A stretch of 64,000 nt of DNA, taken from NCBI GenBank assembly GCA_015066385.1, contig SVOJ01000003.1, forward strand, positions 62,001-126,000. The letters run 5' to 3'. Shown piece after piece: positions 1-64,000 of the stretch. Below the pieces are notes generated by a model that was not told the DNA's origin, searched no databases, and was given only the letters and a program-made list of their open reading frames with translations. Source of the stretch: Oscillospiraceae bacterium (GTDB lineage: Bacteria; Bacillota; Clostridia; Oscillospirales; Acutalibacteraceae). Each line of letters begins with the position of its first letter. The first letter of the stretch is position 1. The translations under genes and the position numbers were made by a program.

Positions 1-1
1 T

Positions 2-1291
2 ATGATGCTGATGAATATTCACGGTCAGCGAGACAGTCAGGATCTTCTGAATGCTGAGCAGCATTTTCAGTTTGTTGATAGTTACGGTGATCTTGAAGAA
101 AATTTCAATGCATATAAAACTGCTTTTGAGATTTGGTCTTCGTGTAAAGCGGAACTGAAAAAGGCCATACAGTCTGAAACCGACAAGGAACGCCGAATGG
201 ATCTTCTGCAATATCAGATCCGTGAGCTTGAGGTTGCTGATATCAGAATTGGTGAACGAGAGCAGTTGAATGCACAGAAAAAGATGATTCGTAATCTTGA
301 TAAACTCAACAAAGCTTTGAACGGTGCGTTTGTTTCTCTTGACAATGCAGTTTCGTCAGTTGACCATGCTGTGCATTGCATTGATGAGGCTTCAAAAGTC
401 AGTCCGTCAGTTTCGGTTTTGAATACAAGTCTGCAGGAAGCAATATCTATTCTTTATGATTGCCGTGAGGAAACATCCTCTGTCTTGTCACAGGTAGATG
501 GTGCGGATTCGGATCTTGATCAAATCGAAGAACGACTCGACCTTTTATACCGTCTTTCCAAAAAATACGGCAACGATGAAGGGCAGATGCTTAACTTTTT
601 GCAGGATTGCCGTGAGGAATATGACAGGCTTATCAATGCGCAGGCGGTTATAGAAAAATTACAAGTGAAATGTGATAAAGCGGAACAGGAATTGCTTGCC
701 GTTGCAAAAATACTTTCCGATAAACGAAAGTCTGCGGCGGAAAAACTTCGCTTGTGCATTGAAGATGAACTTCATTTTCTGGATATGCCCAATGCAAGTT
801 TTCTTGTGCATTTCATGTCAACAGAACCGACTGAAACGGGAGCGGATAATATTGAATTTTATATTACGGCAAATCCCGGTGAGGATCCGAAACCTTTGGC
901 AAAAGTTGCATCCGGAGGTGAATTGTCCCGTGTTATGCTGGCTATCAAAAATGCGCTTGCGGACAAGGACATTGTGTCTACGCTGATTTTTGATGAAATT
1001 GATGCAGGGGTCAGCGGCAGAGCAGCTGAAAAGATCGGTAAAAAACTCAAGCAGGCGGCAAAAAACAGGCAGGTGCTTTGCATTACGCATCTTTCGCAGA
1101 TTGCCAGCCGCGCCGATGCGCATTTTTTAATAGAAAAAAATGTGCGTGATGAAAAGACTTACACTTCCATTTCTGCGCTTGATATCGATGGCAGAATCAA
1201 TGAACTCGCCCGCATGAACGGCGGAATCACGCTTACGCAAGTCCACCGTGATGCCGCAAGGCAACTGTTGGTGGATGCAGGTGTGTTATAA
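2..1291 (+). CDS. recN: DNA repair ATPase RecN (5' end outside window)
   Basis: This is the C-terminal 429 residues or so of RecN, the SMC-like ATPase that acts early in double-strand break repair; the N-terminal Walker A part lies upstream of the window. The visible part starts near the conserved NIHGQRDSQDLL segment. A long coiled-coil-rich middle follows (about residues 30-270). The C-terminal ATPase half has the ABC signature ASGGELSRVMLAIK, the Walker B stretch STLIFDEIDAGVSG and the switch segment VLCITHLSQIASRAD. The stop codon is at 1289-1291, eleven bases before the -35 box of the tyrS leader. In many Firmicutes recN follows argR and the rRNA methylase gene; that side is not visible. 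The family call is secure. The apparent ATG at 2 is internal. Confidence 0.95.
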   Translation: MMLMNIHGQRDSQDLLNAEQHFQFVDSYGDLEENFNAYKTAFEIWSSCKAELKKAIQSETDKERRMDLLQYQIRELEVADIRIGEREQLNAQKKMIRNLDKLNKALNGAFVSLDNAVSSVDHAVHCIDEASKVSPSVSVLNTSLQEAISILYDCREETSSVLSQVDGADSDLDQIEERLDLLYRLSKKYGNDEGQMLNFLQDCREEYDRLINAQAVIEKLQVKCDKAEQELLAVAKILSDKRKSAAEKLRLCIEDELHFLDMPNASFLVHFMSTEPTETGADNIEFYITANPGEDPKPLAKVASGGELSRVMLAIKNALADKDIVSTLIFDEIDAGVSGRAAEKIGKKLKQAAKNRQVLCITHLSQIASRADAHFLIEKNVRDEKTYTSISALDIDGRINELARMNGGITLTQVHRDAARQLLVDAGVL

Positions 1292-1302
1292 AAAGAAAAT
1301 GC

Positions 1303-1331
1303 TTGACAATTATTTTTCATATGTGTATAAT
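1303..1331 (+). promoter_or_regulatory. Sigma-A promoter for tyrS
   Basis: TTGACA (1303-1308) and TATAAT (1326-1331) are separated by 17 bp. Transcription should begin near 1338, just upstream of the T-box leader. Confidence 0.85.
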
Positions 1332-1337
1332 ACATTC

Positions 1338-1597
1338 AATGGCGAAGACGGGAAGAAGTAACCCTGCATCCGATGCGAAGAGAGGTTTCGGTTGGTGTAA
1401 GAAACCGTGAGGGGCGAGTGAAATACATCCCTGAGCTGCAATGCTGAATAAATCAGTAGGCGTTGCCGTGCGCGCACGTTACAGCGCCGGAAGTTTTTTG
1501 ACTTCGTAAGGTCATATCCGCGAGGATGTGATAAACTGAGGTGGTACCACGCATATTCTGCGTCCTCGGAATATATCCGGGGACGTTATTTTTTTTC
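1338..1597 (+). promoter_or_regulatory. Tyrosine T-box leader with antiterminator and terminator
   Basis: This leader of about 260 nt senses uncharged tRNA-Tyr and controls tyrS by transcription antitermination. The T-box sequence GAGGTGGTACCACGC lies at about 1538-1552 and can pair with the tRNA acceptor end. It is followed by a G+C-rich hairpin (about 1561-1587, arms CGTCC-TCGG and CCGG-GGACG) and a T run at 1589-1596, which form the intrinsic terminator. A UAC triplet at 1424-1426, in the AGTGAAATACATCCC segment of the first stem region, is the likely specifier codon and matches Tyr. The stem III-type motif AATCAGTAGG occurs at about 1450-1460. The specifier assignment comes from reading by eye, not from a folded model. 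Confidence 0.9.
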
Positions 1598-1612
1598 AGG
1601 AGGAAAAAATAT

Positions 1613-2839
1613 ATGACTGTTTTTGAAGAACTCAAAGCAAGAGGTTTGATTGCGCAGACAACAGATGAAGAAAAAATCAAGGATCTTATCACCAACGAAA
1701 AGATTCGTTTCTATATCGGTTTTGATCCCACGGCAGACAGCCTTCATGTCGGCCATTTTGTACAGGTCATGGTTATGGCACACATGCAGAGAGCGGGCCA
1801 TACTCCTATCGCACTGTTCGGTGGCGGCACGGGCATGGTCGGTGACCCTTCGGGCAAGACCGATATGAGAAAAATGCTCACCCGTGAAACCATCGATCAT
1901 AACATTGAATGCTTCCGCAAGCAGATGTCCCGTCTTGTTGACTTCTCTGACGGTAAAGCTGTCATGGTCAACAATGCAGACTGGTTGTTGAATCTCAACT
2001 ACATAAACTTCATGCGCGAAATCGGTGTTCATTTTTCCGTCAACCGTATGCTTGCCGCTGAATGCTACAAGCAGAGAATGGAAAAAGGTCTTACTTTCTT
2101 TGAAATGAACTACATGATCATGCAAAGCTATGACTTCCTGCATCTTGCACGCACACAGAATTGTATTATGCAACTCGGCGGCGATGATCAGTGGAGCAAT
2201 ATCATCGGCGGTATTGAGCTCAATCGTCGTTGTGACGGCAGGGAAGTCTACGGCATGACCTTCAATCTGCTTCTTACAAGTGAAGGTAAGAAGATGGGGA
2301 AGACCGAAGGCGGCGCCGTGTGGCTTGATCCCGAAAAGACCTCTCCGTATGAATTCTATCAGTACTGGAGAAATGTCGATGATGCCGATGTTATTAAGTG
2401 CCTCAAGATGCTGACCTTCGTTTCTCTTGAAGAAATTGCAGAGTACGAAAAATGCACCGGCAGTGAACTCAATGCGGTCAAGGAAAGACTTGCTTACGAA
2501 GTCACAAAACTCATTCACGGTGAAGAAGAAGCCGAAAAGGCAAGAGCGACCGCAAAGGCTTTGTTCTCCAATAATGTTGATGTGTCCACTATGCCGAGTT
2601 CTGCGATCAGTGAAACTGATTTTATTGACGGCGGTATTCAGTTGACTGCACTTCTTGCGGCTACCAAACTTGCCCCTTCCAAAGGGGAAGCAAGAAGACT
2701 CATTGAGCAGGGCGGCATTTCTGTTGATGATGAAAAAATGACGGCTGTCAATACTGTCATTTCAAAGGATGCTTTTGATAAAGGATATATCGTTGTCAAA
2801 AAAGGTAAGAAAGTTTTCCTGAAAGTTGTTATCGGATAA
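1613..2839 (+). CDS. tyrS: Tyrosyl-tRNA synthetase
   Basis: Class I aminoacyl-tRNA synthetase of 408 aa that charges tRNA-Tyr in the cytoplasm. The Rossmann catalytic core carries the HIGH-type motif HVGH (residues 45-48, in [13 protein letters not shown]), the tyrosine/ATP pocket segment [11 protein letters not shown] and a KMSKS-type loop KMGKT. A C-terminal S4-like RNA-binding domain follows ([19 protein letters not shown]). The start is the ATG at 1613, seven bases after the AGGAGG site; the frame stays open upstream to 1541, but that stretch is T-box leader. Expression is controlled by the tyrosine T-box immediately upstream. Length and motifs are normal for the bacterial TyrRS family. 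Confidence 0.97.
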
Positions 2840-2851
2840 ATTTAATCTGTC

Positions 2852-2880
2852 GGGGTGTCTTCGGACACCCCTTATTTTTT
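2852..2880 (+). terminator. Terminator after tyrS
   Basis: Perfect 8-bp stem GGGGTGTC/GACACCCC closed by a TTCG tetraloop, followed by TTATTTTTT. Confidence 0.9.
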
Positions 2881-2886
2881 TTGCAC

Positions 2887-2920
2887 AAAAAAAAGACTTG
2901 CCCGGAAAGAGCAAGTCTTA
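2887..2920 (-). terminator. Terminator after fhs
   Basis: Read on the minus strand: stem AAGACTTGC/GCAAGTCTT followed by a run of eight T. It ends the guaB-fhs transcript and faces the tyrS terminator. Confidence 0.9.
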
Positions 2921-2934
2921 ATATATTTTTATAA

Positions 2935-4602
2935 TCAGAACAAACCGGAAATAACACCGTTTTCATCCACATCAATTCTTTCAGCGGCAGGTGCTTTCGG
3001 AAGTCCCGGCATGGTCATAATGTCGCCCGTCAGCACAACAATAAAGCCTGCGCCGTTGGAGATTTTGACATTCTTGACCGTGATTTCAAAGTTTTCGGGG
3101 GCACCGAGTTTGGTAGCATCATCCGAAAAACTGTATTGTGTTTTTGCAACACAGATGGGCAATTTGTCAAAACCGAGTTTTGTCAGATTGTCAATCTGTT
3201 TTTTTGCCGCGGGAAGAATGTTGACACCGTTGCCACCGTAAACACGCTTTGCAACTGTTGCAATCTTTTCTTCAATGCTCATATCAAGGTCATAACTGAA
3301 GGAGAAGTCATTTTCTTCTTCACAAAGACGAATCACTTCTTCTGCCAGTTCCTTGCCGCCTTCGCCGCCGTTTGCCCAAACGGTGGAAAGAACGGTGTTA
3401 ACGCCGAGTGCACGGCATTTTTCAATGATGAGATTGATTTCTGCATCCGTGTCGGTCGGAAAACGGTTGACAGCAACCACACAAGGCAGTTTGTAGACAT
3501 TGCGGATGTTGGAAACGTGACGAAGAAGATTGGGAAGACCTTTTTCGAGTGCCTCAAGGTTTTCCGTGCCGAGTTCTGTTTTGGCAAGACCACCGTGCAT
3601 TTTAAGTGCACGAACCGTTGCAACCATAACAACGGCAGACGGTTTCAGGCCTGCATACCTGCACTTGATATCAAAGAACTTCTGTGCGCCGAGATCTGCA
3701 CCGAAGCCTGCTTCCGTAACGGCATAATCGCCCAGTTTCATTGCCATTCTGGTAGCAATGACAGAGTTGCAGCCGTGTGCGATATTTGCAAACGGGCCAC
3801 CATGTACAAAGGCGGGCGTTCCTTCAAGAGTCTGTACAAGATTGGGTTTAAGGGCATCTTTCAGCAATGCTGCCATTGCACCTGCGGCATTCAACTGACC
3901 TGCTGTAACGGGTTCTTCGTTATAAGTATAACCGACAATAATGCGGGAAAGTCTTTCTTTGAGATCTGTGATAGAGGAAGAAAGGCAGAGAACAGCCATG
4001 ATTTCACTTGCAACCGTAATATCGTAGCCATCTTCACGGGGAACACCGTTGATTCTGCCGCCGAGACCGTCGGTTACAAAACGCAACTGTCTGTCGTTCA
4101 TGTCAACACAGCGTTTCCATGTAATTCTTCTGGGGTCAATGTTCAGTGCGTTGCCCTGATAAATGTGGTTGTCAAGCATGGCGGCAAGCAGGTTGTTGGC
4201 TGCGCCGATGGCATGGAAGTCACCTGTGAAATGCAGGTTGATATCTTCCATGGGGATGACCTGCGCCCAACCGCCGCCTGCGGCACCGCCTTTGATGCCG
4301 AACACGGGGCCGAGAGAGGGCTCACGAAGGGCGACAACAACATTTTTGCCGATCTTGCGAAGACCGTCTGCAAGGCCGATGGTGGTTGTTGTTTTGCCTT
4401 CGCCTGCGGGGGTGGGCGTGATGGCGGTAACAAGAATCAGTTTTCCGTCTTTTCTGTCACTTTCTTTAAGTAAAGACAGGTCAACCTTTGCTTTGTTTCT
4501 GCCGTATAATTCAAGATACTTGTCGTCAACGCCTGCGGTTGCGGCAATTTCGGAAATGTGTTTCGGGGTAACGGACTGGGCAATTTCAATATCGGTAAGC
4601 AT
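2935..4602 (-). CDS. fhs: Formate-tetrahydrofolate ligase
   Basis: ATP-dependent ligase (555 aa, usual length) that joins formate to tetrahydrofolate to give 10-formyl-THF, the one-carbon donor for purine synthesis and the entry step of the methyl branch in acetogens. The nucleotide-binding loop [13 protein letters not shown] is at residues 63-74. Other conserved segments include [19 protein letters not shown] and [10 protein letters not shown]-like [17 protein letters not shown]. The ATG at 4602 has GGAGG eight bases upstream. The gene begins 30 bp after the guaB stop with no terminator between, so it is probably read from the guaB promoter. A purine role fits that neighbour. No other Wood-Ljungdahl gene is in the window, so acetogenesis cannot be claimed. 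Confidence 0.96.
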
Positions 4603-4632
4603 CGATGAAACCTCCGTTAAAACTTAATTCGA

Positions 4633-6135
4633 TCAGATCGGTGTGCTTGCATTTTTGAGGGTTACGTCGTGGTATCCGCCTTCAACGATGCTGGTTGCGG
4701 AAACAAGTGTGATTTTTGCATCTCTCTGCAGGTCGGGAATATTTGTAACACCGCAGTTGCACATGGTGGATTTTACTTTATAAAGGCTCTTTGCAACGTT
4801 GTCGCGAAGAGAACCGGCATAGGTGACATAGGAGTCAACACCTTCTTCGAAAGAAAGTTTTGCCTTGCCGCCGAGGTCATATCTCTGCCAGTTGCGGGCA
4901 CGATTGGAGCCTTCGCCCCAATACTCCTTAACATACTGGCCGTTTACAATCAACTTGTTTGTCGGGCTTTCGTCGAAACGGGCAAAATATCTGCCGAGCA
5001 TCATGAAATCAGCACCCATGGCAAGAGCGAGGGTCATGTGGTAGTCGTGTACAATACCGCCGTCTGAGCAAAGCGGAATATAAACGCCGGTTTCTTCAAA
5101 ATATTTATCTCTTGCTGCGGCAACTTCGATAACAGCAGTAGCCTGACCTCTGCCGATACCTTTCTGTTCACGGGTAATGCAGATAGAACCGCCGCCGATG
5201 CCGATCTTGATGAAGTCTGCGCCTGCATCTGCAAGGAAGCGGAAACCGTCCGCATCAACAACGTTACCTGCACCGACTTTTACGCTGTCGCCGTATTTTG
5301 CGCGGATAAAGTCGATTGTGCGTTTCTGCCAGATTGAATAACCTTCGGAAGAGTCGATGCAAAGAACATCAGCACCGGCTTCAACAAGGGCCGGAACACG
5401 CTTTTCATAGTCCATGGTGTTAATACCGGCACCAACCATAAAACGCTTATTTGCATCAAGCATTTCGTTGGGATTTTCTTTGTGACTTGCGTAGTCCTTG
5501 CGGAATACAAAATAAACAAGATTGCCGTTATCATCAACGATCGGCAGAGAATTGAGTTTGTGTTCCCAGATAATGTCATTTGCTTCCTTGAGAGTTGTAG
5601 TCAAGGGAGCGGTGATGAGTTTATCAATGGGGGTCATAAATTCGCAGACCTTTGTTTCGGGAGCCATGCGGCTGACACGGTAGTCGCGGCTTGTGACAAC
5701 ACCAAGCAGTTTGCCGTTAGCTTCGCCGTTGTCTGTCACGGCAACGGTGGAATGGTGGGTCAATTCAAACAGAGAAAGAACGTCTGCAAGGCTGTGATCG
5801 GGAGTCAGGTTGGAGTCGCTGACAACAAATCCTGCTTTGTAATTCTTGACTCTTGCAACCATTGCGGCTTCATCTTCAATGGACTGAGAGCCGTAAATAA
5901 AGGACATACCGCCTTCTTTTGCAAGTGCAATTGCAAGGGTGTCATTTGATACAGACTGCATAATGGCGGAAGTCATCGGAATGTTCAAAGATATAGCGGG
6001 TTCTTCGCCTTTTTTGAATTTGACAAGCGGAGTACGCAAGGAAACATTTGCAGGGATGCAGGTTTCGCTTGTGTAGCCGGGAATAAGAAGATATTCACTG
6101 AAAGTATGCGACGGTTCGTTGTAGTAGTGTGCCAT
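4633..6135 (-). CDS. guaB: IMP dehydrogenase, Tritrichomonas-like type
   Basis: Oxidises IMP to XMP with NAD+, the committed step of GMP synthesis (500 aa). A TIM-barrel catalytic domain is interrupted by two CBS-type repeats (about residues 100-220, with TSRDYR and the [10 protein letters not shown] segment). The active-site loop [18 protein letters not shown] puts the catalytic Cys at residue 319. The mobile flap NWQRYDLGG supplies Arg418-Tyr419, and Asp261, Asp358 and Arg382 are present. These numbers are the ones I remember for the protozoan Tritrichomonas foetus enzyme, and the N-terminus ([17 protein letters not shown]) and the ICITREQKG loop also resemble it, unlike the usual ICTTR loop of B. 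subtilis-type GuaB. The start ATG has GGAGG nearby. First gene of a guaB-fhs unit. Confidence 0.95.
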
Positions 6136-6182
6136 TTACGGTATTCCTCCTCATTATGTATGATAATTTTATATTAACATAC

Positions 6183-6211
6183 ATTATACAATGTTCAATG
6201 CATGAAGTCAA
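6183..6211 (-). promoter_or_regulatory. Sigma-A promoter for guaB-fhs
   Basis: On the minus strand TTGACT (6206-6211) and TATAAT (6183-6188) are 17 bp apart. The promoter lies in the 122-bp gap after the shortened regulator gene. Confidence 0.85.
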
Positions 6212-6257
6212 TCGACACTTTCGGAAAAATAAAAAGATTTTTAGTGTCGGTTTTTAG

Positions 6258-7325
6258 TTATTGCGACTTTTTTCGTCTTCTTGTTCGTCTGATTTGCTGT
6301 TCGAGGCGCCCATCACGAATGAAAGCACTCAGGGCCAGTTGTTCTAATTTTGATGCAGTTTGATTGTAAAGATACATTCTGTCTTTATAATTCTCCATCA
6401 GTGCCGTCGGCAGAACAAGATAACTGATTCGGATTCCGGGAATCAGAAGTTTTGAAAATGTTCCGAGATAGGCGACGCATTTTCCCGCATCAAGTCCTTG
6501 CAGGGACGGCGCAATGTGTCCGGGTTGCAGTTCACTGCCGTAGTCATCTTCTGCAATTATTATATGATTATTCTTTGCAAACTGCAGAAGTTTCATTCTT
6601 TGTGTGATGGGCATGATATGTCCGTTGCAGTCTTCATGAGATGGAAACAGATATAACAATCCGATGTTCTGTTCACGTAGTTCTTGCAAGTTATCCGGCA
6701 AAATGTCATAATGATAAACCGCGGCACCATGATCCTCGAAAACCGCGGCACCTTGTTTGAAAACCGGTCCTGCGACGGCAACATTTGCCGGTTGTCTGCA
6801 AAGTGCATATAACAGATGCAGAAGTGTTTGTGTGCCTGCACCGATCACAATATTTTCAGCGGTGCAGTATACTTCTCTGTTTTTGATCAGATATTCACAA
6901 ACGGCGCTTCTCAGTTCCGGTTCTCCCTGCGGGTGGCCGTACCCGAGCAGTCTGTCTGTGTTGCGAAGTGCACTTTTTAGATATCTTTGCCACAATGCAA
7001 AGTCAAAGTCGGTTGCACTTTCTGAAGCAGAAAATTCAATATCTTCAATTTGATTGAAGTTTCTGTCGTTTTCATTTTCTTTCTGAACGTCTGCAAAATC
7101 GGCAGTGCAGACGTAATAACCGCTTTGCGGCTTGCTTTGCACATAGCCTTCCGCTGTCAGTTGCAGATAGGCGGTTTCAACAGTGGTTTTACTTATTGCC
7201 AGTTCTTGTGCGCAACGTCTGACAGAAGGCAATTTGGTTCCGGCCGGAAATGTTCCGTCAACGATCAATTCCTTAAAATGATTATACAATTGCATATACA
7301 GAGTTGATTGTTTATCTTCGAACAT
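6258..7325 (-). CDS. MocR/PdxR-type regulator, C-terminally shortened
   Basis: GntR-family regulator fused to a fold-type I aminotransferase domain, 355 aa. Residues 1-75 form the winged helix (LYMQLYNHFKELIVDGTFPAGTKLPSVR, then ELAISKTTVETAYLQLTAEGYVQS). From about residue 100 the aminotransferase-like part has the PLP-site segments IAEDDYGSEL and LGTFSKLLIPGIR, where the Lys of FSK would bind PLP. MocR proteins usually run to about 450-480 aa; this one stops after a basic EQQIRRTRRRKKSQ tail and lacks roughly the last 100 residues of the small domain. Only 122 bp separate its stop from guaB, and neither other frame resumes the domain, so the tail has been deleted rather than frameshifted. 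It is divergent from pdxK, which suggests pyridoxal-responsive control. It may be decaying or may still function. Confidence 0.8.
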   Translation of the reverse strand: MFEDKQSTLYMQLYNHFKELIVDGTFPAGTKLPSVRRCAQELAISKTTVETAYLQLTAEGYVQSKPQSGYYVCTADFADVQKENENDRNFNQIEDIEFSASESATDFDFALWQRYLKSALRNTDRLLGYGHPQGEPELRSAVCEYLIKNREVYCTAENIVIGAGTQTLLHLLYALCRQPANVAVAGPVFKQGAAVFEDHGAAVYHYDILPDNLQELREQNIGLLYLFPSHEDCNGHIMPITQRMKLLQFAKNNHIIIAEDDYGSELQPGHIAPSLQGLDAGKCVAYLGTFSKLLIPGIRISYLVLPTALMENYKDRMYLYNQTASKLEQLALSAFIRDGRLEQQIRRTRRRKKSQ

Positions 7326-7346
7326 AAATTAAACCCTTTCAAGTTA

Positions 7347-7396
7347 AACTGACCATGTAAAAAATATTGGTATTGACTATTTATTTAAGGTCAGTT
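7347..7396. promoter_or_regulatory. Inverted repeat, candidate MocR operator, in the divergent region
   Basis: AACTGACC (7347-7354) and GGTCAGTT (7389-7396) form a perfect 8-bp inverted repeat with centres 42 bp apart, about four helical turns. A TTGACT lies between them (7373-7378), and TATAGT (7403-7408) lies after the second arm on the pdxK side. The 24-bp distance between these two boxes is too long for ordinary sigma-A use, which fits an activated or remodelled promoter. Binding by the neighbouring regulator is inference. Confidence 0.5.
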
Positions 7397-7453
7397 CTTG
7401 TGTATAGTATAACTTGCAAAAAATGAAAAATCAAGATACGGAGGATGAAAAAA

Positions 7454-8287
7454 ATGAAAATCAAACGTTGTGCTGCAGTGCATGATATTTCCTGTATCGG
7501 TAAATGCTCCCTGACGGTGGCTTTGCCGGTGTTATCTGCCATGGGAATTGAGGTGGCAAGTGTGCCGACTGCTGTTTTGTCAACCCATACGGCGGGTTTC
7601 AACGGTTATACTTTTCACGATCTGACGGATGAACTTCCGAAAATCACTGCACACTGGAAAAAAGAAAATATTGAACTGGATGCGATTTATACCGGCTATC
7701 TCGGTTCTTTTGCACAGTTGCAGTTTGTATCTGATATGATTGATGATTTTAAAACGGATTCTCTGTGCGTGGTAATTGATCCCGTTATGGCGGACCACGG
7801 CAAGCTGTATACGGGCTTTACCCCTGAATTTGCACTTGAAATGGGAAAACTCTGCGCGAAAGCTGATGTTATTGTTCCCAATCTTACCGAAGCTGCTTTC
7901 ATGCTCGGTGAAGAATATAATGAAAATTATGACAAAGATAGCATCAGAGCCTTGCTTTTGCGGTTGGCGGATTTGGGGGCAAAGAAAGTGGTACTCACCG
8001 GTGTCAGTTATGAGGATGATAAACTCGGCTGTGCAACCTATGATTCACAATCGGGCGAGTTCGGCGAATATTTTACCGAAAAACTGCCCGTAGCCATGCA
8101 TGGAACAGGGGATGTTTACGCTTCTGCTTTTACGGGCGCGTATATGAACGGAAAGTCATTGATTGATGCCGCCGCATCGGCATGTGATTTTACTTGTGCT
8201 TGCATCAAAGCCACTATGGATGATATTGAAAATCATTGGTATTCCGTGAAGTTTGAAAAGTGTCTTCACTTGCTGACAAATAAATAA
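7454..8287 (+). CDS. pdxK: Pyridoxal/pyridoxine kinase
   Basis: Ribokinase-fold kinase of 277 aa that phosphorylates pyridoxal, pyridoxine or pyridoxamine in the vitamin B6 salvage pathway. The N-terminus (AAVHDISCIGKCSLTVALPVL) and the substrate segment VLSTHTAGFNGYTF are typical. The phosphate/ATP-binding end has DPVMADHGKLYTGF, VVLTGVSY and the anion-hole motif HGTGDVYASAF with the catalytic Asp. I chose the ATG at 7454 because GGAGG at 7440-7444 is nine bases before it; the in-frame ATG at 7445 directly touches that site. A MocR/PdxR-type regulator is divergent, and a strong terminator follows. Family members can also act on hydroxymethylpyrimidine, but the sequence pattern fits PdxK best. 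Confidence 0.93.
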   Translation: MKIKRCAAVHDISCIGKCSLTVALPVLSAMGIEVASVPTAVLSTHTAGFNGYTFHDLTDELPKITAHWKKENIELDAIYTGYLGSFAQLQFVSDMIDDFKTDSLCVVIDPVMADHGKLYTGFTPEFALEMGKLCAKADVIVPNLTEAAFMLGEEYNENYDKDSIRALLLRLADLGAKKVVLTGVSYEDDKLGCATYDSQSGEFGEYFTEKLPVAMHGTGDVYASAFTGAYMNGKSLIDAAASACDFTCACIKATMDDIENHWYSVKFEKCLHLLTNK

Positions 8288-8300
8288 GTTTAGTGCCGGA

Positions 8301-8343
8301 AGAAGACTTGCCGAAAATTTTGATCGGCAAGTCTTCTTTTTTT
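8301..8343 (+). terminator. Terminator after pdxK
   Basis: Perfect 14-bp stem AGAAGACTTGCCGA/TCGGCAAGTCTTCT with a 9-nt loop and a run of seven T. Confidence 0.92.
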
Positions 8344-8385
8344 GGTTAAAATGTTTAATGTATATTTTTTATTCTTCACCTCTAT

Positions 8386-8576
8386 ATGTTGTGGTTAGTC
8401 ATTTTATACAATGGACAATATGCTTAAAAAACACCACAAAATGTTGTGAACTTTTTTGACTAAAAGGGCATTTATAATGCAAATTGCTCAAAGAAAATCG
8501 AAAATATTGTACTAATTTCTCAAAAAGGTCTTGCAATTTTTAAAAAGTGAATGTATAATGAAGATGAAATGTTGTG
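8386..8576 (+). promoter_or_regulatory. Three ATGTTGTG boxes in a gene-free region
   Basis: The 323-bp gap between pdxK and the CdaR-type gene contains the octamer ATGTTGTG three times on the same strand: 8386-8393, 8441-8448 and 8569-8576. The middle copy is half of a dyad CACAA-AATG-TTGTG (8435-8448). The last copy lies just after the -10 box of the downstream promoter. This looks like an operator array, perhaps autoregulatory for the CdaR/PucR-type protein. Nothing else gene-like is visible in the gap. Confidence 0.45.
8531..8559 (+). promoter_or_regulatory. Promoter of the CdaR-type regulator gene
   Basis: TTGCAA (8531-8536) and TATAAT (8554-8559) with a 17-bp spacer. Confidence 0.8.
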
Positions 8577-8610
8577 ATTTTGCATAAATCTAAAACGAAG
8601 GAGTTTTCAT

Positions 8611-9696
8611 ATGTCGAACAGACTGTTTCAAGGGGTTATCCATCAGATGAAGGATTCTGTCGGTCGCACAATCGGCATTGTCGATGAAAGCGGTACGGTG
8701 ATTGCTTGCAGTGAACTCAGCAAAATTGGAGAAAACAGCGGTATCGCTCCTGTTACCGTTTTTTCTGCCGGACAAACATTAACTACGGGCGGGTATACGT
8801 ACTGTTGTTTCGGGTCTCCCGTGCAACCCGAATATGCGGTTTTTGTGGAAGGCGCGGATATGCTTTCTGAAAAATATGCATCAATCCTTGTTGTTTCTTT
8901 GATGAGCATCAAACAGTTCTATGATGAAAAATATGACCGTAGTAATTTCATCAAGAATGTAATGCTTGATAATATTTTGCCCGGTGATATCTATCTGAAG
9001 TCAAGAGAACTGCACTTCAATAATGATGCACAACGTTGTGTGATTCTGATCCGCCTTGCCGAAAACGGTGATGCTTCTTTGTTTGATACCGTTCAAAGTC
9101 TGTTCCCCGACAAAAACAAGGACTTTGTTATCAATATCAATGAAACTGATATTGCTGTAATAAAAGAAGTTGCAGCGGGAACAGAAGCAAGAGATCTTGA
9201 AAAACTTGCCCGTTCTATTGTTGATACCCTTGCGGCAGAAACCACCGTGCAGATTGTTGCCGGCATCGGTACCGTCATCCGCAGTATCCGCGATCTTGCC
9301 AAGAGTTTCAAAGAAGCACAGATGTCGCTTGAGGTCGGTAAAGTGTTTGACACGGAAAAAACAATTGTCAGTTATGAAAATCTCGGCATTGCCCGTCTGA
9401 TTTATCAGTTGCCTACAACGCTTTGTGATATGTTCCTGCGCGAAGTATTCAAGCGCGGTTCCATTGAAACGCTTGATCATGAAACATTGTTCACAATTCA
9501 GAAATTCTTTGAAAACAACCTGAATGTTTCCGAAACTTCCAGAAAACTGTTTGTGCACAGAAATACACTTGTTTATCGTCTTGAAAAAATCCGCAAACTG
9601 ACGGGGCTTGATCTGCGCGAATTTGATGATGCAATCGTTTTTAAAGTTGCATTGATGGTAAAGAAGTACATTGACACTTCTCCTATTAAGTATTGA
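8611..9696 (+). CDS. CdaR/PucR-type transcriptional regulator
   Basis: Cytoplasmic DNA-binding regulator of 361 aa. The N-terminal 120 residues or so (GRTIGIVDESGTVIACSE) resemble the sugar-diacid recognition domain of CdaR. A central GGDEF-like regulatory region follows. The C-terminal PucR-type helix-turn-helix is clear (FFENNLNVSETSRKLFVHRN followed by TLVYRLEKIRKLTGLDLR). The start ATG follows AAGGAG at a good distance, and the gene has its own promoter. It sits directly upstream of ftsE-ftsX and the M23 peptidase on the same strand, 122 bp away, so it may control that cluster; its ligand cannot be told from the sequence. The family assignment is firm at the C-terminus and moderate at the N-terminus. 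Confidence 0.85.
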   Translation: MSNRLFQGVIHQMKDSVGRTIGIVDESGTVIACSELSKIGENSGIAPVTVFSAGQTLTTGGYTYCCFGSPVQPEYAVFVEGADMLSEKYASILVVSLMSIKQFYDEKYDRSNFIKNVMLDNILPGDIYLKSRELHFNNDAQRCVILIRLAENGDASLFDTVQSLFPDKNKDFVININETDIAVIKEVAAGTEARDLEKLARSIVDTLAAETTVQIVAGIGTVIRSIRDLAKSFKEAQMSLEVGKVFDTEKTIVSYENLGIARLIYQLPTTLCDMFLREVFKRGSIETLDHETLFTIQKFFENNLNVSETSRKLFVHRNTLVYRLEKIRKLTGLDLREFDDAIVFKVALMVKKYIDTSPIKY

Positions 9697-9728
9697 TTTA
9701 GTAACATTTATTGATTCAGTAATATTTA
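9693..9728 (+). repeat. Tandem 18-bp direct repeat between the regulator gene and ftsE
   Basis: 9693-9710 and 9711-9728 are two adjacent 18-bp copies of TTGATTyAGTAAyATTTA that differ at two positions. The first copy contains the stop codon of the upstream gene. A short hairpin CGGGG/CCCCG (9771-9775/9785-9789) follows before ftsE. Confidence 0.7.
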
Positions 9729-9818
9729 AGGAAAGTATATAAAATTTTTATTCGGATTTGAAGAAAAAAACGGGGCATGGCAAACCCCGATACGGTTTTG
9801 AATAAACCGGGAGGATTT

Positions 9819-10739
9819 ATGATTGATTTTAAAAATGTAACCAAGATGTACAAGAACGGAACAAAAGCCCTGAATGATGTTTCTTTGCACATTGACAAGG
9901 GTGAATTCGTTTTTATCCTCGGCGCATCCGGTGCGGGTAAAAGTACATTTCTGAAAACGCTCATGCGTGAAGAATTGCCCAGTTCCGGTTCTGTCGTGGT
10001 CAATGATGTGGATCTTGTTCACATCAAGCCCAGAAAAATTCCCTATTTCAGAAGGACGCTCGGCATCGTATTTCAGGATTTCCGTTTGATTCCCACTATG
10101 ACAGTGTATGACAATGTTGCATTTGCATTGTACTGCACCGGTGCAAAATCAAAAGAAATTTCCCGTCGTGTTGCTTATGCACTCAGCCTTGTAGGTCTCA
10201 CGGGTAAAGCGAAAAATTATCCGAATGAACTTTCGGGCGGCGAACAGCAGCGCGTTGCTTTGGCAAGAGCACTTGTAAACAAAGCAGAAATCATTATTGC
10301 TGACGAGCCGACGGGCAATATTGACCCTGAAATGTCCAAGGAAATTGTGGATCTGTTGAATCACATCAATATCAACAACGGCACAACCATTGTTATGGTT
10401 ACCCATGAGCATGATCTTGTCAAACAGTATAACAAGAGAACCATTACCATCAAAAGCGGTTGCGTAATATCTGATACTGCACACCCCGAAATTGCCGAAG
10501 AAATCGGTGAAGTGGAAGATGTGAATCTTGCAGCTCCCAGCGGATTTTACCATCCGCCGACAGAAAATGTTGAAATTGAAGATTTTCTGCAGTCCTACGG
10601 TCATGAAGATAACGCAGAGGAAGAAGCGAATGATGTTGTTTTTGCCGGTGTAAACGATGATGCCAATGTCGAAATTTCAGCTGATCTCCGTCCTCCTGTT
10701 GTTGCTGATCCGGAAGCCGACAGCAAAGCAGTGAATTGA
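9819..10739 (+). CDS. ftsE: Cell division ATP-binding protein FtsE with acidic C-terminal tail
   Basis: ABC-type ATPase (306 aa) that pairs with FtsX at the membrane and controls a cell-wall hydrolase during division or elongation. Walker A is GASGAGKST, the signature is [15 protein letters not shown] and Walker B is IIIADEPTGNIDP. The ATG at 9819 has GGGAGG five bases upstream; the frame is open from 9777, but no good site precedes that codon. Ordinary FtsE ends near residue 228; here about 75 extra, strongly acidic residues follow (from about HPEIAEEIGEVEDVN to the end), with no recognised domain. ftsX starts 14 bp later and the M23 gene overlaps ftsX, so the three genes form an operon. Confidence 0.93.
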   Translation: MIDFKNVTKMYKNGTKALNDVSLHIDKGEFVFILGASGAGKSTFLKTLMREELPSSGSVVVNDVDLVHIKPRKIPYFRRTLGIVFQDFRLIPTMTVYDNVAFALYCTGAKSKEISRRVAYALSLVGLTGKAKNYPNELSGGEQQRVALARALVNKAEIIIADEPTGNIDPEMSKEIVDLLNHININNGTTIVMVTHEHDLVKQYNKRTITIKSGCVISDTAHPEIAEEIGEVEDVNLAAPSGFYHPPTENVEIEDFLQSYGHEDNAEEEANDVVFAGVNDDANVEISADLRPPVVADPEADSKAVN

Positions 10740-10753
10740 GAGGAGATGGTGAT

Positions 10754-11692
10754 ATGAGACAAAGAGGAAGTATCCGATATTTAGTTTCGGAAGGATTCAG
10801 AAATATTCATGCAAACAGATTGATGTCAGTTGCATCCATTGCAGTTTTGGTCGCATGTCTTGTTATGATCGGAAGCGCGTGCATGATTTTTATCAATGTT
10901 CAGTCTGCCGTTGAGCAGGTTGGTCAGCAGAATGTTATCATGGTGTTTGTTGATGATGCACCGGAAGATGCAGATCGTGAATCATATATTGATACTTGTG
11001 AAATTGCGATAAAAAACATTGATAATATCTCCGAGATCACTTTTGTCAGTCGTGAAGACGGATTTCAGACGATTGTTGATGAATTAAGTGAAAATGCTTC
11101 TGTTTTATCGGAAACGGATGCCGCTTTTTTGCCGGACGGATTCAAAGTAACGGTAAAAGATATGAATCTGTTTGAGAATACGGTTGCACAGATTCAGGAA
11201 TTGCCGCAGGTGATTCATGTCCGGCAGAATTCCGACCTTGCGATTCGTTTGCAGAATATCAGTGAAGCAATTACATATATCAGCATTGCTATTGTGCTTA
11301 TGTTATTCTTTGTTGCGCTGTTTATCATTGCAAATACCATCCGCATTACCATGCACTCAAGAAGACTGGAAATCAGCATTATGAAAGCTGTCGGTGCAAC
11401 CAACTGGTTCATTCGCCTTCCGTTTATTGTTGAAGGTGTTGTGATCGGCATTATATCCGCCTGCATTAGTATTCTGTTGTTGTTCGGTCTGTATATGGTT
11501 GCAGGAACCGCATTGCAGAATGTTTTCAGCATTTTCAATTCCGAAGTGGTAGGTTTTGCCGCATACGCAATTCCGATTTTCCTCGGTTTCCTTGTTGTCA
11601 GCGTATTTACAGGCGGATTAGGAAGCGTATTCAGTATCGGAAAATATTTAAAGGAACAGGGAGGTGTCGTTCTTAATGATGAAGACGAATAA
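10754..11692 (+). CDS. ftsX: Cell division permease FtsX
   Basis: Membrane partner of FtsE, 312 aa. There is one N-terminal membrane segment (MSVASIAVLVACLVMIGSAC), an extracellular domain of about 130 residues, and three C-terminal membrane segments. The FtsX domain contains RRLEISIMKAVGATNWFIR, the usual motif after TM2. I chose the ATG at 10754, eight bases after AGGAG; the TTG at 10736, which would overlap ftsE, has no ribosome site. The extracellular domain of FtsX normally contacts a coiled-coil peptidoglycan hydrolase, and the next gene encodes exactly such a protein, overlapping ftsX by 17 bases. Confidence 0.94.
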   Translation: MRQRGSIRYLVSEGFRNIHANRLMSVASIAVLVACLVMIGSACMIFINVQSAVEQVGQQNVIMVFVDDAPEDADRESYIDTCEIAIKNIDNISEITFVSREDGFQTIVDELSENASVLSETDAAFLPDGFKVTVKDMNLFENTVAQIQELPQVIHVRQNSDLAIRLQNISEAITYISIAIVLMLFFVALFIIANTIRITMHSRRLEISIMKAVGATNWFIRLPFIVEGVVIGIISACISILLLFGLYMVAGTALQNVFSIFNSEVVGFAAYAIPIFLGFLVVSVFTGGLGSVFSIGKYLKEQGGVVLNDEDE

Positions 11693-13073
11693 AAAATACT
11701 CTCGCTTTCTTGCACTTTTTACAGCTTTGGTTGTTATGCTCAGTTCATTTGCATTTCTTGTAAGTGCGAGCGAAGCCGATTTATCGGATGAAGAAAAAGC
11801 AGAAATTCAGGATCTTCGTGATCAGCAAGCCGAATTGGATGATAAAATTGCTGATGCCGAGGAGCAAATGGCAGCACTTGAGGATGACATAGCCAACGAA
11901 CAGGCATATGTTGAACAATTAACCATTCAACTTGATAATCTGACACAGCAGATTGATGTTCTCAATGAAAGCATTGATGCATATGAAACCGAAATTGATG
12001 CTTTGGAAGTTAAAATCGGGGAGAATGAAGGAATACTGTCTGAAATTGAAGGTGAAATGTATTCCTATCGCAAACAGGCTTTGGATCTTCAGCAATTGAG
12101 TGAAGATACCTATAACCTGCTTCTGGAGCGTTTGCGTTATATGTATATGACCGGCGAAACGACCGAACTGGAAGCTTTGTTGGATTCCCAATCCCTGTAT
12201 TCATTTTTGCTTCGTCTTGAATTGATCAATGCGATTGCAGAACGCGATGATGAGTTGATTGATACTATGCAGAAAAGTATTAAAGGAGCAAATGATGCAG
12301 AAGATAAGTTCCGCGAAAAGGCTGATGAGCAGCAAGCAATCATTACGGAACTTGAAAAGGACACTGCAGCCATTGAAGCGCAGCAGACTGAAGTGATTTC
12401 TGCTCGTTCAAAATTGGAAACCACGCAGGCGCAGCAGCAAGAGTTGTATCATGAGGCAATGACAAACATTGATAAACTCAATTCCGACATGGAAGGCTAT
12501 GATACTCTTGTTGATATGTATTACGCTGAGCGTGAAGAGTTCGACAATGAAATTGATCGTCTGATAGCAGAATACAGTGCAGCAAATCCCACACCACCTT
12601 CTTCCGGTGATTCTTCTAACGACTCTTCGCCTGACAATGGTTCTTCCGGTGGTAGTTACTCCAGCACCTATATTCATCCGCTTTCACAGTATTCCGATGT
12701 TTATATTTCTTCGGGTTACGGCGGAAGAACAGACCCTGCTACGGGTGCTTACAAGTATCACTATGCAATTGACCTTTGTCGTTATTCCGGCACATCTAAT
12801 CAGAACGTTGTTGCAGCTGCTGATGGAACGGTTGTTACTGCCGAATGGCATTCTTCCTATGGTTACTATGTGTTAATTGCACATGATACGGGTGTTTATA
12901 CTTTGATGGCACATAATAATTCCCTGCTTGTCAGTGAGGGCGATCGTGTTTCTCAGGGGGATGTTGTTGCCCTTTCCGGTGCTACCGGATATGTAACAGG
13001 TGCACATGTTCACTTTGAAGTCCGTGTCAACGGTGAAAAAGTCAATCCGTTGAATTATGTAACCATCGACTGA
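11676..13073 (+). CDS. Coiled-coil M23 peptidoglycan endopeptidase
   Basis: Exported murein hydrolase of 465 aa, an EnvC/PcsB-like partner for FtsEX. A signal peptide covers about residues 1-32 (FLALFTALVVMLSSFAFLVS). Two long coiled-coil segments run from about 40 to 300 (many DLRDQQAELDDKIADAEEQ-type heptads). A Ser/Gly/Pro-rich linker follows at about 305-330. The C-terminal LytM/M23 domain has the zinc ligands in YHYAIDL (HxxxD) and GAHVHFEV (HxH), so it should be an active metallopeptidase. The ATG at 11676 lies eleven bases after GGGAGG; a GTG at 11664 overlaps that site and is less likely. The gene overlaps ftsX by 17 bases and ends in its own terminator. Physical coupling to FtsX is inference from gene order and the coiled coil. 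Confidence 0.9.
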   Translation: MMKTNKKYSRFLALFTALVVMLSSFAFLVSASEADLSDEEKAEIQDLRDQQAELDDKIADAEEQMAALEDDIANEQAYVEQLTIQLDNLTQQIDVLNESIDAYETEIDALEVKIGENEGILSEIEGEMYSYRKQALDLQQLSEDTYNLLLERLRYMYMTGETTELEALLDSQSLYSFLLRLELINAIAERDDELIDTMQKSIKGANDAEDKFREKADEQQAIITELEKDTAAIEAQQTEVISARSKLETTQAQQQELYHEAMTNIDKLNSDMEGYDTLVDMYYAEREEFDNEIDRLIAEYSAANPTPPSSGDSSNDSSPDNGSSGGSYSSTYIHPLSQYSDVYISSGYGGRTDPATGAYKYHYAIDLCRYSGTSNQNVVAAADGTVVTAEWHSSYGYYVLIAHDTGVYTLMAHNNSLLVSEGDRVSQGDVVALSGATGYVTGAHVHFEVRVNGEKVNPLNYVTID

Positions 13074-13087
13074 GAAAACATAAAATT

Positions 13088-13126
13088 ACAGAGTGTTTGT
13101 TTTATGCAGACACTCTGTTTTTTTTT
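13088..13126 (+). terminator. Terminator after the ftsEX-M23 operon
   Basis: 9-bp stem ACAGAGTGT/ACACTCTGT followed by nine T. Confidence 0.88.
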
Positions 13127-13140
13127 GTCTTTTTCCGTGT

Positions 13141-13174
13141 TTCGACACTTTTTCTGCAATGACAGAGATATAAT
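13141..13174 (+). promoter_or_regulatory. Spo0A-type promoter of spoIIGA-sigE with 22-bp spacer
   Basis: TTCGACA (13141-13147) is the exact reverse complement of the Spo0A box TGTCGAA. It overlaps a -35-like TTCGAC (13141-13146) that lies 22 bp upstream of a perfect -10 TATAAT (13169-13174). The B. subtilis spoIIG promoter is known for the same unusual 22-bp spacing and for needing Spo0A~P with sigma-A RNA polymerase. No normally spaced -35 box is present. Confidence 0.75.
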
Positions 13175-13227
13175 GATGATACAGTTGTTGCTTGCAGCAA
13201 GAGGTATACTTCCGGTGGTGTGATTGC

Positions 13228-14124
13228 GTGAAAACAATTATATATGTTGATGTTTTATTGGCGGTTAATTTGCTGATCACTTACATTCTTTTGTTGTTGA
13301 CTTGTGCTGTGTTGAGAATGTATGTAAAAAAGATGCGGCTTGTTATTGGCGCAGTTCTCGGGGCTGTATATTCTTTGACTGTGCTTGCGCCGAATATGGG
13401 ATTTATCGCATCTGTGCTATTAAAATTCTTCATGTGCACAAGTATTGTTTGTGTTACATTTCGATTGAAAAATATAGGAATGATTTGCAAATGTTGTATA
13501 TGTTTTTTTACTGTAAATATTACTTTTTCCGGTTTGTTGTTGCTGTTTTCAACGATAATCAATCCTTCGTTTGTTCATATCCGGAATGCAAACATTTATG
13601 TAAATCTGGATTTTCCGTTACTGTTTTTTATGACGTGCATTGGTTATATAATTTTAAAAGTGGTAATAAATCTATTTCACGCAGCACCATCTAACGAAAT
13701 ATACAGAGTCAGAATTTATATTGACGGTCTGTTTGCAGAAACAACAGCAGCAGTGGACAGTGGAAATACATTGTTTGATCCGATGAGCGGAAGGCCTGTC
13801 AGCATACTTTGCCAAAGTGTTTTGATGCCGTTGTTGCCGAGAAATGTGAAGGCATTTGTTGCAGGTGATTTTGATACCGTAAAGACATTTGAGAATGGCT
13901 GGGAAACACGAATCTCCGTTATTGGTGCGGAGTTTGCTGTGGGCGGATCAGTGCTAACGACGGTAAAGGTTGACATGGTTGAAATTATCAAAGAGAATCA
14001 AAAAACAGAATACAAAAACTGCGTACTCGCGCTGACGGAAAAAACATTTGACGGTTTGCAGTGTCAGATGCTTTTGCATCCGTCATTGATTGGTTTACAA
14101 ACGGAACGGGGAGGACTACTATGA
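13228..14124 (+). CDS. spoIIGA: SpoIIGA, pro-sigma-E processing aspartic protease
   Basis: Membrane protease of 298 aa that removes the pro-sequence of sigma-E in the mother cell. The N-terminal half has about five membrane segments ([19 protein letters not shown] at the start). The C-terminal half is the aspartic protease domain, with the active-site motif [17 protein letters not shown] around residue 180. The start is the GTG at 13228, giving the family-typical MxxxIYVDVLxxxN beginning; GGTGGTG lies upstream as a ribosome site. The stop overlaps the sigE start in ATGA, the usual coupling. Expression should be Spo0A-dependent from the 22-bp-spaced promoter. Length and order match spoIIGA-sigE loci. 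Confidence 0.95.
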
Positions 14125-14834
14125 AAATAATATTGCATGATGTCGGAATTCATAAATTATATTTATGGTTGCTCGGCAAGGGGAGTCTTTTATATATCAG
14201 TGGACCACAGGTTTTGCCTGCGCCGCTAAAAAACGATGAGGAAAATAATTTGATTGCCCGTATTGCGCAAGGTGACAATACGGCAAGGGAACCGTTGATT
14301 GTCCATAATTTGCGCCTGGTGGTTTACATAGCACAAAAATTTGATAATACCGGGGTTTCGCAGGAAGATCTTGTTTCAATCGGAACGATCGGATTGATTA
14401 AAGCCGTAAATACATTTTGCCCGGATAAAAATATAAAACTGGCGACGTATGCGAGCAGATGCATCAGCAATGAAATTCTTATGTATCTGCGAAAAAACGG
14501 AAATTTGCGCAATGAAGTTTCTTTGGATGAACCGTTGAATACGGATTGGGACGGAAATGAATTGCATTTCAGTGATGTATTGACGGATCCCGTGCAGAAT
14601 GTCGGATCTGATCTTGAAAATGAAGATGATATACATTTGCTTATGCAGTGTGTTGAAAAACTGCCGTCACGTGAAAAAGAAATTATCACGTTACGCTTTG
14701 GTTTGTTCGGCAATAAGGAATATACACAAAAGGAAGTCGCAGATATAATGGGGATTTCACAAAGTTACATATCGCGACTTGAAAAGAAAATACTCAAGCG
14801 ACTAAAGAAAGAAATAGAAAAAGAGGATACATGA
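14121..14834 (+). CDS. sigE: Sporulation sigma factor sigma-E precursor
   Basis: Mother-cell-specific sigma factor made as a membrane-bound pro-protein, 237 aa. The first 30 residues or so (hydrophobic [17 protein letters not shown], then [14 protein letters not shown]) match the pro-region and its SpoIIGA cleavage area. Region 2 includes [20 protein letters not shown] and [20 protein letters not shown]. Region 4 has the helix-turn-helix [19 protein letters not shown]. The ATG at 14121 is seven bases after GGGGAGG and overlaps the spoIIGA stop. In many Clostridia and Bacilli sigG follows sigE; here a terminator and a convergent transporter gene come next, so sigG must lie elsewhere. Confidence 0.96.
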
Positions 14835-14837
14835 AAA

Positions 14838-14869
14838 GCACCGCCCGGATTTCACAATCCGGGCGGTGC
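14838..14869. terminator. Bidirectional terminator between sigE and the symporter gene
   Basis: Perfect 14-bp G+C-rich stem GCACCGCCCGGATT/AATCCGGGCGGTGC with a 4-nt loop. T-rich sequence follows on both strands. Confidence 0.88.
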
Positions 14870-14878
14870 AGTCATTCT

Positions 14879-17380
14879 TTAATTTTTTCTTTTGGCTTTT
14901 GCGGCGGCCTTCTGGGCATCTTTTTCTTCTTCCATACGTTTCTGTTCAGCAATTTGTTGTTCTCTTGTTGCTTCGGCGCGTTGTTTTGCATCTTCGTACT
15001 GTTCGGCAATTTCGTCGAAGTGTGTGTAATTTTCTTGCTGAGCAATCAGCTTTTCGGAATCGATATACGGTTTTGCTGCACGGTTGAAGTAAGCATGCTT
15101 GTCCATTTCCTGTTTTGCGTTCTTTTGTGCAGCATCACGCTGTTTTTTCAGTCCTTTGATTTGTGTTTTTAAGGAAGAAACAGCTGCCTTGTCTTTTGAC
15201 TTCTTAGCCTCTTTCAGCTGTAGATAGCACTGTTTAAGTTGTGCATTGCAGTTGTCTTCTTCATCAAAGTGTTGTTCAAGAATTTTGAAATCAGGCTGCA
15301 CAAGGTCTTCTGCATTCTTGAAGTACTTGTTGATTGATTTGCAGGAAGAGATTCTCTTTTTTGCAAGTTCAATTGCAAACTTGCGCATTTCTTTTTCTTC
15401 CACAGTTTCCTTGGGCATATTGCGTGCAGTTTTGAGTTCAGCTTTAAGTTCGCTGAGATTGGCGGTTAACAGGCCGTTCAGCCCTGCATTATATACTTTT
15501 TTACTTTCGGCAATGCTGAATCTGCCGGTCTCCGAAGAGAATTTGTCAAGTTCTTCGCATACAAATTTTGCAATTTCGATATCTTCGTTGAATTTAAGTG
15601 CAGCATTATAAGCCTTCTTTGCTTCCTTTTTTGCCGCCTTTTCCTTGATGTTTCGATAATCTTTTTTGCTGATTACTTTCGGTGTTTCGACTGCCATCTG
15701 ACGGGAATAACGTATGATGTCAATACCTTCTACAAGATCTGCATCTTTGGAAACGCCGTTTGCGTAGTCTTCAAACAAGGCTCTGACCTTAAGGACATTG
15801 ACAACAGAACGTTGTTTTCTTTCGTTGAAATCGTACCAAATGTAAGGAATAACATTCAGCAGTGCACCAAATGCAGCAACAACAATCAGAACTTTAACAA
15901 GACTCAAAAGAATATCAGGATCATATAGTGCGGAAAGCGCATTGTTGTAGTTATCCTGCCCTTCGGCAAGTTGTTTTGCAAGCATCTCACCGACCGTTGT
16001 TTCGCCGTCGCCGAGTAAGCGGGAAAGGATCTCAGGGCGTGATGTAACAATGGCAGCATTTTCTTTTGTCAGACCGTTTCTTTCATAGATAATGGGAAGA
16101 ACGGAAGAAGTCAGAAGGGTGATAACCGTACCGATGGTAGTAACCGCAGAGAACATGCCGTCGATTCTTTCACCGGTTTTGTATTGCTGATAGTCACGAA
16201 TATCGGCCTGAATGGACGGATTAAGGATGTGCGCAAAGGAACCCATGAAAGCATTCAGATACAGACAGCCCAGAATAAGCCAAATCGTAAGATTATGTAT
16301 CTCGTTTACAAAGGGAAGCATCATGAGAATGAATACAACATTAAAAAGATTGGTTACGATCAGAACCGCTTTTTTACCCCATTTGCGGATACAGAAGGGG
16401 GCAAGCAACATGCCCCAAAGAGATGCATTGCCGTATACAGTGACAACGATACTGTATACGTCACCATCGCATGCACCGCCGTAGGTGTGCATCCAGTACA
16501 TGATGTTTGCGTAAGAGGATTCAAGGAAACCGATCCAGGAAGCAAGGGAAATGATCCAGAAATATTTGTTTTTCGCAACGGCTTTTAAGGCATCAAAAAA
16601 TTTAATCTGAACAACGTGCGTTTTTGCCTGCACAATTTTTTCCTCGGTGTTTTTGTAAACAACAATGCAAAGCAACAAACCCATGACCGTGAGCAGGGGA
16701 TACAAAAATCTGTAAACACGGATATCGGTCATGTTGGAATGGAAAATGTGTTCCGCAATCAAAGGGGTGAACAGATTTACAAGCGTAGGCGCAAGTGAGT
16801 AAACAACACTTTTTACGGATGCAACATCAGCACGTTCCTGTGAGTCGGGAGAAAGAACGTGAATAAGGTTTTCATATGCATCATAGAAGAAATAATAAAC
16901 GAAGTGTAAAAGCAGATTCAGCACCATGATAATGGCGCATTTTGCTATGTAAGCTCTTGTTTCGCCGAACAACATACCTTCACCGACGATGTCGGGCAAT
17001 TTGTTGTACGGAAACCAGACCATCAGATTGCAGATGAGTGCTGCGGGAATTGCCATTGTAACGATGTAAGGACGGTATTTACCCGCTTTGTTTCGTGTGT
17101 TATCGATGATATTTGCACGGATGCCAGTCAGGGGAATATTGGCAAGAACAGCAATGACATACATGACATACATGTCCGTCGGGTCAACGCCCAATGTGCT
17201 GGACAGCAAAGTGTTGTTTGTTGCCAACAAACATGCCGTTCCGAGCGTTATGATCATGTACGCACCGATGCCACCGCCTGAATAGGCGGCAATTTCTTTG
17301 AATGTCATGTAGCGTCCCACCGCCGGCATATTCCAATAAACGCGTACATCAGACAGCAGGGATTTGATTTTGTTTACCAC
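14879..17380 (-). CDS. GPH-family (MFS_2) symporter with long coiled-coil C-terminal domain
   Basis: Membrane transporter of 833 aa. Residues 1 to about 505 are a glycoside-pentoside-hexuronide:cation symporter-like domain with about 12 membrane helices (for example GIGAYMIITLGTACLLATN, LLLHFVYYFFYDAYEN). Residues of about 510-833 form a charged, Lys/Glu/Ala-rich, largely coiled-coil cytoplasmic region ending EEEKDAQKAAAKAKRKN. Most GPH symporters are 450-500 aa, so the tail is unusual. I chose GTG at 17380, seven bases after GGGAGG; the ATG at 17407 would sit at the predicted transcription start of the extended -10 promoter. The substrate is unknown. The gene stands alone between two terminators. 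Confidence 0.82.
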   Translation of the reverse strand: MVNKIKSLLSDVRVYWNMPAVGRYMTFKEIAAYSGGGIGAYMIITLGTACLLATNNTLLSSTLGVDPTDMYVMYVIAVLANIPLTGIRANIIDNTRNKAGKYRPYIVTMAIPAALICNLMVWFPYNKLPDIVGEGMLFGETRAYIAKCAIIMVLNLLLHFVYYFFYDAYENLIHVLSPDSQERADVASVKSVVYSLAPTLVNLFTPLIAEHIFHSNMTDIRVYRFLYPLLTVMGLLLCIVVYKNTEEKIVQAKTHVVQIKFFDALKAVAKNKYFWIISLASWIGFLESSYANIMYWMHTYGGACDGDVYSIVVTVYGNASLWGMLLAPFCIRKWGKKAVLIVTNLFNVVFILMMLPFVNEIHNLTIWLILGCLYLNAFMGSFAHILNPSIQADIRDYQQYKTGERIDGMFSAVTTIGTVITLLTSSVLPIIYERNGLTKENAAIVTSRPEILSRLLGDGETTVGEMLAKQLAEGQDNYNNALSALYDPDILLSLVKVLIVVAAFGALLNVIPYIWYDFNERKQRSVVNVLKVRALFEDYANGVSKDADLVEGIDIIRYSRQMAVETPKVISKKDYRNIKEKAAKKEAKKAYNAALKFNEDIEIAKFVCEELDKFSSETGRFSIAESKKVYNAGLNGLLTANLSELKAELKTARNMPKETVEEKEMRKFAIELAKKRISSCKSINKYFKNAEDLVQPDFKILEQHFDEEDNCNAQLKQCYLQLKEAKKSKDKAAVSSLKTQIKGLKKQRDAAQKNAKQEMDKHAYFNRAAKPYIDSEKLIAQQENYTHFDEIAEQYEDAKQRAEATREQQIAEQKRMEEEKDAQKAAAKAKRKN

Positions 17381-17414
17381 TGTGTAACCTCCCGAAAAAG
17401 AATACATTTTTTAT

Positions 17415-17423
17415 ATTATACCA
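17415..17423 (-). promoter_or_regulatory. Extended -10 promoter of the symporter gene
   Basis: On the minus strand TGG-TATAAT forms an extended -10 (TATAAT at 17415-17420, TGG at 17421-17423). There is no good -35 box 17 bp upstream. The predicted start site is near 17408. Confidence 0.6.
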
Positions 17424-17530
17424 CAATAAGAAATTATTTTCTATAGATAACTGTGAATACAATAAAAAATTGTGAAGGTTAACAAAGAAATTGGTCTGTT
17501 TTAGGGCAAAACGACAATAGAAAGCAATCA

Positions 17531-17566
17531 AAAAAATGAACCCACACAGTTTTTCTGCATGGGTTC
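17531..17566 (-). terminator. Terminator after the alcohol dehydrogenase gene
   Basis: On the minus strand, stem GAACCCA...TGGGTTC with an inner CAG/CTG pairing, followed by TCATTTTTT. Confidence 0.8.
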
Positions 17567-17584
17567 GATAATCAGAATTGAATC

Positions 17585-18802
17585 TTAGAAATCAACTTCG
17601 GTGTCGTAGTAGCAGCACTTGAGAAGTTTTTCCATTTCTTCCTGGCTGGGTTGACGGGGGTTGGAACCTGTGCAAGCATCGCCGATTGCATTTTTGGCAA
17701 TTTCGGGAAGCTGTGCAAGGAATGCTTCTTCAGGAACAAATCCCTGTTCACAGGGATAACTGTCTGCGCCGTAGTTCTTGATGCAGTGGGGAATTCTCAG
17801 GTCATCATTCAGTTTGCGAAGGAATGCAATGAGAAGTTGGACTTTTTCTTCAACGGTTTCGCCGCCGAGATTGATGAAGTCAGCAATGTCAGCATAACGC
17901 TTAGCAGCAGTTTCGTCTTTTGCGTTGAAAGCAATGACCTTGGGCAGGTACATCGCATTTGCTGCACCGTGGATGATGTGTGCGCCGTATTTTTCAAAAG
18001 CAGCACCGGTCTTGTGTGCCATGGAGTGAACGATACCGAGCAATGCGTTGGTAAATGCCATACCGGCAAGGCACTGTGCATTGTGCATGGAAGCACGTTT
18101 TGACATATCGCCGTTGTAGGATTCAACAAGGTCACGCTTGATCATCTTGATTGCATGGAGAGCCAGCGGGTCGGTGTAATCGCAGTTTGCAGTAGAAACA
18201 TAAGCCTCAACAGCATGGGTGATAGCATCCATACCGGTGTGTGCAACGAGTTTCTGGGGCATGGTTTCTGCAAGATCGGGGTCAACAATTGCAACGTCGG
18301 GAGTGATTTCGAAGTCAGCAATGGGATATTTGATGCCTTTTGCATAATCGGTGATGATGGAGAATGCGGTCACTTCGGTAGCAGTACCGGAGGTCGAAGA
18401 AATGGCGCAGAAATGGGCCTTGCGGCGAAGGGTGGGGAGGCCGAAAACTTTGCACATATCTTCAAATGTAACTTCGGGATATTCATATTTGATCCACATT
18501 GCTTTGGCAGCATCAATGGGAGAGCCGCCGCCCATGGCAATGATCCAGTCGGGTTCAAATGCAAGCATAGCATCTGCGCCCTTCATAACGGTTTCAACAG
18601 AAGGATCGGGTTCAATACCGTCGATGACCTGTACTTCCATACCTGCCTCATTCAGATAAGCAATTGCCTTATCAAGGAAGCCGAAACGCTTCATGGAACC
18701 GCCGCCGACACAGATGACAGCTTTTTTGCCTTTGAAAGTCTTGAGTGCTTCAAGAGCACCTTTGCCGTGGTAAAGATCTCTGGGGAGAGTAAAACGAGCC
18801 AT
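17585..18802 (-). CDS. Iron-containing alcohol dehydrogenase
   Basis: NAD(P)-dependent, metal-containing oxidoreductase of the Fe-ADH family, 405 aa. It probably interconverts an aldehyde and an alcohol to balance fermentation. The nucleotide-binding GGGSPIDAAKAMW is at residues 91-103, and SSTSGTATEVTAFSII follows at about 135-150. Metal ligands are expected among Asp192 and His196 (MDAITHAVEAY), His259/His263 (GIVHSMAHKTGA) and His278 (HGAANAMYLP). The last two lie farther apart than in FucO, as in butanol dehydrogenase-like members. The ATG at 18802 follows GGAGG. The gene is a single transcription unit with a clear promoter and two dyads in its 5' UTR. The exact substrate cannot be told. 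Confidence 0.92.
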   Translation of the reverse strand: MARFTLPRDLYHGKGALEALKTFKGKKAVICVGGGSMKRFGFLDKAIAYLNEAGMEVQVIDGIEPDPSVETVMKGADAMLAFEPDWIIAMGGGSPIDAAKAMWIKYEYPEVTFEDMCKVFGLPTLRRKAHFCAISSTSGTATEVTAFSIITDYAKGIKYPIADFEITPDVAIVDPDLAETMPQKLVAHTGMDAITHAVEAYVSTANCDYTDPLALHAIKMIKRDLVESYNGDMSKRASMHNAQCLAGMAFTNALLGIVHSMAHKTGAAFEKYGAHIIHGAANAMYLPKVIAFNAKDETAAKRYADIADFINLGGETVEEKVQLLIAFLRKLNDDLRIPHCIKNYGADSYPCEQGFVPEEAFLAQLPEIAKNAIGDACTGSNPRQPSQEEMEKLLKCCYYDTEVDF

Positions 18803-18834
18803 AATATTTTTTCCTCCTATTTGCGTCCATACGG

Positions 18835-18904
18835 ACTGTTTTAACAGTTTGATTTGCGAATTGCAAATTGATAATATTTTAACATACTTCTTTCATTATG
18901 TCAA
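18835..18904 (-). promoter_or_regulatory. Promoter and two operator-like dyads of the alcohol dehydrogenase gene
   Basis: On the minus strand TTGACA (18899-18904) and TAAAAT (18876-18881) are 17 bp apart. Downstream of the predicted start lie two dyads: TTGC-GAATT-GCAA (18854-18866) and the 14-bp palindrome ACTGTTTTAACAGT (18835-18848). A repressor bound there would block transcription; which repressor is unknown. Confidence 0.6.
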
Positions 18905-18920
18905 TTGTGTTATTATTGAA

Positions 18921-19472
18921 TTATAAGGTATTTATATCGAAAGTTTGTATGATTTGACCGTGCAGGTCTTTCCATGTAAAAAGGCCGTCTGCAAAAATCA
19001 TATAATTGTGATGTGAATTTTCTTTCGGAATGGAAACCGATCCGGGATTCAGGTACCAGAAATCATCAACTTTCTCACAAGCAGGAATATGTGTGTGACC
19101 ATGTAGTAAAATATCACCTTTGTGAAGTTTTGGTTTGTTGGTTGTGTTGTAATTGTGTCCGTGTGTGGCAAAAATCATGGTTTTGTTGTAATTCAGAATG
19201 CAATATTCTGCCAGAACAGGAAAATCAAGCACCATCTGATCCACTTCCGTATCACAATTACCGCGTACGCAAAGAATGTCGGATGCAATGTTGTTCAACA
19301 TTGTAATAACTTGTTTAGGGGCATATTCGGTTGGCAAATCATTGCGCGGGCCATGATAAAGTATATCACCCAAAAGCAGGAGTTTGTCTGCATGTTCATT
19401 TTGATAAGCATCCAGTAACAGCTTGCAATAATGCGCAGAGCCGTGTATATCAGATGCAATTAAATATTTCAT
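18921..19472 (-). CDS. yfcE: YfcE/MJ0936-type metallophosphodiesterase
   Basis: Small cytoplasmic calcineurin-fold phosphoesterase, 183 aa, related to E. coli YfcE. The metal-binding motifs are all present in order: SDIHGS (residues 8-13), LLGDILYHGPRND, VRGNCDTEVDQ, ATHGHNY and HGHTHIPA, followed by LNPGSVSIP. The full motif set implies an active binuclear metal centre; YfcE-type enzymes hydrolyse artificial phosphodiesters in vitro and their natural substrate is unclear. The ATG at 19472 has AGAGGTGAT upstream. It is divergent from a second, larger metallophosphoesterase gene 127 bp away. The symbol rests on family resemblance. Confidence 0.9.
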   Translation of the reverse strand: MKYLIASDIHGSAHYCKLLLDAYQNEHADKLLLLGDILYHGPRNDLPTEYAPKQVITMLNNIASDILCVRGNCDTEVDQMVLDFPVLAEYCILNYNKTMIFATHGHNYNTTNKPKLHKGDILLHGHTHIPACEKVDDFWYLNPGSVSIPKENSHHNYMIFADGLFTWKDLHGQIIQTFDINTL

Positions 19473-19533
19473 ATCATATCACCTCTTACAATTTAAATTA
19501 TCATATTCTTCATTAAAAAACAAGCAATATTTG

Positions 19534-19562
19534 TTGACCTCGTGGAAATAAATTGTTATATT
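19534..19562 (+). promoter_or_regulatory. Promoter of the larger metallophosphoesterase gene
   Basis: TTGACC (19534-19539) and TATATT (19557-19562), 17 bp apart. Confidence 0.7.
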
Positions 19563-19599
19563 GTTATATATACTATTAATAATGATTTGAGGTGTTTGA

Positions 19600-20745
19600 A
19601 TGGCAGATGTTTTTTATCCCGATATTATGGATTGTCTTCCGAGTGTGTTTGCTGTCGGCAATGAATATCAGATTTTTATTCCGTTCAAAAAGCCTGCTGT
19701 TGTGTGGGCTGAAATCGGAGGCGCGTATTATTATGATGATTCCAACGGAATTCTGCGTTCGAATTGTCATGTGCACCGCATCCATGTGCCGATGGACAAA
19801 CTCAATAAAGCAAGGGAATATACATTGATTTTCCGTGTTATGACCGACAGAAAACCGTATTTTCCCAAAAGTGAAGATGAGCGCAGGCTGACAATTTCTT
19901 TCAAACCCGTTCAAAATGAAAAAATCAATATATATTTATTATCAGATGCACATAATCTTGAAAAAGAACCCATTGCCGCGGGGCGGTATTTTGGGGATGC
20001 CATTGACCTGCTGGTGCTTAATGGCGATATTCCGAATCACAGCGGAAATGTGCAGAATTTCAATTCTGTTTACCGCATAGCCGCAGGAATCACAAAAGGG
20101 GAGTGCCCCGTTGTTTTTTCACGCGGTAATCATGATACGAGGGGAATTCATGCTGAAGAATTCGGAATGTATACGCCTACACATAAAGGAAAAACATACT
20201 ATACTTTTAAAGTCGGATCGCTATGGGGTATGGTGCTTGATTGCGGTGAAGACAAGCCTGATGCTCATCCGGAATACGGCAACACAATCTGTTTCCATCA
20301 TTTTCGTTTGCAGGAGACGCAGTTCATTAAGGATGTGATTGCAAATGCCGATACCGAATACAATGCAAAAGATGTAAAGAACAGAATTGTTATCTGTCAT
20401 ATACCGTTTACCTATGTGCACAGACCGCCTTTTGATATTGAACAAGAACTGTATGCTCAATGGGCAAGTTTGTTGCGGGAACACATTCATCCGCAACTGT
20501 TGTTGTTTGGGCATAATCATTGCTGCCGCATCTGTCCTGTCGGGGGTGAAATGGATCATCTCGGGCAACCTTGCACTGCTGTTATTGCTGGCTGTCCGTC
20601 AAGAGAAGTGAAATGGGGAAAACAGACATACAGCGGTGCGGCCTTGATTCTGGGCGAAACCGGTGTTGATGTTATTTTCAATACGAACAAAGGTGAAATT
20701 ATAGCTGAGCATAAAATTGATTTATTTGATTGTAAAAAATTGTAA
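19600..20745 (+). CDS. Metallophosphoesterase, purple acid phosphatase-like
   Basis: Calcineurin-like phosphoesterase of 381 aa without a signal peptide or membrane segment, so probably cytoplasmic. The first 105 residues form a beta-rich N-terminal domain (AVGNEYQIFIPF, WAEIGGAYYYDD), similar in placement to the N-terminal domain of purple acid phosphatases. The catalytic domain has LLSDAHN in place of the usual DxH, VLNGDIPNH, SRGNHDTRG, VICHIPFTYVH and LFGHNHCCR, so all metal ligands appear intact. The ATG at 19600 follows TGAGGTG at a good distance, and the gene has its own promoter. Substrate unknown. It is divergent from the yfcE-like gene, but nothing in the sequence links the two functions. 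Confidence 0.85.
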   Translation: MADVFYPDIMDCLPSVFAVGNEYQIFIPFKKPAVVWAEIGGAYYYDDSNGILRSNCHVHRIHVPMDKLNKAREYTLIFRVMTDRKPYFPKSEDERRLTISFKPVQNEKINIYLLSDAHNLEKEPIAAGRYFGDAIDLLVLNGDIPNHSGNVQNFNSVYRIAAGITKGECPVVFSRGNHDTRGIHAEEFGMYTPTHKGKTYYTFKVGSLWGMVLDCGEDKPDAHPEYGNTICFHHFRLQETQFIKDVIANADTEYNAKDVKNRIVICHIPFTYVHRPPFDIEQELYAQWASLLREHIHPQLLLFGHNHCCRICPVGGEMDHLGQPCTAVIAGCPSREVKWGKQTYSGAALILGETGVDVIFNTNKGEIIAEHKIDLFDCKKL

Positions 20746-20808
20746 AAAAACATTTTGCCCTTTGTCATAAACTTTATAAAAACTATGTCGTCATTTGTAA
20801 AAGTTTGA

Positions 20809-20837
20809 TTGACAAAGTTAAACATTTATAATATAAT
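20809..20837 (+). promoter_or_regulatory. Consensus promoter of the pseudokinase gene
   Basis: Perfect TTGACA (20809-20814) and TATAAT (20832-20837) with a 17-bp spacer. The predicted 5' UTR is only about 18 nt. Confidence 0.88.
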
Positions 20838-20861
20838 ATATCAAATTGCCAAAAAAAGAGG

Positions 20862-22655
20862 GTGCTGACTACGGCTGCTTTTAATGTTGCGGATTGTGTA
20901 TTTGATACATGGTTTATTCACGATTGTGTGGACCGGAAAAATGAATATATGCAGTATCTGGTGAAGTCTGAAGAGGGAGAAAAGGAGGCTTCGCTTTGGG
21001 TTGTCGATTTTCCTGCATCCAATGATGATTATTTGATTTTAATGGAAAACGGCATGACCAAAGAGCAGGCGGTTGTTTTTTTCAGACAAGCGGCAAATGA
21101 TTTTCTCGGTAGCATCCAAAAACATCTAGAGAAAAATGAATGCCCGCATTTGTTGCCTGTCGAGGCAGTAAAATTGATTGATACAAATGAAGAAGAACAA
21201 CAGACGGTGCTGATTCTGACAAAAAAAGTCAGATCGTTGCAATCCATCATTGATCATTATTTATTTTCGCAGGAAGAAACCGTTCGTTTGGGGCTTCATC
21301 TTTGTGCGGCAGTTTCCTACATTAAGAGCAATGATTTGCCGCGCCGTCTTCTTACGATTGATAATATCTTTGTGGATGATGACGGAAATTATTCTCTCGG
21401 TTGCTTCGGTAACGAAGCTGATACCCGTTTTCTTTCCCCGGAAGAACATCGCGGTGAATCCACTGTATACAATGGAGATGTGCATTCCATCGGTGTGATT
21501 CTTTATACCTTGCTCAATGGTAATCGCTTGCCGTTGTTGCCGCAAAACTTGCAGAATCCGACTGAAGCTGATCTTGCTAATGCAGTGCAGAATCGACATG
21601 CCGGTTTGCCCTTGCCACCCCCGAAAAACAGTAGTGCGGCTTTGACGGGGATTGTGCTCAAGGCTTGTGCATACAAAGCGAAGGCTCGTTTTTCGGATGT
21701 GGGCGAATTGCTTTCAACTCTTGAATGTCTTCGTTCCGGTCGGGTGGTTGTTATGCCTGCCGATGCCGCAAAAAAAGATCAACCGAAGAATGTGGATAAA
21801 AAGCTGATCAAAAAATGGATATCTATTTGTGTGACTGCTGTCATTGTGTTGATTGTCTCTGACTTTTTTATCAATTTGTTTGCAGATGATACCGTGAAGA
21901 CTCCACAGGTAAGCGATGGTCCCACAGTTGCGTCAGATGGCTTTACTGTGATTGTTCATACGGAACCGATTGAGTCGCAAACACAACCGACAACCGCAGA
22001 ATCGGTTGAAAATTCAGAAACAGTCAGCTCTGTAGTGCCGTCGGGGACTGCATATCCCGAAGCATTTTACTCGCAAATCAAGGCATATCAAACCGGACAA
22101 TATCATATGGTTGGTATGATGGAAAAAGATGGCGAAAAAAATCATACGGAAGTTGCTATCACAAAACAAAAATCCATTTATATGACAACCGATATGGATG
22201 GCGCTGTTATTGGTATTTTAAGAGATCCGGACGGAAATTTTTATCTTGTGAATCCGACCGGCAAAACTTGTCTTGAGTTAAGTTCTGTTGTTATGAAACT
22301 ATTGGGAATGAGTACGGATGATATCGAAAAAGGTGTTGAGCAATCTATGAATAATGCAACTTTTACTTATCCCAATGAAACCGCAACTGTTATATACCGT
22401 GAACGCGAGTTGATTTGCTGCACGTATTATTATGATAACGGAAAGATTGAAAAGTTTTATCTGACGGCTGACGGTGTTGTTGTATATATCGAATCCTATT
22501 CGTCTGCCGATGTTTTGAATAATACGGTCGAAGTTACATCTTTTTCCGCGGAAGTTCCTGCAGAATATATTTCACCGACTGCAGAATATACCAGATGTAA
22601 AGGTGTTTCAGGTTTGGTTGAATTTGTAAGTAGTTTGCCGCCAAGACAACAATAA
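20862..22655 (+). CDS. Membrane-anchored protein kinase-like protein, predicted pseudokinase
   Basis: Protein of about 597 aa with a cytoplasmic Ser/Thr-kinase-like domain (about 10-295), one membrane segment (319-340, ISICVTAVIVLIVSDFFINL) and an extracytoplasmic part of about 255 aa. That outer part is a Thr/Ser/Glu linker followed by a beta-rich domain. The kinase fold is recognisable from PEEHRG (APE region) and GDVHSIGVILYTLLNG (the DxxSxG helix). Catalytic residues are missing: the HRDxKxxN loop reads RRLLTIDN (161-168, no Asp or Lys), DFG reads CFG (181-183), and the VAIK strand reads WVVDF without Lys. The start is uncertain: GTG at 20862 fits the frame but has only AAGAGG directly touching it. 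No PASTA repeats are present. Function unknown; sensor or scaffold is inference. Confidence 0.8.
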   Translation: MLTTAAFNVADCVFDTWFIHDCVDRKNEYMQYLVKSEEGEKEASLWVVDFPASNDDYLILMENGMTKEQAVVFFRQAANDFLGSIQKHLEKNECPHLLPVEAVKLIDTNEEEQQTVLILTKKVRSLQSIIDHYLFSQEETVRLGLHLCAAVSYIKSNDLPRRLLTIDNIFVDDDGNYSLGCFGNEADTRFLSPEEHRGESTVYNGDVHSIGVILYTLLNGNRLPLLPQNLQNPTEADLANAVQNRHAGLPLPPPKNSSAALTGIVLKACAYKAKARFSDVGELLSTLECLRSGRVVVMPADAAKKDQPKNVDKKLIKKWISICVTAVIVLIVSDFFINLFADDTVKTPQVSDGPTVASDGFTVIVHTEPIESQTQPTTAESVENSETVSSVVPSGTAYPEAFYSQIKAYQTGQYHMVGMMEKDGEKNHTEVAITKQKSIYMTTDMDGAVIGILRDPDGNFYLVNPTGKTCLELSSVVMKLLGMSTDDIEKGVEQSMNNATFTYPNETATVIYRERELICCTYYYDNGKIEKFYLTADGVVVYIESYSSADVLNNTVEVTSFSAEVPAEYISPTAEYTRCKGVSGLVEFVSSLPPRQQ

Positions 22656-22664
22656 ATATTAAGA

Positions 22665-22701
22665 AAGTGCTTATTGTGTTGTGCAATAAGCACTTATATT
22701 T
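22665..22701 (+). terminator. Hairpin after the pseudokinase gene
   Basis: Perfect 12-bp stem AAGTGCTTATTG/CAATAAGCACTT with a 7-nt loop, followed by a weak ATATTTT tract. Confidence 0.7.
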
Positions 22702-22741
22702 TGCCATATTTTATGCAAAGTGCTGAAAAAGTAAATAATGC

Positions 22742-22770
22742 TTGCTTTTGCTTGTTTTCCATGTTAATAT
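22742..22770 (+). promoter_or_regulatory. Promoter of the amino acid ABC transporter operon
   Basis: TTGCTT (22742-22747) and TAATAT (22765-22770), 17 bp apart. Confidence 0.6.
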
Positions 22771-22812
22771 ACTAAAGCGATATCATGTTAGTTAAATGGA
22801 GGAAAATTAAAA

Positions 22813-23703
22813 ATGAAAAAGTTTATCGCTATTCTTATGTCTCTTCTTATGGTGTTTGCTTTTGCTGCTTGTGCAGATGACACCACGGATCCCACTGATG
22901 CTGCTTCCAACGGTGATGCCCTCACCAACGGTGACACCGCTACTGACGGTGATGTTATCTCCGATGGCAATGCAGATGCAGAAGAAATCACCTTTACCGT
23001 AGGTTTTGATGCAGGTTTTCCGCCTTTCGGTTATATTGCCGATGACGGTTCCTATGATGGTTTTGACCTTGCTCTTGCTGAAGAAGTCTGCAAGAGACTC
23101 GGTTGGACTTTCGTAGCTCAGCCCATCGATTGGAATGCAAGAGATGCTGAACTCGCAAACGGCACCATTGACTGCATCTGGAACGGATTTACAAAGAATG
23201 ACCGTGAAGACCTTTACACTTGGACGGACACTTATTATGACAACACGATTGTCATTGTTGCAAAAGCTGATGCCGGTATTGCTACACTTGCTGATCTTGC
23301 AGGTAAGAATGTTATTACCCAGGCTGCATCTTCCGCACTGAGCGCGCTGACAAACGAAGACAACGCTGATCTTCTTGCTTCCTTTGCAGAACTGCTTGAA
23401 ACTGCTGACTACACTAAGGCATTTATGGAGCTTGATCAGGGTACTGCTGATGCAATTGCTGTTGACTCTGGTGTTGCAAATTTCTACCTTGCTTCTAAGG
23501 ATGCTGATACTTATGTTATCCTTGATGAACCCGTTGCTTCTGAACAGTATGGCATCGGTTTCCTGCTTGGCAATACCGAACTTGCTGAAACTGTTTGGGA
23601 ACAGGTTGAAGCTATTGCAGAAGACGGCACTATGGCAAAGATCGCTGCTGAATATGCAGATAAGGGTCTTGTTGTTGAAAGCCTTGTGCTTTTGAACAAA
23701 TAA
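22813..23703 (+). CDS. Polar amino acid ABC transporter, substrate-binding lipoprotein
   Basis: Extracellular solute-binding protein of family 3, 296 aa. A lipoprotein signal peptide ends in the lipobox FAAC (Cys20). An Asp/Thr/Gly-rich tether follows to about residue 58. The mature domain starts EITFTVGFDAGFPPFGY and has the ligand-binding IDCIWNGFTKNDRED segment, where the Arg would hold the alpha-carboxylate, and GTADAIAVDSGVA for the amino-group Asp. The ATG at 22813 has TGGAGG ten bases upstream. A strong terminator separates it from the permease gene, the usual way to make more binding protein than membrane parts. The exact amino acid cannot be read from the sequence; glutamine, cystine or a basic residue are all possible. 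Confidence 0.92.
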   Translation: MKKFIAILMSLLMVFAFAACADDTTDPTDAASNGDALTNGDTATDGDVISDGNADAEEITFTVGFDAGFPPFGYIADDGSYDGFDLALAEEVCKRLGWTFVAQPIDWNARDAELANGTIDCIWNGFTKNDREDLYTWTDTYYDNTIVIVAKADAGIATLADLAGKNVITQAASSALSALTNEDNADLLASFAELLETADYTKAFMELDQGTADAIAVDSGVANFYLASKDADTYVILDEPVASEQYGIGFLLGNTELAETVWEQVEAIAEDGTMAKIAAEYADKGLVVESLVLLNK

Positions 23704-23724
23704 TCAACTATCGTACGTCTGTCG

Positions 23725-23758
23725 GGGCGGAATCCGAAAGATTCCGCCCTTATTTTTT
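23725..23758 (+). terminator. Terminator between binding-protein and permease genes
   Basis: Perfect 10-bp stem GGGCGGAATC/GATTCCGCCC with loop CGAAA, then TTATTTTTT. No promoter is evident before the permease gene, so partial read-through is likely. Confidence 0.9.
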
Positions 23759-23791
23759 GAATTTCAGCTTCTTAATATTTTGGAGGATGCT

Positions 23792-24442
23792 ATGGAACTG
23801 CAAACCATGGTTACAATGCTTGCAGAGGGGTTTGTTAAGAGTGTTGCAATTTTTGCTTTGACTCTGATCGGTTCTTTACCCTTGGGGTTATTGGTTACTT
23901 TTGGAAGAATGTCTAAATTTAAACCTTTGCAATGGATTGTCAAATTATATATTTCCATTATGCGAGGAACACCGTTGATGTTGCAATTGATGGTTGTGTT
24001 TTTCGGTCCATATTACCTGTTTCGCATTCAGGTAGGGTCCAATTACAGATTTATTGCTGTCATTATCGGTTTTGTTCTTAATTATGCCGCTTATTTTGCT
24101 GAAATTTATCGCGGTGGGATTGAATCCATGTCTGTCGGGCAATATGAAGCAGCAGAAATCATGGGATATTCGAAGTTGCACACTTTTGTTCGTATCATAC
24201 TACCTCAGGTCATCAAACGTATTTTACCTTCCATTACGAATGAAATGATAACACTGGTTAAAGATACCTCTCTTGCATTTGCAATTTCGTATGCCGAAAT
24301 GTTCACACTCGCTCAGAAGATTGCATCCTCACAGTCAACATTGATGCCTTTTGTGATTGCAGGTGTTTTCTATTTCGTTTTCAACTATGTTGTTGCCTTT
24401 ATTATGGAACGCGTAGAAAAGAAAATGTCCTATTACCGATAA
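23792..24442 (+). CDS. Polar amino acid ABC transporter, permease
   Basis: His/Glu/Gln/Arg/opine-type inner-membrane permease of 216 aa with about five membrane helices. The family segments ISIMRGTPLMLQLMVVFFG and the cytoplasmic EAA loop YEAAEIMGYSKLHTFVRIIL are clear, and LVKDTSLAFAISYAEMF follows. The EAA loop docks on the ATPase encoded next. I chose the ATG at 23792, five bases after GGAGG; the frame runs upstream to a TTG at 23780 that overlaps the ribosome site. It lies after the attenuating terminator of the binding-protein gene and 11 bp before the ATPase gene. Confidence 0.93.
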   Translation: MELQTMVTMLAEGFVKSVAIFALTLIGSLPLGLLVTFGRMSKFKPLQWIVKLYISIMRGTPLMLQLMVVFFGPYYLFRIQVGSNYRFIAVIIGFVLNYAAYFAEIYRGGIESMSVGQYEAAEIMGYSKLHTFVRIILPQVIKRILPSITNEMITLVKDTSLAFAISYAEMFTLAQKIASSQSTLMPFVIAGVFYFVFNYVVAFIMERVEKKMSYYR

Positions 24443-24453
24443 GGAGAATTTGT

Positions 24454-25218
24454 ATGAGTAATATTTTAACAATGAACAACATACAGAAATCCTTCGGTGA
24501 ATTGGAAGTAATCAAGGATATTTCTGTTTCTATTAAACAAGGTGATGTATTGTCGATTATTGGTCCTTCCGGTGGCGGCAAGTCAACTTTGCTTCGTTGT
24601 GCGGCCATGCTGGAAACCATCAATGGCGGATCAATTCTTTACGGTGATAAAAAAGCTGCCTGGACTGAAGACAACGGAAAGGTTGTTTATGCAAAAGGCA
24701 AGGACATGAAAGAAATCAAAAACTATTTCGGTCTTGTCTTTCAGAATTTTAATCTGTTTCCGCATTTTTCCGTCCTGAAAAATATTACGGATGCACCTTT
24801 GCGTGTGCAGAAGCGTAATAAGGACGAGGTCATGGCTGAAGCGGAAGTACTTCTTGATAAAATGGGTTTGAAGGAAAAGGCAGACTCATATCCGTATCAG
24901 CTTTCGGGGGGGCAACAACAACGCGTTGCCATTGCAAGAGCGCTTGCATTGAAACCGCAGATTCTGTTCTTTGACGAACCGACATCTGCACTCGATCCAG
25001 AATTGACGGCAGAAGTTCTGCGTGTTATCCGACAGCTGGCAGAAGAAAACATGACGATGGCAATTGTTACGCATGAAATGAATTTTGCGAGGTTGGTTTC
25101 CGATCACCTTATCTTCATTGACGGCGGCGTAATAGTCGAGCAGGGAAGTCCAGATCAGGTTCTCGGCAATCCAAAAATGGAGCGTACAAGAGCTTTCCTG
25201 AATAAATTGGAACAATAA
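24454..25218 (+). CDS. Polar amino acid ABC transporter, ATP-binding protein
   Basis: GlnQ/HisP-type ATPase of 254 aa that powers the permease encoded upstream. Walker A is GPSGGGKST, the Q-loop is LVFQNFNLFPHFSV, the signature is [15 protein letters not shown], Walker B is ILFFDEPTSALDP and the switch His is in AIVTHEMNFAR. An insertion of about 25 residues sits between Walker A and the Q-loop (YGDKKAAWTEDNGKVVYAKG); I have not seen it in the shorter GlnQ proteins. AAGGAG precedes the start. It is the last gene of the unit, followed by a two-way terminator. Confidence 0.94.
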   Translation: MSNILTMNNIQKSFGELEVIKDISVSIKQGDVLSIIGPSGGGKSTLLRCAAMLETINGGSILYGDKKAAWTEDNGKVVYAKGKDMKEIKNYFGLVFQNFNLFPHFSVLKNITDAPLRVQKRNKDEVMAEAEVLLDKMGLKEKADSYPYQLSGGQQQRVAIARALALKPQILFFDEPTSALDPELTAEVLRVIRQLAEENMTMAIVTHEMNFARLVSDHLIFIDGGVIVEQGSPDQVLGNPKMERTRAFLNKLEQ

Positions 25219-25224
25219 AAAGAT

Positions 25225-25258
25225 ACACGGCAGAGTGATTAAACTCCGCCGTGTTTTT
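25225..25258. terminator. Bidirectional terminator between the ATPase and aldolase genes
   Basis: Stem ACACGGC/GCCGTGT continuing as GAGT/AACTC with a bulge; A-run before and TTTTTAA after. Confidence 0.85.
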
Positions 25259-25268
25259 AAATTACGTA

Positions 25269-26183
25269 TCAGAGACTTGCTTTGAGCATCTTGGTAAGAG
25301 CATACATCTGATCAATTTCAAGTGCTCTGTTTTTCGGGAAATCTGCCATTGAACGAGATCGACTTGTTATGTTGATATCAAGGCCTTCAAGCGTCATATA
25401 ATACTTTGCATTGATCGGATAAGTCTGGCATTCTGCAACCGAGAGGAAACCAACAATATCCTGCAATTTCTGTGCTTTTACAGGGTCGGTATCAATGCTG
25501 GCAATCAGTTCGGAATACAGCTCGGGATGGAAGTTTGCCATAACACCCGAATAACCCGAACAGCCCTTCTTCATACTTTCAAGGAAAGTTGCGGCATTGG
25601 CGTTAAAGATCATCAGATCACTGCCTTTGACTGCATCCACTTTTGCTTGCAACTGGTCAAGATTGCAACAAGTGTCTTTAATGAAACGGAAACGGTTTGT
25701 TTTGACCATTTCATTGAGCATTTCGGGGGTAAGAAGACGTTTATAAGGATAGGGACATTCATAGATGCCGAAATCAATTCCGGGCAATGCATCGCATACC
25801 TTCATCATGTTTTCCATGAACACTTCATCACTTTCATCGGCTTTTGCAAAGCGATTTGAAATGAAAACATAAGCATCAATGCCGCAATCAATAAAGTGCT
25901 TTGCTTCTTCGATCTGCGTCTCAAGATCGTCTGCCGTGTGGCCAGATGCAACAATGTTGACTCCTTGCGGTTTGTGGTCCATGATGAATTTAAGAAGTGC
26001 CAAACGTTCTTCAAAGCTCAGAAAAAAGATTTCACTGGATTGACAAATGGCAAATATGCCGTCCACACCGCGATCTGTGTACCACTGCAGAATCTGTTCA
26101 ACACCGTTGAAATCGATTTTGTTATCAGCGGTATAGGGGGTGATCATGGTCGGATAAACGCCGCCGTTGATTTTTTTACTCAT
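25269..26183 (-). CDS. Dihydrodipicolinate synthase/N-acetylneuraminate lyase family protein
   Basis: Class I aldolase-type TIM barrel, 304 aa. The Schiff-base Lys is in RFIKDTC (around 165) and the assisting Tyr is in FGIYECPYPYKRLL. The substrate-binding GTTGE motif of true DapA is replaced by CQSSEIFFLS, and the family lid residues differ, so lysine biosynthesis is unlikely. A keto-acid sugar lyase is more probable. I chose the ATG at 26183, nine bases after GGAG; a TTG at 26192 lies closer to that site. The gene starts 15 bp after a Gfo/Idh dehydrogenase, so the pair probably handles one sugar or sugar acid. Substrate unknown. Confidence 0.82.
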   Translation of the reverse strand: MSKKINGGVYPTMITPYTADNKIDFNGVEQILQWYTDRGVDGIFAICQSSEIFFLSFEERLALLKFIMDHKPQGVNIVASGHTADDLETQIEEAKHFIDCGIDAYVFISNRFAKADESDEVFMENMMKVCDALPGIDFGIYECPYPYKRLLTPEMLNEMVKTNRFRFIKDTCCNLDQLQAKVDAVKGSDLMIFNANAATFLESMKKGCSGYSGVMANFHPELYSELIASIDTDPVKAQKLQDIVGFLSVAECQTYPINAKYYMTLEGLDINITSRSRSMADFPKNRALEIDQMYALTKMLKASL

Positions 26184-26198
26184 ATTGTACAACTCCTT

Positions 26199-27179
26199 TT
26201 AAAACGGAAAATTATTTTGCTTACGGAGCAGATCACAAAGGGATCTGACTTTTATTGCTGTTTCGTGGAAATGTTCATAGCGTTCTTTATTTGACTTGTC
26301 TGCAATGCAATCATAAAAGAACTTTGCTTCGTGGCTCATAATTTCGGTGCGGTCTTCTTCAAACGGAACAAGAATTGCAATTTCCTTTTGCTTTGCTTTT
26401 CGCAAAGTGATTCCTGTCAGTTGTGAAATAGAATCAATTCCGATTGTTCCCTGATCTCCGATGATTTCAGATTGTGCGAAACCTTGCCCGATTTTAGAAC
26501 AGGTGAGTGTCAACTGAAAATCAGCATATTTAAAAATAGCACTTGTTGTGTGGTCAGCATTGGTGTGCAAAAATGATGAATCTGAAAGAACAGTCAGGGG
26601 AGTGCCGAAAAGTTCAGCAATCAGATACAGATTATAAACACCTAAATCCATCAGTGCGCCTGTGCACAGGTCGGGATTGAAAATATTCGGAACGGTTCCG
26701 TTCAACAACCCCGGATATTTGGAAGAAAGTTGACAGAAAACAAAATGTGCAGATGAAATGCGGCCAATCTTTTTTATATGTTCTTTGAGAATATCAAGAG
26801 CCGGCACATGCATGGACATGATGGCTTCTGTGTAAATAAGCCCCATGCTGTCTGCCAGATTTTTAAGTTCTATATATTCTTCAGTTGTAACGGTTGCAGG
26901 TTTTTCGCAGATTACATGTTTTCGCGCAAGAAGCATCTTCTTACTCTGTTCATAATGCAATGCATTCGGACTTGCGATATAAACCGCTTCAATTTGTTTA
27001 TCTTCGGAAAGTTTATTCAAATCTGTGTAGTATTTCTGAATACCATTCCTTTCGGAAAAAGTTCCGGCAGTTTCATCGGAACGCGAATAAACTGCATACA
27101 ATTCCCATAAATCCGTGAACTTCGCCGCGTTTATGTAACTTTGTGCGATCCAGGATGTTCCTATTGTTGCATACTTCAT
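26199..27179 (-). CDS. Gfo/Idh/MocA-family oxidoreductase
   Basis: NAD(P)-dependent sugar or polyol dehydrogenase, 326 aa. The N-terminal Rossmann domain begins KYATIGTSWIAQSYINAA and has the family motif CEKPATVTTEEY with the catalytic Lys. The C-terminal alpha/beta domain includes GALMDLGVYNLYLI, corresponding to the D-x-x-x-H/Y region; the position of the usual His is Tyr or Asn here. The start is ATG 27179, after GGGTGAT; the frame stays open for 30 codons upstream but that part is A+T-rich leader. It is followed at 15 bp by an aldolase of the DapA/NanA family, suggesting one small catabolic unit. It is divergent from a GNAT gene. Substrate not determined. Confidence 0.88.
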   Translation of the reverse strand: MKYATIGTSWIAQSYINAAKFTDLWELYAVYSRSDETAGTFSERNGIQKYYTDLNKLSEDKQIEAVYIASPNALHYEQSKKMLLARKHVICEKPATVTTEEYIELKNLADSMGLIYTEAIMSMHVPALDILKEHIKKIGRISSAHFVFCQLSSKYPGLLNGTVPNIFNPDLCTGALMDLGVYNLYLIAELFGTPLTVLSDSSFLHTNADHTTSAIFKYADFQLTLTCSKIGQGFAQSEIIGDQGTIGIDSISQLTGITLRKAKQKEIAILVPFEEDRTEIMSHEAKFFYDCIADKSNKERYEHFHETAIKVRSLCDLLRKQNNFPF

Positions 27180-27232
27180 TTTATCACCCACATCATTGTA
27201 ACATATTTTTTTGAAAAAATACAGTATAAATA

Positions 27233-27261
27233 TGGACTTTTTAAAAAAAGAATGGTATAGT
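27233..27261 (+). promoter_or_regulatory. Promoter of the GNAT gene
   Basis: TGGACT (27233-27238) and an extended -10 TGG-TATAGT (TATAGT at 27256-27261), 17 bp apart. Confidence 0.6.
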
Positions 27262-27281
27262 AGACGCAAGGAGTTGATAAA

Positions 27282-27839
27282 ATGATTACCATCAGACCTT
27301 TTGAAGAAAAAGACAGAGAAAAAGTGCAGGCGCTTTGCATTCGAAATGCAAAAATCGATGAAACGGATGAGAAGTTAAAGCAATTCATTTTGTTGATGTA
27401 TTGCAATTATTATATTGAACAAGAACCCGAGAACTGTTTTGTAGCCGTGGATGAAGATGATGAAGTGGTCGGATACACTTACTGTGCCGAAAATTGCGAT
27501 GTTTACGAGAAGAAGTTTACCGATATTTATCTTCCGCAGGCATTTGCACTTTCGCTGAAATATTATATTGATGCCAAACTTGACATCATCACGCATACCA
27601 TGTTCAGAAATCAGTATCCTGCCCACCTGCACATTGATATTTTTGAAGAATATCAGGGCCAGGGGATCGGTACAAAATTATTGGAAACATTGAAGCAGCA
27701 TCTGATGGGCAAAGGTATCCGTTCTCTGATGCTCGTTTGCGGCAGTGATAATGACGGTGCTATCCGTTTTTATGAAAGAAACGGATATGAACAACTTATC
27801 ACAACCCATCTCGGCACGGCTTTGGGAATTGTTTTCTGA
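27282..27839 (+). CDS. GNAT-family N-acetyltransferase
   Basis: Acetyltransferase of 185 aa that would move an acetyl group from acetyl-CoA to an amine. The acetyl-CoA pyrophosphate loop is QGQGIGTKLLETL (about residues 125-137) and the C-terminal NDGAIRFYERNGYEQL segment is the usual motif B. The middle part (KKFTDIYLPQAFALSLKYY) is longer than in the smallest GNATs and resembles O-GlcNAcase-associated acetyltransferases, which is a weak hint only. AAGGAG lies ten bases before the start. It is a single gene between its own promoter and a shared terminator. Substrate unknown. Confidence 0.88.
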   Translation: MITIRPFEEKDREKVQALCIRNAKIDETDEKLKQFILLMYCNYYIEQEPENCFVAVDEDDEVVGYTYCAENCDVYEKKFTDIYLPQAFALSLKYYIDAKLDIITHTMFRNQYPAHLHIDIFEEYQGQGIGTKLLETLKQHLMGKGIRSLMLVCGSDNDGAIRFYERNGYEQLITTHLGTALGIVF

Positions 27840-27858
27840 ATAAAATAATAATAAAAAA

Positions 27859-27900
27859 CCGAGACATTTCTTTTTCAGAAGTGCCTCGGACTTTTTTTAT
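27859..27900. terminator. Bidirectional terminator between GNAT and lysozyme genes
   Basis: Imperfect 13-bp stem CCGAGACATTTCT/AGAAGTGCCTCGG (one mismatch, one wobble) with a T7 tract on the plus strand and an A-rich run for the minus strand. Confidence 0.82.
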
Positions 27901-30089
27901 TTTATCTCAAAATATTTGAATAAAAGTTCATATTCATTTTCCAACCCAACACTGATACGCAACAGTAAGCGTGCATCTGCCGCTGTTAACTTATCATCAT
28001 AATCAACATCTAACCGATGCAGGTATCTGAAAGTTATCTCTTCAAGACCGACTGAACAGCGCAATGCAATGCGGGCATCACTGCTGTCGCAACCGGTTGC
28101 ACCGCCTACATCATACATATTCATTGAACGCAATTGAACATAATGCCTGTCTTCGCAGACTGTGCAAGTGTAAGTGGCTGAGCCCAGTGAGTAATCCGTC
28201 GGATATGTGTGAATGGTTGCTGAATAAATATGATCTCCGAAATCGGCAATTTCAAATCGCAGCAGTGCATTACAAGCCTGGCAATGAACGGTAAAATTTC
28301 CGTTTGTGAGGCAAGTACCTGCAATTTTTTGAGCAGTACCGCTGACGTGACCAAGGGCGGGAACCGTTGATTTGCAAACCTCTTTCTTGCAGGATGTGCA
28401 GGACGCAATTTTCAATCCGTCAGAGTCGCAGTTGGGATAAATAGTGATTTGTGCATTTTGGAAATCAGCATCCTGCAACAGGCTGCTGTAGTTCAAATTG
28501 ATCCAACCGTAAACAGTGTTATAGCGGACATATCCCCAATTTCCGAGGGTGTAATAGACTTCATAGGTGTCTCCGGAAGAAACATAAATTGTCGTTCCTG
28601 CGGCATTGGAAATGGAAGCGAACGAGGTTGCCGGTCCGGTACGGATATTCATAGTGCTGTTGGCTTTATAAACAGCCGGGGTCATGTTGATATTATGCCC
28701 GCATCCGGCAATATCCGAAAAATAACGGACGGATTGAATTTTGCTGCAATCGATGCAATAGGTCAACAACGTTCCGCCAATGGATTGCATTGCATTGAAA
28801 GCCGCCAAGGTGGTGCTATCGGAAGAAAGATCATAATATTGTGCGGAACTCATTGAGAATGTATCGTTCAGATTAAACTGAACGGTGTTGTTCGGAACAA
28901 ATACCTGTTTTTCAACGTGATTTGTTTGAGGTAACAGTTCCGTTTTCAGAAGTTCACCGCAAGAGGCGCATGAAATGCTCTGCGATCCGTCGGAAGAACA
29001 GGTGGGGGGGGAGATGATCACCGGAGCGGCGTATTGATGCATATGGCCATCGCTACCGGTGGAATGATTGCCTTCAAAGCCGTTGAAACCGTATTGTTTG
29101 ATAAATGTCGGATAATCTCTGTAACAATAATTCAGATCAAGCGCACCGGATATGCTGTAACCGTCAACCGTTCCTGTGCTTGTATATTGCCACAGATCAT
29201 ATCTGCCTGTATAGGAAACGGAGGAATGGTACTGCGCATACCAAAAAGCTCTGTTAGTCAGAACGGATGGATCCACAACATTTGTTATAAAATTATAATT
29301 TGTATAAACACCTGCATAGTAACCTGCGTTTTCAATGGTGGAGCAAAAAGCATTTACGAGCATGTTATTCAATGTTCGACCACCGTTAAAATGCGGTTTT
29401 TCGCGGTCTGAATCATAATCTTCAAGGTCAAAGAAGATAGGCAATTCTGCAACCAGATGATTCTCTTTGATCACATCAAGACAATATTGCGCTTCTTCCA
29501 CTGCACCCTCTCGTGTCATTGCATAACTGAAAAAGTAAAAACCTACATTCATGCCGACGGCCTTTGCGGCGTTGTAGTGTTGCAAAAAGGAAGAATCCTG
29601 GTAAATGCTGCCGGTTCCGTCTGAAATTGCATAACGACCGCCGAGCCGAATAATGACACCTGTGACGCCGGCGGCTTTTATTTTTTGCCAATTAAAATTC
29701 GATGGATTCTGAAACTGGCTGATATCAAGAACCGCACTTGTTGCATCATTTGGTGTTGCGAAATTGCGTATAAATTCACAATATGATAAAGAAACCCAGC
29801 CTTCAAAACCCTGATAACAGGTTTTTCCGTAGCCGTTGCTGACCTGTGTGACAATCAGGTGCGTGCCGATCGGAATTCGGACTGCAACCGTATTAGTCGG
29901 GTCAGTATAAAGCAATGTCGCGGAAGATGATGCATTTGTTCTGATGTTCAACACACTTGTTGCTTCGTAATAGCCTGTTGTTGTAGTTGCAGAAGCACGA
30001 ACCACAAAACAGTCCTGTGCTGCTGATGTGAATGAGCAACACAAGGAAAAAATAAGTATGAAAATTATCAGTCTATGTACCTTTTTCAA
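27897..30089 (-). CDS. Secreted modular GH25 lysozyme with SH3 domains and a dockerin-like C-terminus
   Basis: Exported peptidoglycan muramidase, about 730 aa. In order: signal peptide (1-33), bacterial SH3 domain (about 42-107, TSVLNIRTNASSSATLL), GH25 catalytic domain (about 118-325, starting AVLDISQFQ, with IFFDLEDYD giving the Asp/Glu pair), two Cys-pair modules (SISCASCGELL and CIDCS), a second SH3 domain (about 475-537), three more Cys-pair modules (SCTSC, HCQAC, CTVC) and a C-terminal dockerin-like pair. The second dockerin repeat is canonical (DVDYDDKLTAADARLLL); the first lacks several calcium ligands. I prefer the TTG at 30089, because AAAGGTGATC lies just before it; the ATG at 30116 has no site and overlaps the ispG stop. 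It follows ispG, where polC is common in Firmicutes. Confidence 0.88.
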   Translation of the reverse strand: MKKVHRLIIFILIFSLCCSFTSAAQDCFVVRASATTTTGYYEATSVLNIRTNASSSATLLYTDPTNTVAVRIPIGTHLIVTQVSNGYGKTCYQGFEGWVSLSYCEFIRNFATPNDATSAVLDISQFQNPSNFNWQKIKAAGVTGVIIRLGGRYAISDGTGSIYQDSSFLQHYNAAKAVGMNVGFYFFSYAMTREGAVEEAQYCLDVIKENHLVAELPIFFDLEDYDSDREKPHFNGGRTLNNMLVNAFCSTIENAGYYAGVYTNYNFITNVVDPSVLTNRAFWYAQYHSSVSYTGRYDLWQYTSTGTVDGYSISGALDLNYCYRDYPTFIKQYGFNGFEGNHSTGSDGHMHQYAAPVIISPPTCSSDGSQSISCASCGELLKTELLPQTNHVEKQVFVPNNTVQFNLNDTFSMSSAQYYDLSSDSTTLAAFNAMQSIGGTLLTYCIDCSKIQSVRYFSDIAGCGHNINMTPAVYKANSTMNIRTGPATSFASISNAAGTTIYVSSGDTYEVYYTLGNWGYVRYNTVYGWINLNYSSLLQDADFQNAQITIYPNCDSDGLKIASCTSCKKEVCKSTVPALGHVSGTAQKIAGTCLTNGNFTVHCQACNALLRFEIADFGDHIYSATIHTYPTDYSLGSATYTCTVCEDRHYVQLRSMNMYDVGGATGCDSSDARIALRCSVGLEEITFRYLHRLDVDYDDKLTAADARLLLRISVGLENEYELLFKYFEIK

Positions 30090-30105
30090 GAGATCACCTT
30101 TATGT

Positions 30106-31152
30106 TTATAATTCATTGATTTCTTTTAACAACGCATTCAATAATTGGTCTTCTGTTACTTTGCGAAGTATTTCACCTTTTTTAAAAATAAGGCCGCAAC
30201 CATCGCCGCCGGCAATGCCGATATCGGCTTCTCTCGCTTCACCGGGGCCGTTTACAACGCAACCCATAACAGCGACTGTTATATTTTTTTTGCAATCTTT
30301 CAGCGCATCCTCAACCTGTTGTGCAAGTTGAATCAAATTGATTTTTGTTCTTCCGCAAGTCGGACAAGACACAATTTTAACGCCGTCTTTCCCGAGGCCG
30401 ACTGCTTTCAGGATATCGAATCCTGCAGAAATTTCCTCAGTCGGATCTGCAGTCAATGAAACGCGGATGGTGTCACCGATACCGTCCATCAGCAGGGCAC
30501 CGATCCCTGCCGCCGATTTTATCAGTCCCATACGGCTGGTACCTGCTTCTGTTACCCCGACGTGTAACGGATAATTACATTTTTGGGATAACAATCTGTA
30601 GGCATCACGTGTTCTTACAACGTCGGAAGATTTGATGGAAATGACAATATTGTCAAAATCAAATTTTTCAAGCAGGGAAGCATGATATAATGCACTTTCG
30701 ACCAAGGCTTCGGGAGTGGGGGAACCGTACTTCTGCAGAATATGCTTTTCCAGCGAACCGGAATTAACTCCGATGCGGATCGGTATGTCAGCCAATCTGC
30801 AGGCATCGGCGACTGCTTTGACCCGATCATCTGAACCTATATTACCGGGGTTGATACGAACTTTGTCAATGCCCGCCGCAATGCTTTCAAGTGCAAGACG
30901 ATAGTCAAAATGAATATCAGCCACAACGGGAATCGAAAGATACTTTTTTAATTCATATACCGATGCAACCGATTTTTGTGTTGGAACGGAAATGCGAATA
31001 ATCTGGCAACCTGCATCCTGTAATGCAAGTGCCTGCAGAAGGCACGCTTGTTTATTTTCAGAATCAGTATTGAGCATGGATTGTACGGCAATCGGATGAT
31101 TTCCGCCGATGAAAATATTGCCGATTTTGGTTTCTTTTTTTATAATTCTCAT
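30106..31152 (-). CDS. ispG: 4-hydroxy-3-methylbut-2-en-1-yl diphosphate synthase
   Basis: Iron-sulfur enzyme of the MEP isoprenoid pathway (348 aa) that reduces MEcPP to HMBPP in the cytoplasm. The TIM-barrel part includes VADIHFDYRLAL, KVRINPGNIG and the SIKSSDVVRT segment. The C-terminal [4Fe-4S] domain has the ligands CPTC (about 264-267), MGCVVNGPGEA with Cys and Glu. ATG start at 31152 with the ribosome site inside the end of rseP. Two bases separate it from the rseP stop, so the genes are coupled. With dxr in the same operon it places two MEP enzymes here. Confidence 0.96.
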   Translation of the reverse strand: MRIIKKETKIGNIFIGGNHPIAVQSMLNTDSENKQACLLQALALQDAGCQIIRISVPTQKSVASVYELKKYLSIPVVADIHFDYRLALESIAAGIDKVRINPGNIGSDDRVKAVADACRLADIPIRIGVNSGSLEKHILQKYGSPTPEALVESALYHASLLEKFDFDNIVISIKSSDVVRTRDAYRLLSQKCNYPLHVGVTEAGTSRMGLIKSAAGIGALLMDGIGDTIRVSLTADPTEEISAGFDILKAVGLGKDGVKIVSCPTCGRTKINLIQLAQQVEDALKDCKKNITVAVMGCVVNGPGEAREADIGIAGGDGCGLIFKKGEILRKVTEDQLLNALLKEINEL

Positions 31153-31154
31153 AA

Positions 31155-32333
31155 TCAGTTCACAATCAGATTTTTAATATCGTTGAAACAAATCAAAGCC
31201 ATCAGTGCAAGCAATAAAATCATACCGACGGCATGAACAAGGGCTTCAAATTTTTGCGGAACGGGTTTTCTGATGATCATTTCAATCAAAACGAAGAAAA
31301 TTCTGCCTCCGTCCAATGCCGGCAACGGCAAAAGGTTGACAAGTCCTATATTGACCGTAATGAATGCCAACAAGAAAAGAACGGACGAATAATCCTGTTC
31401 CGTAACTGCCTGCGACGCGGTTTCAGCTACGATATTAACTGTGCCGATAGGTCCGGAAAGATCATCAAGACCATACTGACCGCCGATCATATCAATTAAA
31501 CTCAGATAGACAAGTTTTGCCATGGCGGCCGTTTCTTTTACGGCATATACACCGCAGTTGAGAACAGTCACTTCATTTTGTGTGACCGCAAAATAAGTCG
31601 GTGATTCTGTGTTTGTGTCATCAAAAATGAAATTTTCAATAATGATTTTTTCGCCGTTGCGCTTTACGGTCAGATCGGCACCTTCAGCGGTGCTTCTGTA
31701 AAACAGACAGTAAGAAAGATCTCTCGTGGAATAAACTCTTGTTCCGTCTACTTTGATTATTTCATCGCCGACCTGCAGGCTGTTCTGTGCGGCGGCAACC
31801 GTATTGGAAACATAACTGATTTTGTTTGAAAGCACTGTCCCGTCCGAGAATAACATAATAGAAATAAGAAGCAATCCGAGGACAATATTAAGCGTTGCGC
31901 CGGCGGCAAGAATGATCAATCTTTTCCACGGTTTTTTACTGCAAAAAGCAGATTGATCCGTTGAATCACCGTTTTCGCCTTCCATTGCGCAGAATCCGCC
32001 GATCGGCAACAATCGCAGTGAATATTCCGTTTCACCGACCCCGTCCGGGATTGCAGTCGGGGTATCTTCTTGTCCTCCGGCTTCTTTTGCTTTCTTATTA
32101 TCTTTTATCAAGGTCGGCAGAAAGCGAATCTTTTGTCCTTTTCTTTTCTTGAACAAGGCCGGCCCCATGCCGATTGCAAACTCATTGACTCTGACTTTGA
32201 AAAGTTTTGCGGTTATAAAATGGCCGAATTCATGCAGGGCAATGATAATGCCGAAAAACAAAATTGCCACTATAATCGGCCAAACTTTACCCCATATAAG
32301 TTGAACATTCATCGCTAACGGTAAAACTGACAA
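31155..32333 (-). CDS. rseP: Site-2 zinc metalloprotease RseP/RasP
   Basis: Membrane-embedded protease of 392 aa for regulated intramembrane proteolysis, for example of anti-sigma factors. The zinc motif HEFGH is in the first membrane segment (about residue 34), a PDZ domain lies at about 185-245 (NSLQVGDEIIKVDGTRV), and the second catalytic motif LPLPALDGGRIFF is near the C-terminus. I chose the TTG at 32333, because GAGGTGAT is five bases upstream; the ATG at 32312 has no good site. The ribosome site overlaps the dxr end. Co-operonic with dxr and ispG as in most Firmicutes. Confidence 0.94.
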   Translation of the reverse strand: MSVLPLAMNVQLIWGKVWPIIVAILFFGIIIALHEFGHFITAKLFKVRVNEFAIGMGPALFKKRKGQKIRFLPTLIKDNKKAKEAGGQEDTPTAIPDGVGETEYSLRLLPIGGFCAMEGENGDSTDQSAFCSKKPWKRLIILAAGATLNIVLGLLLISIMLFSDGTVLSNKISYVSNTVAAAQNSLQVGDEIIKVDGTRVYSTRDLSYCLFYRSTAEGADLTVKRNGEKIIIENFIFDDTNTESPTYFAVTQNEVTVLNCGVYAVKETAAMAKLVYLSLIDMIGGQYGLDDLSGPIGTVNIVAETASQAVTEQDYSSVLFLLAFITVNIGLVNLLPLPALDGGRIFFVLIEMIIRKPVPQKFEALVHAVGMILLLALMALICFNDIKNLIVN

Positions 32334-32344
32334 TGTATATCACC

Positions 32345-33493
32345 TCATATGCCGACACTTTGTAAAACCTTTTGCCGTGCTTCACGGTCGACATTTTCAA
32401 TCATTTCTAATGTATATGTTTTTTGTGCACAATCAATGCTGAAGGCGGTTCTGATCAATTCGCTGATTTGCAGGAATGATATTTTTTCTTCACGGAAGAG
32501 TCTGTTCGCTTCTTCATTTGCGGCATTGACAGCCGTCGGATATAAACCGCCTTTTATGAACGCTTCACGGCAGATTGACAAACAATCAAAGGTTTCTTCG
32601 TCGGGTTCATAGAATGTCATTTTTGCAAGTTTTGCAAAATCAATACTTTCGCTCGGGGACTCAAATCTGTCAGGATAGGTGAGTGCATACTGAATCGGAA
32701 TCCGCATGTCGGGCACACCCAATTGTGCAATGACGGCACCGTCTGTAAATTCAACGGCAGAATGAAGAATGCTTTCCCGATGCACAATAATGTCCACCTG
32801 ATCTGGTGTTACATCAAACAAATGACAAGCCTCGATCAGTTCCAAACCTTTGTTGAACATACTGGCGGAATCGACTGTGATTTTAGCTCCCATGCTCCAG
32901 TTCGGATGTTTGAGTGCATCACGGATGGTGACATTTTTTAATTCATCTTTCGTCTTGCCGAAAAAAGGACCGCCCGATGCTGTCAGTAAGATCTTTTTTA
33001 ACCCGCCGTTTGCCGGGGCGGCTGCTAAACATTGGAAAATAGCGGAATGCTCACTGTCAACTGGTAAAATCTTTACATTGTTTTGTTTTGCGGTGTTTTT
33101 AACAAGATCACCGCCGGCAACAAGGGATTCTTTGTTTGCCAATGCCAGCGCGACTCCGTTTTGCAAGGCTGACAATGTGGGACGAAGACCTGCCATGCCG
33201 ACAATTGCGTTCAGACAGATATCATTTTCAGCCAAAGCTGCACATTCGCAAATGCCGTCAATTCCGCTGAGAATCTTTGTTCCTGTATCCGCAACGCGAA
33301 TTCGCAGGTCTTTTGCCGCTTCTTCGCTCGCCATTGCCGCAAATTGCGGTTTGCAGCGCCGGATAAGCAGTTCCATTTTTTTGCTGTCTGTGTTTGCAGT
33401 TAATGCGGTTGCATAATATCCTTGTTTTTCAATTACGTCAATGGCCTGTATGCCAATTGAACCGGTTGCTCCGAGTATAGATATTTTTTTCAT
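32345..33493 (-). CDS. dxr: 1-deoxy-D-xylulose 5-phosphate reductoisomerase
   Basis: NADPH-dependent first committed enzyme of the MEP pathway, 382 aa. The Rossmann start is ISILGATGSIGIQAIDVI. The metal site is LPVDSEHSAIFQCL, and the lid/substrate segments ILTASGGPFF and TVDSASMFNKGLELIEA are intact. NADPH-dependent form length is normal. The ATG at 33493 lies 15 bp after the cdsA stop. It is the fifth gene of the pyrH-ispG operon. Confidence 0.97.
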   Translation of the reverse strand: MKKISILGATGSIGIQAIDVIEKQGYYATALTANTDSKKMELLIRRCKPQFAAMASEEAAKDLRIRVADTGTKILSGIDGICECAALAENDICLNAIVGMAGLRPTLSALQNGVALALANKESLVAGGDLVKNTAKQNNVKILPVDSEHSAIFQCLAAAPANGGLKKILLTASGGPFFGKTKDELKNVTIRDALKHPNWSMGAKITVDSASMFNKGLELIEACHLFDVTPDQVDIIVHRESILHSAVEFTDGAVIAQLGVPDMRIPIQYALTYPDRFESPSESIDFAKLAKMTFYEPDEETFDCLSICREAFIKGGLYPTAVNAANEEANRLFREEKISFLQISELIRTAFSIDCAQKTYTLEMIENVDREARQKVLQSVGI

Positions 33494-33508
33494 AATACAT
33501 CACTTATC

Positions 33509-34384
33509 TTAAGTAAAGATGAAATGACCGAGGTCGTATTCAATCAAGGAATGAACGGTGATGTACAGCAGGGGAATAACAAACATGGAACTATCAAATC
33601 TGTCCATAACACCGCCCGTCCCGGGAATAAGGTTGCCGAAATCCTTAATGCCGTTCTGTCTTTTAATAACGGATGCGGCAAGGTCACCGAATATGCTGAT
33701 GACAGAAAGAATGACAGTCATAACTGCAGTGAAGATGTAGCCGACTTCAATGTGGAAGAAATGTCTGAAAACGATAAGCATAACAAGCGTGAGGAGCACG
33801 TTTGACAAAACACCGCCGATTGCACCTTCAATTGTTTTGTTCGGGCTGATTTTGGGACACATTTTGTGTTTTCCGAAAAAGCTTCCCGCAAAGTATGCCA
33901 TTGTATCAGTCATCCAACAGCAGAAGAAAGAAAACAGTATGAAAAACATGCCGTACGATTTTTTGCCGCCGAAAAGTTCTGCATCGGTTGTATAAATATC
34001 ACGCAGATAAACCACGCAGGAAAAACCGTAATGCAAACAAATGCTCAACAAAATACCTGCGGCAGTCGATTTGAATTCCATGTTTTCATGCTTAATAACC
34101 ATCATTGTCAGAATTGCAACAATATAAACAGTTATAAATGCCGCAGCGGGTAAGTTAATGTGCTCTATGTAATTTGCAATGATCGGACCTGCAGCCGTAA
34201 ACAGCAGTGTAATTGCCATAAAGCCCTTATTTTTAACGCCGAGGGCATGTTCAATTTCATATACGCCGATAGATGCAATAATGCTGACACAGATTGCAAA
34301 AATCGGAACAGGAAGAAATGCACTGCTCAGCCAAAGCAGAGCCACGACCAGTGCGATAAGGGCAGGTATAACTTTTTTGGACAT
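33509..34384 (-). CDS. cdsA: Phosphatidate cytidylyltransferase (CDP-diglyceride synthase)
   Basis: Integral membrane enzyme (291 aa, about eight helices) that makes CDP-diacylglycerol from phosphatidic acid and CTP, the branch point for phospholipids. The signature is complete near the C-terminus: SVIKRQNGIKDFGNLIPGTG followed by GVMDRFDS. The first membrane segment starts right after MSKK. The ATG at 34384 has GGAGG upstream. A hairpin lies in the 73-bp gap after uppS. The family assignment is secure. Confidence 0.95.
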   Translation of the reverse strand: MSKKVIPALIALVVALLWLSSAFLPVPIFAICVSIIASIGVYEIEHALGVKNKGFMAITLLFTAAGPIIANYIEHINLPAAAFITVYIVAILTMMVIKHENMEFKSTAAGILLSICLHYGFSCVVYLRDIYTTDAELFGGKKSYGMFFILFSFFCCWMTDTMAYFAGSFFGKHKMCPKISPNKTIEGAIGGVLSNVLLTLVMLIVFRHFFHIEVGYIFTAVMTVILSVISIFGDLAASVIKRQNGIKDFGNLIPGTGGVMDRFDSSMFVIPLLYITVHSLIEYDLGHFIFT

Positions 34385-34423
34385 GATTTAGGTTCCTCCG
34401 AAAAATATTTAATAAACCACAAG

Positions 34424-34448
34424 AAGCGGACGCCGAGAACGTCCGCTT
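34424..34448 (-). other. Hairpin between uppS and cdsA
   Basis: 9-bp stem AAGCGGACG/CGTCCGCTT with a 7-nt loop in the only wide gap of this part of the operon. There is no strong T run on the minus strand, so an attenuator or processing site is as likely as a terminator. Confidence 0.5.
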
Positions 34449-34457
34449 GGAAAATAC

Positions 34458-35183
34458 TTATATTCCGCCAAATCGACGGTGTCTTTTTTCAAAATCAGCC
34501 AATGCCTGATTGAGATGTTCTTCCGTGAAGTCAGGCCAAAGAACATCCGAAAACCAGAATTCCGAATATGCGGACTGATAAGTCAAAAAATTGGATAAAC
34601 GCAATTCACCACTGGGGCGGATAATGAGGTCCGGATCAGGTTGACCGCTTGTATACAAAGCATCTGAAAGCATCTGCTCCGATATTTCATCAACAGATAT
34701 TTCGCCGTTCTGCACTTTTTGTGCAATGGTTTTTACCGCTTGCAGAATTTCCTGCCGTCCGCCGTAGTTGATGGCAAGATTAAGATGCACTTTTGTACAA
34801 TTCTTTGTCTGCTCTTCAACATAATCCATCAGATTTTGTAATTCATCCGACAATCCGCTTTTGTCGCCCAGAAAATGAAGACGGATTCCTTTTTCAATAT
34901 TTTCATCCAGTCTGTCAATTGCTTCGGTAAGAAAACTGTCAAACAGTTGCATGATCGCATTGACTTCTGCTTCGGGACGATTCCAGTTTTCGGTTGAAAA
35001 TGCATAGAAGGTGATATAACGGATGCCGAGATTGCCTGCATATTCGCCGATTTTGCGAAATGTTTCACTGCCTTGTTTGTGTCCTTCACTGCGCACAAGG
35101 CTTCTTTGTTTTGCCCAACGTCCGTTGCCATCCATAATGATGCCAAGATGTTGCGGCAAAACGGAAAATTGTTTATCAGCCAT
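34458..35183 (-). CDS. uppS: Undecaprenyl diphosphate synthase
   Basis: Cis-prenyltransferase of 241 aa that makes undecaprenyl diphosphate, the lipid carrier for peptidoglycan. The family motifs are present in order: HLGIIMDGNGRWAKQR (Asp18 region), ITFYAFSTENWNRP, INYGGRQEI, and DLIIRPSGELRLSNFLTYQ followed by YSEFWFSD. The ATG at 35183 lies two bases from the frr stop. Placed between frr and cdsA as in most Firmicutes. Confidence 0.97.
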   Translation of the reverse strand: MADKQFSVLPQHLGIIMDGNGRWAKQRSLVRSEGHKQGSETFRKIGEYAGNLGIRYITFYAFSTENWNRPEAEVNAIMQLFDSFLTEAIDRLDENIEKGIRLHFLGDKSGLSDELQNLMDYVEEQTKNCTKVHLNLAINYGGRQEILQAVKTIAQKVQNGEISVDEISEQMLSDALYTSGQPDPDLIIRPSGELRLSNFLTYQSAYSEFWFSDVLWPDFTEEHLNQALADFEKRHRRFGGI

Positions 35184-35185
35184 TC

Positions 35186-35740
35186 TCAGATTTCCATGAT
35201 TTCTGCTTCTTTTTCGGAAGCAATCTTTTCGATCTGCTTGACGAAATCATCGGTGATCTTCTGCACTTTTGTTTCGCCGTTCTTCAGATCATCTTCCGTG
35301 ATTTCGGAAACCTTCTTCATGGCTTTGAGTTTTTCAATGGAATCTCTGCGGATCTGGCGGCATGCGACCTTGCTTTCTTCTGCCGTCTTCTGCACATCTT
35401 TGCAAAGCTGTTTACGGCGTTCTTCCGTGAGGGGCGGGAAGTTCAGGCGAATGACTCGCCCGTCATTCTGCGGATTGATACCCAGATCGGAAGCCTGAAT
35501 GGCTTTAGCGATGGCGTTAAGAACGGAAGCATCCCACGGCTGAATGGTGAGCACACGTGCTTCTGTTGCGGAAACGGTAGCCAACTGCTGAATGGGGGTT
35601 GCGGATCCGTAGTAATCTACGCTGATTTTGTCAAGAACGGCAGGATTTGCTCTGCCGGCACGGATCGTTGCATATTCTGCAATGAGTGCATTGATGGTTT
35701 TGGTCATTCTTTCTTTTGTGTTGGTGAATACTGCATCCAT
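35186..35740 (-). CDS. frr: Ribosome recycling factor
   Basis: Splits the post-termination ribosome together with EF-G; 184 aa, the usual length. The family segments are ATIRAGRANPAVLDKISVDY near the N-terminus and RLNFPPLTEERRKQL near the middle, followed by the C-terminal helix. The ATG at 35740 has GGAGG upstream. It is 22 bp from the pyrH stop, in the standard pyrH-frr-uppS order. Confidence 0.97.
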   Translation of the reverse strand: MDAVFTNTKERMTKTINALIAEYATIRAGRANPAVLDKISVDYYGSATPIQQLATVSATEARVLTIQPWDASVLNAIAKAIQASDLGINPQNDGRVIRLNFPPLTEERRKQLCKDVQKTAEESKVACRQIRRDSIEKLKAMKKVSEITEDDLKNGETKVQKITDDFVKQIEKIASEKEAEIMEI

Positions 35741-35762
35741 AGTAATGTTCCTCCGAAATATA

Positions 35763-36467
35763 TTATTTTACAATTGTTCCTATATTTTCACCGTGAACGG
35801 CTCTGTAAATATTTTCAGGGTCATTCAGGTTGAAGACTAAAATGGGCAAATTGTTGTCGCTGCACATGGCGGCAGCGGTGCTGTCCATAACGCCAAGGTG
35901 TTTTTCGAGAACTTCATCTTGTGTGAGTGTGTCATATTTGACAGCATCTGCAAATTTGCGGGGATCCTTATCATAAACACCGTCAACATTGGTGGCTTTG
36001 AACAGAATATCGGCATTAATTTCAATTGCGCGCAGGGAGGCTGCTGTATCGGTGCTGAAGAACGGACTGCCTGTGCCGCCGCCGAAAATAACAACTCTTC
36101 CGCGGTTCAGATGATGTTCAGCCTTGTTTTTGCTGTAAGGTTCAGCAACGCGCACCATATCAACACTTGTCATTACACAGGCTTCGCAACCAATCTGATG
36201 AAGCCCGTCACACAAAGCGAGTGAATTCATTACAGTCGCAAGCATGCCGATACTGTCTGCCGTTACTCTGTCCATTTCACCGCTGGTTCTGCCGCGCCAG
36301 AAATTGCCGCCGCCGACAACAATGCCGATCTGTAAACCTTCATCCGCGCATTTCTTGATGACGGAACAAACGGAACGGACGGTACCATTGTCAATACCTT
36401 TACCTGCTGCGCCGGCAAGAACTTCACCGCTTAATTTTAATAATATCCGTTTATATTTTAATGCCAT
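35763..36467 (-). CDS. pyrH: UMP kinase
   Basis: Amino-acid-kinase-fold enzyme of 234 aa that phosphorylates UMP to UDP in pyrimidine nucleotide synthesis. The N-terminus YKRILLKLSGEVLAG, the loop VVGGGNFWRGR and the segment VIFGGGTGSPFFSTDTAA are characteristic. The ATG at 36467 follows GGAGG, and a promoter lies at 36496-36524. It is the first gene of the operon in this window; rpsB and tsf, often upstream, are absent, and a sugar kinase gene is divergent instead. Confidence 0.97.
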   Translation of the reverse strand: MALKYKRILLKLSGEVLAGAAGKGIDNGTVRSVCSVIKKCADEGLQIGIVVGGGNFWRGRTSGEMDRVTADSIGMLATVMNSLALCDGLHQIGCEACVMTSVDMVRVAEPYSKNKAEHHLNRGRVVIFGGGTGSPFFSTDTAASLRAIEINADILFKATNVDGVYDKDPRKFADAVKYDTLTQDEVLEKHLGVMDSTAAAMCSDNNLPILVFNLNDPENIYRAVHGENIGTIVK

Positions 36468-36495
36468 AATTGCCTCCGAAAATTTTATCTTTTAT

Positions 36496-36524
36496 ATAAT
36501 ACTTTATTTACGCGCATTTGTAAA
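36496..36524 (-). promoter_or_regulatory. Promoter of the pyrH-ispG operon
   Basis: On the minus strand TTTACA (36519-36524) and TATTAT (36496-36501), 17 bp apart. Confidence 0.75.
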
Positions 36525-36539
36525 GCATTTTTTTATCAC

Positions 36540-36568
36540 TTGACTATTTTTTTATTTTGTTGTATAAT
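36540..36568 (+). promoter_or_regulatory. Promoter of the NahK-like kinase gene
   Basis: TTGACT (36540-36545) and TATAAT (36563-36568) with a 17-bp spacer. Confidence 0.85.
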
Positions 36569-36617
36569 ACACCTGCTACACGGCAAATAATTGTCTTTCC
36601 AGAAAGGCGGTCAAGTT

Positions 36618-37745
36618 TTGATAACCGATCAATTTATTCATGAGGTTACGAAGCAATTTTTAATTCCGGGTACTTTTGTTGCTTCTGAACCGATTCACAC
36701 CGGACATATTAACAATACTTATAAAATCACATACAACATTGACGGGAATGACGTTTTTTATCTGTTACAGAAAATCAATCCGCAGGTGTTTAAAAATGCC
36801 GAACAGCTAATGGCAAATATTGTCAGCGTAACTTCGTTTGTCAGAGATAAAATCATCGCAAAAGGCGGCAATCCCGATCGTGAAACGCTTCACGTCAAGC
36901 CGACTGCTGCAGGTGAAAATTACTTTGTTGACGATGAAGGAATTGCATGGCGTCTTTATAACTTTATCGACAATGCGTTTTCACCCGATTCGGTAGACTC
37001 TCCCGAATTGTTTTTTGAAGCGGGATATGCATTCGGTAATTTTCAGAATCTGTTGTGTGATTTTCCGGCTGAAAAATTGTACGAAACCATTCCGAAATTC
37101 CACAATACTGCAAATCGCTACATGAATCTGTGTGCATCCATTGAAAAAGATGTTTGCAATCGTGTTGCTCTTGTACAGGATGAAATTGCTTTTGCGCATG
37201 CACGTAAAGATGATACGGTCATTCTTGTTGATATGATTGCGGACGGGAAATTGCCTTTGCGCGTAACCCACAATGATACAAAACTGAACAATATTATGTT
37301 CGACAATGATACACGAAAACCCATCTGTATTGTTGATCTTGACACTGTTATGCCGGGCTTGTCCCTTTATGACTTCGGAGACAGCATCCGTTTTGGCTCC
37401 AATACGGCGGCAGAAGATGAATTGGATCTTTCCAAGGTTTCATGTGATCTTACTCTGTATGAAGCATTTACAAGAGGCTATCTGACAAGTGCCGGTGACA
37501 GCCTGACTGCCACGGAAGTCTCTTTGTTGCCGTTTGCATCAAAATTGATGACTTTTGAATGCGGCATGCGTTTCCTGACAGATTATCTTGACGGCGATAT
37601 TTATTTCGCTACTAAACACGAAGGGCATAATCTGGAACGTTGCCATACGCAATTTGCGCTTGTTGCCGATATGGAAAAGAAATTCGATCAGATGATTGCC
37701 ATCACCGCAAAAGCATACAGTGAGATCTGCGGAAAAACATTTTGA
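36618..37745 (+). CDS. NahK-like sugar phosphotransferase (APH fold)
   Basis: Kinase of the aminoglycoside-phosphotransferase/choline-kinase fold, 375 aa. It resembles N-acetylhexosamine 1-kinase, which phosphorylates GlcNAc or GalNAc at C1 in the bifidobacterial lacto-N-biose/galacto-N-biose pathway. The catalytic loop is VTHNDTKLNNIMFD (Asp and Asn), and the metal-binding segment is CIVDLDTVMPGLSLYDFGD. The N-terminal lobe includes HTGHINNTYKITYN. I chose TTG at 36618, eight bases after AAAGGCGG; no ATG fits. It stands alone with its own promoter and a terminator. Substrate is inferred from resemblance; no LNB phosphorylase is nearby. Confidence 0.8.
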   Translation: MITDQFIHEVTKQFLIPGTFVASEPIHTGHINNTYKITYNIDGNDVFYLLQKINPQVFKNAEQLMANIVSVTSFVRDKIIAKGGNPDRETLHVKPTAAGENYFVDDEGIAWRLYNFIDNAFSPDSVDSPELFFEAGYAFGNFQNLLCDFPAEKLYETIPKFHNTANRYMNLCASIEKDVCNRVALVQDEIAFAHARKDDTVILVDMIADGKLPLRVTHNDTKLNNIMFDNDTRKPICIVDLDTVMPGLSLYDFGDSIRFGSNTAAEDELDLSKVSCDLTLYEAFTRGYLTSAGDSLTATEVSLLPFASKLMTFECGMRFLTDYLDGDIYFATKHEGHNLERCHTQFALVADMEKKFDQMIAITAKAYSEICGKTF

Positions 37746-37750
37746 GTGAA

Positions 37751-37788
37751 AAAATTATATGCCGGACCCGGGTCCGGCATATTTTTAT
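37751..37788. terminator. Bidirectional terminator, 26-bp palindrome
   Basis: ATATGCCGGACC/GGTCCGGCATAT (37757-37768/37771-37782) is a perfect 12-bp stem around CG, with A5 before and T5 after. It serves both the kinase gene and the Cys-rich gene. Confidence 0.9.
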
Positions 37789-38633
37789 GTTCCGCAACAG
37801 CCGCAATGTGTCGTGAATGAATCATCATTACAATCCGTACCGTCTGCATCGGGCGGGAAAAATTCAGATACAGGGAAACGGATTCTCCTGAATGCATCAC
37901 AGGGATCTTCCGTATTGCAGGTGCATTCTTTTTCGGGAACGCAGAAACTGTAAGCCGGAATCATCATTTGCACATCTCTTTCCAACTGAATAATGGAAAA
38001 CAGACCGATTGTAACGCGTACGGCTCTTGTGTTTCCGCTCTGCACGAATTGGCCGCAGAAACAGCGTCTCACGGAATAGGGAACACAGCCCATATCCGAT
38101 ATATTGTTGCAGCAATCACAGGGATGACAAAGACGGGCATCCAGGCAGATCGGCTCTGCAACCTGTACTTTTGCACGTGGATTGGTTCTTGTCGGCGGAA
38201 GCATTTTGTCTATATCTTCACTCACATATTCGGATGTGAAAACCTTTACACTGCCTTCACTGCCGTAAAGGATGCATTTTTTTGTGAACATACACAAACC
38301 GCAGACGATTTCCGCCTGTGTACAATTAGAAGGCAGGCAGTCAAGCGAAATGCGGAAATAATAAGTTATATCGACTGAATAAAAGCCTTTGTTGAACGGG
38401 ACTTTTTCAACTTCCGTAATTGCGTTGATGACTTCACAACCGCGGCATCGAACCGAAACGGCCGCATCTACAATTTGTTGTGCGGCATCTGTGAAATACA
38501 CACGCAGATCACTCAGACAATCTTTGTCAGCACATGAATCATATACACGGCTCGTGTCGATGCAAACCGCTTCATTGATCTGCCGCTTGCCTTCTTCAAA
38601 CGGCTGTTCGCTGACAGTTCTGTTTTCAGACAT
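37785..38633 (-). CDS. Conserved Cys-rich protein of unknown function
   Basis: 282-aa protein with 26 cysteines, no signal peptide and no membrane segment. The N-terminal half contains CIDTSRVYDSCADKDCLSDL (24-43) and VPFNKGFYSVDITYYFRI (78-95). A ILYGSEGSVKVF strand follows at 121-132. The C-terminal half has dense Cys clusters (CHPCDCC at 169-175, RCFCG at 190-194, CTC at 237-239, CGCCGT at the end). I recall very similar unannotated proteins in many spore-forming Clostridia; no function is known to me. The Cys pattern could bind metal or form disulfides as in spore coat or exosporium proteins. The ATG at 38633 has GGGAGGAG upstream. The region before it has no sigma-A promoter but a possible mother-cell sigma site. 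Confidence 0.8.
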   Translation of the reverse strand: MSENRTVSEQPFEEGKRQINEAVCIDTSRVYDSCADKDCLSDLRVYFTDAAQQIVDAAVSVRCRGCEVINAITEVEKVPFNKGFYSVDITYYFRISLDCLPSNCTQAEIVCGLCMFTKKCILYGSEGSVKVFTSEYVSEDIDKMLPPTRTNPRAKVQVAEPICLDARLCHPCDCCNNISDMGCVPYSVRRCFCGQFVQSGNTRAVRVTIGLFSIIQLERDVQMMIPAYSFCVPEKECTCNTEDPCDAFRRIRFPVSEFFPPDADGTDCNDDSFTTHCGCCGT

Positions 38634-38657
38634 GAAAAAACTCCTCCCGAATGAGAA

Positions 38658-38711
38658 ATTGAAATTGCATGAATTTCAATATCATTCTATGGAAGGAGTT
38701 GTTTTTGTGTT
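38658..38711 (-). promoter_or_regulatory. Possible sporulation-sigma promoter and 5' UTR dyad of the Cys-rich gene
   Basis: On the minus strand CATAGAAT (38684-38691) fits the CATAnnnT core of sigma-E/sigma-K -10 boxes, with AACA (38708-38711) 16 bp upstream, close to sigma-K spacing. A 9-bp inverted repeat ATTGAAATT/AATTTCAAT (38658-38666/38672-38680) lies between it and the ribosome site. Suggestive only. Confidence 0.35.
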
Positions 38712-38713
38712 AC

Positions 38714-40015
38714 TTAAAATTGTGAGAAATCAAAAGACTGCGGTGCACCGTTTTCTGCTGCTGATTTGTCTGCAAGAAATACTGCAAGATGTCCCGCAAC
38801 GGAATTTTCAATAGCCGTGCACTCAACGGAAACTTTCCCGTCTCTTATGTAATCCACAAAGTCACGAATCAGCCCTATATCACCGCCGCCGTGTGTATCT
38901 TCCGAAAATGTTGCCAATTCAACATCTTCATATTCGAAACCGGTCGGACTATCTGTTTTTATAGTTTGCAGATGTAAAGAACCGCCTTCAAAATCGCCAT
39001 ACATTTCACCCTTTGTGCCGACTACATGAATGGTTCTTGTGGAGCGTGCCGTGCCGCCGATCATATTGTGCGTAGCGGTTGCGCCGTTGCTGAAATTGAA
39101 AAGGACAGACTGATGGTCAACAACATTGTTACCGCTCTTATAAATGCATTTACCGTAAGGACTGTCGCTCTTAAGAAGATTTGCTTTGTCTTCCATGGTA
39201 GGCTCATGATCAAGTCCTTCCAGCGCATCCCATACATACATGGCCCAGCGACGCGGATGATCAAGATAAATTCGTTTTGCGGAAAAATCACAAGAGTCAA
39301 CAAGCGGGCAATCAACCAGACAACGGGTTCCTGCCTGCTGTGGAGCGTTTTCGGGCTTGAACTGGAATATGCTGCCGAAACTGGACACGGTTGCAGGTAA
39401 TGTTTCCCCCATGAGCCACATCAGTATATCAATATCATGACAGCATTTTGCCAACAGCATGCTCGTTTTGCAGATATCGGAATTGCCCCATTTTCCGCGG
39501 ACATAAGATGTGGAAAGATGATGATAACTTACCATTTCCGATGTCTGAATGTTGATGATATCACCGAGAACCCCTGTTCTGATTTTTTCCTTTATTGTTC
39601 TGTAGAACGGAGAATATCGAAGAACATGGCAGATCATGACCTTGTTCTTGTATTTTTTGACCGTTTGCAACAGCGTTTTCATTTCATCCATGTTGACGGC
39701 AAAGGGTTTTTCAAGCAACATATCATACCCCGCTTCCAGCAACGGCAGGGAAGTTTCAATGTGTTGATGATCCATTGTACCGTTGATGACGGCATCTGCA
39801 AATTTCGGCACGGCTGCCATTTGCTGCGCTGTTTCAAAACAACGGTCTTCGCCGAAACCGAACATTTTCATTGCTTTTTTGCGGCGATCGGGATTCGGAT
39901 CGGCAATGCCGACGATTTGCAAGGAAGAAGGATCCTCAATTGCAAGTTGTGCATATGTAAAAGATCTGTGTCCACCGCCGACAATAACGGCGGTAACAGG
40001 TTTTTTATTTTCCAT
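38714..40015 (-). CDS. Gfo/Idh/MocA-family oxidoreductase with Cys cluster
   Basis: NAD(P)-dependent dehydrogenase-like protein, 433 aa, longer than typical family members (about 340). The N-terminal Rossmann domain has AVIVGGGHRSFTYAQLA and the EKPFAVNMDEM motif with the catalytic Lys. The C-terminal domain contains CCHDIDILMWLMG, with the conserved Asp/His, and an insertion with closely spaced cysteines, CLVDCPLVDSCDF (about 240-252), which could hold a metal. The ATG at 40015 follows AGAGGTT. It starts 57 bp after the glucuronidase-like gene with no terminator between, so the two probably act on the same glycoside. Oxidation at C3 of a sugar is possible but not shown. Confidence 0.85.
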   Translation of the reverse strand: MENKKPVTAVIVGGGHRSFTYAQLAIEDPSSLQIVGIADPNPDRRKKAMKMFGFGEDRCFETAQQMAAVPKFADAVINGTMDHQHIETSLPLLEAGYDMLLEKPFAVNMDEMKTLLQTVKKYKNKVMICHVLRYSPFYRTIKEKIRTGVLGDIINIQTSEMVSYHHLSTSYVRGKWGNSDICKTSMLLAKCCHDIDILMWLMGETLPATVSSFGSIFQFKPENAPQQAGTRCLVDCPLVDSCDFSAKRIYLDHPRRWAMYVWDALEGLDHEPTMEDKANLLKSDSPYGKCIYKSGNNVVDHQSVLFNFSNGATATHNMIGGTARSTRTIHVVGTKGEMYGDFEGGSLHLQTIKTDSPTGFEYEDVELATFSEDTHGGGDIGLIRDFVDYIRDGKVSVECTAIENSVAGHLAVFLADKSAAENGAPQSFDFSQF

Positions 40016-40072
40016 GATAATGAACCTCTAAAATATAACTCATTATAGTTATACTCAATTAAAGCGCAAAAG

Positions 40073-42313
40073 TCAATCCGAAGTTTGAATTTTTTTTGTA
40101 ATTCTGAATTCAGAGAACTGGAAGCCGAGCATCGGTTCCGTCATTTCAAGTTCAAGACAACCGTTTATAAAGACCTCTTTCGGTAAGTCATAGCAAACGG
40201 CGACATATCCGGCGGGCAACATTTCCTTTTCAAAAGTTTCATTGCGATAGCCGCCGAATTGTTTCCCCTCGTAAATCGTGATACCGTTTGCAACAACCTT
40301 GTGATGTCTTGTCATTGTGTTTGCAGGCTCTTTGAAACTGAATTGCAAAACATAATCGGCATCTGGGGCGAACCCTGCACATTTGCAGGAGAATGAGAAA
40401 TGATCATACAGTTTGAACATGCAAACCGGAATATCGCCCGTGTTGATGTGGGGTCTGTCCCCTTGGAAGTTCATATAAAAGTCAGGTTTCTGTCTTACAC
40501 CGAGTGAATGAAGTTCATGTAAAGCAAACGAGAAGTAATATTCGTCTTTTTCTACCTTATTTCTTTTTACAAGTTTCTGCAGGATATCAATTCTTTGTTC
40601 GGAGTCTGCATTTTCGGTTTCATTCAATTTTTTCAGCAACCACAAACGGTCTGTAATCGGCAGATCAATTGTATCCAGAACTGCGCCGCGTTCGGGATTG
40701 TCTGCGCAATAGATTTCGACATTCAACTGCAAACCGATTTGATTGAATAATTTTTCCGCCAATGAATCAATGGTTCTTCTCAATGCAGAATAAGTTTCAT
40801 TCATCGGTTGTTCAAGTATGTCTTTTGCTGTTTCAATATTTCCGCGCAAAATTTCATTGGTTGCTTGTTTCAACTGCAGTGTTTCCTGCAGGAAGCGTCT
40901 GCGCACCAATACATCGCAACAAGCGCGGAACAGAAGGCAATTATAGCGCCAATTATCAGACAACTCCGGATTTTCATTGCAAAGACCGATTATCAGTTGT
41001 AAAGTAGTTTCAATATGCGGATTTTCAGCCGGATTGCCTTCCCAGTTTTTCTCCAGTGCAAGAATTGCATCAGCAACAGCCGCCGAGTCGGTGCCGACAA
41101 AGAACAGCCGCGCGTAGTCTTCAAGAATGTCACGGATAGATTGATCCGGATTCAGATCAAGACTGCTCCAGACGAATTTGTTCACATCATCATTGATGCC
41201 TTCCGAATAACTGACGGAGCCGATTACATAACCGCGTGTTAGTTTATGAACAAGACTGTATTCGGTCGGGCGGGGGTTGATGCATTCACGGCTCAGACAA
41301 GTTGTAAGCGCATAATGCCAATCATCGCGATCGAAGTGGACGGGATATTCACAACGCACATTGTGTGTGATATCGGGATAAAGGCGGATTTTATATTCTG
41401 ACGGCAGGCGTTTACGAAGTACATCCAGTTCAAAGGCCCTGTTTGGTCCGGTGATAACTCCGTCAATGGCATCGTCATATTTCTGCAAAGCCGTAAGAAA
41501 ATCTTCTCCCCACAACGGCATTCCGTGCGGCTGTTGTGCAGACGGCCACATTTGCGCATCCGGATGATGTTTTTTCAGAACTGTTCGGAATGCTCGACAC
41601 CGTTCGATCAGTTCGTCCGGTTCAAGTTCACCCGGATCACCGCCGGGCGGAAAAACGACATTCAAACGGGGAAGACGGGCAAAAAGTTTATCACGACGTT
41701 CGACCGCTGTTTGCTGATCATCTTCGCAATTCGGCATCCAGAGCGAAACATCAAGATCCCATTCATCTGCCATGCGGGATGCTTCAACGAGGAATTCTTC
41801 CTCATCATAGCGCATCAGACGATTGCGCCTGGAAACCGCTTTTTCATACGGAATATGTTCAACTGTGTTACACCCCATCAGAATCATATCACGATAATAT
41901 CTGTCATATTGCTCATATGACCATGCATCGTAGGTGTTCGGCGTGGTTCTGTAGCCGAGTTGATGGCCGCGGATATTTTTATCCGGAGAATATGTGCCGT
42001 CAATATAGTCAATCAGTTGTATGCTATCCTGCGTGAAAACCGCTTTCTTGAAAAACTGCGCGCAGGCAAACAAAAGTCCGCGAAGCCTGTCGGCGGTAAA
42101 AATCAGCGAATTGTCGGTACATTCGATTTCAAAATCATCGGTATTTTTTTGTCTGTCCGCTATATTGAAATAAATGCCGAATTTTTCGTTTTCGGAAAAT
42201 GTCGGTCGGAATCTGCTTCGGTTTTCCATTTCATCCGCAAAAAACAATGCAGCTTTTTTTTCAACTTCGCTTGTCGCAAACAATGTTATGTTATTAAAAT
42301 AGAATCTGTTCAT
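40073..42313 (-). CDS. Putative glycoside hydrolase, alpha-glucuronidase/GH20-like architecture
   Basis: 746-aa protein without a signal peptide. The N-terminal 100 residues resemble the substrate-independent domain found before GH20, GH67 and GH84 barrels (IFTADRLRGLLFACAQFF). A TIM barrel-like part starts at about 110 with NIRGHQLGYRTTPNTYDAW and continues with LMGCNTVEHIPY, SLWMPNCED and NVVFPPGGDPGE. A helical stretch (about 450-600) and a C-terminal beta domain follow. The RGHQLGYR-type strand is seen in glucuronidase-like proteins, but I cannot match known catalytic residues; acidic candidates include ED at 197-198 and GDPGE at about 226-230. First gene of a unit with the dehydrogenase downstream. 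ATG with GGGGGTAAA upstream. Could be a member of an uncharacterised family. Confidence 0.6.
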   Translation of the reverse strand: MNRFYFNNITLFATSEVEKKAALFFADEMENRSRFRPTFSENEKFGIYFNIADRQKNTDDFEIECTDNSLIFTADRLRGLLFACAQFFKKAVFTQDSIQLIDYIDGTYSPDKNIRGHQLGYRTTPNTYDAWSYEQYDRYYRDMILMGCNTVEHIPYEKAVSRRNRLMRYDEEEFLVEASRMADEWDLDVSLWMPNCEDDQQTAVERRDKLFARLPRLNVVFPPGGDPGELEPDELIERCRAFRTVLKKHHPDAQMWPSAQQPHGMPLWGEDFLTALQKYDDAIDGVITGPNRAFELDVLRKRLPSEYKIRLYPDITHNVRCEYPVHFDRDDWHYALTTCLSRECINPRPTEYSLVHKLTRGYVIGSVSYSEGINDDVNKFVWSSLDLNPDQSIRDILEDYARLFFVGTDSAAVADAILALEKNWEGNPAENPHIETTLQLIIGLCNENPELSDNWRYNCLLFRACCDVLVRRRFLQETLQLKQATNEILRGNIETAKDILEQPMNETYSALRRTIDSLAEKLFNQIGLQLNVEIYCADNPERGAVLDTIDLPITDRLWLLKKLNETENADSEQRIDILQKLVKRNKVEKDEYYFSFALHELHSLGVRQKPDFYMNFQGDRPHINTGDIPVCMFKLYDHFSFSCKCAGFAPDADYVLQFSFKEPANTMTRHHKVVANGITIYEGKQFGGYRNETFEKEMLPAGYVAVCYDLPKEVFINGCLELEMTEPMLGFQFSEFRITKKIQTSD

Positions 42314-42337
42314 ATTTTACCCCCTCTTTTTAGTTTC

Positions 42338-42366
42338 AGTATATCAGTGTTTTTTTTGTTAAGCAA
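42338..42366 (-). promoter_or_regulatory. Promoter of the glucuronidase-like gene
   Basis: On the minus strand TTGCTT (42361-42366) and TATACT (42338-42343), 17 bp apart. Confidence 0.7.
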
Positions 42367-42416
42367 GTAAATTCTGAAAAAAACACAATTTTGTTGAAAA
42401 AAATGTTAAAAATATC

Positions 42417-42445
42417 TTGATTTTACTGAAAACTTTTTGTATACT
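42417..42445 (+). promoter_or_regulatory. Promoter of the small secreted peptide gene
   Basis: TTGATT (42417-42422) and TATACT (42440-42445), 17 bp apart. Confidence 0.75.
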
Positions 42446-42481
42446 ATGTTTGTAGAAATATACAAATAGGAGGTCTTCACA

Positions 42482-42682
42482 ATGAAAAAGAAATTGATTG
42501 CCATTCTGCTTTGCGTTTCCATGCTGTTTTCTTTTGCTGCTATGACTGCTTCTGCATCTGAAGTTGAGGATGATGACAGTGCAAGAAATGAAGAAGGCTT
42601 GATCACTCCCGCAAACTGGACACAGTTTCTCATGGCTCTTTTTGTTCGTTTGTTTGAAATTATTTCCAGTTTGTTTAACTAA
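42482..42682 (+). CDS. Small secreted peptide, 66 aa
   Basis: A complete small gene with its own promoter, a strong AGGAGGT site nine bases before ATG, and a terminator. Residues 1-25 are a classical signal peptide (KKKLIAILLCVSMLFSFAA, cleavage after TASA). The predicted mature peptide has about 41 residues: an acidic half (SEVEDDDSARNEEG) and a hydrophobic, helix-forming end (NWTQFLMALFVRLFEIISS). There is no lipobox, no Gly-Gly leader and no Cys pair in the mature part. I do not recognise the family. It lies between the divergent glucuronidase-like gene and potA and looks like an independent unit. A membrane-active or signalling role is possible but unsupported. Confidence 0.75.
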   Translation: MKKKLIAILLCVSMLFSFAAMTASASEVEDDDSARNEEGLITPANWTQFLMALFVRLFEIISSLFN

Positions 42683-42716
42683 ATTTCAAATAAAAAACAA
42701 AATTATATGCGTAGCA

Positions 42717-42750
42717 AAAACCGCCGATTCTTCTTCGGCGGTTTTTTCTT
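42717..42750. terminator. Terminator after the small peptide gene
   Basis: 9-bp stem AACCGCCGA/TCGGCGGTT with A5 before and T6 after. Confidence 0.9.
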
Positions 42751-42769
42751 TTCCTTTTTATAAAAAATG

Positions 42770-42798
42770 TTGACTTTTGTAAAATAATGCGTTATATT
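42770..42798 (+). promoter_or_regulatory. Promoter of potABCD
   Basis: TTGACT (42770-42775) and TATATT (42793-42798), 17 bp apart. Confidence 0.8.
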
Positions 42799-42841
42799 CT
42801 TTTTATATAATACTGCCATACGGCGGAGAGGGGCTGCATAA

Positions 42842-43984
42842 TTGAAAGACAATGTTATTATTGATCTCAAAGATATTTCCGTTTCATTTGATGGAGAACA
42901 AATTTTAAAAAATATTAGTTTATATATACGTAACGGCGAATTTATTACATTCCTCGGTCCTTCGGGTTGCGGTAAAACCACGACCCTGCGGATTATTGCG
43001 GGCTTTCTTGAACCTGACGGAGGAGATGTGATTTTCGACAACAAGAGAATCAATGGTGTTCCTCCTCATAAAAGAGAGGTTAACACCATTTTTCAGCGTT
43101 ATGCTCTTTTCCCGCATCTTAATGTTGCTGAAAACATTGCATTCGGTCTGAAACTGAAAAAGATGTCCAAGAGTGAGATTGACGAGAAAGTGTCCGATAT
43201 GCTTGCTCTTGTGAATCTGAAAGGTTTTGAGCACAGAAATATCAATTCACTTTCGGGCGGTCAGCAACAGCGCGTTGCCATTGCACGTGCGCTTGCTGTG
43301 GATCCAAAAGTTCTTTTATTGGATGAACCCCTGGGAGCTCTTGACCTGAAACTGCGTAAGGATATGCAGAATGAACTGAAGAAAATTCAGCAAAGACTGG
43401 GCATCACATTCATTTATGTTACCCATGATCAGGAAGAAGCCCTTTCCATGTCTGATACCATTGTTGTTATGGACAGCGGTAAGATCCAGCAGATCGGCAG
43501 TCCTACGGATATCTACAATGAGCCGAAGAATGCTTTTGTAGCCGACTTTATCGGTGAGAGTAATATCGTTGACGGCATTATGAAAGAAGATAAGGTTGTT
43601 GAATTTTCGGGTCATGTATTTGATTGTCTTGACAGCGGCTTTGCAAAGAATGAAGCTGTTGACGTTGTTGTACGCCCCGAAGATGTTGATGTTGTTTCTG
43701 TTGAACAAGGAATGCTCACCGGTAAGGTAACATCAGTCACATTCAAAGGCGTGCACTATGAAATTATTGTAGATATCGGCGGTTTCTTATGGATGATCCA
43801 ATCTACCGATATACAATATGAAGGCTCCGAAATCGGTCTTGTGATTGAACCGGATGCCATACATATAATGAAAAAATCCGAATATTCGGGAACCTTCGGT
43901 GATTTCTCCAGTTATTCTGACGAATTCGATGAATTGTCCGACGTAAATGCAGGAATTGATGCGGAGGACTCGGACGATGAGTAA
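42842..43984 (+). CDS. potA: Spermidine/putrescine ABC transporter ATPase
   Basis: ATPase of the polyamine importer, 380 aa. The nucleotide-binding domain has Walker [10 protein letters not shown], signature [15 protein letters not shown], Walker [17 protein letters not shown] and the switch [14 protein letters not shown]. The C-terminal regulatory domain is the TOBE type ([13 protein letters not shown], then [15 protein letters not shown]), with an acidic tail. I take TTG at 42842 as start because GGAGAGGGG lies eight bases upstream and no in-frame ATG is near. The next gene overlaps its end by eight bases. The four-gene order A-B-C-D and the PotD binding protein support polyamines over other group members. 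Confidence 0.93.
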
Positions 43985-44840
43985 AAATGTTACAATCGGA
44001 AACAAAAAGGTTACCGTAACTCCGTTTGCATCGTGGATGGTTGTGTTTGTGTTGGTTCCCATGGCATTGGTTGTATATTATGCCTTGACCAACGCAGACG
44101 GTTCATTCACCTTTGAAAACTTAAAGTGGATTTATACATATCGTTCCACAATGTTCCTTTCGTTGCAATTGGCATTTATTGCAACGGTGATCTGCCTTCT
44201 TCTTGCATACCCGATTGCATACAGCATGTCGAGAGCAAGTGAAAAAATTCAACGCAATGCGACACTTATTATTATGTTGCCTATGTGGATGAATTTTCTT
44301 GTGCGAACCTACTCGTGGATGACAATTCTTGAAAATAACGGACTTATCAATTCTGCACTGCGTTCGGTTGCAGGTTTGCTCGGAACGGAGTTTGACGGAT
44401 TTCAACTGATAAACAACCGCGGTGCAATCGTTCTCGGCATGGTTTATAATTTTTTGCCGTACATGATTCTGCCTATTTATACCTCATTGACAAAGATCGA
44501 TAATTCTCTTCTTGAGGCTGCACGAGATCTGGGTTCAAACGGTTTTCATGTATTCAAGCGTGTTATTCTGCCGTTGAGCGTCCCCGGCATCATTTCAGGC
44601 ATTACGATGGTGTTCATCCCGTCTATCAGTACATTCATTATTTCAAGAATTCTCGGTGGTGGTAAGGACTATCTGATCGGCGACCTTATTGAGGATTATT
44701 TCCTCGGAAATTCCGGTGTGGTGAACTATAATGTCGGTGCCGCACTTTCGATGGTGCTGATGGTTCTTATTATGATTGCAACATTTTTAATGAATCGTTT
44801 TGATAAGGATGCAAAGACTTCGGGGGGTGGCAGAATATGA
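43977..44840 (+). CDS. potB: Spermidine/putrescine ABC transporter permease PotB
   Basis: Inner-membrane permease, 287 aa, six membrane helices (first [19 protein letters not shown]). The EAA loop [20 protein letters not shown] contacts PotA. The ATG at 43977 lies nine bases after GGAGG inside the end of potA and overlaps the potA stop by eight bases; the frame extends upstream to 43947, but without a better site. potC begins inside its stop codon. Confidence 0.94.
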
Positions 44841-45631
44841 AGAAATTCCTGAAAGCTTACAATGCACTGATTCTCACTTTTCTTTATCTGCCTATTCTTG
44901 TGGTTGTCTTCTTCTCGTTCAATGCAGGCTCATCCAGAGCAAAGTTTGAAGGCTTTTCTTTACAATGGTATGTTGAACTTTTTCAGGATGAACTCATTTT
45001 GCAATCCCTTTATTATTCCATCATTATAGCCGTATTGTCTGCTGTTATTGCAACACTGATCGGGACTCTGGCAGCAGTTGGTATTAACTCCATGAGAGGA
45101 TGGAAGAAATCCGCACTCCTGAGCATAAACAATATTCCTGTTGTGAATCCCGAAATTGTTACTGCCATTTCCATGATGATTCTGTTTGTGTTTATCCTTT
45201 CTCATTTCAACGGAATGGAAATGGGCTTCGGGACGCTTTTGATTTCACACATTACATTCAATATTCCTTATGTGGTGTTGTCGGTGTTGCCGAAACTCAA
45301 AGGGATGGACGAGAATATTTATTATGCCGCACTTGATCTCGGTTGTCCGCCTGTGAAGTCTTTTATGAAGGTGGTTATTCCGCAAATTCTTCCCGGCATT
45401 ATTTCGGGGCTCATCATGGCATTTACACTTTCGCTGGATGATTTTGTTATCAGTTATTTTAACTCGGGTGCCACATTCCAGACTCTTCCCGTAACCATTT
45501 ACTCCATGACCAAAAAACCCTATTCACTGAAGTTAAATGCACTGTCCACGTTGCTGTTTGCGGTTATTCTTGTATTGATGGTTATTTCAAACATCAAGAA
45601 GCCGGAAAACGGAAAAAAGGCAAAAAGATAA
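44837..45631 (+). CDS. potC: Spermidine/putrescine ABC transporter permease PotC
   Basis: Second permease of the polyamine importer, 264 aa with six membrane helices (LILTFLYLPILVVVFFSFN at the start). The EAA loop is YYAALDLGCPPVKSFMKVVI. The typical PotC segment AFTLSLDDFVISYFNSG is present. The ATGA overlap with potB (four bases) and GGGGGTGG upstream indicate translational coupling. potD follows at 11 bp. Confidence 0.95.
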   Translation: MKKFLKAYNALILTFLYLPILVVVFFSFNAGSSRAKFEGFSLQWYVELFQDELILQSLYYSIIIAVLSAVIATLIGTLAAVGINSMRGWKKSALLSINNIPVVNPEIVTAISMMILFVFILSHFNGMEMGFGTLLISHITFNIPYVVLSVLPKLKGMDENIYYAALDLGCPPVKSFMKVVIPQILPGIISGLIMAFTLSLDDFVISYFNSGATFQTLPVTIYSMTKKPYSLKLNALSTLLFAVILVLMVISNIKKPENGKKAKR

Positions 45632-45642
45632 GGAGGAAAAGA

Positions 45643-46710
45643 ATGAAAAAGAAAATTGTTTCCCTCCTTGCCGTTGTTTTGTTGTTGTGTTGCATGGTTT
45701 CCTGTACCCGCACGCAGGGAAGTCAGGAAGGTAAGCAAAGCATCAATGTATACAACTGGGGTGAATATATCGATCAAAGTATTTTGGATGATTTTGAGGC
45801 ACAGACCGGCATCAGAGTAAACTACACCACCTACGCAAGCAATGAAGAAATGTATTCAAAAATTGTCAGCGGTGCCGCTTCATATGATGTAATTATTCCG
45901 TCGGAATATATGATTTCAAAAATGATCAGCGAAGATTTGTTGGCAGAACTTGATTTTTCAAATATTCCTAATTATAAGTATATTGGCGAAGAATACCGCG
46001 GTCTTTCTTATGACCCTGATGAAAAATATTCAGTTCCTTATACATGGGGTACTGTGGTTATTGTTTACAATACCAAGTATGTTGACGAAGAAGATGTTGC
46101 AGACGAAAGCATTGACCTTTTATGGAACGAAAAGTATGCGGGTAATATCCTGATGTTTGACAATCCTCGCGATACATTTGCTTTGGCACATATAAAACTC
46201 GGCAATTCCATGAATACAACAAATCCCGATGACTGGATCGCTGCTGCTGAAGAGCTGAAAAAACAAAAACCGCTTGTTCAGGCTTATGTAATGGATCAGA
46301 TCTTTGATAAAATGATCAATGAAGAAGCATATATCGCCGCTTATTATGCAGGGGATGCCATGACAATGATGGAAGAAAATGAAGATCTTGCCGCATATGT
46401 GCCAAGAGAAGGCGCAAATATGTTCTTTGATTCCATGTGTGTTTTAAAATCTTCGCAGAACAAAGCAGCCGCTGAAACGTTTATAAACTTCATGTGTGAA
46501 ACGGATATTGCCGTACGCAACGCAGAAGCAGTATGGTATGCCATTCCGCATACTGCAGCATACGAAGCACTGGATCCCGAGCAGAGTGAAGATCCGCTTG
46601 TTTACCCGCCGCAAGAAGTTCTTGATAAATGTGAGGTATTTATCAATCTGAATAAGGAAACACTTGTCCTGCAAAGTGAATTGTGGATCAATCTGAAAAC
46701 TCAATATTAA
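45643..46710 (+). CDS. potD: Spermidine/putrescine-binding lipoprotein PotD
   Basis: Extracellular polyamine-binding protein, 355 aa. The lipoprotein signal peptide ends MVSC (Cys21 acylated). The mature start INVYNWGEYIDQSILDDFE is the classic PotD beginning, in which the Trp helps bind the polyamine. The segment YSVPYTWGTVVIVYN and the acidic GDAMTMMEEN match the ligand cleft. AAGGAGG precedes the ATG by six bases. Last gene of the operon, with a terminator at 46718. Spermidine versus putrescine preference cannot be judged here. Confidence 0.95.
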   Translation: MKKKIVSLLAVVLLLCCMVSCTRTQGSQEGKQSINVYNWGEYIDQSILDDFEAQTGIRVNYTTYASNEEMYSKIVSGAASYDVIIPSEYMISKMISEDLLAELDFSNIPNYKYIGEEYRGLSYDPDEKYSVPYTWGTVVIVYNTKYVDEEDVADESIDLLWNEKYAGNILMFDNPRDTFALAHIKLGNSMNTTNPDDWIAAAEELKKQKPLVQAYVMDQIFDKMINEEAYIAAYYAGDAMTMMEENEDLAAYVPREGANMFFDSMCVLKSSQNKAAAETFINFMCETDIAVRNAEAVWYAIPHTAAYEALDPEQSEDPLVYPPQEVLDKCEVFINLNKETLVLQSELWINLKTQY

Positions 46711-46717
46711 AACGATT

Positions 46718-46751
46718 TCCCGGTATCAAAAAATATCGGGAGTCTTTTTTT
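46718..46751 (+). terminator. Terminator after potD
   Basis: 9-bp stem TCCCGGTAT/ATATCGGGA (one wobble) with a 6-nt loop, then CTTTTTTT after one base. Confidence 0.82.
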
Positions 46752-46753
46752 GC

Positions 46754-46857
46754 ACTTGTGACAAGTTTTTATCAGATGTTGAGTATGCAACACAATTGCT
46801 TGCAATGTTGCAGTTGTGAATGAAATAAAAATAATATTAACAAATTGTTAACACAAT
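46754..46857. promoter_or_regulatory. Dyad-rich gene-free region before the AMP-forming ligase
   Basis: The 264-bp gap between potD and the ligase contains three dyads: ACTTGT-G-ACAAGT (46754-46766), CACAATTGC/GCAGTTGTG (46791-46799/46810-46818, one wobble) and ATTGT-TAAC-ACAAT (46844-46857). No convincing -35/-10 pair is visible. The cluster suggests one or more operators for the ligase gene. Confidence 0.4.
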
Positions 46858-46974
46858 ATTTGCGGTTTTCAGATATTTTATATTAGATAATATTGTTGCC
46901 GATTTACATGCGTAATTTACAGCAAAAAAACAATTTATCCTGAGGTAAAAAAATTAAGTTGCAGGTTTTTCATA

Positions 46975-48519
46975 ATGACAATACAGACAATAGAACAACT
47001 TTTACAACATTCCATCATGCATTTTGCGGAAAAAGATTTTTGCAGGTTTCTGCAGAATGATATAATCATAAGCAAAACATATCAGCAATTTTTTGACGAT
47101 TGTGCGGCGATGCGTCGTTATATCCGTGAAAAAGATACTACCCGCCGACATATTGCATTTATCGGTAAAACCAATTATGAATATATTGTTTGCCTGACTT
47201 CGATCATCCTGAGCGGTAATGTTGCAGTTCCGTTTGCACCGGATATTTCTGTTGCAGAGGCGGTGCAACTTTTTAGAGATGCAGATGTTTCTATGCTGTT
47301 TTGTGAGGAGGATTTTTTAGAGAAAGCAAATCAGATAAAACAGTCCTATACACAATTGGATAAAATTCATTCCTTGGGTGACAGCCGGTGGTATGAGCAA
47401 ATTTTCCGAACTTATGCTGATTATAAAACGGATGTTGATCATGCTGAACAGCAAACAAATCCCGATGATTGTGCCATGATTATTTTTACCTCCGGCACAA
47501 CCGGCAACCGAAAAGGTGTTATGCTTTCCAATAAAAATCTGGCGCATAACTCTACGTATAATGCATACCGCATGGACGACGATGATGTCAGTTTTTCAAT
47601 TCTTCCCATGCACCATGTTTTTTGCTATGCCTGTGATGTTCTGAAAACAATATATGACGGCGGAACACTGTGTCTGAACGGCAATCTTGCTGATTTATAT
47701 AAGAATCTGCTGATTTTTGAACCGACAATCATGCGTATTGTTCCGGCTGTCTGTAAATCCATACTGACTAAAATTAAAATTATTGAAAAGCGAAATCCGC
47801 AGTTGTCAAAAAGGGAAGCTGCCGAACGGATCGTCGGTAAAAATTTCAGGCGCATGATTGCGGGGAGTGCTTTTCTGAGTGCTGCAATCATTGATGAATT
47901 TGAGAAATACGGTATTTGTGCAAGACAAGGATATGGTATGAGTGAATGCAGTCCGCGTATCACGACGTCGGATTTCAGTGATACATGCAAGTATTCAAAC
48001 GGTATTTTACTGGGTATTGATGAAGTGCGCGTCGAGGATGGTGAAATTCAGGTCAAAGGCGATTCCGTTATGCTCGGTTACTACAAAAAACCGCAGGAAA
48101 CGGCAGCTGTTTTTACCGAGGACGGCTTTTTACAGACGGGAGATCTGGGTTATATTGAAGACGGACATGTTTATCTGGTTGGCAGAAAGAAAAATCTGAT
48201 TATTTTATCAAACGGAGAGAATATTTCACCGGAAGAAATTGAAAACCGCTTTTCCGATTACTCTCTGATTCGTGAGATTCTTGTGTTTGCCGATTGTGAC
48301 AGTATTGTTGCTGAAATATATCCGAATATTGAACTGTATGGCAATCTCACACCGGAAGAAACAGAATCAGAAATCAGTAAAATCGTGGATGAAGTTAATT
48401 TGTCTATGCCGACAGACCGTCAGATTCAGGAATTTCGAATCAGAAAAATTCCTTTTGAAAGAACAACAACGGGTAAAATCAAACGGACATCTTTTTATTT
48501 CGGAACGGAAGTAAAGTAA
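46975..48519 (+). CDS. AMP-forming acyl-CoA synthetase/ligase family enzyme
   Basis: Adenylate-forming enzyme of 514 aa (ANL superfamily), which activates a carboxylic acid as acyl-AMP and usually transfers it to CoA or a carrier. Motifs in order: IIFTSGTTGNRKGVMLSNKN (A3), MSECSPRITTSD after RQGYG (A5), LQTGDLGYIEDG (A7), LVGRKKNLIILSNGENISPE (A8) and TTTGKIKR with the catalytic Lys (A10). It most resembles long-chain fatty acid-CoA ligases. The ATG at 46975 has only a weak site (GCAGG), and no carrier protein or thioesterase gene is near. Substrate unknown. The dyad-rich upstream region suggests regulated expression. Confidence 0.88.
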   Translation: MTIQTIEQLLQHSIMHFAEKDFCRFLQNDIIISKTYQQFFDDCAAMRRYIREKDTTRRHIAFIGKTNYEYIVCLTSIILSGNVAVPFAPDISVAEAVQLFRDADVSMLFCEEDFLEKANQIKQSYTQLDKIHSLGDSRWYEQIFRTYADYKTDVDHAEQQTNPDDCAMIIFTSGTTGNRKGVMLSNKNLAHNSTYNAYRMDDDDVSFSILPMHHVFCYACDVLKTIYDGGTLCLNGNLADLYKNLLIFEPTIMRIVPAVCKSILTKIKIIEKRNPQLSKREAAERIVGKNFRRMIAGSAFLSAAIIDEFEKYGICARQGYGMSECSPRITTSDFSDTCKYSNGILLGIDEVRVEDGEIQVKGDSVMLGYYKKPQETAAVFTEDGFLQTGDLGYIEDGHVYLVGRKKNLIILSNGENISPEEIENRFSDYSLIREILVFADCDSIVAEIYPNIELYGNLTPEETESEISKIVDEVNLSMPTDRQIQEFRIRKIPFERTTTGKIKRTSFYFGTEVK

Positions 48520-48536
48520 AAAAGTCAAATATAGTG

Positions 48537-48572
48537 AAACGGCAGACCTTTGATCCGGTCTGCCGTTTATGT
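48537..48572. terminator. Terminator between the ligase and HD genes
   Basis: Perfect 12-bp stem AAACGGCAGACC/GGTCTGCCGTTT with an 8-nt loop. It overlaps the last codons of the convergent HD gene. The T tracts are short. Confidence 0.75.
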
Positions 48573-49139
48573 TTGCGATGTTTCTGCTGTTATTTTTCGG
48601 ATGCTGACCTCTTTTATAGCTTCCTTGAGTTGCGTTGTCCACGCTGACCATAATACATTTTCTTGTCCGTATGTCAGGTTGTCGGTATATTCATTTTCGA
48701 GCCATGTTGAAAGCGGCGCTTCATTATGAGAAATCAAAGCTTCCATATTATCCAGCGCTTTGAACAGTTTTGCTTCATGTGTTTGCATTGCATTCATTTC
48801 GTCAAAAAGGGAAGAGAGTTCATCTCTGAATCCGCAAGGCAATTCTGAAATCAGATATTTTACAGCCTCATTTTCCTTCGTTTCATCATGATTGGTTTTC
48901 AGAAATGCCGGAATATCGCCCGTAATCGCTTCACCGAAATCATGAATCAGTGACATTTTGATTACTTTGTCAATGTCGATATCCGGGTATTCATCATTAC
49001 AAAGCATTGCCATCACTGCAAGCCGCCACGAATGTTCCGCAACAGATTCCTGCCGTCCGCTGGATGTCCAGGAGTGCCGCAATGTGCATTTCAGTTTTTC
49101 AATTTTATTTAAAAAAGTTATAAAATCAATGTGGTTCAT
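48567..49139 (-). CDS. HD-domain phosphohydrolase (YfbR/HDDC2-like)
   Basis: Cytoplasmic metal-dependent phosphohydrolase, 190 aa. The HD motif residues are in SVAEHSWRLAVMAM (first His) and MSLIHDFGEAITGDIP (His-Asp); a distal Asp lies in KALDNMEALI. This arrangement matches the 5'-deoxynucleotidase YfbR/HDDC2 group, which removes phosphate from dNMPs. I chose the ATG at 49139, five bases after GGAGG; the frame extends upstream through the end of the small gene. Its start lies inside the 3' end of that gene, so the two should be translationally coupled. Confidence 0.88.
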   Translation of the reverse strand: MNHIDFITFLNKIEKLKCTLRHSWTSSGRQESVAEHSWRLAVMAMLCNDEYPDIDIDKVIKMSLIHDFGEAITGDIPAFLKTNHDETKENEAVKYLISELPCGFRDELSSLFDEMNAMQTHEAKLFKALDNMEALISHNEAPLSTWLENEYTDNLTYGQENVLWSAWTTQLKEAIKEVSIRKITAETSQT

Positions 49140-49371
49140 GTAAACCTCCGAGAATGGTTGAAACACCTTCCGAAACAAGGTCGCTTGCGATTTCCATTCC
49201 GCCGTCAATAAGTCCGTTTGCGACACCTTCTACCATGTTGCCGAAAATTTCATTCCCCGCAGCCTGAATGGAAGCACCTAAACCCTGTACCAACAAAAAA
49301 ACCAAGCAAATAAACAATATAGCAAGAACTGCAAGGATAATCAGGATCGCGACTGCGATCTTTTTTTTCAC
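49126..49371 (-). CDS. Small membrane protein, 81 aa, coupled to the HD gene
   Basis: Small protein with one strong N-terminal membrane segment (VAILIILAVLAILFICLVFLL, residues 7-27) preceded by three Lys. A Gly/Ala-rich amphipathic stretch follows (GASIQAAGNEIFGNMVEGVA and NGLIDGGMEIASDL). GTG start at 49371 with GAGGTGATG upstream. Its last 14 bases overlap the HD gene start. I do not recognise the family. The promoter at 49392-49420 drives both genes. A role as membrane anchor or partner for the HD enzyme is inference from the coupling. Confidence 0.7.
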   Translation of the reverse strand: MKKKIAVAILIILAVLAILFICLVFLLVQGLGASIQAAGNEIFGNMVEGVANGLIDGGMEIASDLVSEGVSTILGGLHEPH

Positions 49372-49391
49372 GGTATCATCACCTCAAAGCA

Positions 49392-49420
49392 AGTATATAA
49401 CATTTTTTTAAACAGTGCAA
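49392..49420 (-). promoter_or_regulatory. Promoter of the small membrane protein-HD operon
   Basis: On the minus strand TTGCAC (49415-49420) and TATACT (49392-49397), 17 bp apart. Confidence 0.75.
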
Positions 49421-49443
49421 CCGCATATTTTTTAATATTTCTA

Positions 49444-49472
49444 TTGAATAATAAAAATAAAAGTTGTATATT
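49444..49472 (+). promoter_or_regulatory. Promoter of the iol operon
   Basis: TTGAAT (49444-49449) and TATATT (49467-49472), 17 bp apart. The 5' UTR would be about 15 nt. No obvious IolR-type operator dyad is seen. Confidence 0.65.
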
Positions 49473-49493
49473 AAATAAGAAAGGGTGAATTAT

Positions 49494-50333
49494 ATGGCTC
49501 TTGTTACTTTTAAACAGTTGCTTGCGGTTGCACAGAATGAAAATAAGGCAATCGGTGCATTCAGCGTAGGCAATATGGAAATGATTATGGGTGCCGTTCA
49601 GGCTGCTGAAGAAATGAACACCCCCATTATTTTGCAGATTGCTGAAAAACGTTTGAAAAACTCACCGCTTGAACTGATGGCACCGATGATGGTGTCTGCC
49701 GCAAAAAACAGTAAAGTCGATATTGCGGTGCATCTTGATCATGGCCTGACGATTGAATGTGTAAAAAATGCTCTTGATTTTGGCTTTACTTCTGTTATGC
49801 TGGATGCTTCACTGTTGCCGTATGAGGATAATGTGAATGCAACAAAAGATGTAGTTGCAATGGCACAGAATTACGGTGCAAGTGTTGAAGCGGAATTGGG
49901 AGTTGTCGGCGGCAATGAAGGGGATACGGCAGAACACATCATTGCCTGCACGGACCCTGTTGTTGCAAAAGACTTTTGTGAAAGAACAGGCATTGATGCT
50001 TTGGCTGTTGCCATCGGCAATGCACATGGTAATTATCCCGTTTTGCCGTCTTTGCGGTTCGATATTCTTGAGGAAATTCAGGCGATTGTCAAAACACCAC
50101 TTGTTCTGCATGGCGGAACGGGAATCACGGATCCAATGTTCAGAAGTGCCATTTCGCTCGGTATACGCAAAATCAATATTGCGACAGCAAGTTTTGATTC
50201 ACTTGCAAAATATGCAAAAGAATATTGCAACAATGCAGAACCTGCTGATTATTTTAAACTTTCATCCGCTATGATCGAAGGTACTGCTAAAAACATAAAG
50301 CGTCATATAGAAATTTTTAATAATCAAGTTTGA
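49494..50333 (+). CDS. iolJ: Class II aldolase, probably 2-deoxy-5-keto-gluconate-6-phosphate aldolase
   Basis: Zinc-dependent aldolase of the fructose-bisphosphate aldolase class II family, 279 aa. The catalytic Asp and first zinc His are in VHLDHG (around residue 83). Other zinc ligands are in IGNAHGNY and LHGGTGI, and phosphate binding uses INIATASFD. By sequence alone it could be a fructose-, tagatose- or DKG-phosphate aldolase; its place as first gene of a complete inositol cluster makes IolJ the best call: it would split DKG-6-phosphate into DHAP and malonate semialdehyde. I chose the ATG at 49494, seven bases after GAAAGGGTG; a GTG at 49485 overlaps that site. Confidence 0.82.
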   Translation: MALVTFKQLLAVAQNENKAIGAFSVGNMEMIMGAVQAAEEMNTPIILQIAEKRLKNSPLELMAPMMVSAAKNSKVDIAVHLDHGLTIECVKNALDFGFTSVMLDASLLPYEDNVNATKDVVAMAQNYGASVEAELGVVGGNEGDTAEHIIACTDPVVAKDFCERTGIDALAVAIGNAHGNYPVLPSLRFDILEEIQAIVKTPLVLHGGTGITDPMFRSAISLGIRKINIATASFDSLAKYAKEYCNNAEPADYFKLSSAMIEGTAKNIKRHIEIFNNQV

Positions 50334-50355
50334 TAAAAACGGTAAGGAGTATAAG

Positions 50356-51372
50356 ATGAAGTACATTGAATTTCCGCAGAACAAAAAGTATGATCTGATC
50401 CTGCTCGGTCGTGTTGCCGTGGATTTTAATCCTGTTGACTACAATTGTCCTTTGAACGAGAGTACAACGTTCAAGCGTTATCTCGGCGGTTCTCCTGCAA
50501 ACATTGCTGTCGGTCTTGCCCGTTACGGCAAAAAGTGCGGTTTCTTTGCACGCGTTTCCGATGACCAATTCGGCACTTTTGTAACGGATTTCTTTAACAA
50601 TGAAGGCATTGATACTTCCCGTATTGTCCGTTGCAAGAACGGCGAAAAGATCGGTCTTACGTTTACTGAAATCAAATCTCCGACCGAAAGCAGCATCGTT
50701 ATGTACCGCAATGAAGCCGCAGACCTGAAACTCGAATGTGCGGACATTGATGAAGAATACATAAAAGACGGTGCAGCTTTGTTGCTCTCCGGTACGGCAC
50801 TTGCTGAAAGTCCCTCAAGAGAAGCATCACTGAAAGCACTTGCACTTGCCAAAAAGAACAATATTCCCGTCATTTTTGTTATTGACTACCGCGCATATAA
50901 TTGGAAATGCGAAGATGAGATTTCCGTTTATTATTCACTTGTTGCATCGCAGGCTGATATTATTGTCGGTTCTCGCCCCGAATATGATCTGACCGAACGA
51001 CTGATCGGTCTTGATGGCACGGATACCGCCTCAGCCGCCTATTGGCAGAATTGCGGTGCAAAAATCGTCATCATCACCCACGGCAAAGACGGTTCTACTG
51101 CATACACAAATGACGGAAAGAGTTATTCCATCAAACCGTTCCCCGTAAAACTGCTCAAATCCTTCGGCGGCGGCGACGGTTACACCTCCGCATTCCTTTA
51201 CAGTTTGTTTGAAGGCAAGGAAATTATCGACTGTCTTGAATTCGGCAGTGCGGCTGCGGCTATGCTTGTTGCAAGTCACGCTTGTTCGCAGGATATGCCC
51301 AATGTCAAGCAGGTTGAAGAATTCATTGCGGCAGAAAAAGCAGAATACGGCGAAATGGTTGCTCGTGTATAA
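50356..51372 (+). CDS. iolC: 5-dehydro-2-deoxygluconokinase
   Basis: PfkB/ribokinase-family kinase, 338 aa. It phosphorylates 2-deoxy-5-keto-gluconate, the fifth step of inositol breakdown. The N-terminal signature is GGSPANIAVGLARYGKKCGF. The C-terminal anion hole and catalytic base lie in KSFGGGDGYTSAFLYSL (around 275-290), where GGGDG takes the place of the usual GAGD. AAGGAG precedes the ATG by eight bases. The gene lies between iolJ (22 bp) and iolB (12 bp). The context is essential to separate it from other PfkB sugar kinases. Confidence 0.92.
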   Translation: MKYIEFPQNKKYDLILLGRVAVDFNPVDYNCPLNESTTFKRYLGGSPANIAVGLARYGKKCGFFARVSDDQFGTFVTDFFNNEGIDTSRIVRCKNGEKIGLTFTEIKSPTESSIVMYRNEAADLKLECADIDEEYIKDGAALLLSGTALAESPSREASLKALALAKKNNIPVIFVIDYRAYNWKCEDEISVYYSLVASQADIIVGSRPEYDLTERLIGLDGTDTASAAYWQNCGAKIVIITHGKDGSTAYTNDGKSYSIKPFPVKLLKSFGGGDGYTSAFLYSLFEGKEIIDCLEFGSAAAAMLVASHACSQDMPNVKQVEEFIAAEKAEYGEMVARV

Positions 51373-51384
51373 GAGGTATGCACT

Positions 51385-52167
51385 ATGCTTGAAAAACTTG
51401 AATTCAATGAACTGAATGAAAAACTGCTTTGTGAAATCGACGGTAAAAATGCCGACATGAACATGACGATATTCGTCAAAAAACTGTCCAAAGGCAGTGT
51501 TTTCGGTATTACAGACAGCAAATGTGAAACAGCATATTTGCTCCTGAAAGGCACACTTGCTTTTAAATGGAACGGCAATATTGAGTTGGCACAAAGAATC
51601 AATGCGTTTGAAAAGAAACCGTATTGCTTACATGTTCCGAAGAATGTAAAAGTTGAAATTGAAGCTTGCAGTGATTGTGAATTCATCGTTCAGCAGGCTG
51701 AAAATGATACCATATTTGAGCCTGTGTTCTACAAGCCCGAAGATGTTTTATATCAGGAATTCGGTGTCGGACAATGGAATGGTGCAGGGCACCGCGTAGT
51801 TTCCACCATTTTTGATTATGATAATGCCCCGTATTCCAAAATGGTTCTCGGTGAAGTCTTTAATAAGCCCGGCTGTTGGTCGAGTTATCCTCCGCACCAT
51901 CATCCGCAACCCGAAGTTTACTATTATCAATTCAATCCCGAGCAGGGCTTCGGTGCTTGCTTCAACGGCGAAACAGCCTACAAGAGCGAACACGGCGATG
52001 CTTGCTTCATCCATGACGGGGAGGACCATCAGCAGGTAACTGCCCCCGGTTACGATATGTATTATGTGTGGATGATCCGTCACATTGACAATGATCCTTG
52101 GTATAAGACCACACGTTTTACGGCACCCGAACATGAGTGGTTATTAAAAGACGATTATTCCAAATAA
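51385..52167 (+). CDS. iolB: 5-deoxy-glucuronate isomerase
   Basis: Cupin-fold isomerase of 260 aa that converts 5-deoxy-glucuronate to 2-deoxy-5-keto-gluconate. The metal-binding cupin motif is [19 protein letters not shown] (around 172-190), typical of KduI/IolB proteins, and [20 protein letters not shown] is the second cupin motif. The N-terminal half is a degenerate cupin. AAGAGGT lies upstream of the ATG. Position between iolC and iolD fits the pathway. Confidence 0.93.
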
Positions 52168-52183
52168 AGAAAGGACAGATTGT

Positions 52184-54106
52184 ATGGCAATTATGACAAT
52201 GGGACAAGCGCTTGTCCGCTTTCTTGACAATCAGTATGTCAGTTTTGACGGCAAAGAAACAAAATTTGTAGACGGTATTTTTACCGTTTTCGGGCATGGT
52301 ATCGTCTGCGGCATCGGTCAGGCACTTGATGAAAATCCCGGTCAGTTGAAAGTCTATCAGGGCAAAAATGAGCAGGGGATGGCACATGTTGCCGCTTCGT
52401 TTGCAAAACAGCACAACAGAAGAAAAATCATTGCCTGTGCTTCTTCCATCGGTCCCGGTGCTTGTAATATGATCACTGCCGCCGCTACTGCAACCGTTAA
52501 TAACGTGCCGCTGTTGTTGTTCCCGGCAGATACATTTGCGATCCGTCAGCCCGACCCCGTTCTGCAACAGTTTGAACAGCCGTATTCGCTGGCTGTTACA
52601 ACGAACGATGCTTACAAACCCGTTTGCAGATATTGGGACAGAATCACAAGACCCGAACAGTTGATGAGTGCCATGATTAATGCTATGCGCGTTCTGACTG
52701 ATTCAGCCAACACAGGTGCTGTCTGTATTTCTATTTGTCAGGACGTTGAGGGCGAGAGTTTTGATTATCCTGAATCCTTCTTCAAAAAGAGAGTTCATAA
52801 AATTGTTCGCACTCCCGCATGCGATGAAGAAGTTGAAGACATTGCACATATTATAGCCAATGCGAAAAAACCTCTCCTGATTGCAGGTGGCGGTGTTCGT
52901 TATTCCGAAGCCGGTGAAGCTGTGGAAGCATTTGTTGAAAAATACAAAATTGCACTCGCAGAAACGCAGAACGGTAAAAGTGCGGTGCTTTCTTCACATT
53001 CCCACAACCTCGGCGGTGTCGGCGTAACGGGTAATGCGGCTGCAAACATGATTGCAAAAGAAGCAGATGTTGTTATTGGTGTCGGCACAAGATTTTCCGA
53101 TTTCACAACTGCTTCCAAATCACTTTTTCAACATCCCGATGTGAAATTTGTCACCATCAACACTGACCGTTTTGATGCATACAAAATGGATGCAATCAAG
53201 GCAGTCGGTGATGCAAAAGCAACACTTGCAAAACTGGATGCGGCACTTGCAAAACTGAATTATAAAACCGCATATACAACCGAAATTGCAGATGCAAAAG
53301 CAGTGTGGGCTGCAGAAATGGCAAAACTTTCCGCATACACTGTTGACGATTCTTTTGAACCGCTGATTGCCGCTCGTGATGAACGCTCCATTCCTGAAAT
53401 GCAGGAAATGTACGGAAAAGGTCTTACACAGACACAGGTGCTTGCTTACATTCGCGAAAACATTGCTGATGATGCAATTGCAGTTGCTGCCGCAGGCAGT
53501 CTGCCGGGTTGCATGCAGAGAATGTGGACAAGTGATGTCAGAGATACATACAACATGGAATACGGGTATTCCTGCATGGGCTATGAAATTGCAGGTGCAC
53601 TCGGTTCCAAGTTTGCTGAACCTGACAGGGAAGTCTACGCCTTCTGCGGTGACGGCAGTTATCTGATGCTTCATTCCGAATTGGTTACAAGCATTCAGGA
53701 AAATGCAAAAATCAACGTACTGTTGTTTGATAACATTGGTTTCGGATGTATCAATAATCTGCAGATGTCCAACGGCATCGGCAATCTTGCAACCGAATTC
53801 AGAAAACGCGATGAAAACGGCAACCTGCTTGGCGATCTCATGCAGATCGACTACGCAATGAATGCTGCCGCTTACGGTGCAAAAACCTATACCGTCAAAA
53901 CCATGGAAGAACTTAAATTTGCACTTGAAGACAGCAAAAAGCAGACTGTATCCACGTTGATCGACATCAAGGTTCTTCCCAAGACCATGACCGACGGCTA
54001 CGGTGCATGGTGGAACGTCGGCATTGCATCCGTTTCTGGTAAAGAAAGCGTGCAGAACGCTTATAAAAATAAAGCAGAGAACTTTAAGAAAGCGAGGAAA
54101 TATTGA
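52184..54106 (+). CDS. iolD: 3D-(3,5/4)-trihydroxycyclohexane-1,2-dione hydrolase
   Basis: Thiamine diphosphate-dependent enzyme, 640 aa, that opens the cyclohexane ring of the inositol-derived diketone. The N-terminal ThDP-pyrimidine domain has the activating Glu in [17 protein letters not shown] central Rossmann domain lies at about 215-350. The C-terminal domain has the ThDP-Mg motif [13 protein letters not shown] running to [21 protein letters not shown] precedes the ATG. Its TGA overlaps the iolE ATG by one base, so the two genes are coupled. Length agrees with the IolD family. Confidence 0.95.
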
Positions 54107-54999
54107 TGTTAGATAAGAACAAAGTAAAACTCGGTATCGCTCCGATCGGTTGGACGAATGACGACATGCCTGATCTCGGCAAGGAAGTGACTTTTGAACA
54201 GTGTGTTTCCGAAATGGCACTGGCAGGCTTTACCGGTTGTGAAGTCGGCAATAAGTATCCTAAAGATCCCGCAGAACTGCATCGTTATCTTGATATCCGC
54301 GGCATGCAGGTCTGCAATGCATGGTTCTCTACCTTTCTGACCACAAAGCCCTACGAAGAAACCGAAAAAGGTTTTATTGAACATATCACATTCCTCAAGG
54401 CAATGGGTGCTAAAGTCGTTGGTGTTTCCGAACAGGGACACTCCATTCAGGGTACCGATTTGTCCGTATTTGATGATAAATATGTGATGAACGATGATGA
54501 ATGGGATGCACTTTGCACAGGCCTTAACAAACTCGGTAAAGTCGCTAAAGATATGGGAATTGCACTTACTTTCCATCATCACATGGGCACTGTGGTACAG
54601 ACCGAAGCCGAAATTGACCGTCTGATGGAAAATACCGATCCCGAACTGTTCAGCCTGCTGTTTGATTCGGGTCATCTTGCATACTGCGACGAAGATTATA
54701 TGTCTGTTCTTAAAAAGTATGCAAAGCGTATCAAGCATGTGCATCTGAAAGATATCCGCCCCGCTGTTGTTGCAAAGGTTAAGGAAAATCATCTGAGTTT
54801 TCTGCAGGGTGTCAGAATGGGGACATTTACCGTTCCCGGCGACGGTGCTATCGACTTTGCCCCGATCTTCCAAGTCCTTGCCGAAAATGATTATGAAGGT
54901 TATGTTCTTGTTGAAGCAGAACAGGATCCCGCTATTGCCAATCCCTTTGAATATGCGGTGAAGGCAAGAAAATACATTGCTGAAAAAGCAGGTCTGTAA
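54106..54999 (+). CDS. iolE: Inosose dehydratase
   Basis: Xylose isomerase-like TIM barrel of 297 aa that removes water from 2-keto-myo-inositol. Typical IolE segments are [18 protein letters not shown] at the N-terminus, [30 protein letters not shown] and HVHLKDIRP, which bring the metal-binding His, Asp and Glu. I chose the ATG at 54106, eight bases after GAGG; the frame also begins with a TTG one codon earlier. The IolE-specific N-terminus separates it from IolI, which is absent here. Confidence 0.94.
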
Positions 55000-55010
55000 G
55001 GAGTAAAAAA

Positions 55011-56522
55011 ATGGCTGAAATTTTAAAAGTATTTATCAACGGTCAATTTATTGAGTCCAAAACGGACAAATATTTTGACGTTTACAATCCCAGCACGGGT
55101 GAAATCATTGCAAAAGCCCCCTGCTGTACCGCTGAAGAAGTACAGTATGCCGTGCAGACTGCTAAAGCGGCTTTCCCCGCGTGGAAAAAGACCCCCGTTG
55201 TAAAAAGAACGCAGATTCTTTTCAAAGTCCGTGACCTTCTCATTAAACACATGGACGAACTGACTCATCTTGTTGCCGAAGAAAACGGCAAAGCATGGAA
55301 AGAAGCCGAAGGCGATGTTCTCAAAGCAAAGGAAGGTACTGAAAATGCCTTGCAGATCCCCACTCAGATGATGGGTGATTCCATTATGGGCACATCCGTC
55401 GGTTATGATACGGTTCTGTATCGTGAACCCCTCGGTGTTTTTGCAGGTATTATTCCTTTTAATTTCCCCGCCATGATTCCCATGGGCTGGATGGCTCCCA
55501 ATTGCATCGCCGCAGGTAACTGCATGGTTCTCAAACTCAACTCCCAGACCCCGAAAACCGCTCTACGCATTGCTGAACTGTATAAGGAAGCCGGTCTTCC
55601 CGATGGTGTTCTGAATCTCATCACCTGCTCCAGAAACGAAGTTGATGAGGTCATTCTTGACAATTCTGACATTGCAGGTATTTCCTTTGTTGGTTCAACC
55701 ACGACAGGCAAACACATCTATGCACGTGCCGCCGCTTCCGGCAAACGTGTACAGTGCCTGTGTGAAGCCAAAAACCATGCACTTGTGCTTGAGGATGCCC
55801 CCATTACCCGTACCGCTGCCGCCATCATCAATTCCGCATTCGGTTGTGCAGGTGAACGTTGCATGGCTCTTCCTGTTGTTGTTGCACAGGAATCCATCGC
55901 AGATGCACTTGTTGCTGAAATCGTTCGACTTGCTAAGAATCTTAAACTCGGTGCGGCTTATGACAAGGAAACAGGTCTTGGCCCCGTTATTTCTGCTGCA
56001 CACAAGCAGAGAGTCATCAATTGGATCGAAAAAGGCATTGCAGAGGGTGCAAAGATCGTTCTTGATGGCAGAGAATACACGGTTGCCGAAGAACTGAAAA
56101 ACGGCTTCTATCTCGGTCCGACCGTACTTGATTATGTTCCCCATGATTCCGAAGTCGGCAACTGTGAAATCTTTGGGCCTGTGCTCAGCATCAAGCGCGT
56201 GAAAGACTTTGAAGAAGGTCTTGCCGTTATGAATGCTAATCCCTTTGCAAACGGTTCTGTTATCTTCACGCAGAACGGTTATTATGCAAGAGAATTCACA
56301 AACCGCACGGACGGCGGCATGGTCGGTGTTAATGTCGGTATTCCCGTACCCGTCGGATTCTTCCCGTTCTCGGGGCACAAGCAGTCTTTCTTCGGTGATT
56401 TGCATTGCCTTGGAAAGGATGCCGTTCGCTTCTATACGGAATCAAAGTGCGTGACAACCCGTTGGTTTGATGAAGAAGAAATGAAAAAAGAAACCGTTTC
56501 CACATGGGACGGCACAATATAA
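55011..56522 (+). CDS. iolA: CoA-acylating methylmalonate/malonate-semialdehyde dehydrogenase
   Basis: Aldehyde dehydrogenase-fold enzyme (503 aa; also called MmsA) that turns malonate semialdehyde into acetyl-CoA, CO2 and NADH, the last step of the pathway. The catalytic Cys is in FGCAGERCMALPVV (around residue 285). The cofactor region includes GIIPFNFPAMIPMGWMAPN and SFVGSTTTGKHIY. Lack of the usual conserved general-base Glu at the ELGGK position (here CLCEAKNHALV) is typical of CoA-acylating MMSDH. AAGGAG precedes the ATG. Lies 11 bp after iolE. Confidence 0.94.
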   Translation: MAEILKVFINGQFIESKTDKYFDVYNPSTGEIIAKAPCCTAEEVQYAVQTAKAAFPAWKKTPVVKRTQILFKVRDLLIKHMDELTHLVAEENGKAWKEAEGDVLKAKEGTENALQIPTQMMGDSIMGTSVGYDTVLYREPLGVFAGIIPFNFPAMIPMGWMAPNCIAAGNCMVLKLNSQTPKTALRIAELYKEAGLPDGVLNLITCSRNEVDEVILDNSDIAGISFVGSTTTGKHIYARAAASGKRVQCLCEAKNHALVLEDAPITRTAAAIINSAFGCAGERCMALPVVVAQESIADALVAEIVRLAKNLKLGAAYDKETGLGPVISAAHKQRVINWIEKGIAEGAKIVLDGREYTVAEELKNGFYLGPTVLDYVPHDSEVGNCEIFGPVLSIKRVKDFEEGLAVMNANPFANGSVIFTQNGYYAREFTNRTDGGMVGVNVGIPVPVGFFPFSGHKQSFFGDLHCLGKDAVRFYTESKCVTTRWFDEEEMKKETVSTWDGTI

Positions 56523-56543
56523 AATATAAAGGAGTATAATGCT

Positions 56544-57551
56544 ATGATCAATATCGGTATTATCGGTGCAGGCAGAATCGGTAAAGTGCATCTTGAATCC
56601 ATTACCTATCATGTCAAAAATGCACGTGTCAAGAGCGTTGCTGAACCCTATCTCAATGATGAAACAAAGGAATTCATTGAAAGTATGGGTGTTACGGAAA
56701 TCTATGCGGACTATAAGCAGATTCTGGCTGACCCCGAAATTGACGCTGTTCTGATTTGTTCTTCCACAGATACCCATGCTTCTATCTCCATGGAAGCTAT
56801 TGACGCAGGCAAGCACATTTTCTGTGAAAAACCCATTGACCAGTCCATTGAAAAGATTGAAGAAGTCAAAAAAGCACTTGAAGGCACCAATCTTAAATAT
56901 CAGGTTGGATTCAATCGCCGTTTTGACCACAACTTTGCCGCAGTACGTGCTGCTGTGAATGCGGGTAAGATTGGCGATCCCCACATCATCAAGATTACTT
57001 CACGCGACCCTGCACCGCCCAACCCTGCATATATCAAAGTTTCCGGCGGTATCTTCATGGATATGGCAATTCATGATTTTGATATGGCTTGCTTCCTCGC
57101 AGGCAGTGATGTTGAAGAAGTCTATGTTGCTGCTACCGTTCTTGTGGATCCCGCAATCGGCGCACAGGGTGACTTTGACACCGCAATTATAACTCTTAAA
57201 ATGGCAAACGGTGCACTTTGTGTCATTGACAACTCCCGTCGTGCTGCTTACGGTTATGACCAGAGAGCCGAAGTATTCGGTAACAAGGGTTCTGTTGCAA
57301 GTGCGAATGACACGCTTTCCACTGCCATCATTTCCGATGAAAACGGCGTGACAGGTGAAAAACCGCTGTACTTTTTCCTTGAAAGATACATGCAGTCCTA
57401 TACCACTGAAATGTTTGATTTTGTAGATGCTATTGTCAAAGATAAGGATGTTCCTTGCGGCATTGATGCAGGTCTGCAGTCTGTTAAGATTGCTCTTGCT
57501 GCCAAGAAATCTGCAGTTGAAAACCGTCCCGTAAAAATGAGTGAAATCTGA
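56544..57551 (+). CDS. iolG: Inositol 2-dehydrogenase
   Basis: NAD-dependent Gfo/Idh/MocA enzyme, 335 aa, that oxidises myo-inositol to 2-keto-myo-inositol, the first pathway step. The Rossmann start is INIGIIGAGRIGKVH, the catalytic Lys is in CEKPIDQSIEKIEE, and the active-site DMAIHDFDMACFL supplies the Asp and His. YQVGFNRRFDHNF is a typical IolG segment. AAGGAG precedes the ATG by nine bases. It is last in the operon, followed by a terminator. A scyllo-inositol preference cannot be excluded. Confidence 0.93.
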   Translation: MINIGIIGAGRIGKVHLESITYHVKNARVKSVAEPYLNDETKEFIESMGVTEIYADYKQILADPEIDAVLICSSTDTHASISMEAIDAGKHIFCEKPIDQSIEKIEEVKKALEGTNLKYQVGFNRRFDHNFAAVRAAVNAGKIGDPHIIKITSRDPAPPNPAYIKVSGGIFMDMAIHDFDMACFLAGSDVEEVYVAATVLVDPAIGAQGDFDTAIITLKMANGALCVIDNSRRAAYGYDQRAEVFGNKGSVASANDTLSTAIISDENGVTGEKPLYFFLERYMQSYTTEMFDFVDAIVKDKDVPCGIDAGLQSVKIALAAKKSAVENRPVKMSEI

Positions 57552-57565
57552 TTGTATTGCATATA

Positions 57566-57597
57566 AAAAATCCCGTACCTTGGTGCGGGATTTTTCA
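57566..57597. terminator. Bidirectional terminator after iolG
   Basis: Stem AAAAATCCCG/CGGGATTTTT with an inner ACC/GGT pairing. A and T runs are built into the arms, so it works both ways, also for the convergent permease gene. Confidence 0.85.
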
Positions 57598-57610
57598 GTG
57601 TATTATTCGA

Positions 57611-60600
57611 TTATTCAACCGATTTCAGGGACATTGCCATATCAATATGCTTGAGTTTTCTGTTAACAATTGCATTCACAAGTGCCGCAAATGCAAAAGT
57701 CAGAACAACAGCAATGAGGTAAGAGAACCATTCAATCGTTCTGCCAAACATAACCGTATCAATCTCGGCATAGGTAATCAAAAGATAGTGCAGGAAGATT
57801 CCGAGGCCCATGCCAACAGCAGTGCCGAATGCAGTCAGAATAACATTTTCTTTCAGAACATAGGCGTGGACTTCATTATCAAGGAAGCCTAACACTTTCA
57901 GCGTTGCCAATTCTCTGTTTCGTTCAAGAATGTTGATGTTTGTCAGATTATAAAGAACAACAAATGCAAGAATCAATGCAGACAGGAAGAAAACAGCAAC
58001 AACAGCCGTCAATGCGTTTGTGATTTCTGCAAGCGAATCATTGACATCGGAAGTGAAACTGACAGCCTGAATACCTTGTTGACTCATCAGCTTAGTTGCC
58101 ATTTGTCCTTTGATGGAAGCAAGAGTTTCTGCGTCCGCCGAGCGGACTGCATCGGTCAGATTGCCCAGACAATAGTTGTAAGTCGGATATTCACCAAATA
58201 ACTCTGCATAGTAGTCGGGAGAAATGTAGACGTAATGGAACGTATAATTTTCAACGATACCTGCTACAAAGATTTCGTATGTTTTTGCATCGGAAGTCTG
58301 AACAAAAACAGTATCTCCTATTTTTGTATTGGTGTCTTTGGCAAATTTTTCCGAAATCAGAGCACCTGCAATGGACGGGATGTAGGTTTTTCCTGTTGTA
58401 CGGTTTTGCAGTGTGATATAATCCGCAAGCAAAGCGGGATCAGACGGAGAGAGCAGGTAAACATCCTCTTGAGCATCGGTGCGAAGTGAGTATCCCGTAA
58501 CTGCTTTCATGGAGATCAGCAATGTAGAACTGACAGAATTTGAGTTAGCCACGGTTTTGTATTCACCCGACGTGCCGTTCTGCGCAGAATCAAACATGAC
58601 CTGAAAATCATAATGTGAAATTGCATTGTCGCCATACTGCTTGGAACGAATTGCAGATACAGAGTTATACATGCCAAGGCTTGCAAGCATCAATGCAGAA
58701 CAGCCGGCAATACCGATGACAGTCATGAACAAGCGCTGTTTATTTCTGAACAGATTACGGGCTGTGACCTTGTTTGTGAAACGCATTCTTCTCCAGATGA
58801 AATTGATTTTTTCAAGGAATATGCGTTTGCCTGCCTTGGGGGCTTTTGCACGCATAAGCATAGCAGGCACTTCCGCAAGATCGCGGCGCAATGCAACCAA
58901 CGTTACTACCAATGTGCACAGCAGTGCAATGATAATACCGATTACAGCACTGCCGATCGGGAGAGTGTATTGCAGTGCGGGGATAGTGAACATAATGCTG
59001 TATGCTTTGAAAATGGCAAACGGAAAAACATACATTCCCAATACAATGCCGAATGTGCAACCAAGCACACAGGCAGAGAGCGTATAAATGATATATTTCG
59101 ATGCGATGGTTCCGTTGTCATATCCCAATGCTTTGAGGGTGCCGAGGGTTGTGCGGTCTTCATCAATCATGCGGGTCATGGTTGTCAGACAAACAAGCGC
59201 CGCAACGATAAAGAAGAAGATAGGGAATATATTTGCCAACACTTCGAGGTTTTTTGTGGTGGAGCTGAAGCTTGAATAACCGGGAGTATCATAACGGTCA
59301 TAAATATTCCAGTACACATTACTCAGGCTGTCGAGCAATTTTTTTGCATTGTCCAACTGTTGTTGATACATGCCCGTTTCATTGGCAAGCAAGCCGCTGA
59401 TTTGCGCATTTGCCGATTGCAAAGCTGCCTGCGCCGTCGTCAGGTTTGTGTCTATGGTTTCGAGCTGATTAGACAACTCCGTAATCATCATCTGTGTTTG
59501 GATTTTTTGCAAAGACAATTGGAAGTCGGAACTCGTGATTTCCGTTCCTGCGGAGGATAATTCTTTGGAATATTCCAACAATTGATTATATGCGGTCGTC
59601 AATTCAATTTCAGCAGCATCTAATTGTTGTTTTGTGGATGTCAGTGTAATATTGGCAGCTGACAACTCCGATTGCATGGTGTTAAGTTGTGTTTCAATAG
59701 CGGCAAGTTCCGCTTTCTGTACAATCAATTCTGCTTGGTATTGTTGCAGAATCGGTTTTGCGTAAGACGCAAGTTCCGTTGCAAGTCCACCCGTAGTGGA
59801 ACCGATAATATCTTCATACAACCCGGGATAGGTCGTTTGGAAGAACTTGTTGATGGCCGCCATTTCATCGCTCGAAAAGCCCTCGTTCTGTCGATTTTCA
59901 AGCATTGTCAGCAAATCCTGTGTTTCATTGATCATGGCCTCGGTCGTCGAGACCTGCGTTTTTGCCTGCGTATGGGAGCTTTTCGCAGTATTATATTCCT
60001 GCAGGTTTGATGAATATTCCGCATAGGCTGTCGTGTATGCAGCATTCTGCTCTGCATAAGCCGCAGAATTGGTCTGATACAATGCAAGCAAATTATTATA
60101 TTCCGTTAAATTCTGATCATAATCGATTCTGTTTAATGCAAGTTCTTCTTCTGCATCTGCAAGGGTTACATTATATGTTTCCTGTGCTTTTGCCAATTGC
60201 TCACCCAGCAGTTTTTTGCCCTCTTCGAGCGAAGTGATGGTGTTTTTCAATTCCTGAATCTGAGAACCGGCCTCAGCGGATGCGTCTGAAAGTAAATTTT
60301 CTGCCTCTGCGATTTTATCCGGTAATGTCTGTTGTAAAGTTGTGACTCGTGTCTCAAGACGTGACGGAGCAATGGCCTTGATCATAGCAAGGTAGGGAGC
60401 GATATAATTACGATATTCATTTGAAAATGCATCATAATTATCGGAGCCGACAATTTTCACATATAATTCAGTATAATAGTCCTGAACAAAAACACTGTCG
60501 GGGACGATGATAAAGGTACCGACTTTACCGCTGCCGATCAGCGTGTTACCTCTTTCAAACGAGATATAATAAGGAGTCTGAATGATGCCGACGATCGTAA

Positions 60601-61171
60601 ATTCAGTTTCATTCAAAGAAGCGCGCAGATCTTCATTATCACCAACCAGAGTGATTGTACTACCAAGTTGGTAACTATCAGGCGTTGATAATGCACTGGC
60701 ATCTACGAGACATTCGTTCGGTGCATCCGGAAATTCACCTTCAATAAGCATCGGACGATTCATGTATGCGGCTTCATTTACGCCATAGTTGAGATAATTG
60801 GCAAGAAGCCCGGTGTTGATTCCGTAGACTCGTGTACTGATTTGTGTGCCGTCAATATCTTTTTCGATTTCGCCGTTGACAAGCACCAATGCATCTTTGA
60901 ATTTTTGTCCGATTACTGCTTCGATATTCGGATCGACATTGCGAATTGCCTGCAAATCTTCATCAGTAAGCCCGATAGAGGATTGCACTCGGATGTCCAT
61001 CAGATTACAGGAAATAAAATAATCCTGCGCAGTCTGACGCATATCGGGGGCGGTTGCTTTGATGCCGACAAAAAAAGCGAGCCCCAGAGCGATAATAATA
61101 ACGATTGAAATAAATCGGCTGAAACTGCGCTGAATCGAACGCAGAATGCTTTTTAGATATGCTTTCGTCAA
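57611..61171 (-). CDS. Large MacB/FtsX-type ABC permease with coiled-coil extracellular domain
   Basis: 1186-aa membrane protein. TM1 lies at about 17-38 (FSRFISIVIIIALGLAFFVG). An outer region follows at about 40-630, with a beta-rich part, then a long coiled coil (about 280-620, Gln/Ala/Glu/Leu heptads). The first FtsX domain is at about 640-790 (FPIFFFIVAALVCLTTMTRM, MIDEDRTTLGTLKALGYDNG). A MacB-like periplasmic-type domain is at about 830-1040, and the second FtsX domain at about 1065-1180 (NRELATLKVLGFLDNEVHAY). TTG start at 61171 with GGAGGTGA upstream. The ATPase gene lies 37 bp upstream. Such pairs export lipids, peptides or antibiotics, or transmit force; the substrate is unknown. 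Confidence 0.88.
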   Translation of the reverse strand: MTKAYLKSILRSIQRSFSRFISIVIIIALGLAFFVGIKATAPDMRQTAQDYFISCNLMDIRVQSSIGLTDEDLQAIRNVDPNIEAVIGQKFKDALVLVNGEIEKDIDGTQISTRVYGINTGLLANYLNYGVNEAAYMNRPMLIEGEFPDAPNECLVDASALSTPDSYQLGSTITLVGDNEDLRASLNETEFTIVGIIQTPYYISFERGNTLIGSGKVGTFIIVPDSVFVQDYYTELYVKIVGSDNYDAFSNEYRNYIAPYLAMIKAIAPSRLETRVTTLQQTLPDKIAEAENLLSDASAEAGSQIQELKNTITSLEEGKKLLGEQLAKAQETYNVTLADAEEELALNRIDYDQNLTEYNNLLALYQTNSAAYAEQNAAYTTAYAEYSSNLQEYNTAKSSHTQAKTQVSTTEAMINETQDLLTMLENRQNEGFSSDEMAAINKFFQTTYPGLYEDIIGSTTGGLATELASYAKPILQQYQAELIVQKAELAAIETQLNTMQSELSAANITLTSTKQQLDAAEIELTTAYNQLLEYSKELSSAGTEITSSDFQLSLQKIQTQMMITELSNQLETIDTNLTTAQAALQSANAQISGLLANETGMYQQQLDNAKKLLDSLSNVYWNIYDRYDTPGYSSFSSTTKNLEVLANIFPIFFFIVAALVCLTTMTRMIDEDRTTLGTLKALGYDNGTIASKYIIYTLSACVLGCTFGIVLGMYVFPFAIFKAYSIMFTIPALQYTLPIGSAVIGIIIALLCTLVVTLVALRRDLAEVPAMLMRAKAPKAGKRIFLEKINFIWRRMRFTNKVTARNLFRNKQRLFMTVIGIAGCSALMLASLGMYNSVSAIRSKQYGDNAISHYDFQVMFDSAQNGTSGEYKTVANSNSVSSTLLISMKAVTGYSLRTDAQEDVYLLSPSDPALLADYITLQNRTTGKTYIPSIAGALISEKFAKDTNTKIGDTVFVQTSDAKTYEIFVAGIVENYTFHYVYISPDYYAELFGEYPTYNYCLGNLTDAVRSADAETLASIKGQMATKLMSQQGIQAVSFTSDVNDSLAEITNALTAVVAVFFLSALILAFVVLYNLTNINILERNRELATLKVLGFLDNEVHAYVLKENVILTAFGTAVGMGLGIFLHYLLITYAEIDTVMFGRTIEWFSYLIAVVLTFAFAALVNAIVNRKLKHIDMAMSLKSVE

Positions 61172-61208
61172 GAGCAGTTCACCTCCGTAAGATCATTTTT
61201 CATTTTAT

Positions 61209-61910
61209 TTACCATTCAATCTGATCAACCGACAGCGGATTGTCGTTAACCGTAATTCTTTGTACGCGCCCGTTGCGCATTGAGATAACTCTGTCCGCCA
61301 TCGGGGTCAGTGCCTGATTGTGTGTAATAATAACAACTGTCATGCCGGTCTCTTTGCTTGTTTCCTGCAGGAGAGACAATATCTGTTTGCCGGTTGCGTA
61401 GTCCAAAGCACCTGTCGGCTCATCGCAAAGCAACAGTTTCGGATTTTTTGCAAGTGCGCGGGCAATAGATACTCGTTGTTGCTCACCGCCCGACAATTGC
61501 GCAGGGAAGTTGTGCAAACGATCGCCAAGCCCGACGCGCTCAAGAACGCGGGTCGGGTTCAAAGCCTTGTTGCTGATCTGTGAGGCAAGTTCTACATTTT
61601 CCAAAGCAGTAAGATTCGGCACAAGATTGTAAAACTGAAAAACAAAGCCGACATCATGCCGTCTGTACAAAGCCAAATTTTTGCTGTTGTAATTATTGAT
61701 CAGTTCGCCGCCGACACGCACTTTTCCGTCATCGCAGTCGTCAATGCCGCCCAAAATGTTCAGAACCGTTGTTTTGCCTGCACCACTCGGACCGACAACA
61801 ATGCACAATTCTCCTTGTTCCACTGAAAAAGTTACACCGTCAAGTGCTGTGATGACAACCTCACCGGTCTGATACTTTTTGTAGACAGAATTCAATTCAA
61901 TAAAACTCAT
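61209..61910 (-). CDS. MacB/LolD-type ABC transporter ATPase
   Basis: ATPase of 233 aa partnering the large permease downstream. Walker A is GPSGAGKTT, the Q-loop is [20 protein letters not shown], the signature is [15 protein letters not shown], Walker B is [12 protein letters not shown] and the switch is [16 protein letters not shown]. These fit the LolD/MacB/FtsE branch, not sugar or amino acid importers. ATG 61910 with GGAGAG upstream, under the promoter at 61942-61970. No two-component system is adjacent, unlike many bacitracin-type exporters. Confidence 0.93.
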
Positions 61911-61941
61911 AATTTTCTCTCCACATATAATACTTCATAAT

Positions 61942-61970
61942 ATTATACTACATTATCTACCCTTCGTCAA
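61942..61970 (-). promoter_or_regulatory. Promoter of the MacB-like exporter operon
   Basis: On the minus strand TTGACG (61965-61970) and TATAAT (61942-61947), 17 bp apart. Confidence 0.82.
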
Positions 61971-62039
61971 TACTATAAAAAAGGAAAATGTGCTGTAAAC
62001 ATATTCAATATTACGAATAATTATACAATCAATTATCAA

Positions 62040-62068
62040 TTGACTTTTCATTCAGGGTGCATTATAAT
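62040..62068 (+). promoter_or_regulatory. Promoter of galM
   Basis: TTGACT (62040-62045) and TATAAT (62063-62068), 17 bp apart. Confidence 0.85.
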
Positions 62069-62111
62069 ATTAGCAACAGAACTGTTATTAAACTTAAAAA
62101 GAGGTTATGGT

Positions 62112-63179
62112 ATGACTGTTACAAAAGCACCTTTCGGCACAATGCCTGACGGTAGAGAAGTTTTTGAATTCACACTTGAAAATGACAACGGAATGAAAGT
62201 AATGATACTTTCATTGGGCGCGACACTCAGAAGCATCATTTTGCCTGATAAAAACGGCAACGAACAGGATATTCTGCTTGGCTTTGATACGGTTGCCGAT
62301 TATCTTGAAAAATCCTCTTATCAGGGCGCAGCGGTCGGGCCGTGCGCCAACAGAATCGGTAACGGAAAATTTGAAATTGACGGGCAGACTTTTGAAGTAA
62401 TCAAAAATGAAACTGACAAAGACGGCAACGGTGTAACTTGTCTGCATGCCGGCGGTGAGTTCAGTTTTGAAGTATGGCAGAGTATTATCACTGACTCTGA
62501 TTCCGTTGAGTTTTCTTACACAAGTCCCGATGGTCTGAACGGTTTCCCCGGTGAAATGAAAGTGCAAATTACATACAAACTCGGTCAGAATAATGATCTG
62601 CACATTTCATATGAAGCAATCAGCACCCGCAAGACACCGATCAATCTTACAAATCATGCATATTTCAACCTGTCCGGTTTTGCAAGCGGTGATATTCTTT
62701 CGCAGGTTCTGCAGTTGAATTGCAGTCAGATTACACCGGTTGATGCGCTGAGCATTCCAACAGGAGAATTGATGTCTGTTGACGGAACGGCTTTCGATTT
62801 CAGAGTGGCAAAAACCATCGGTAAAGATATTGAGTGTGATGATGAACAATTAAAATTGACGGGCGGTTACGATCATAACTTTGTCATTGACGGTGCCGAC
62901 GGAACTTTACGCAAATGTGCATATGCTTATTCAGAAAACAGCGGGATTGTAATGCATGTTTATACAACTATGCCCGGAGTTCAGTTTTATGCGGGTAATT
63001 TTCTGAAAGGGGAAACGGGTAAAGAGGGGAAATCGATGCAACACCGCAGTGGTTTCTGCCTTGAAACACAATTTTATCCTGACAGTCCGAACAAAACGTC
63101 TTTCCCGGATTGTATCTATGATGCAGGGCAGGAATTTATCTCTGAAACCGTTTATACCTTTGAAACACTTTCCGAATAA
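62112..63179 (+). CDS. galM: Aldose 1-epimerase (galactose mutarotase)
   Basis: Cytoplasmic mutarotase of 355 aa that interconverts alpha and beta anomers of glucose and galactose. Catalytic residues are visible: the general acid His in NLTNHAYFNLSG, the general base Glu in FCLETQFYPDSPN, plus Arg in GPCANRIGNGKFEI and the DHNFVID segment. I chose the ATG at 62112 after AAGAGGTT; the frame opens at 62040 inside the promoter. It is a single gene with its own terminator. No other Leloir gene is near. Confidence 0.95.
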   Translation: MTVTKAPFGTMPDGREVFEFTLENDNGMKVMILSLGATLRSIILPDKNGNEQDILLGFDTVADYLEKSSYQGAAVGPCANRIGNGKFEIDGQTFEVIKNETDKDGNGVTCLHAGGEFSFEVWQSIITDSDSVEFSYTSPDGLNGFPGEMKVQITYKLGQNNDLHISYEAISTRKTPINLTNHAYFNLSGFASGDILSQVLQLNCSQITPVDALSIPTGELMSVDGTAFDFRVAKTIGKDIECDDEQLKLTGGYDHNFVIDGADGTLRKCAYAYSENSGIVMHVYTTMPGVQFYAGNFLKGETGKEGKSMQHRSGFCLETQFYPDSPNKTSFPDCIYDAGQEFISETVYTFETLSE

Positions 63180-63183
63180 GTGA

Positions 63184-63227
63184 GACCAGCATCTGTCGCA
63201 TTTTCGGCAGGTGCTGATCTTTTTTTA
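63184..63227 (+). terminator. Terminator after galM
   Basis: Near-perfect 15-bp stem (63184-63198/63205-63219, one mismatch, two wobbles), then T8 at 63220-63227. Confidence 0.88.
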
Positions 63228-63235
63228 TATTGTTG

Positions 63236-63264
63236 TTGACTTTTACGGGAAATTGTTGTAAACT
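63236..63264 (+). promoter_or_regulatory. Promoter of the secreted protein gene at the window end
   Basis: TTGACT (63236-63241) and TAAACT (63259-63264), 17 bp apart. Confidence 0.65.
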
Positions 63265-63310
63265 TATTTTAATTATTATAAATTTTATCGGGTTCGAAAG
63301 GAGCCGTCTC

Positions 63311-64000
63311 ATGAAATACAAAAAAATGTCCAAAACCGTCTGCGTGTTGTTGTGTTTTTCGCTTGCATTGTCTTTTGCGTTTTCTGCCTCTGCAGCATTT
63401 ACAACATTTGAAACGCAGTTTGAACATGAGCAGATCAACAAAGCATGGCTGACGGATCTGACTGTAAATGAGAGCCTGACCGGAATCAGTGATATGGTAA
63501 CCAGTGTAACTTTGGTTGCACAACCGGAATATCCGTACACAGAAACTCCGGAGTCCTTCAAGGATGATGTGAAGGATGCCTGTGCATTGTATGAATTGGA
63601 TGAAGGTTCGGCCAGGGCTGCATATATTTATCTGTTTGAAGTATTGAATAACAATTCATCCATTCTTGAAGATGATGCATCTGATACTGAAATCAAACAA
63701 TATCTGATTGATTTGGGAATTGTTTATCCCGATAACACGGATGCGGATACTCTTGTCATGGCACGTGCGCTGTATGTGATCCTGAAATCCGGCTCTTTGG
63801 ATTTGTATCTGCAAAATGATAAAATTCCAACAGGCACAGCACTTGAAGCAGCCATAGTCAGTTATATGAGTGTTATAACGGGAATTGATATGCTTGCCAT
63901 TCGTGAATGGACAACCGTTAGCGATAATCTTTCTTTGGATGAATACATTCTTGCAATGTCTAAATATTCTCTCTGGAGTGCCGGGTACGATGTCACAATG
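63311..64000 (+). CDS. Secreted protein of unknown function (3' end outside window)
   Basis: An open frame of 230 codons that runs off the window end. AAAGGAG lies seven bases before the ATG. Residues 1-29 are a signal peptide (VCVLLCFSLALSFAFSASA). The visible mature part is acidic and mainly helical, with segments such as FKDDVKDACALYELDEGSAR and DADTLVMARALYVILKSGSL; it has no Cys, no repeats and no motif I recognise. The mature N-terminus might precede a wall-binding or repeat region that lies outside. It has its own promoter. Function cannot be assigned. Confidence 0.8.
   Translation, partial: MKYKKMSKTVCVLLCFSLALSFAFSASAAFTTFETQFEHEQINKAWLTDLTVNESLTGISDMVTSVTLVAQPEYPYTETPESFKDDVKDACALYELDEGSARAAYIYLFEVLNNNSSILEDDASDTEIKQYLIDLGIVYPDNTDADTLVMARALYVILKSGSLDLYLQNDKIPTGTALEAAIVSYMSVITGIDMLAIREWTTVSDNLSLDEYILAMSKYSLWSAGYDVTM

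Follow-up and report, generated by a model that had tools for sequence, protein, structure and literature searches.

A Tritrichomonas foetus-type IMP dehydrogenase in an Oscillospiraceae bacterium and its distribution relative to standard GuaB

The IMP dehydrogenase (IMPDH) of Tritrichomonas foetus has been much studied for its mechanism and for the design of parasite-selective inhibitors. The enzyme has been solved repeatedly (1ak5, 1me7-1mew, 1pvn, 1lrt), and Lmo0132 of Listeria monocytogenes (8ebc) is a solved bacterial member of the same family. Listeria presumably carries a standard guaB besides Lmo0132. In PMC4342496, the adenine is described as sandwiched between Arg241 and Trp269 in the NAD adenosine subsite of the T. 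foetus enzyme. The same source defines an inhibitor minimal structural motif (IMSM) of one Ala and one Tyr, and reports that the IMPDHs of V. cholerae and E. coli, with Ser and Leu at the motif positions, resist the compounds. The gene is present in the T. foetus genome, since a RefSeq accession for it (XP_068358496.1) is quoted together with 1MEW in PMC12959148. In the literature searched, we found no treatment of a bacterial origin of this gene; the 95-sequence IMPDH/GMPR tree (Figure S4) of PMC2525682 may show it beside bacteria.

We analysed a 64,000-nucleotide stretch of contig SVOJ01000003.1 from an Oscillospiraceae bacterium (hereafter the window), which encodes an IMPDH of 500 residues on the minus strand (Table 1). 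The top PDB match of this protein was T. foetus IMPDH 1ak5 (801 bits, residues 1-495 on 1-495) and the second was Listeria Lmo0132 (8ebc, 681 bits), whereas the best standard bacterial IMPDH (1vrd) reached 256 bits and human IMPDH1 235 bits. The solved Lmo0132 chain comprises 395 residues, and its alignment omits query residues 103-211, the CBS part; to the Listeria locus (L202), the window protein is 75.7% identical. In the NCBIfam search, the window protein scored 951.1 bits against NF005493/PRK07107 (curated cut-off: 585 bits), matching profile positions 1-497 of 502. With the standard GuaB profile TIGR01302 it scored 347.7 bits, which is below the curated cut-off of 481.5 bits. Pfam detected the IMPDH barrel and CBS stretches. 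We conclude that the enzyme belongs to a bacterial IMPDH family that is already described, curated and represented by solved structures, and no feature separating it from NF005493/PRK07107 was found. Identity as a GMP reductase or GuaB1 was ruled out (191.8 bits versus curated cut-offs such as that of NF052358, 675 bits).

Table 1. Features of the IMPDH locus, in window coordinates
Feature	Position	Strand	Basis
IMP dehydrogenase, T. foetus type (NF005493/PRK07107), 500 aa	4633..6135	-	ORF, PDB and profile searches, alignment
CBS stretch with the best score (residues 164-214), part of the Bateman domain that is inserted into the barrel	5494..5646	-	Pfam CBS, two stretches; position by arithmetic
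Catalytic Cys319 of IMPDH	5179..5181	-	Alignment; position by arithmetic
Arg418-Tyr419, mobile flap of IMPDH	4879..4884	-	Alignment; position by arithmetic
Ser263 of IMPDH (inhibitor-motif Ala in standard GuaB)	5347..5349	-	Alignment; position by arithmetic
Asn460 of IMPDH (inhibitor-motif Tyr in standard GuaB)	4756..4758	-	Alignment; position by arithmetic
Formate-tetrahydrofolate ligase (fhs), 30 bases past the IMPDH stop codon, probably co-transcribed	2935..4602	-	Profile search, gap length
Promoter-like site TTGACT-17-TATAAT (11 of 12 consensus letters) upstream of the IMPDH gene	6183..6211	-	Consensus match only
Terminator-like hairpin with T run downstream of fhs	2893..2919	-	Consensus match only

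A preliminary description of this DNA had pointed to catalytic residues at T. foetus numbers and to collinearity over more than 400 residues without net indel, which it considered unlikely between ordinary bacterial and eukaryotic GuaB proteins; it had not stated the strand. Both claims held. The pairwise alignment with T. foetus IMPDH showed 71% identity and zero internal gaps over residues 1-495, and D261, C319, D358, R382, R418 and Y419 carry the same numbers in both proteins. T321, E431, S263, N460 and W269 are shared as well. For comparison, 235 loci yielded 228 near full-length frames, 186 of them distinct; without the window's own gene, these were 168 T. foetus-type proteins (at least 60% identity to the window protein), four actinobacterial ones (45-60%) and 13 standard GuaB proteins (32.7-36.2%). 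The set of 168 is biased to nearer relatives of the window protein because 80 loci were taken from a best-match list. Counted over residues 5-490 against T. foetus, the window protein had no indel column, and neither had 118 of the 168 relatives (one in 41, two in 9), compared with 25-28 columns in the 13 standard GuaB proteins. The shared numbering is thus not due to chance.

The residue numbers alone were rejected as evidence for the type, since five of the six residues originally cited occur in all 13 standard GuaB proteins. D261, C319, D358, R418 and Y419 are therefore markers of IMPDH and not diagnostic of the type; T321, K310 and E431 were likewise found in 13/13. R382, in contrast, was present in 168/168 T. 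foetus-type proteins and replaced by S, N or G in the standard ones. Trp269 was found in 168/168 T. foetus-type and 0/13 standard proteins and in one of the four actinobacterial proteins (Tyr in the other three). Ser263 was invariant among the 168, and Asn460 was kept in 158 (Ser in nine, Asp in one). The marks of the T. foetus type are hence gap-free alignment, Arg382, Ser263, Asn460 and Trp269.

We also compared the inhibitor site. The Ala/Tyr pair of the IMSM was seen in 12 of the 13 standard GuaB proteins of the alignment, the E. coli protein having Ser/Leu, but in 0/168 T. foetus-type and 0/4 actinobacterial proteins. The window protein has Ser263/Asn460 and lacks the motif. K310, R382 and E431 are common to it and T. 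foetus IMPDH, K310 and E431 being shared with standard GuaB as well. Within the adenosine subsite, Trp269 is kept, but the adenine-stacking Arg241 of T. foetus is Met in the window protein, a residue found in none of the 168 relatives (129 Arg, 25 Leu, 14 Lys). The earlier suggestion that this enzyme would share the protozoan inhibitor profile may thus stand in part: with the IMSM missing but Arg241 changed to Met, it is plausible that its profile would be similar, though not identical, to that of the parasite enzyme. For the many gut Clostridia in which the T. foetus type is the sole IMPDH found, we predict that they would be spared by antibacterial IMPDH inhibitors that depend on the Ala/Tyr motif.

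The genome from which the window derives (3.17 Mb, 97.38% complete) was searched for a second IMPDH and none was found; the other TIGR01302 match was a stretch of only 255 bases that corresponds to the CBS part of the profile (positions 110-200). With a single IMPDH found, the de novo guanine branch would rest on this enzyme alone. Every catalytic residue named above is present in the protein, and the solved T. foetus enzyme together with PMC2525682 leads us to infer catalysis. The enzyme would oxidise IMP to XMP with NAD+ via a covalent Cys319-XMP intermediate. Hydrolysis of this intermediate would involve the flap with Arg418-Tyr419 as well as the Thr321/Glu431 pathway, and GMP synthase would convert XMP to GMP. 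Standard GuaB has a barrel with a CBS pair and catalytic residues in common with the window protein and presumably catalyses the same reaction. Two above-cut-off matches to the GMP synthase C-terminal family were noted in this genome (G000:C22:3185-4120 and G000:C52:104340-105278).

Unlike the T. foetus gene, the window gene is bacterial and adjoins fhs. No minus-strand terminator-like site was detected in the 30-base gap between the two genes. In the region 2700-7400, ten promoter-like sites were found versus 6.2 expected in shuffles, the site before the IMPDH gene being the best of the ten, and seven terminator-like sites versus 5.6 expected; within about 1.5 sd, neither count was above the shuffles. 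We therefore infer the two-gene transcript from site placement and the short gap: IMPDH and fhs are probably transcribed together from their own promoter, and fhs would provide 10-formyl-THF for purine synthesis. Among the loci of 80 relatives, some of which end at contig ends, fhs lay directly 3' of the IMPDH gene in seven, so the pairing is local and not a family trait.

We then examined the distribution of the two IMPDH types. Of 398 genomes drawn evenly from the phylum, 53 were above the NF005493 cut-off, of which 11 were also above that of TIGR01302 and 42 below it. Among 100 genomes of the window's family (each at least 90% complete), 53 had standard GuaB (TIGR01302), 37 had the T. foetus type (NF005493), none had both and 10 had neither. 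If the types were independent, 19.6 of the 100 genomes would be expected to carry both, and the chance of zero is 1.5e-18 when relatedness is ignored. Within this sample of the window's family, the T. foetus type and standard GuaB thus exclude each other. Mutual exclusion is not a general rule, however, since in family f15 the T. foetus type occurred in 14 of the 45 genomes searched, six of which also had a standard match. Eight of the ten genomes below both cut-offs are 1.0-1.6 Mb in size; these ten may rely on salvage of guanine or xanthine.

An RpoB tree of the window's family was built from 97 of these genomes; of the remaining three, one had no match and two had only partial ones, and for G439 one of two matches was used. 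On this tree of a single marker, on which parsimony cannot separate gain from loss, the T. foetus type versus the rest needs at least 21 changes, nine of which are required even when only starred branches are considered. With shuffled labels the mean was 28.7 changes, and 2/500 shuffles were as low as 21, which shows that the label is mildly clustered.

Outside the Bacillota, plasmid-collection records contained the T. foetus type in Parabacteroides (67.8% identity to T. foetus) and, with about 48-53% identity, also in Streptomyces, Embleya and Mycolicibacterium. The type is thus seen in three bacterial phyla, Bacillota, Bacteroidota and Actinomycetota. Two records with a T. foetus-type IMPDH (L204 and L205) are labelled as plasmids of Monoglobus and Parabacteroides distasonis, with strain names TSDC17.2, and are either true plasmids or parts of chromosomes under a wrong name. 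When viral contigs were scanned with the T. foetus protein, no relative was found. Three phage records (OR846902, OR848463 and MT835737, labelled Listeria phage or fecal bacteriophage) contain T. foetus-type IMPDH genes with 72-76% identity to the window protein; these genes may represent host DNA that was assembled into the records.

Taken together, we are confident that the gene encodes a working IMPDH of the T. foetus type, that it is the sole IMPDH found in its genome and that this type alternates with standard GuaB in the family; catalysis, the operon and horizontal spread are the parts to be read as probable. The T. foetus type is a separate family that has probably spread horizontally and of which T. 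foetus carries one member. Our main additions to what is known of it are its role as the sole IMPDH found in this genome and many relatives, the exclusion in the sampled family and the lack of the inhibitor motif in all members examined. The exclusion inside a single family offers a natural example of how an essential enzyme is replaced. As close kin are the sole IMPDH found in many gut Clostridia, some gut bacteria may likewise be sensitive to inhibitors of T. foetus IMPDH. More tentatively, and with somewhat more doubt than conviction, we propose that the two IMPDHs, with an identity of about 35%, behave like exchangeable alleles for a single essential step, swapped often by horizontal transfer in the window's family and never found together there (0/100), though able to coexist elsewhere. 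The T. foetus type, with an inhibitor pocket distinct from the standard one in every member examined, would also have crossed into a eukaryotic parasite, and natural cofactor-site inhibitors could drive the swaps.

To place these proteins, we used a careful tree of 78 rows, consisting of T. foetus, the window protein, 71 other T. foetus-type proteins (thinned at 84% identity except for rows named beforehand) and five standard GuaB proteins (E. coli, Bacteroides and three Bacillota; B. subtilis itself is no row). T. foetus was the sole eukaryotic row; the search for eukaryotes covered the PDB, and classical eukaryotic IMPDHs were compared by bit score. The T. foetus type, including T. foetus and the Listeria member, split from standard GuaB with support 100/100. 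The window protein fell into a clade of 20 rows (100/98). T. foetus was placed outside this clade, as sister (93/93) to 15 rows comprising Parabacteroides distasonis, four Actinomycetota and Bacillota of groups f15, f30, f93 and f95. A reduced tree without the Actinomycetota and standard rows, in which the bootstrap was not settled, gave T. foetus the same position (94/89).

The preliminary description had attributed the T. foetus gene to a gut Clostridia-like donor and expected T. foetus to nest inside a Clostridia clade with the window protein. Its grouping with the bacterial family was confirmed, but the nesting was not recovered in the best tree. Joining T. foetus to the window's clade was 18.1 log units worse and was not rejected by the AU test (p 0.273); making the bacterial rows a clade without T. 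foetus was 38.5 log-likelihood units worse and was not rejected either (p 0.146). The trees are therefore compatible with more than one donor and direction. In further genomes searched around the best-scoring groups, identity to T. foetus did not exceed 74%. A gut Clostridia lineage near this bacterium as the source of the T. foetus gene is doubtful, although the idea has some merit: T. foetus lies within a family that is common among gut Clostridia (of 554 relatives, 80 loci were kept), identities to it reach 72-74% in rows such as those of Intestinimonas (L074) and Ca. Howiella (L079), and the AU test did not reject its union with the window's clade. Against it, the best tree puts T. foetus beside Parabacteroides, Actinomycetota and other Bacillota, Listeria with 71.9% identity is no further from T. 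foetus than the Clostridia, and the phyla other than Bacillota are represented by five T. foetus-type records.

Less likely still is an old dual family, in which ancestors had both types, lineages later lost either of them and transfer played a small part. The genomes with both types in the phylum sample (11/53) and in f15 (6/14) would fit this scenario, as would change counts that are blind to gain versus loss, whereas the absence of such genomes among the 100 of the window's family would not. A five-row branch of the IMPDH tree (f38 twice, f58, the window's family f1 and Subdoligranulum) was supported by 100/86, and by 99/91 in the reduced tree. This branch joins groups that share only the phylum and therefore speaks for transfer between them. 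Another cross-class join, L118 with L097, had support 100/87 in the 78-row tree and was absent from the reduced tree.

We consider it very unlikely that the gene passed from a parabasalid to bacteria or that T. foetus is sister to all bacterial members; the AU test retains a bacterial clade without T. foetus, but only at the likelihood cost given above, and the family occurs in three bacterial phyla as opposed to one eukaryotic row from a PDB search. Finally, the idea that the window protein is an ordinary standard GuaB with coincidental T. foetus numbering has virtually nothing left to commend it beyond the five residues common to all 13 standard proteins, as the profile cut-offs, the identities, the indel columns and the 100/100 split refute it; placement relative to standard GuaB in a tree was the preliminary description's own criterion.

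Minor observations concern the surroundings of the IMPDH genes. In the window, an Rfam search gave no riboswitch before the IMPDH gene and a T-box leader at 1336-1570 (+; 120.6 bits) as the only RNA match. In 19 other loci (18 with the T. foetus type and L142 with standard GuaB), it gave one ZTP riboswitch and six tRNAs only. The ZMP/ZTP riboswitch (L129:1350-1434, minus strand) lies in a locus with a T. foetus-type IMPDH gene, and fits a purine/folate setting. The frame listed from 1541, behind the T-box of the window, looks like a tyrosyl-tRNA synthetase when inspected by eye. Because the GTG start given for this frame falls within the T-box, the real start of the putative gene is probably further in. 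A MocR/PdxR-like regulator (6258-7325, minus strand), whose match ends at profile position 358/448 and whose aminotransferase part seems shortened, is divergent to a pyridoxamine kinase gene (7445-8287, plus strand).
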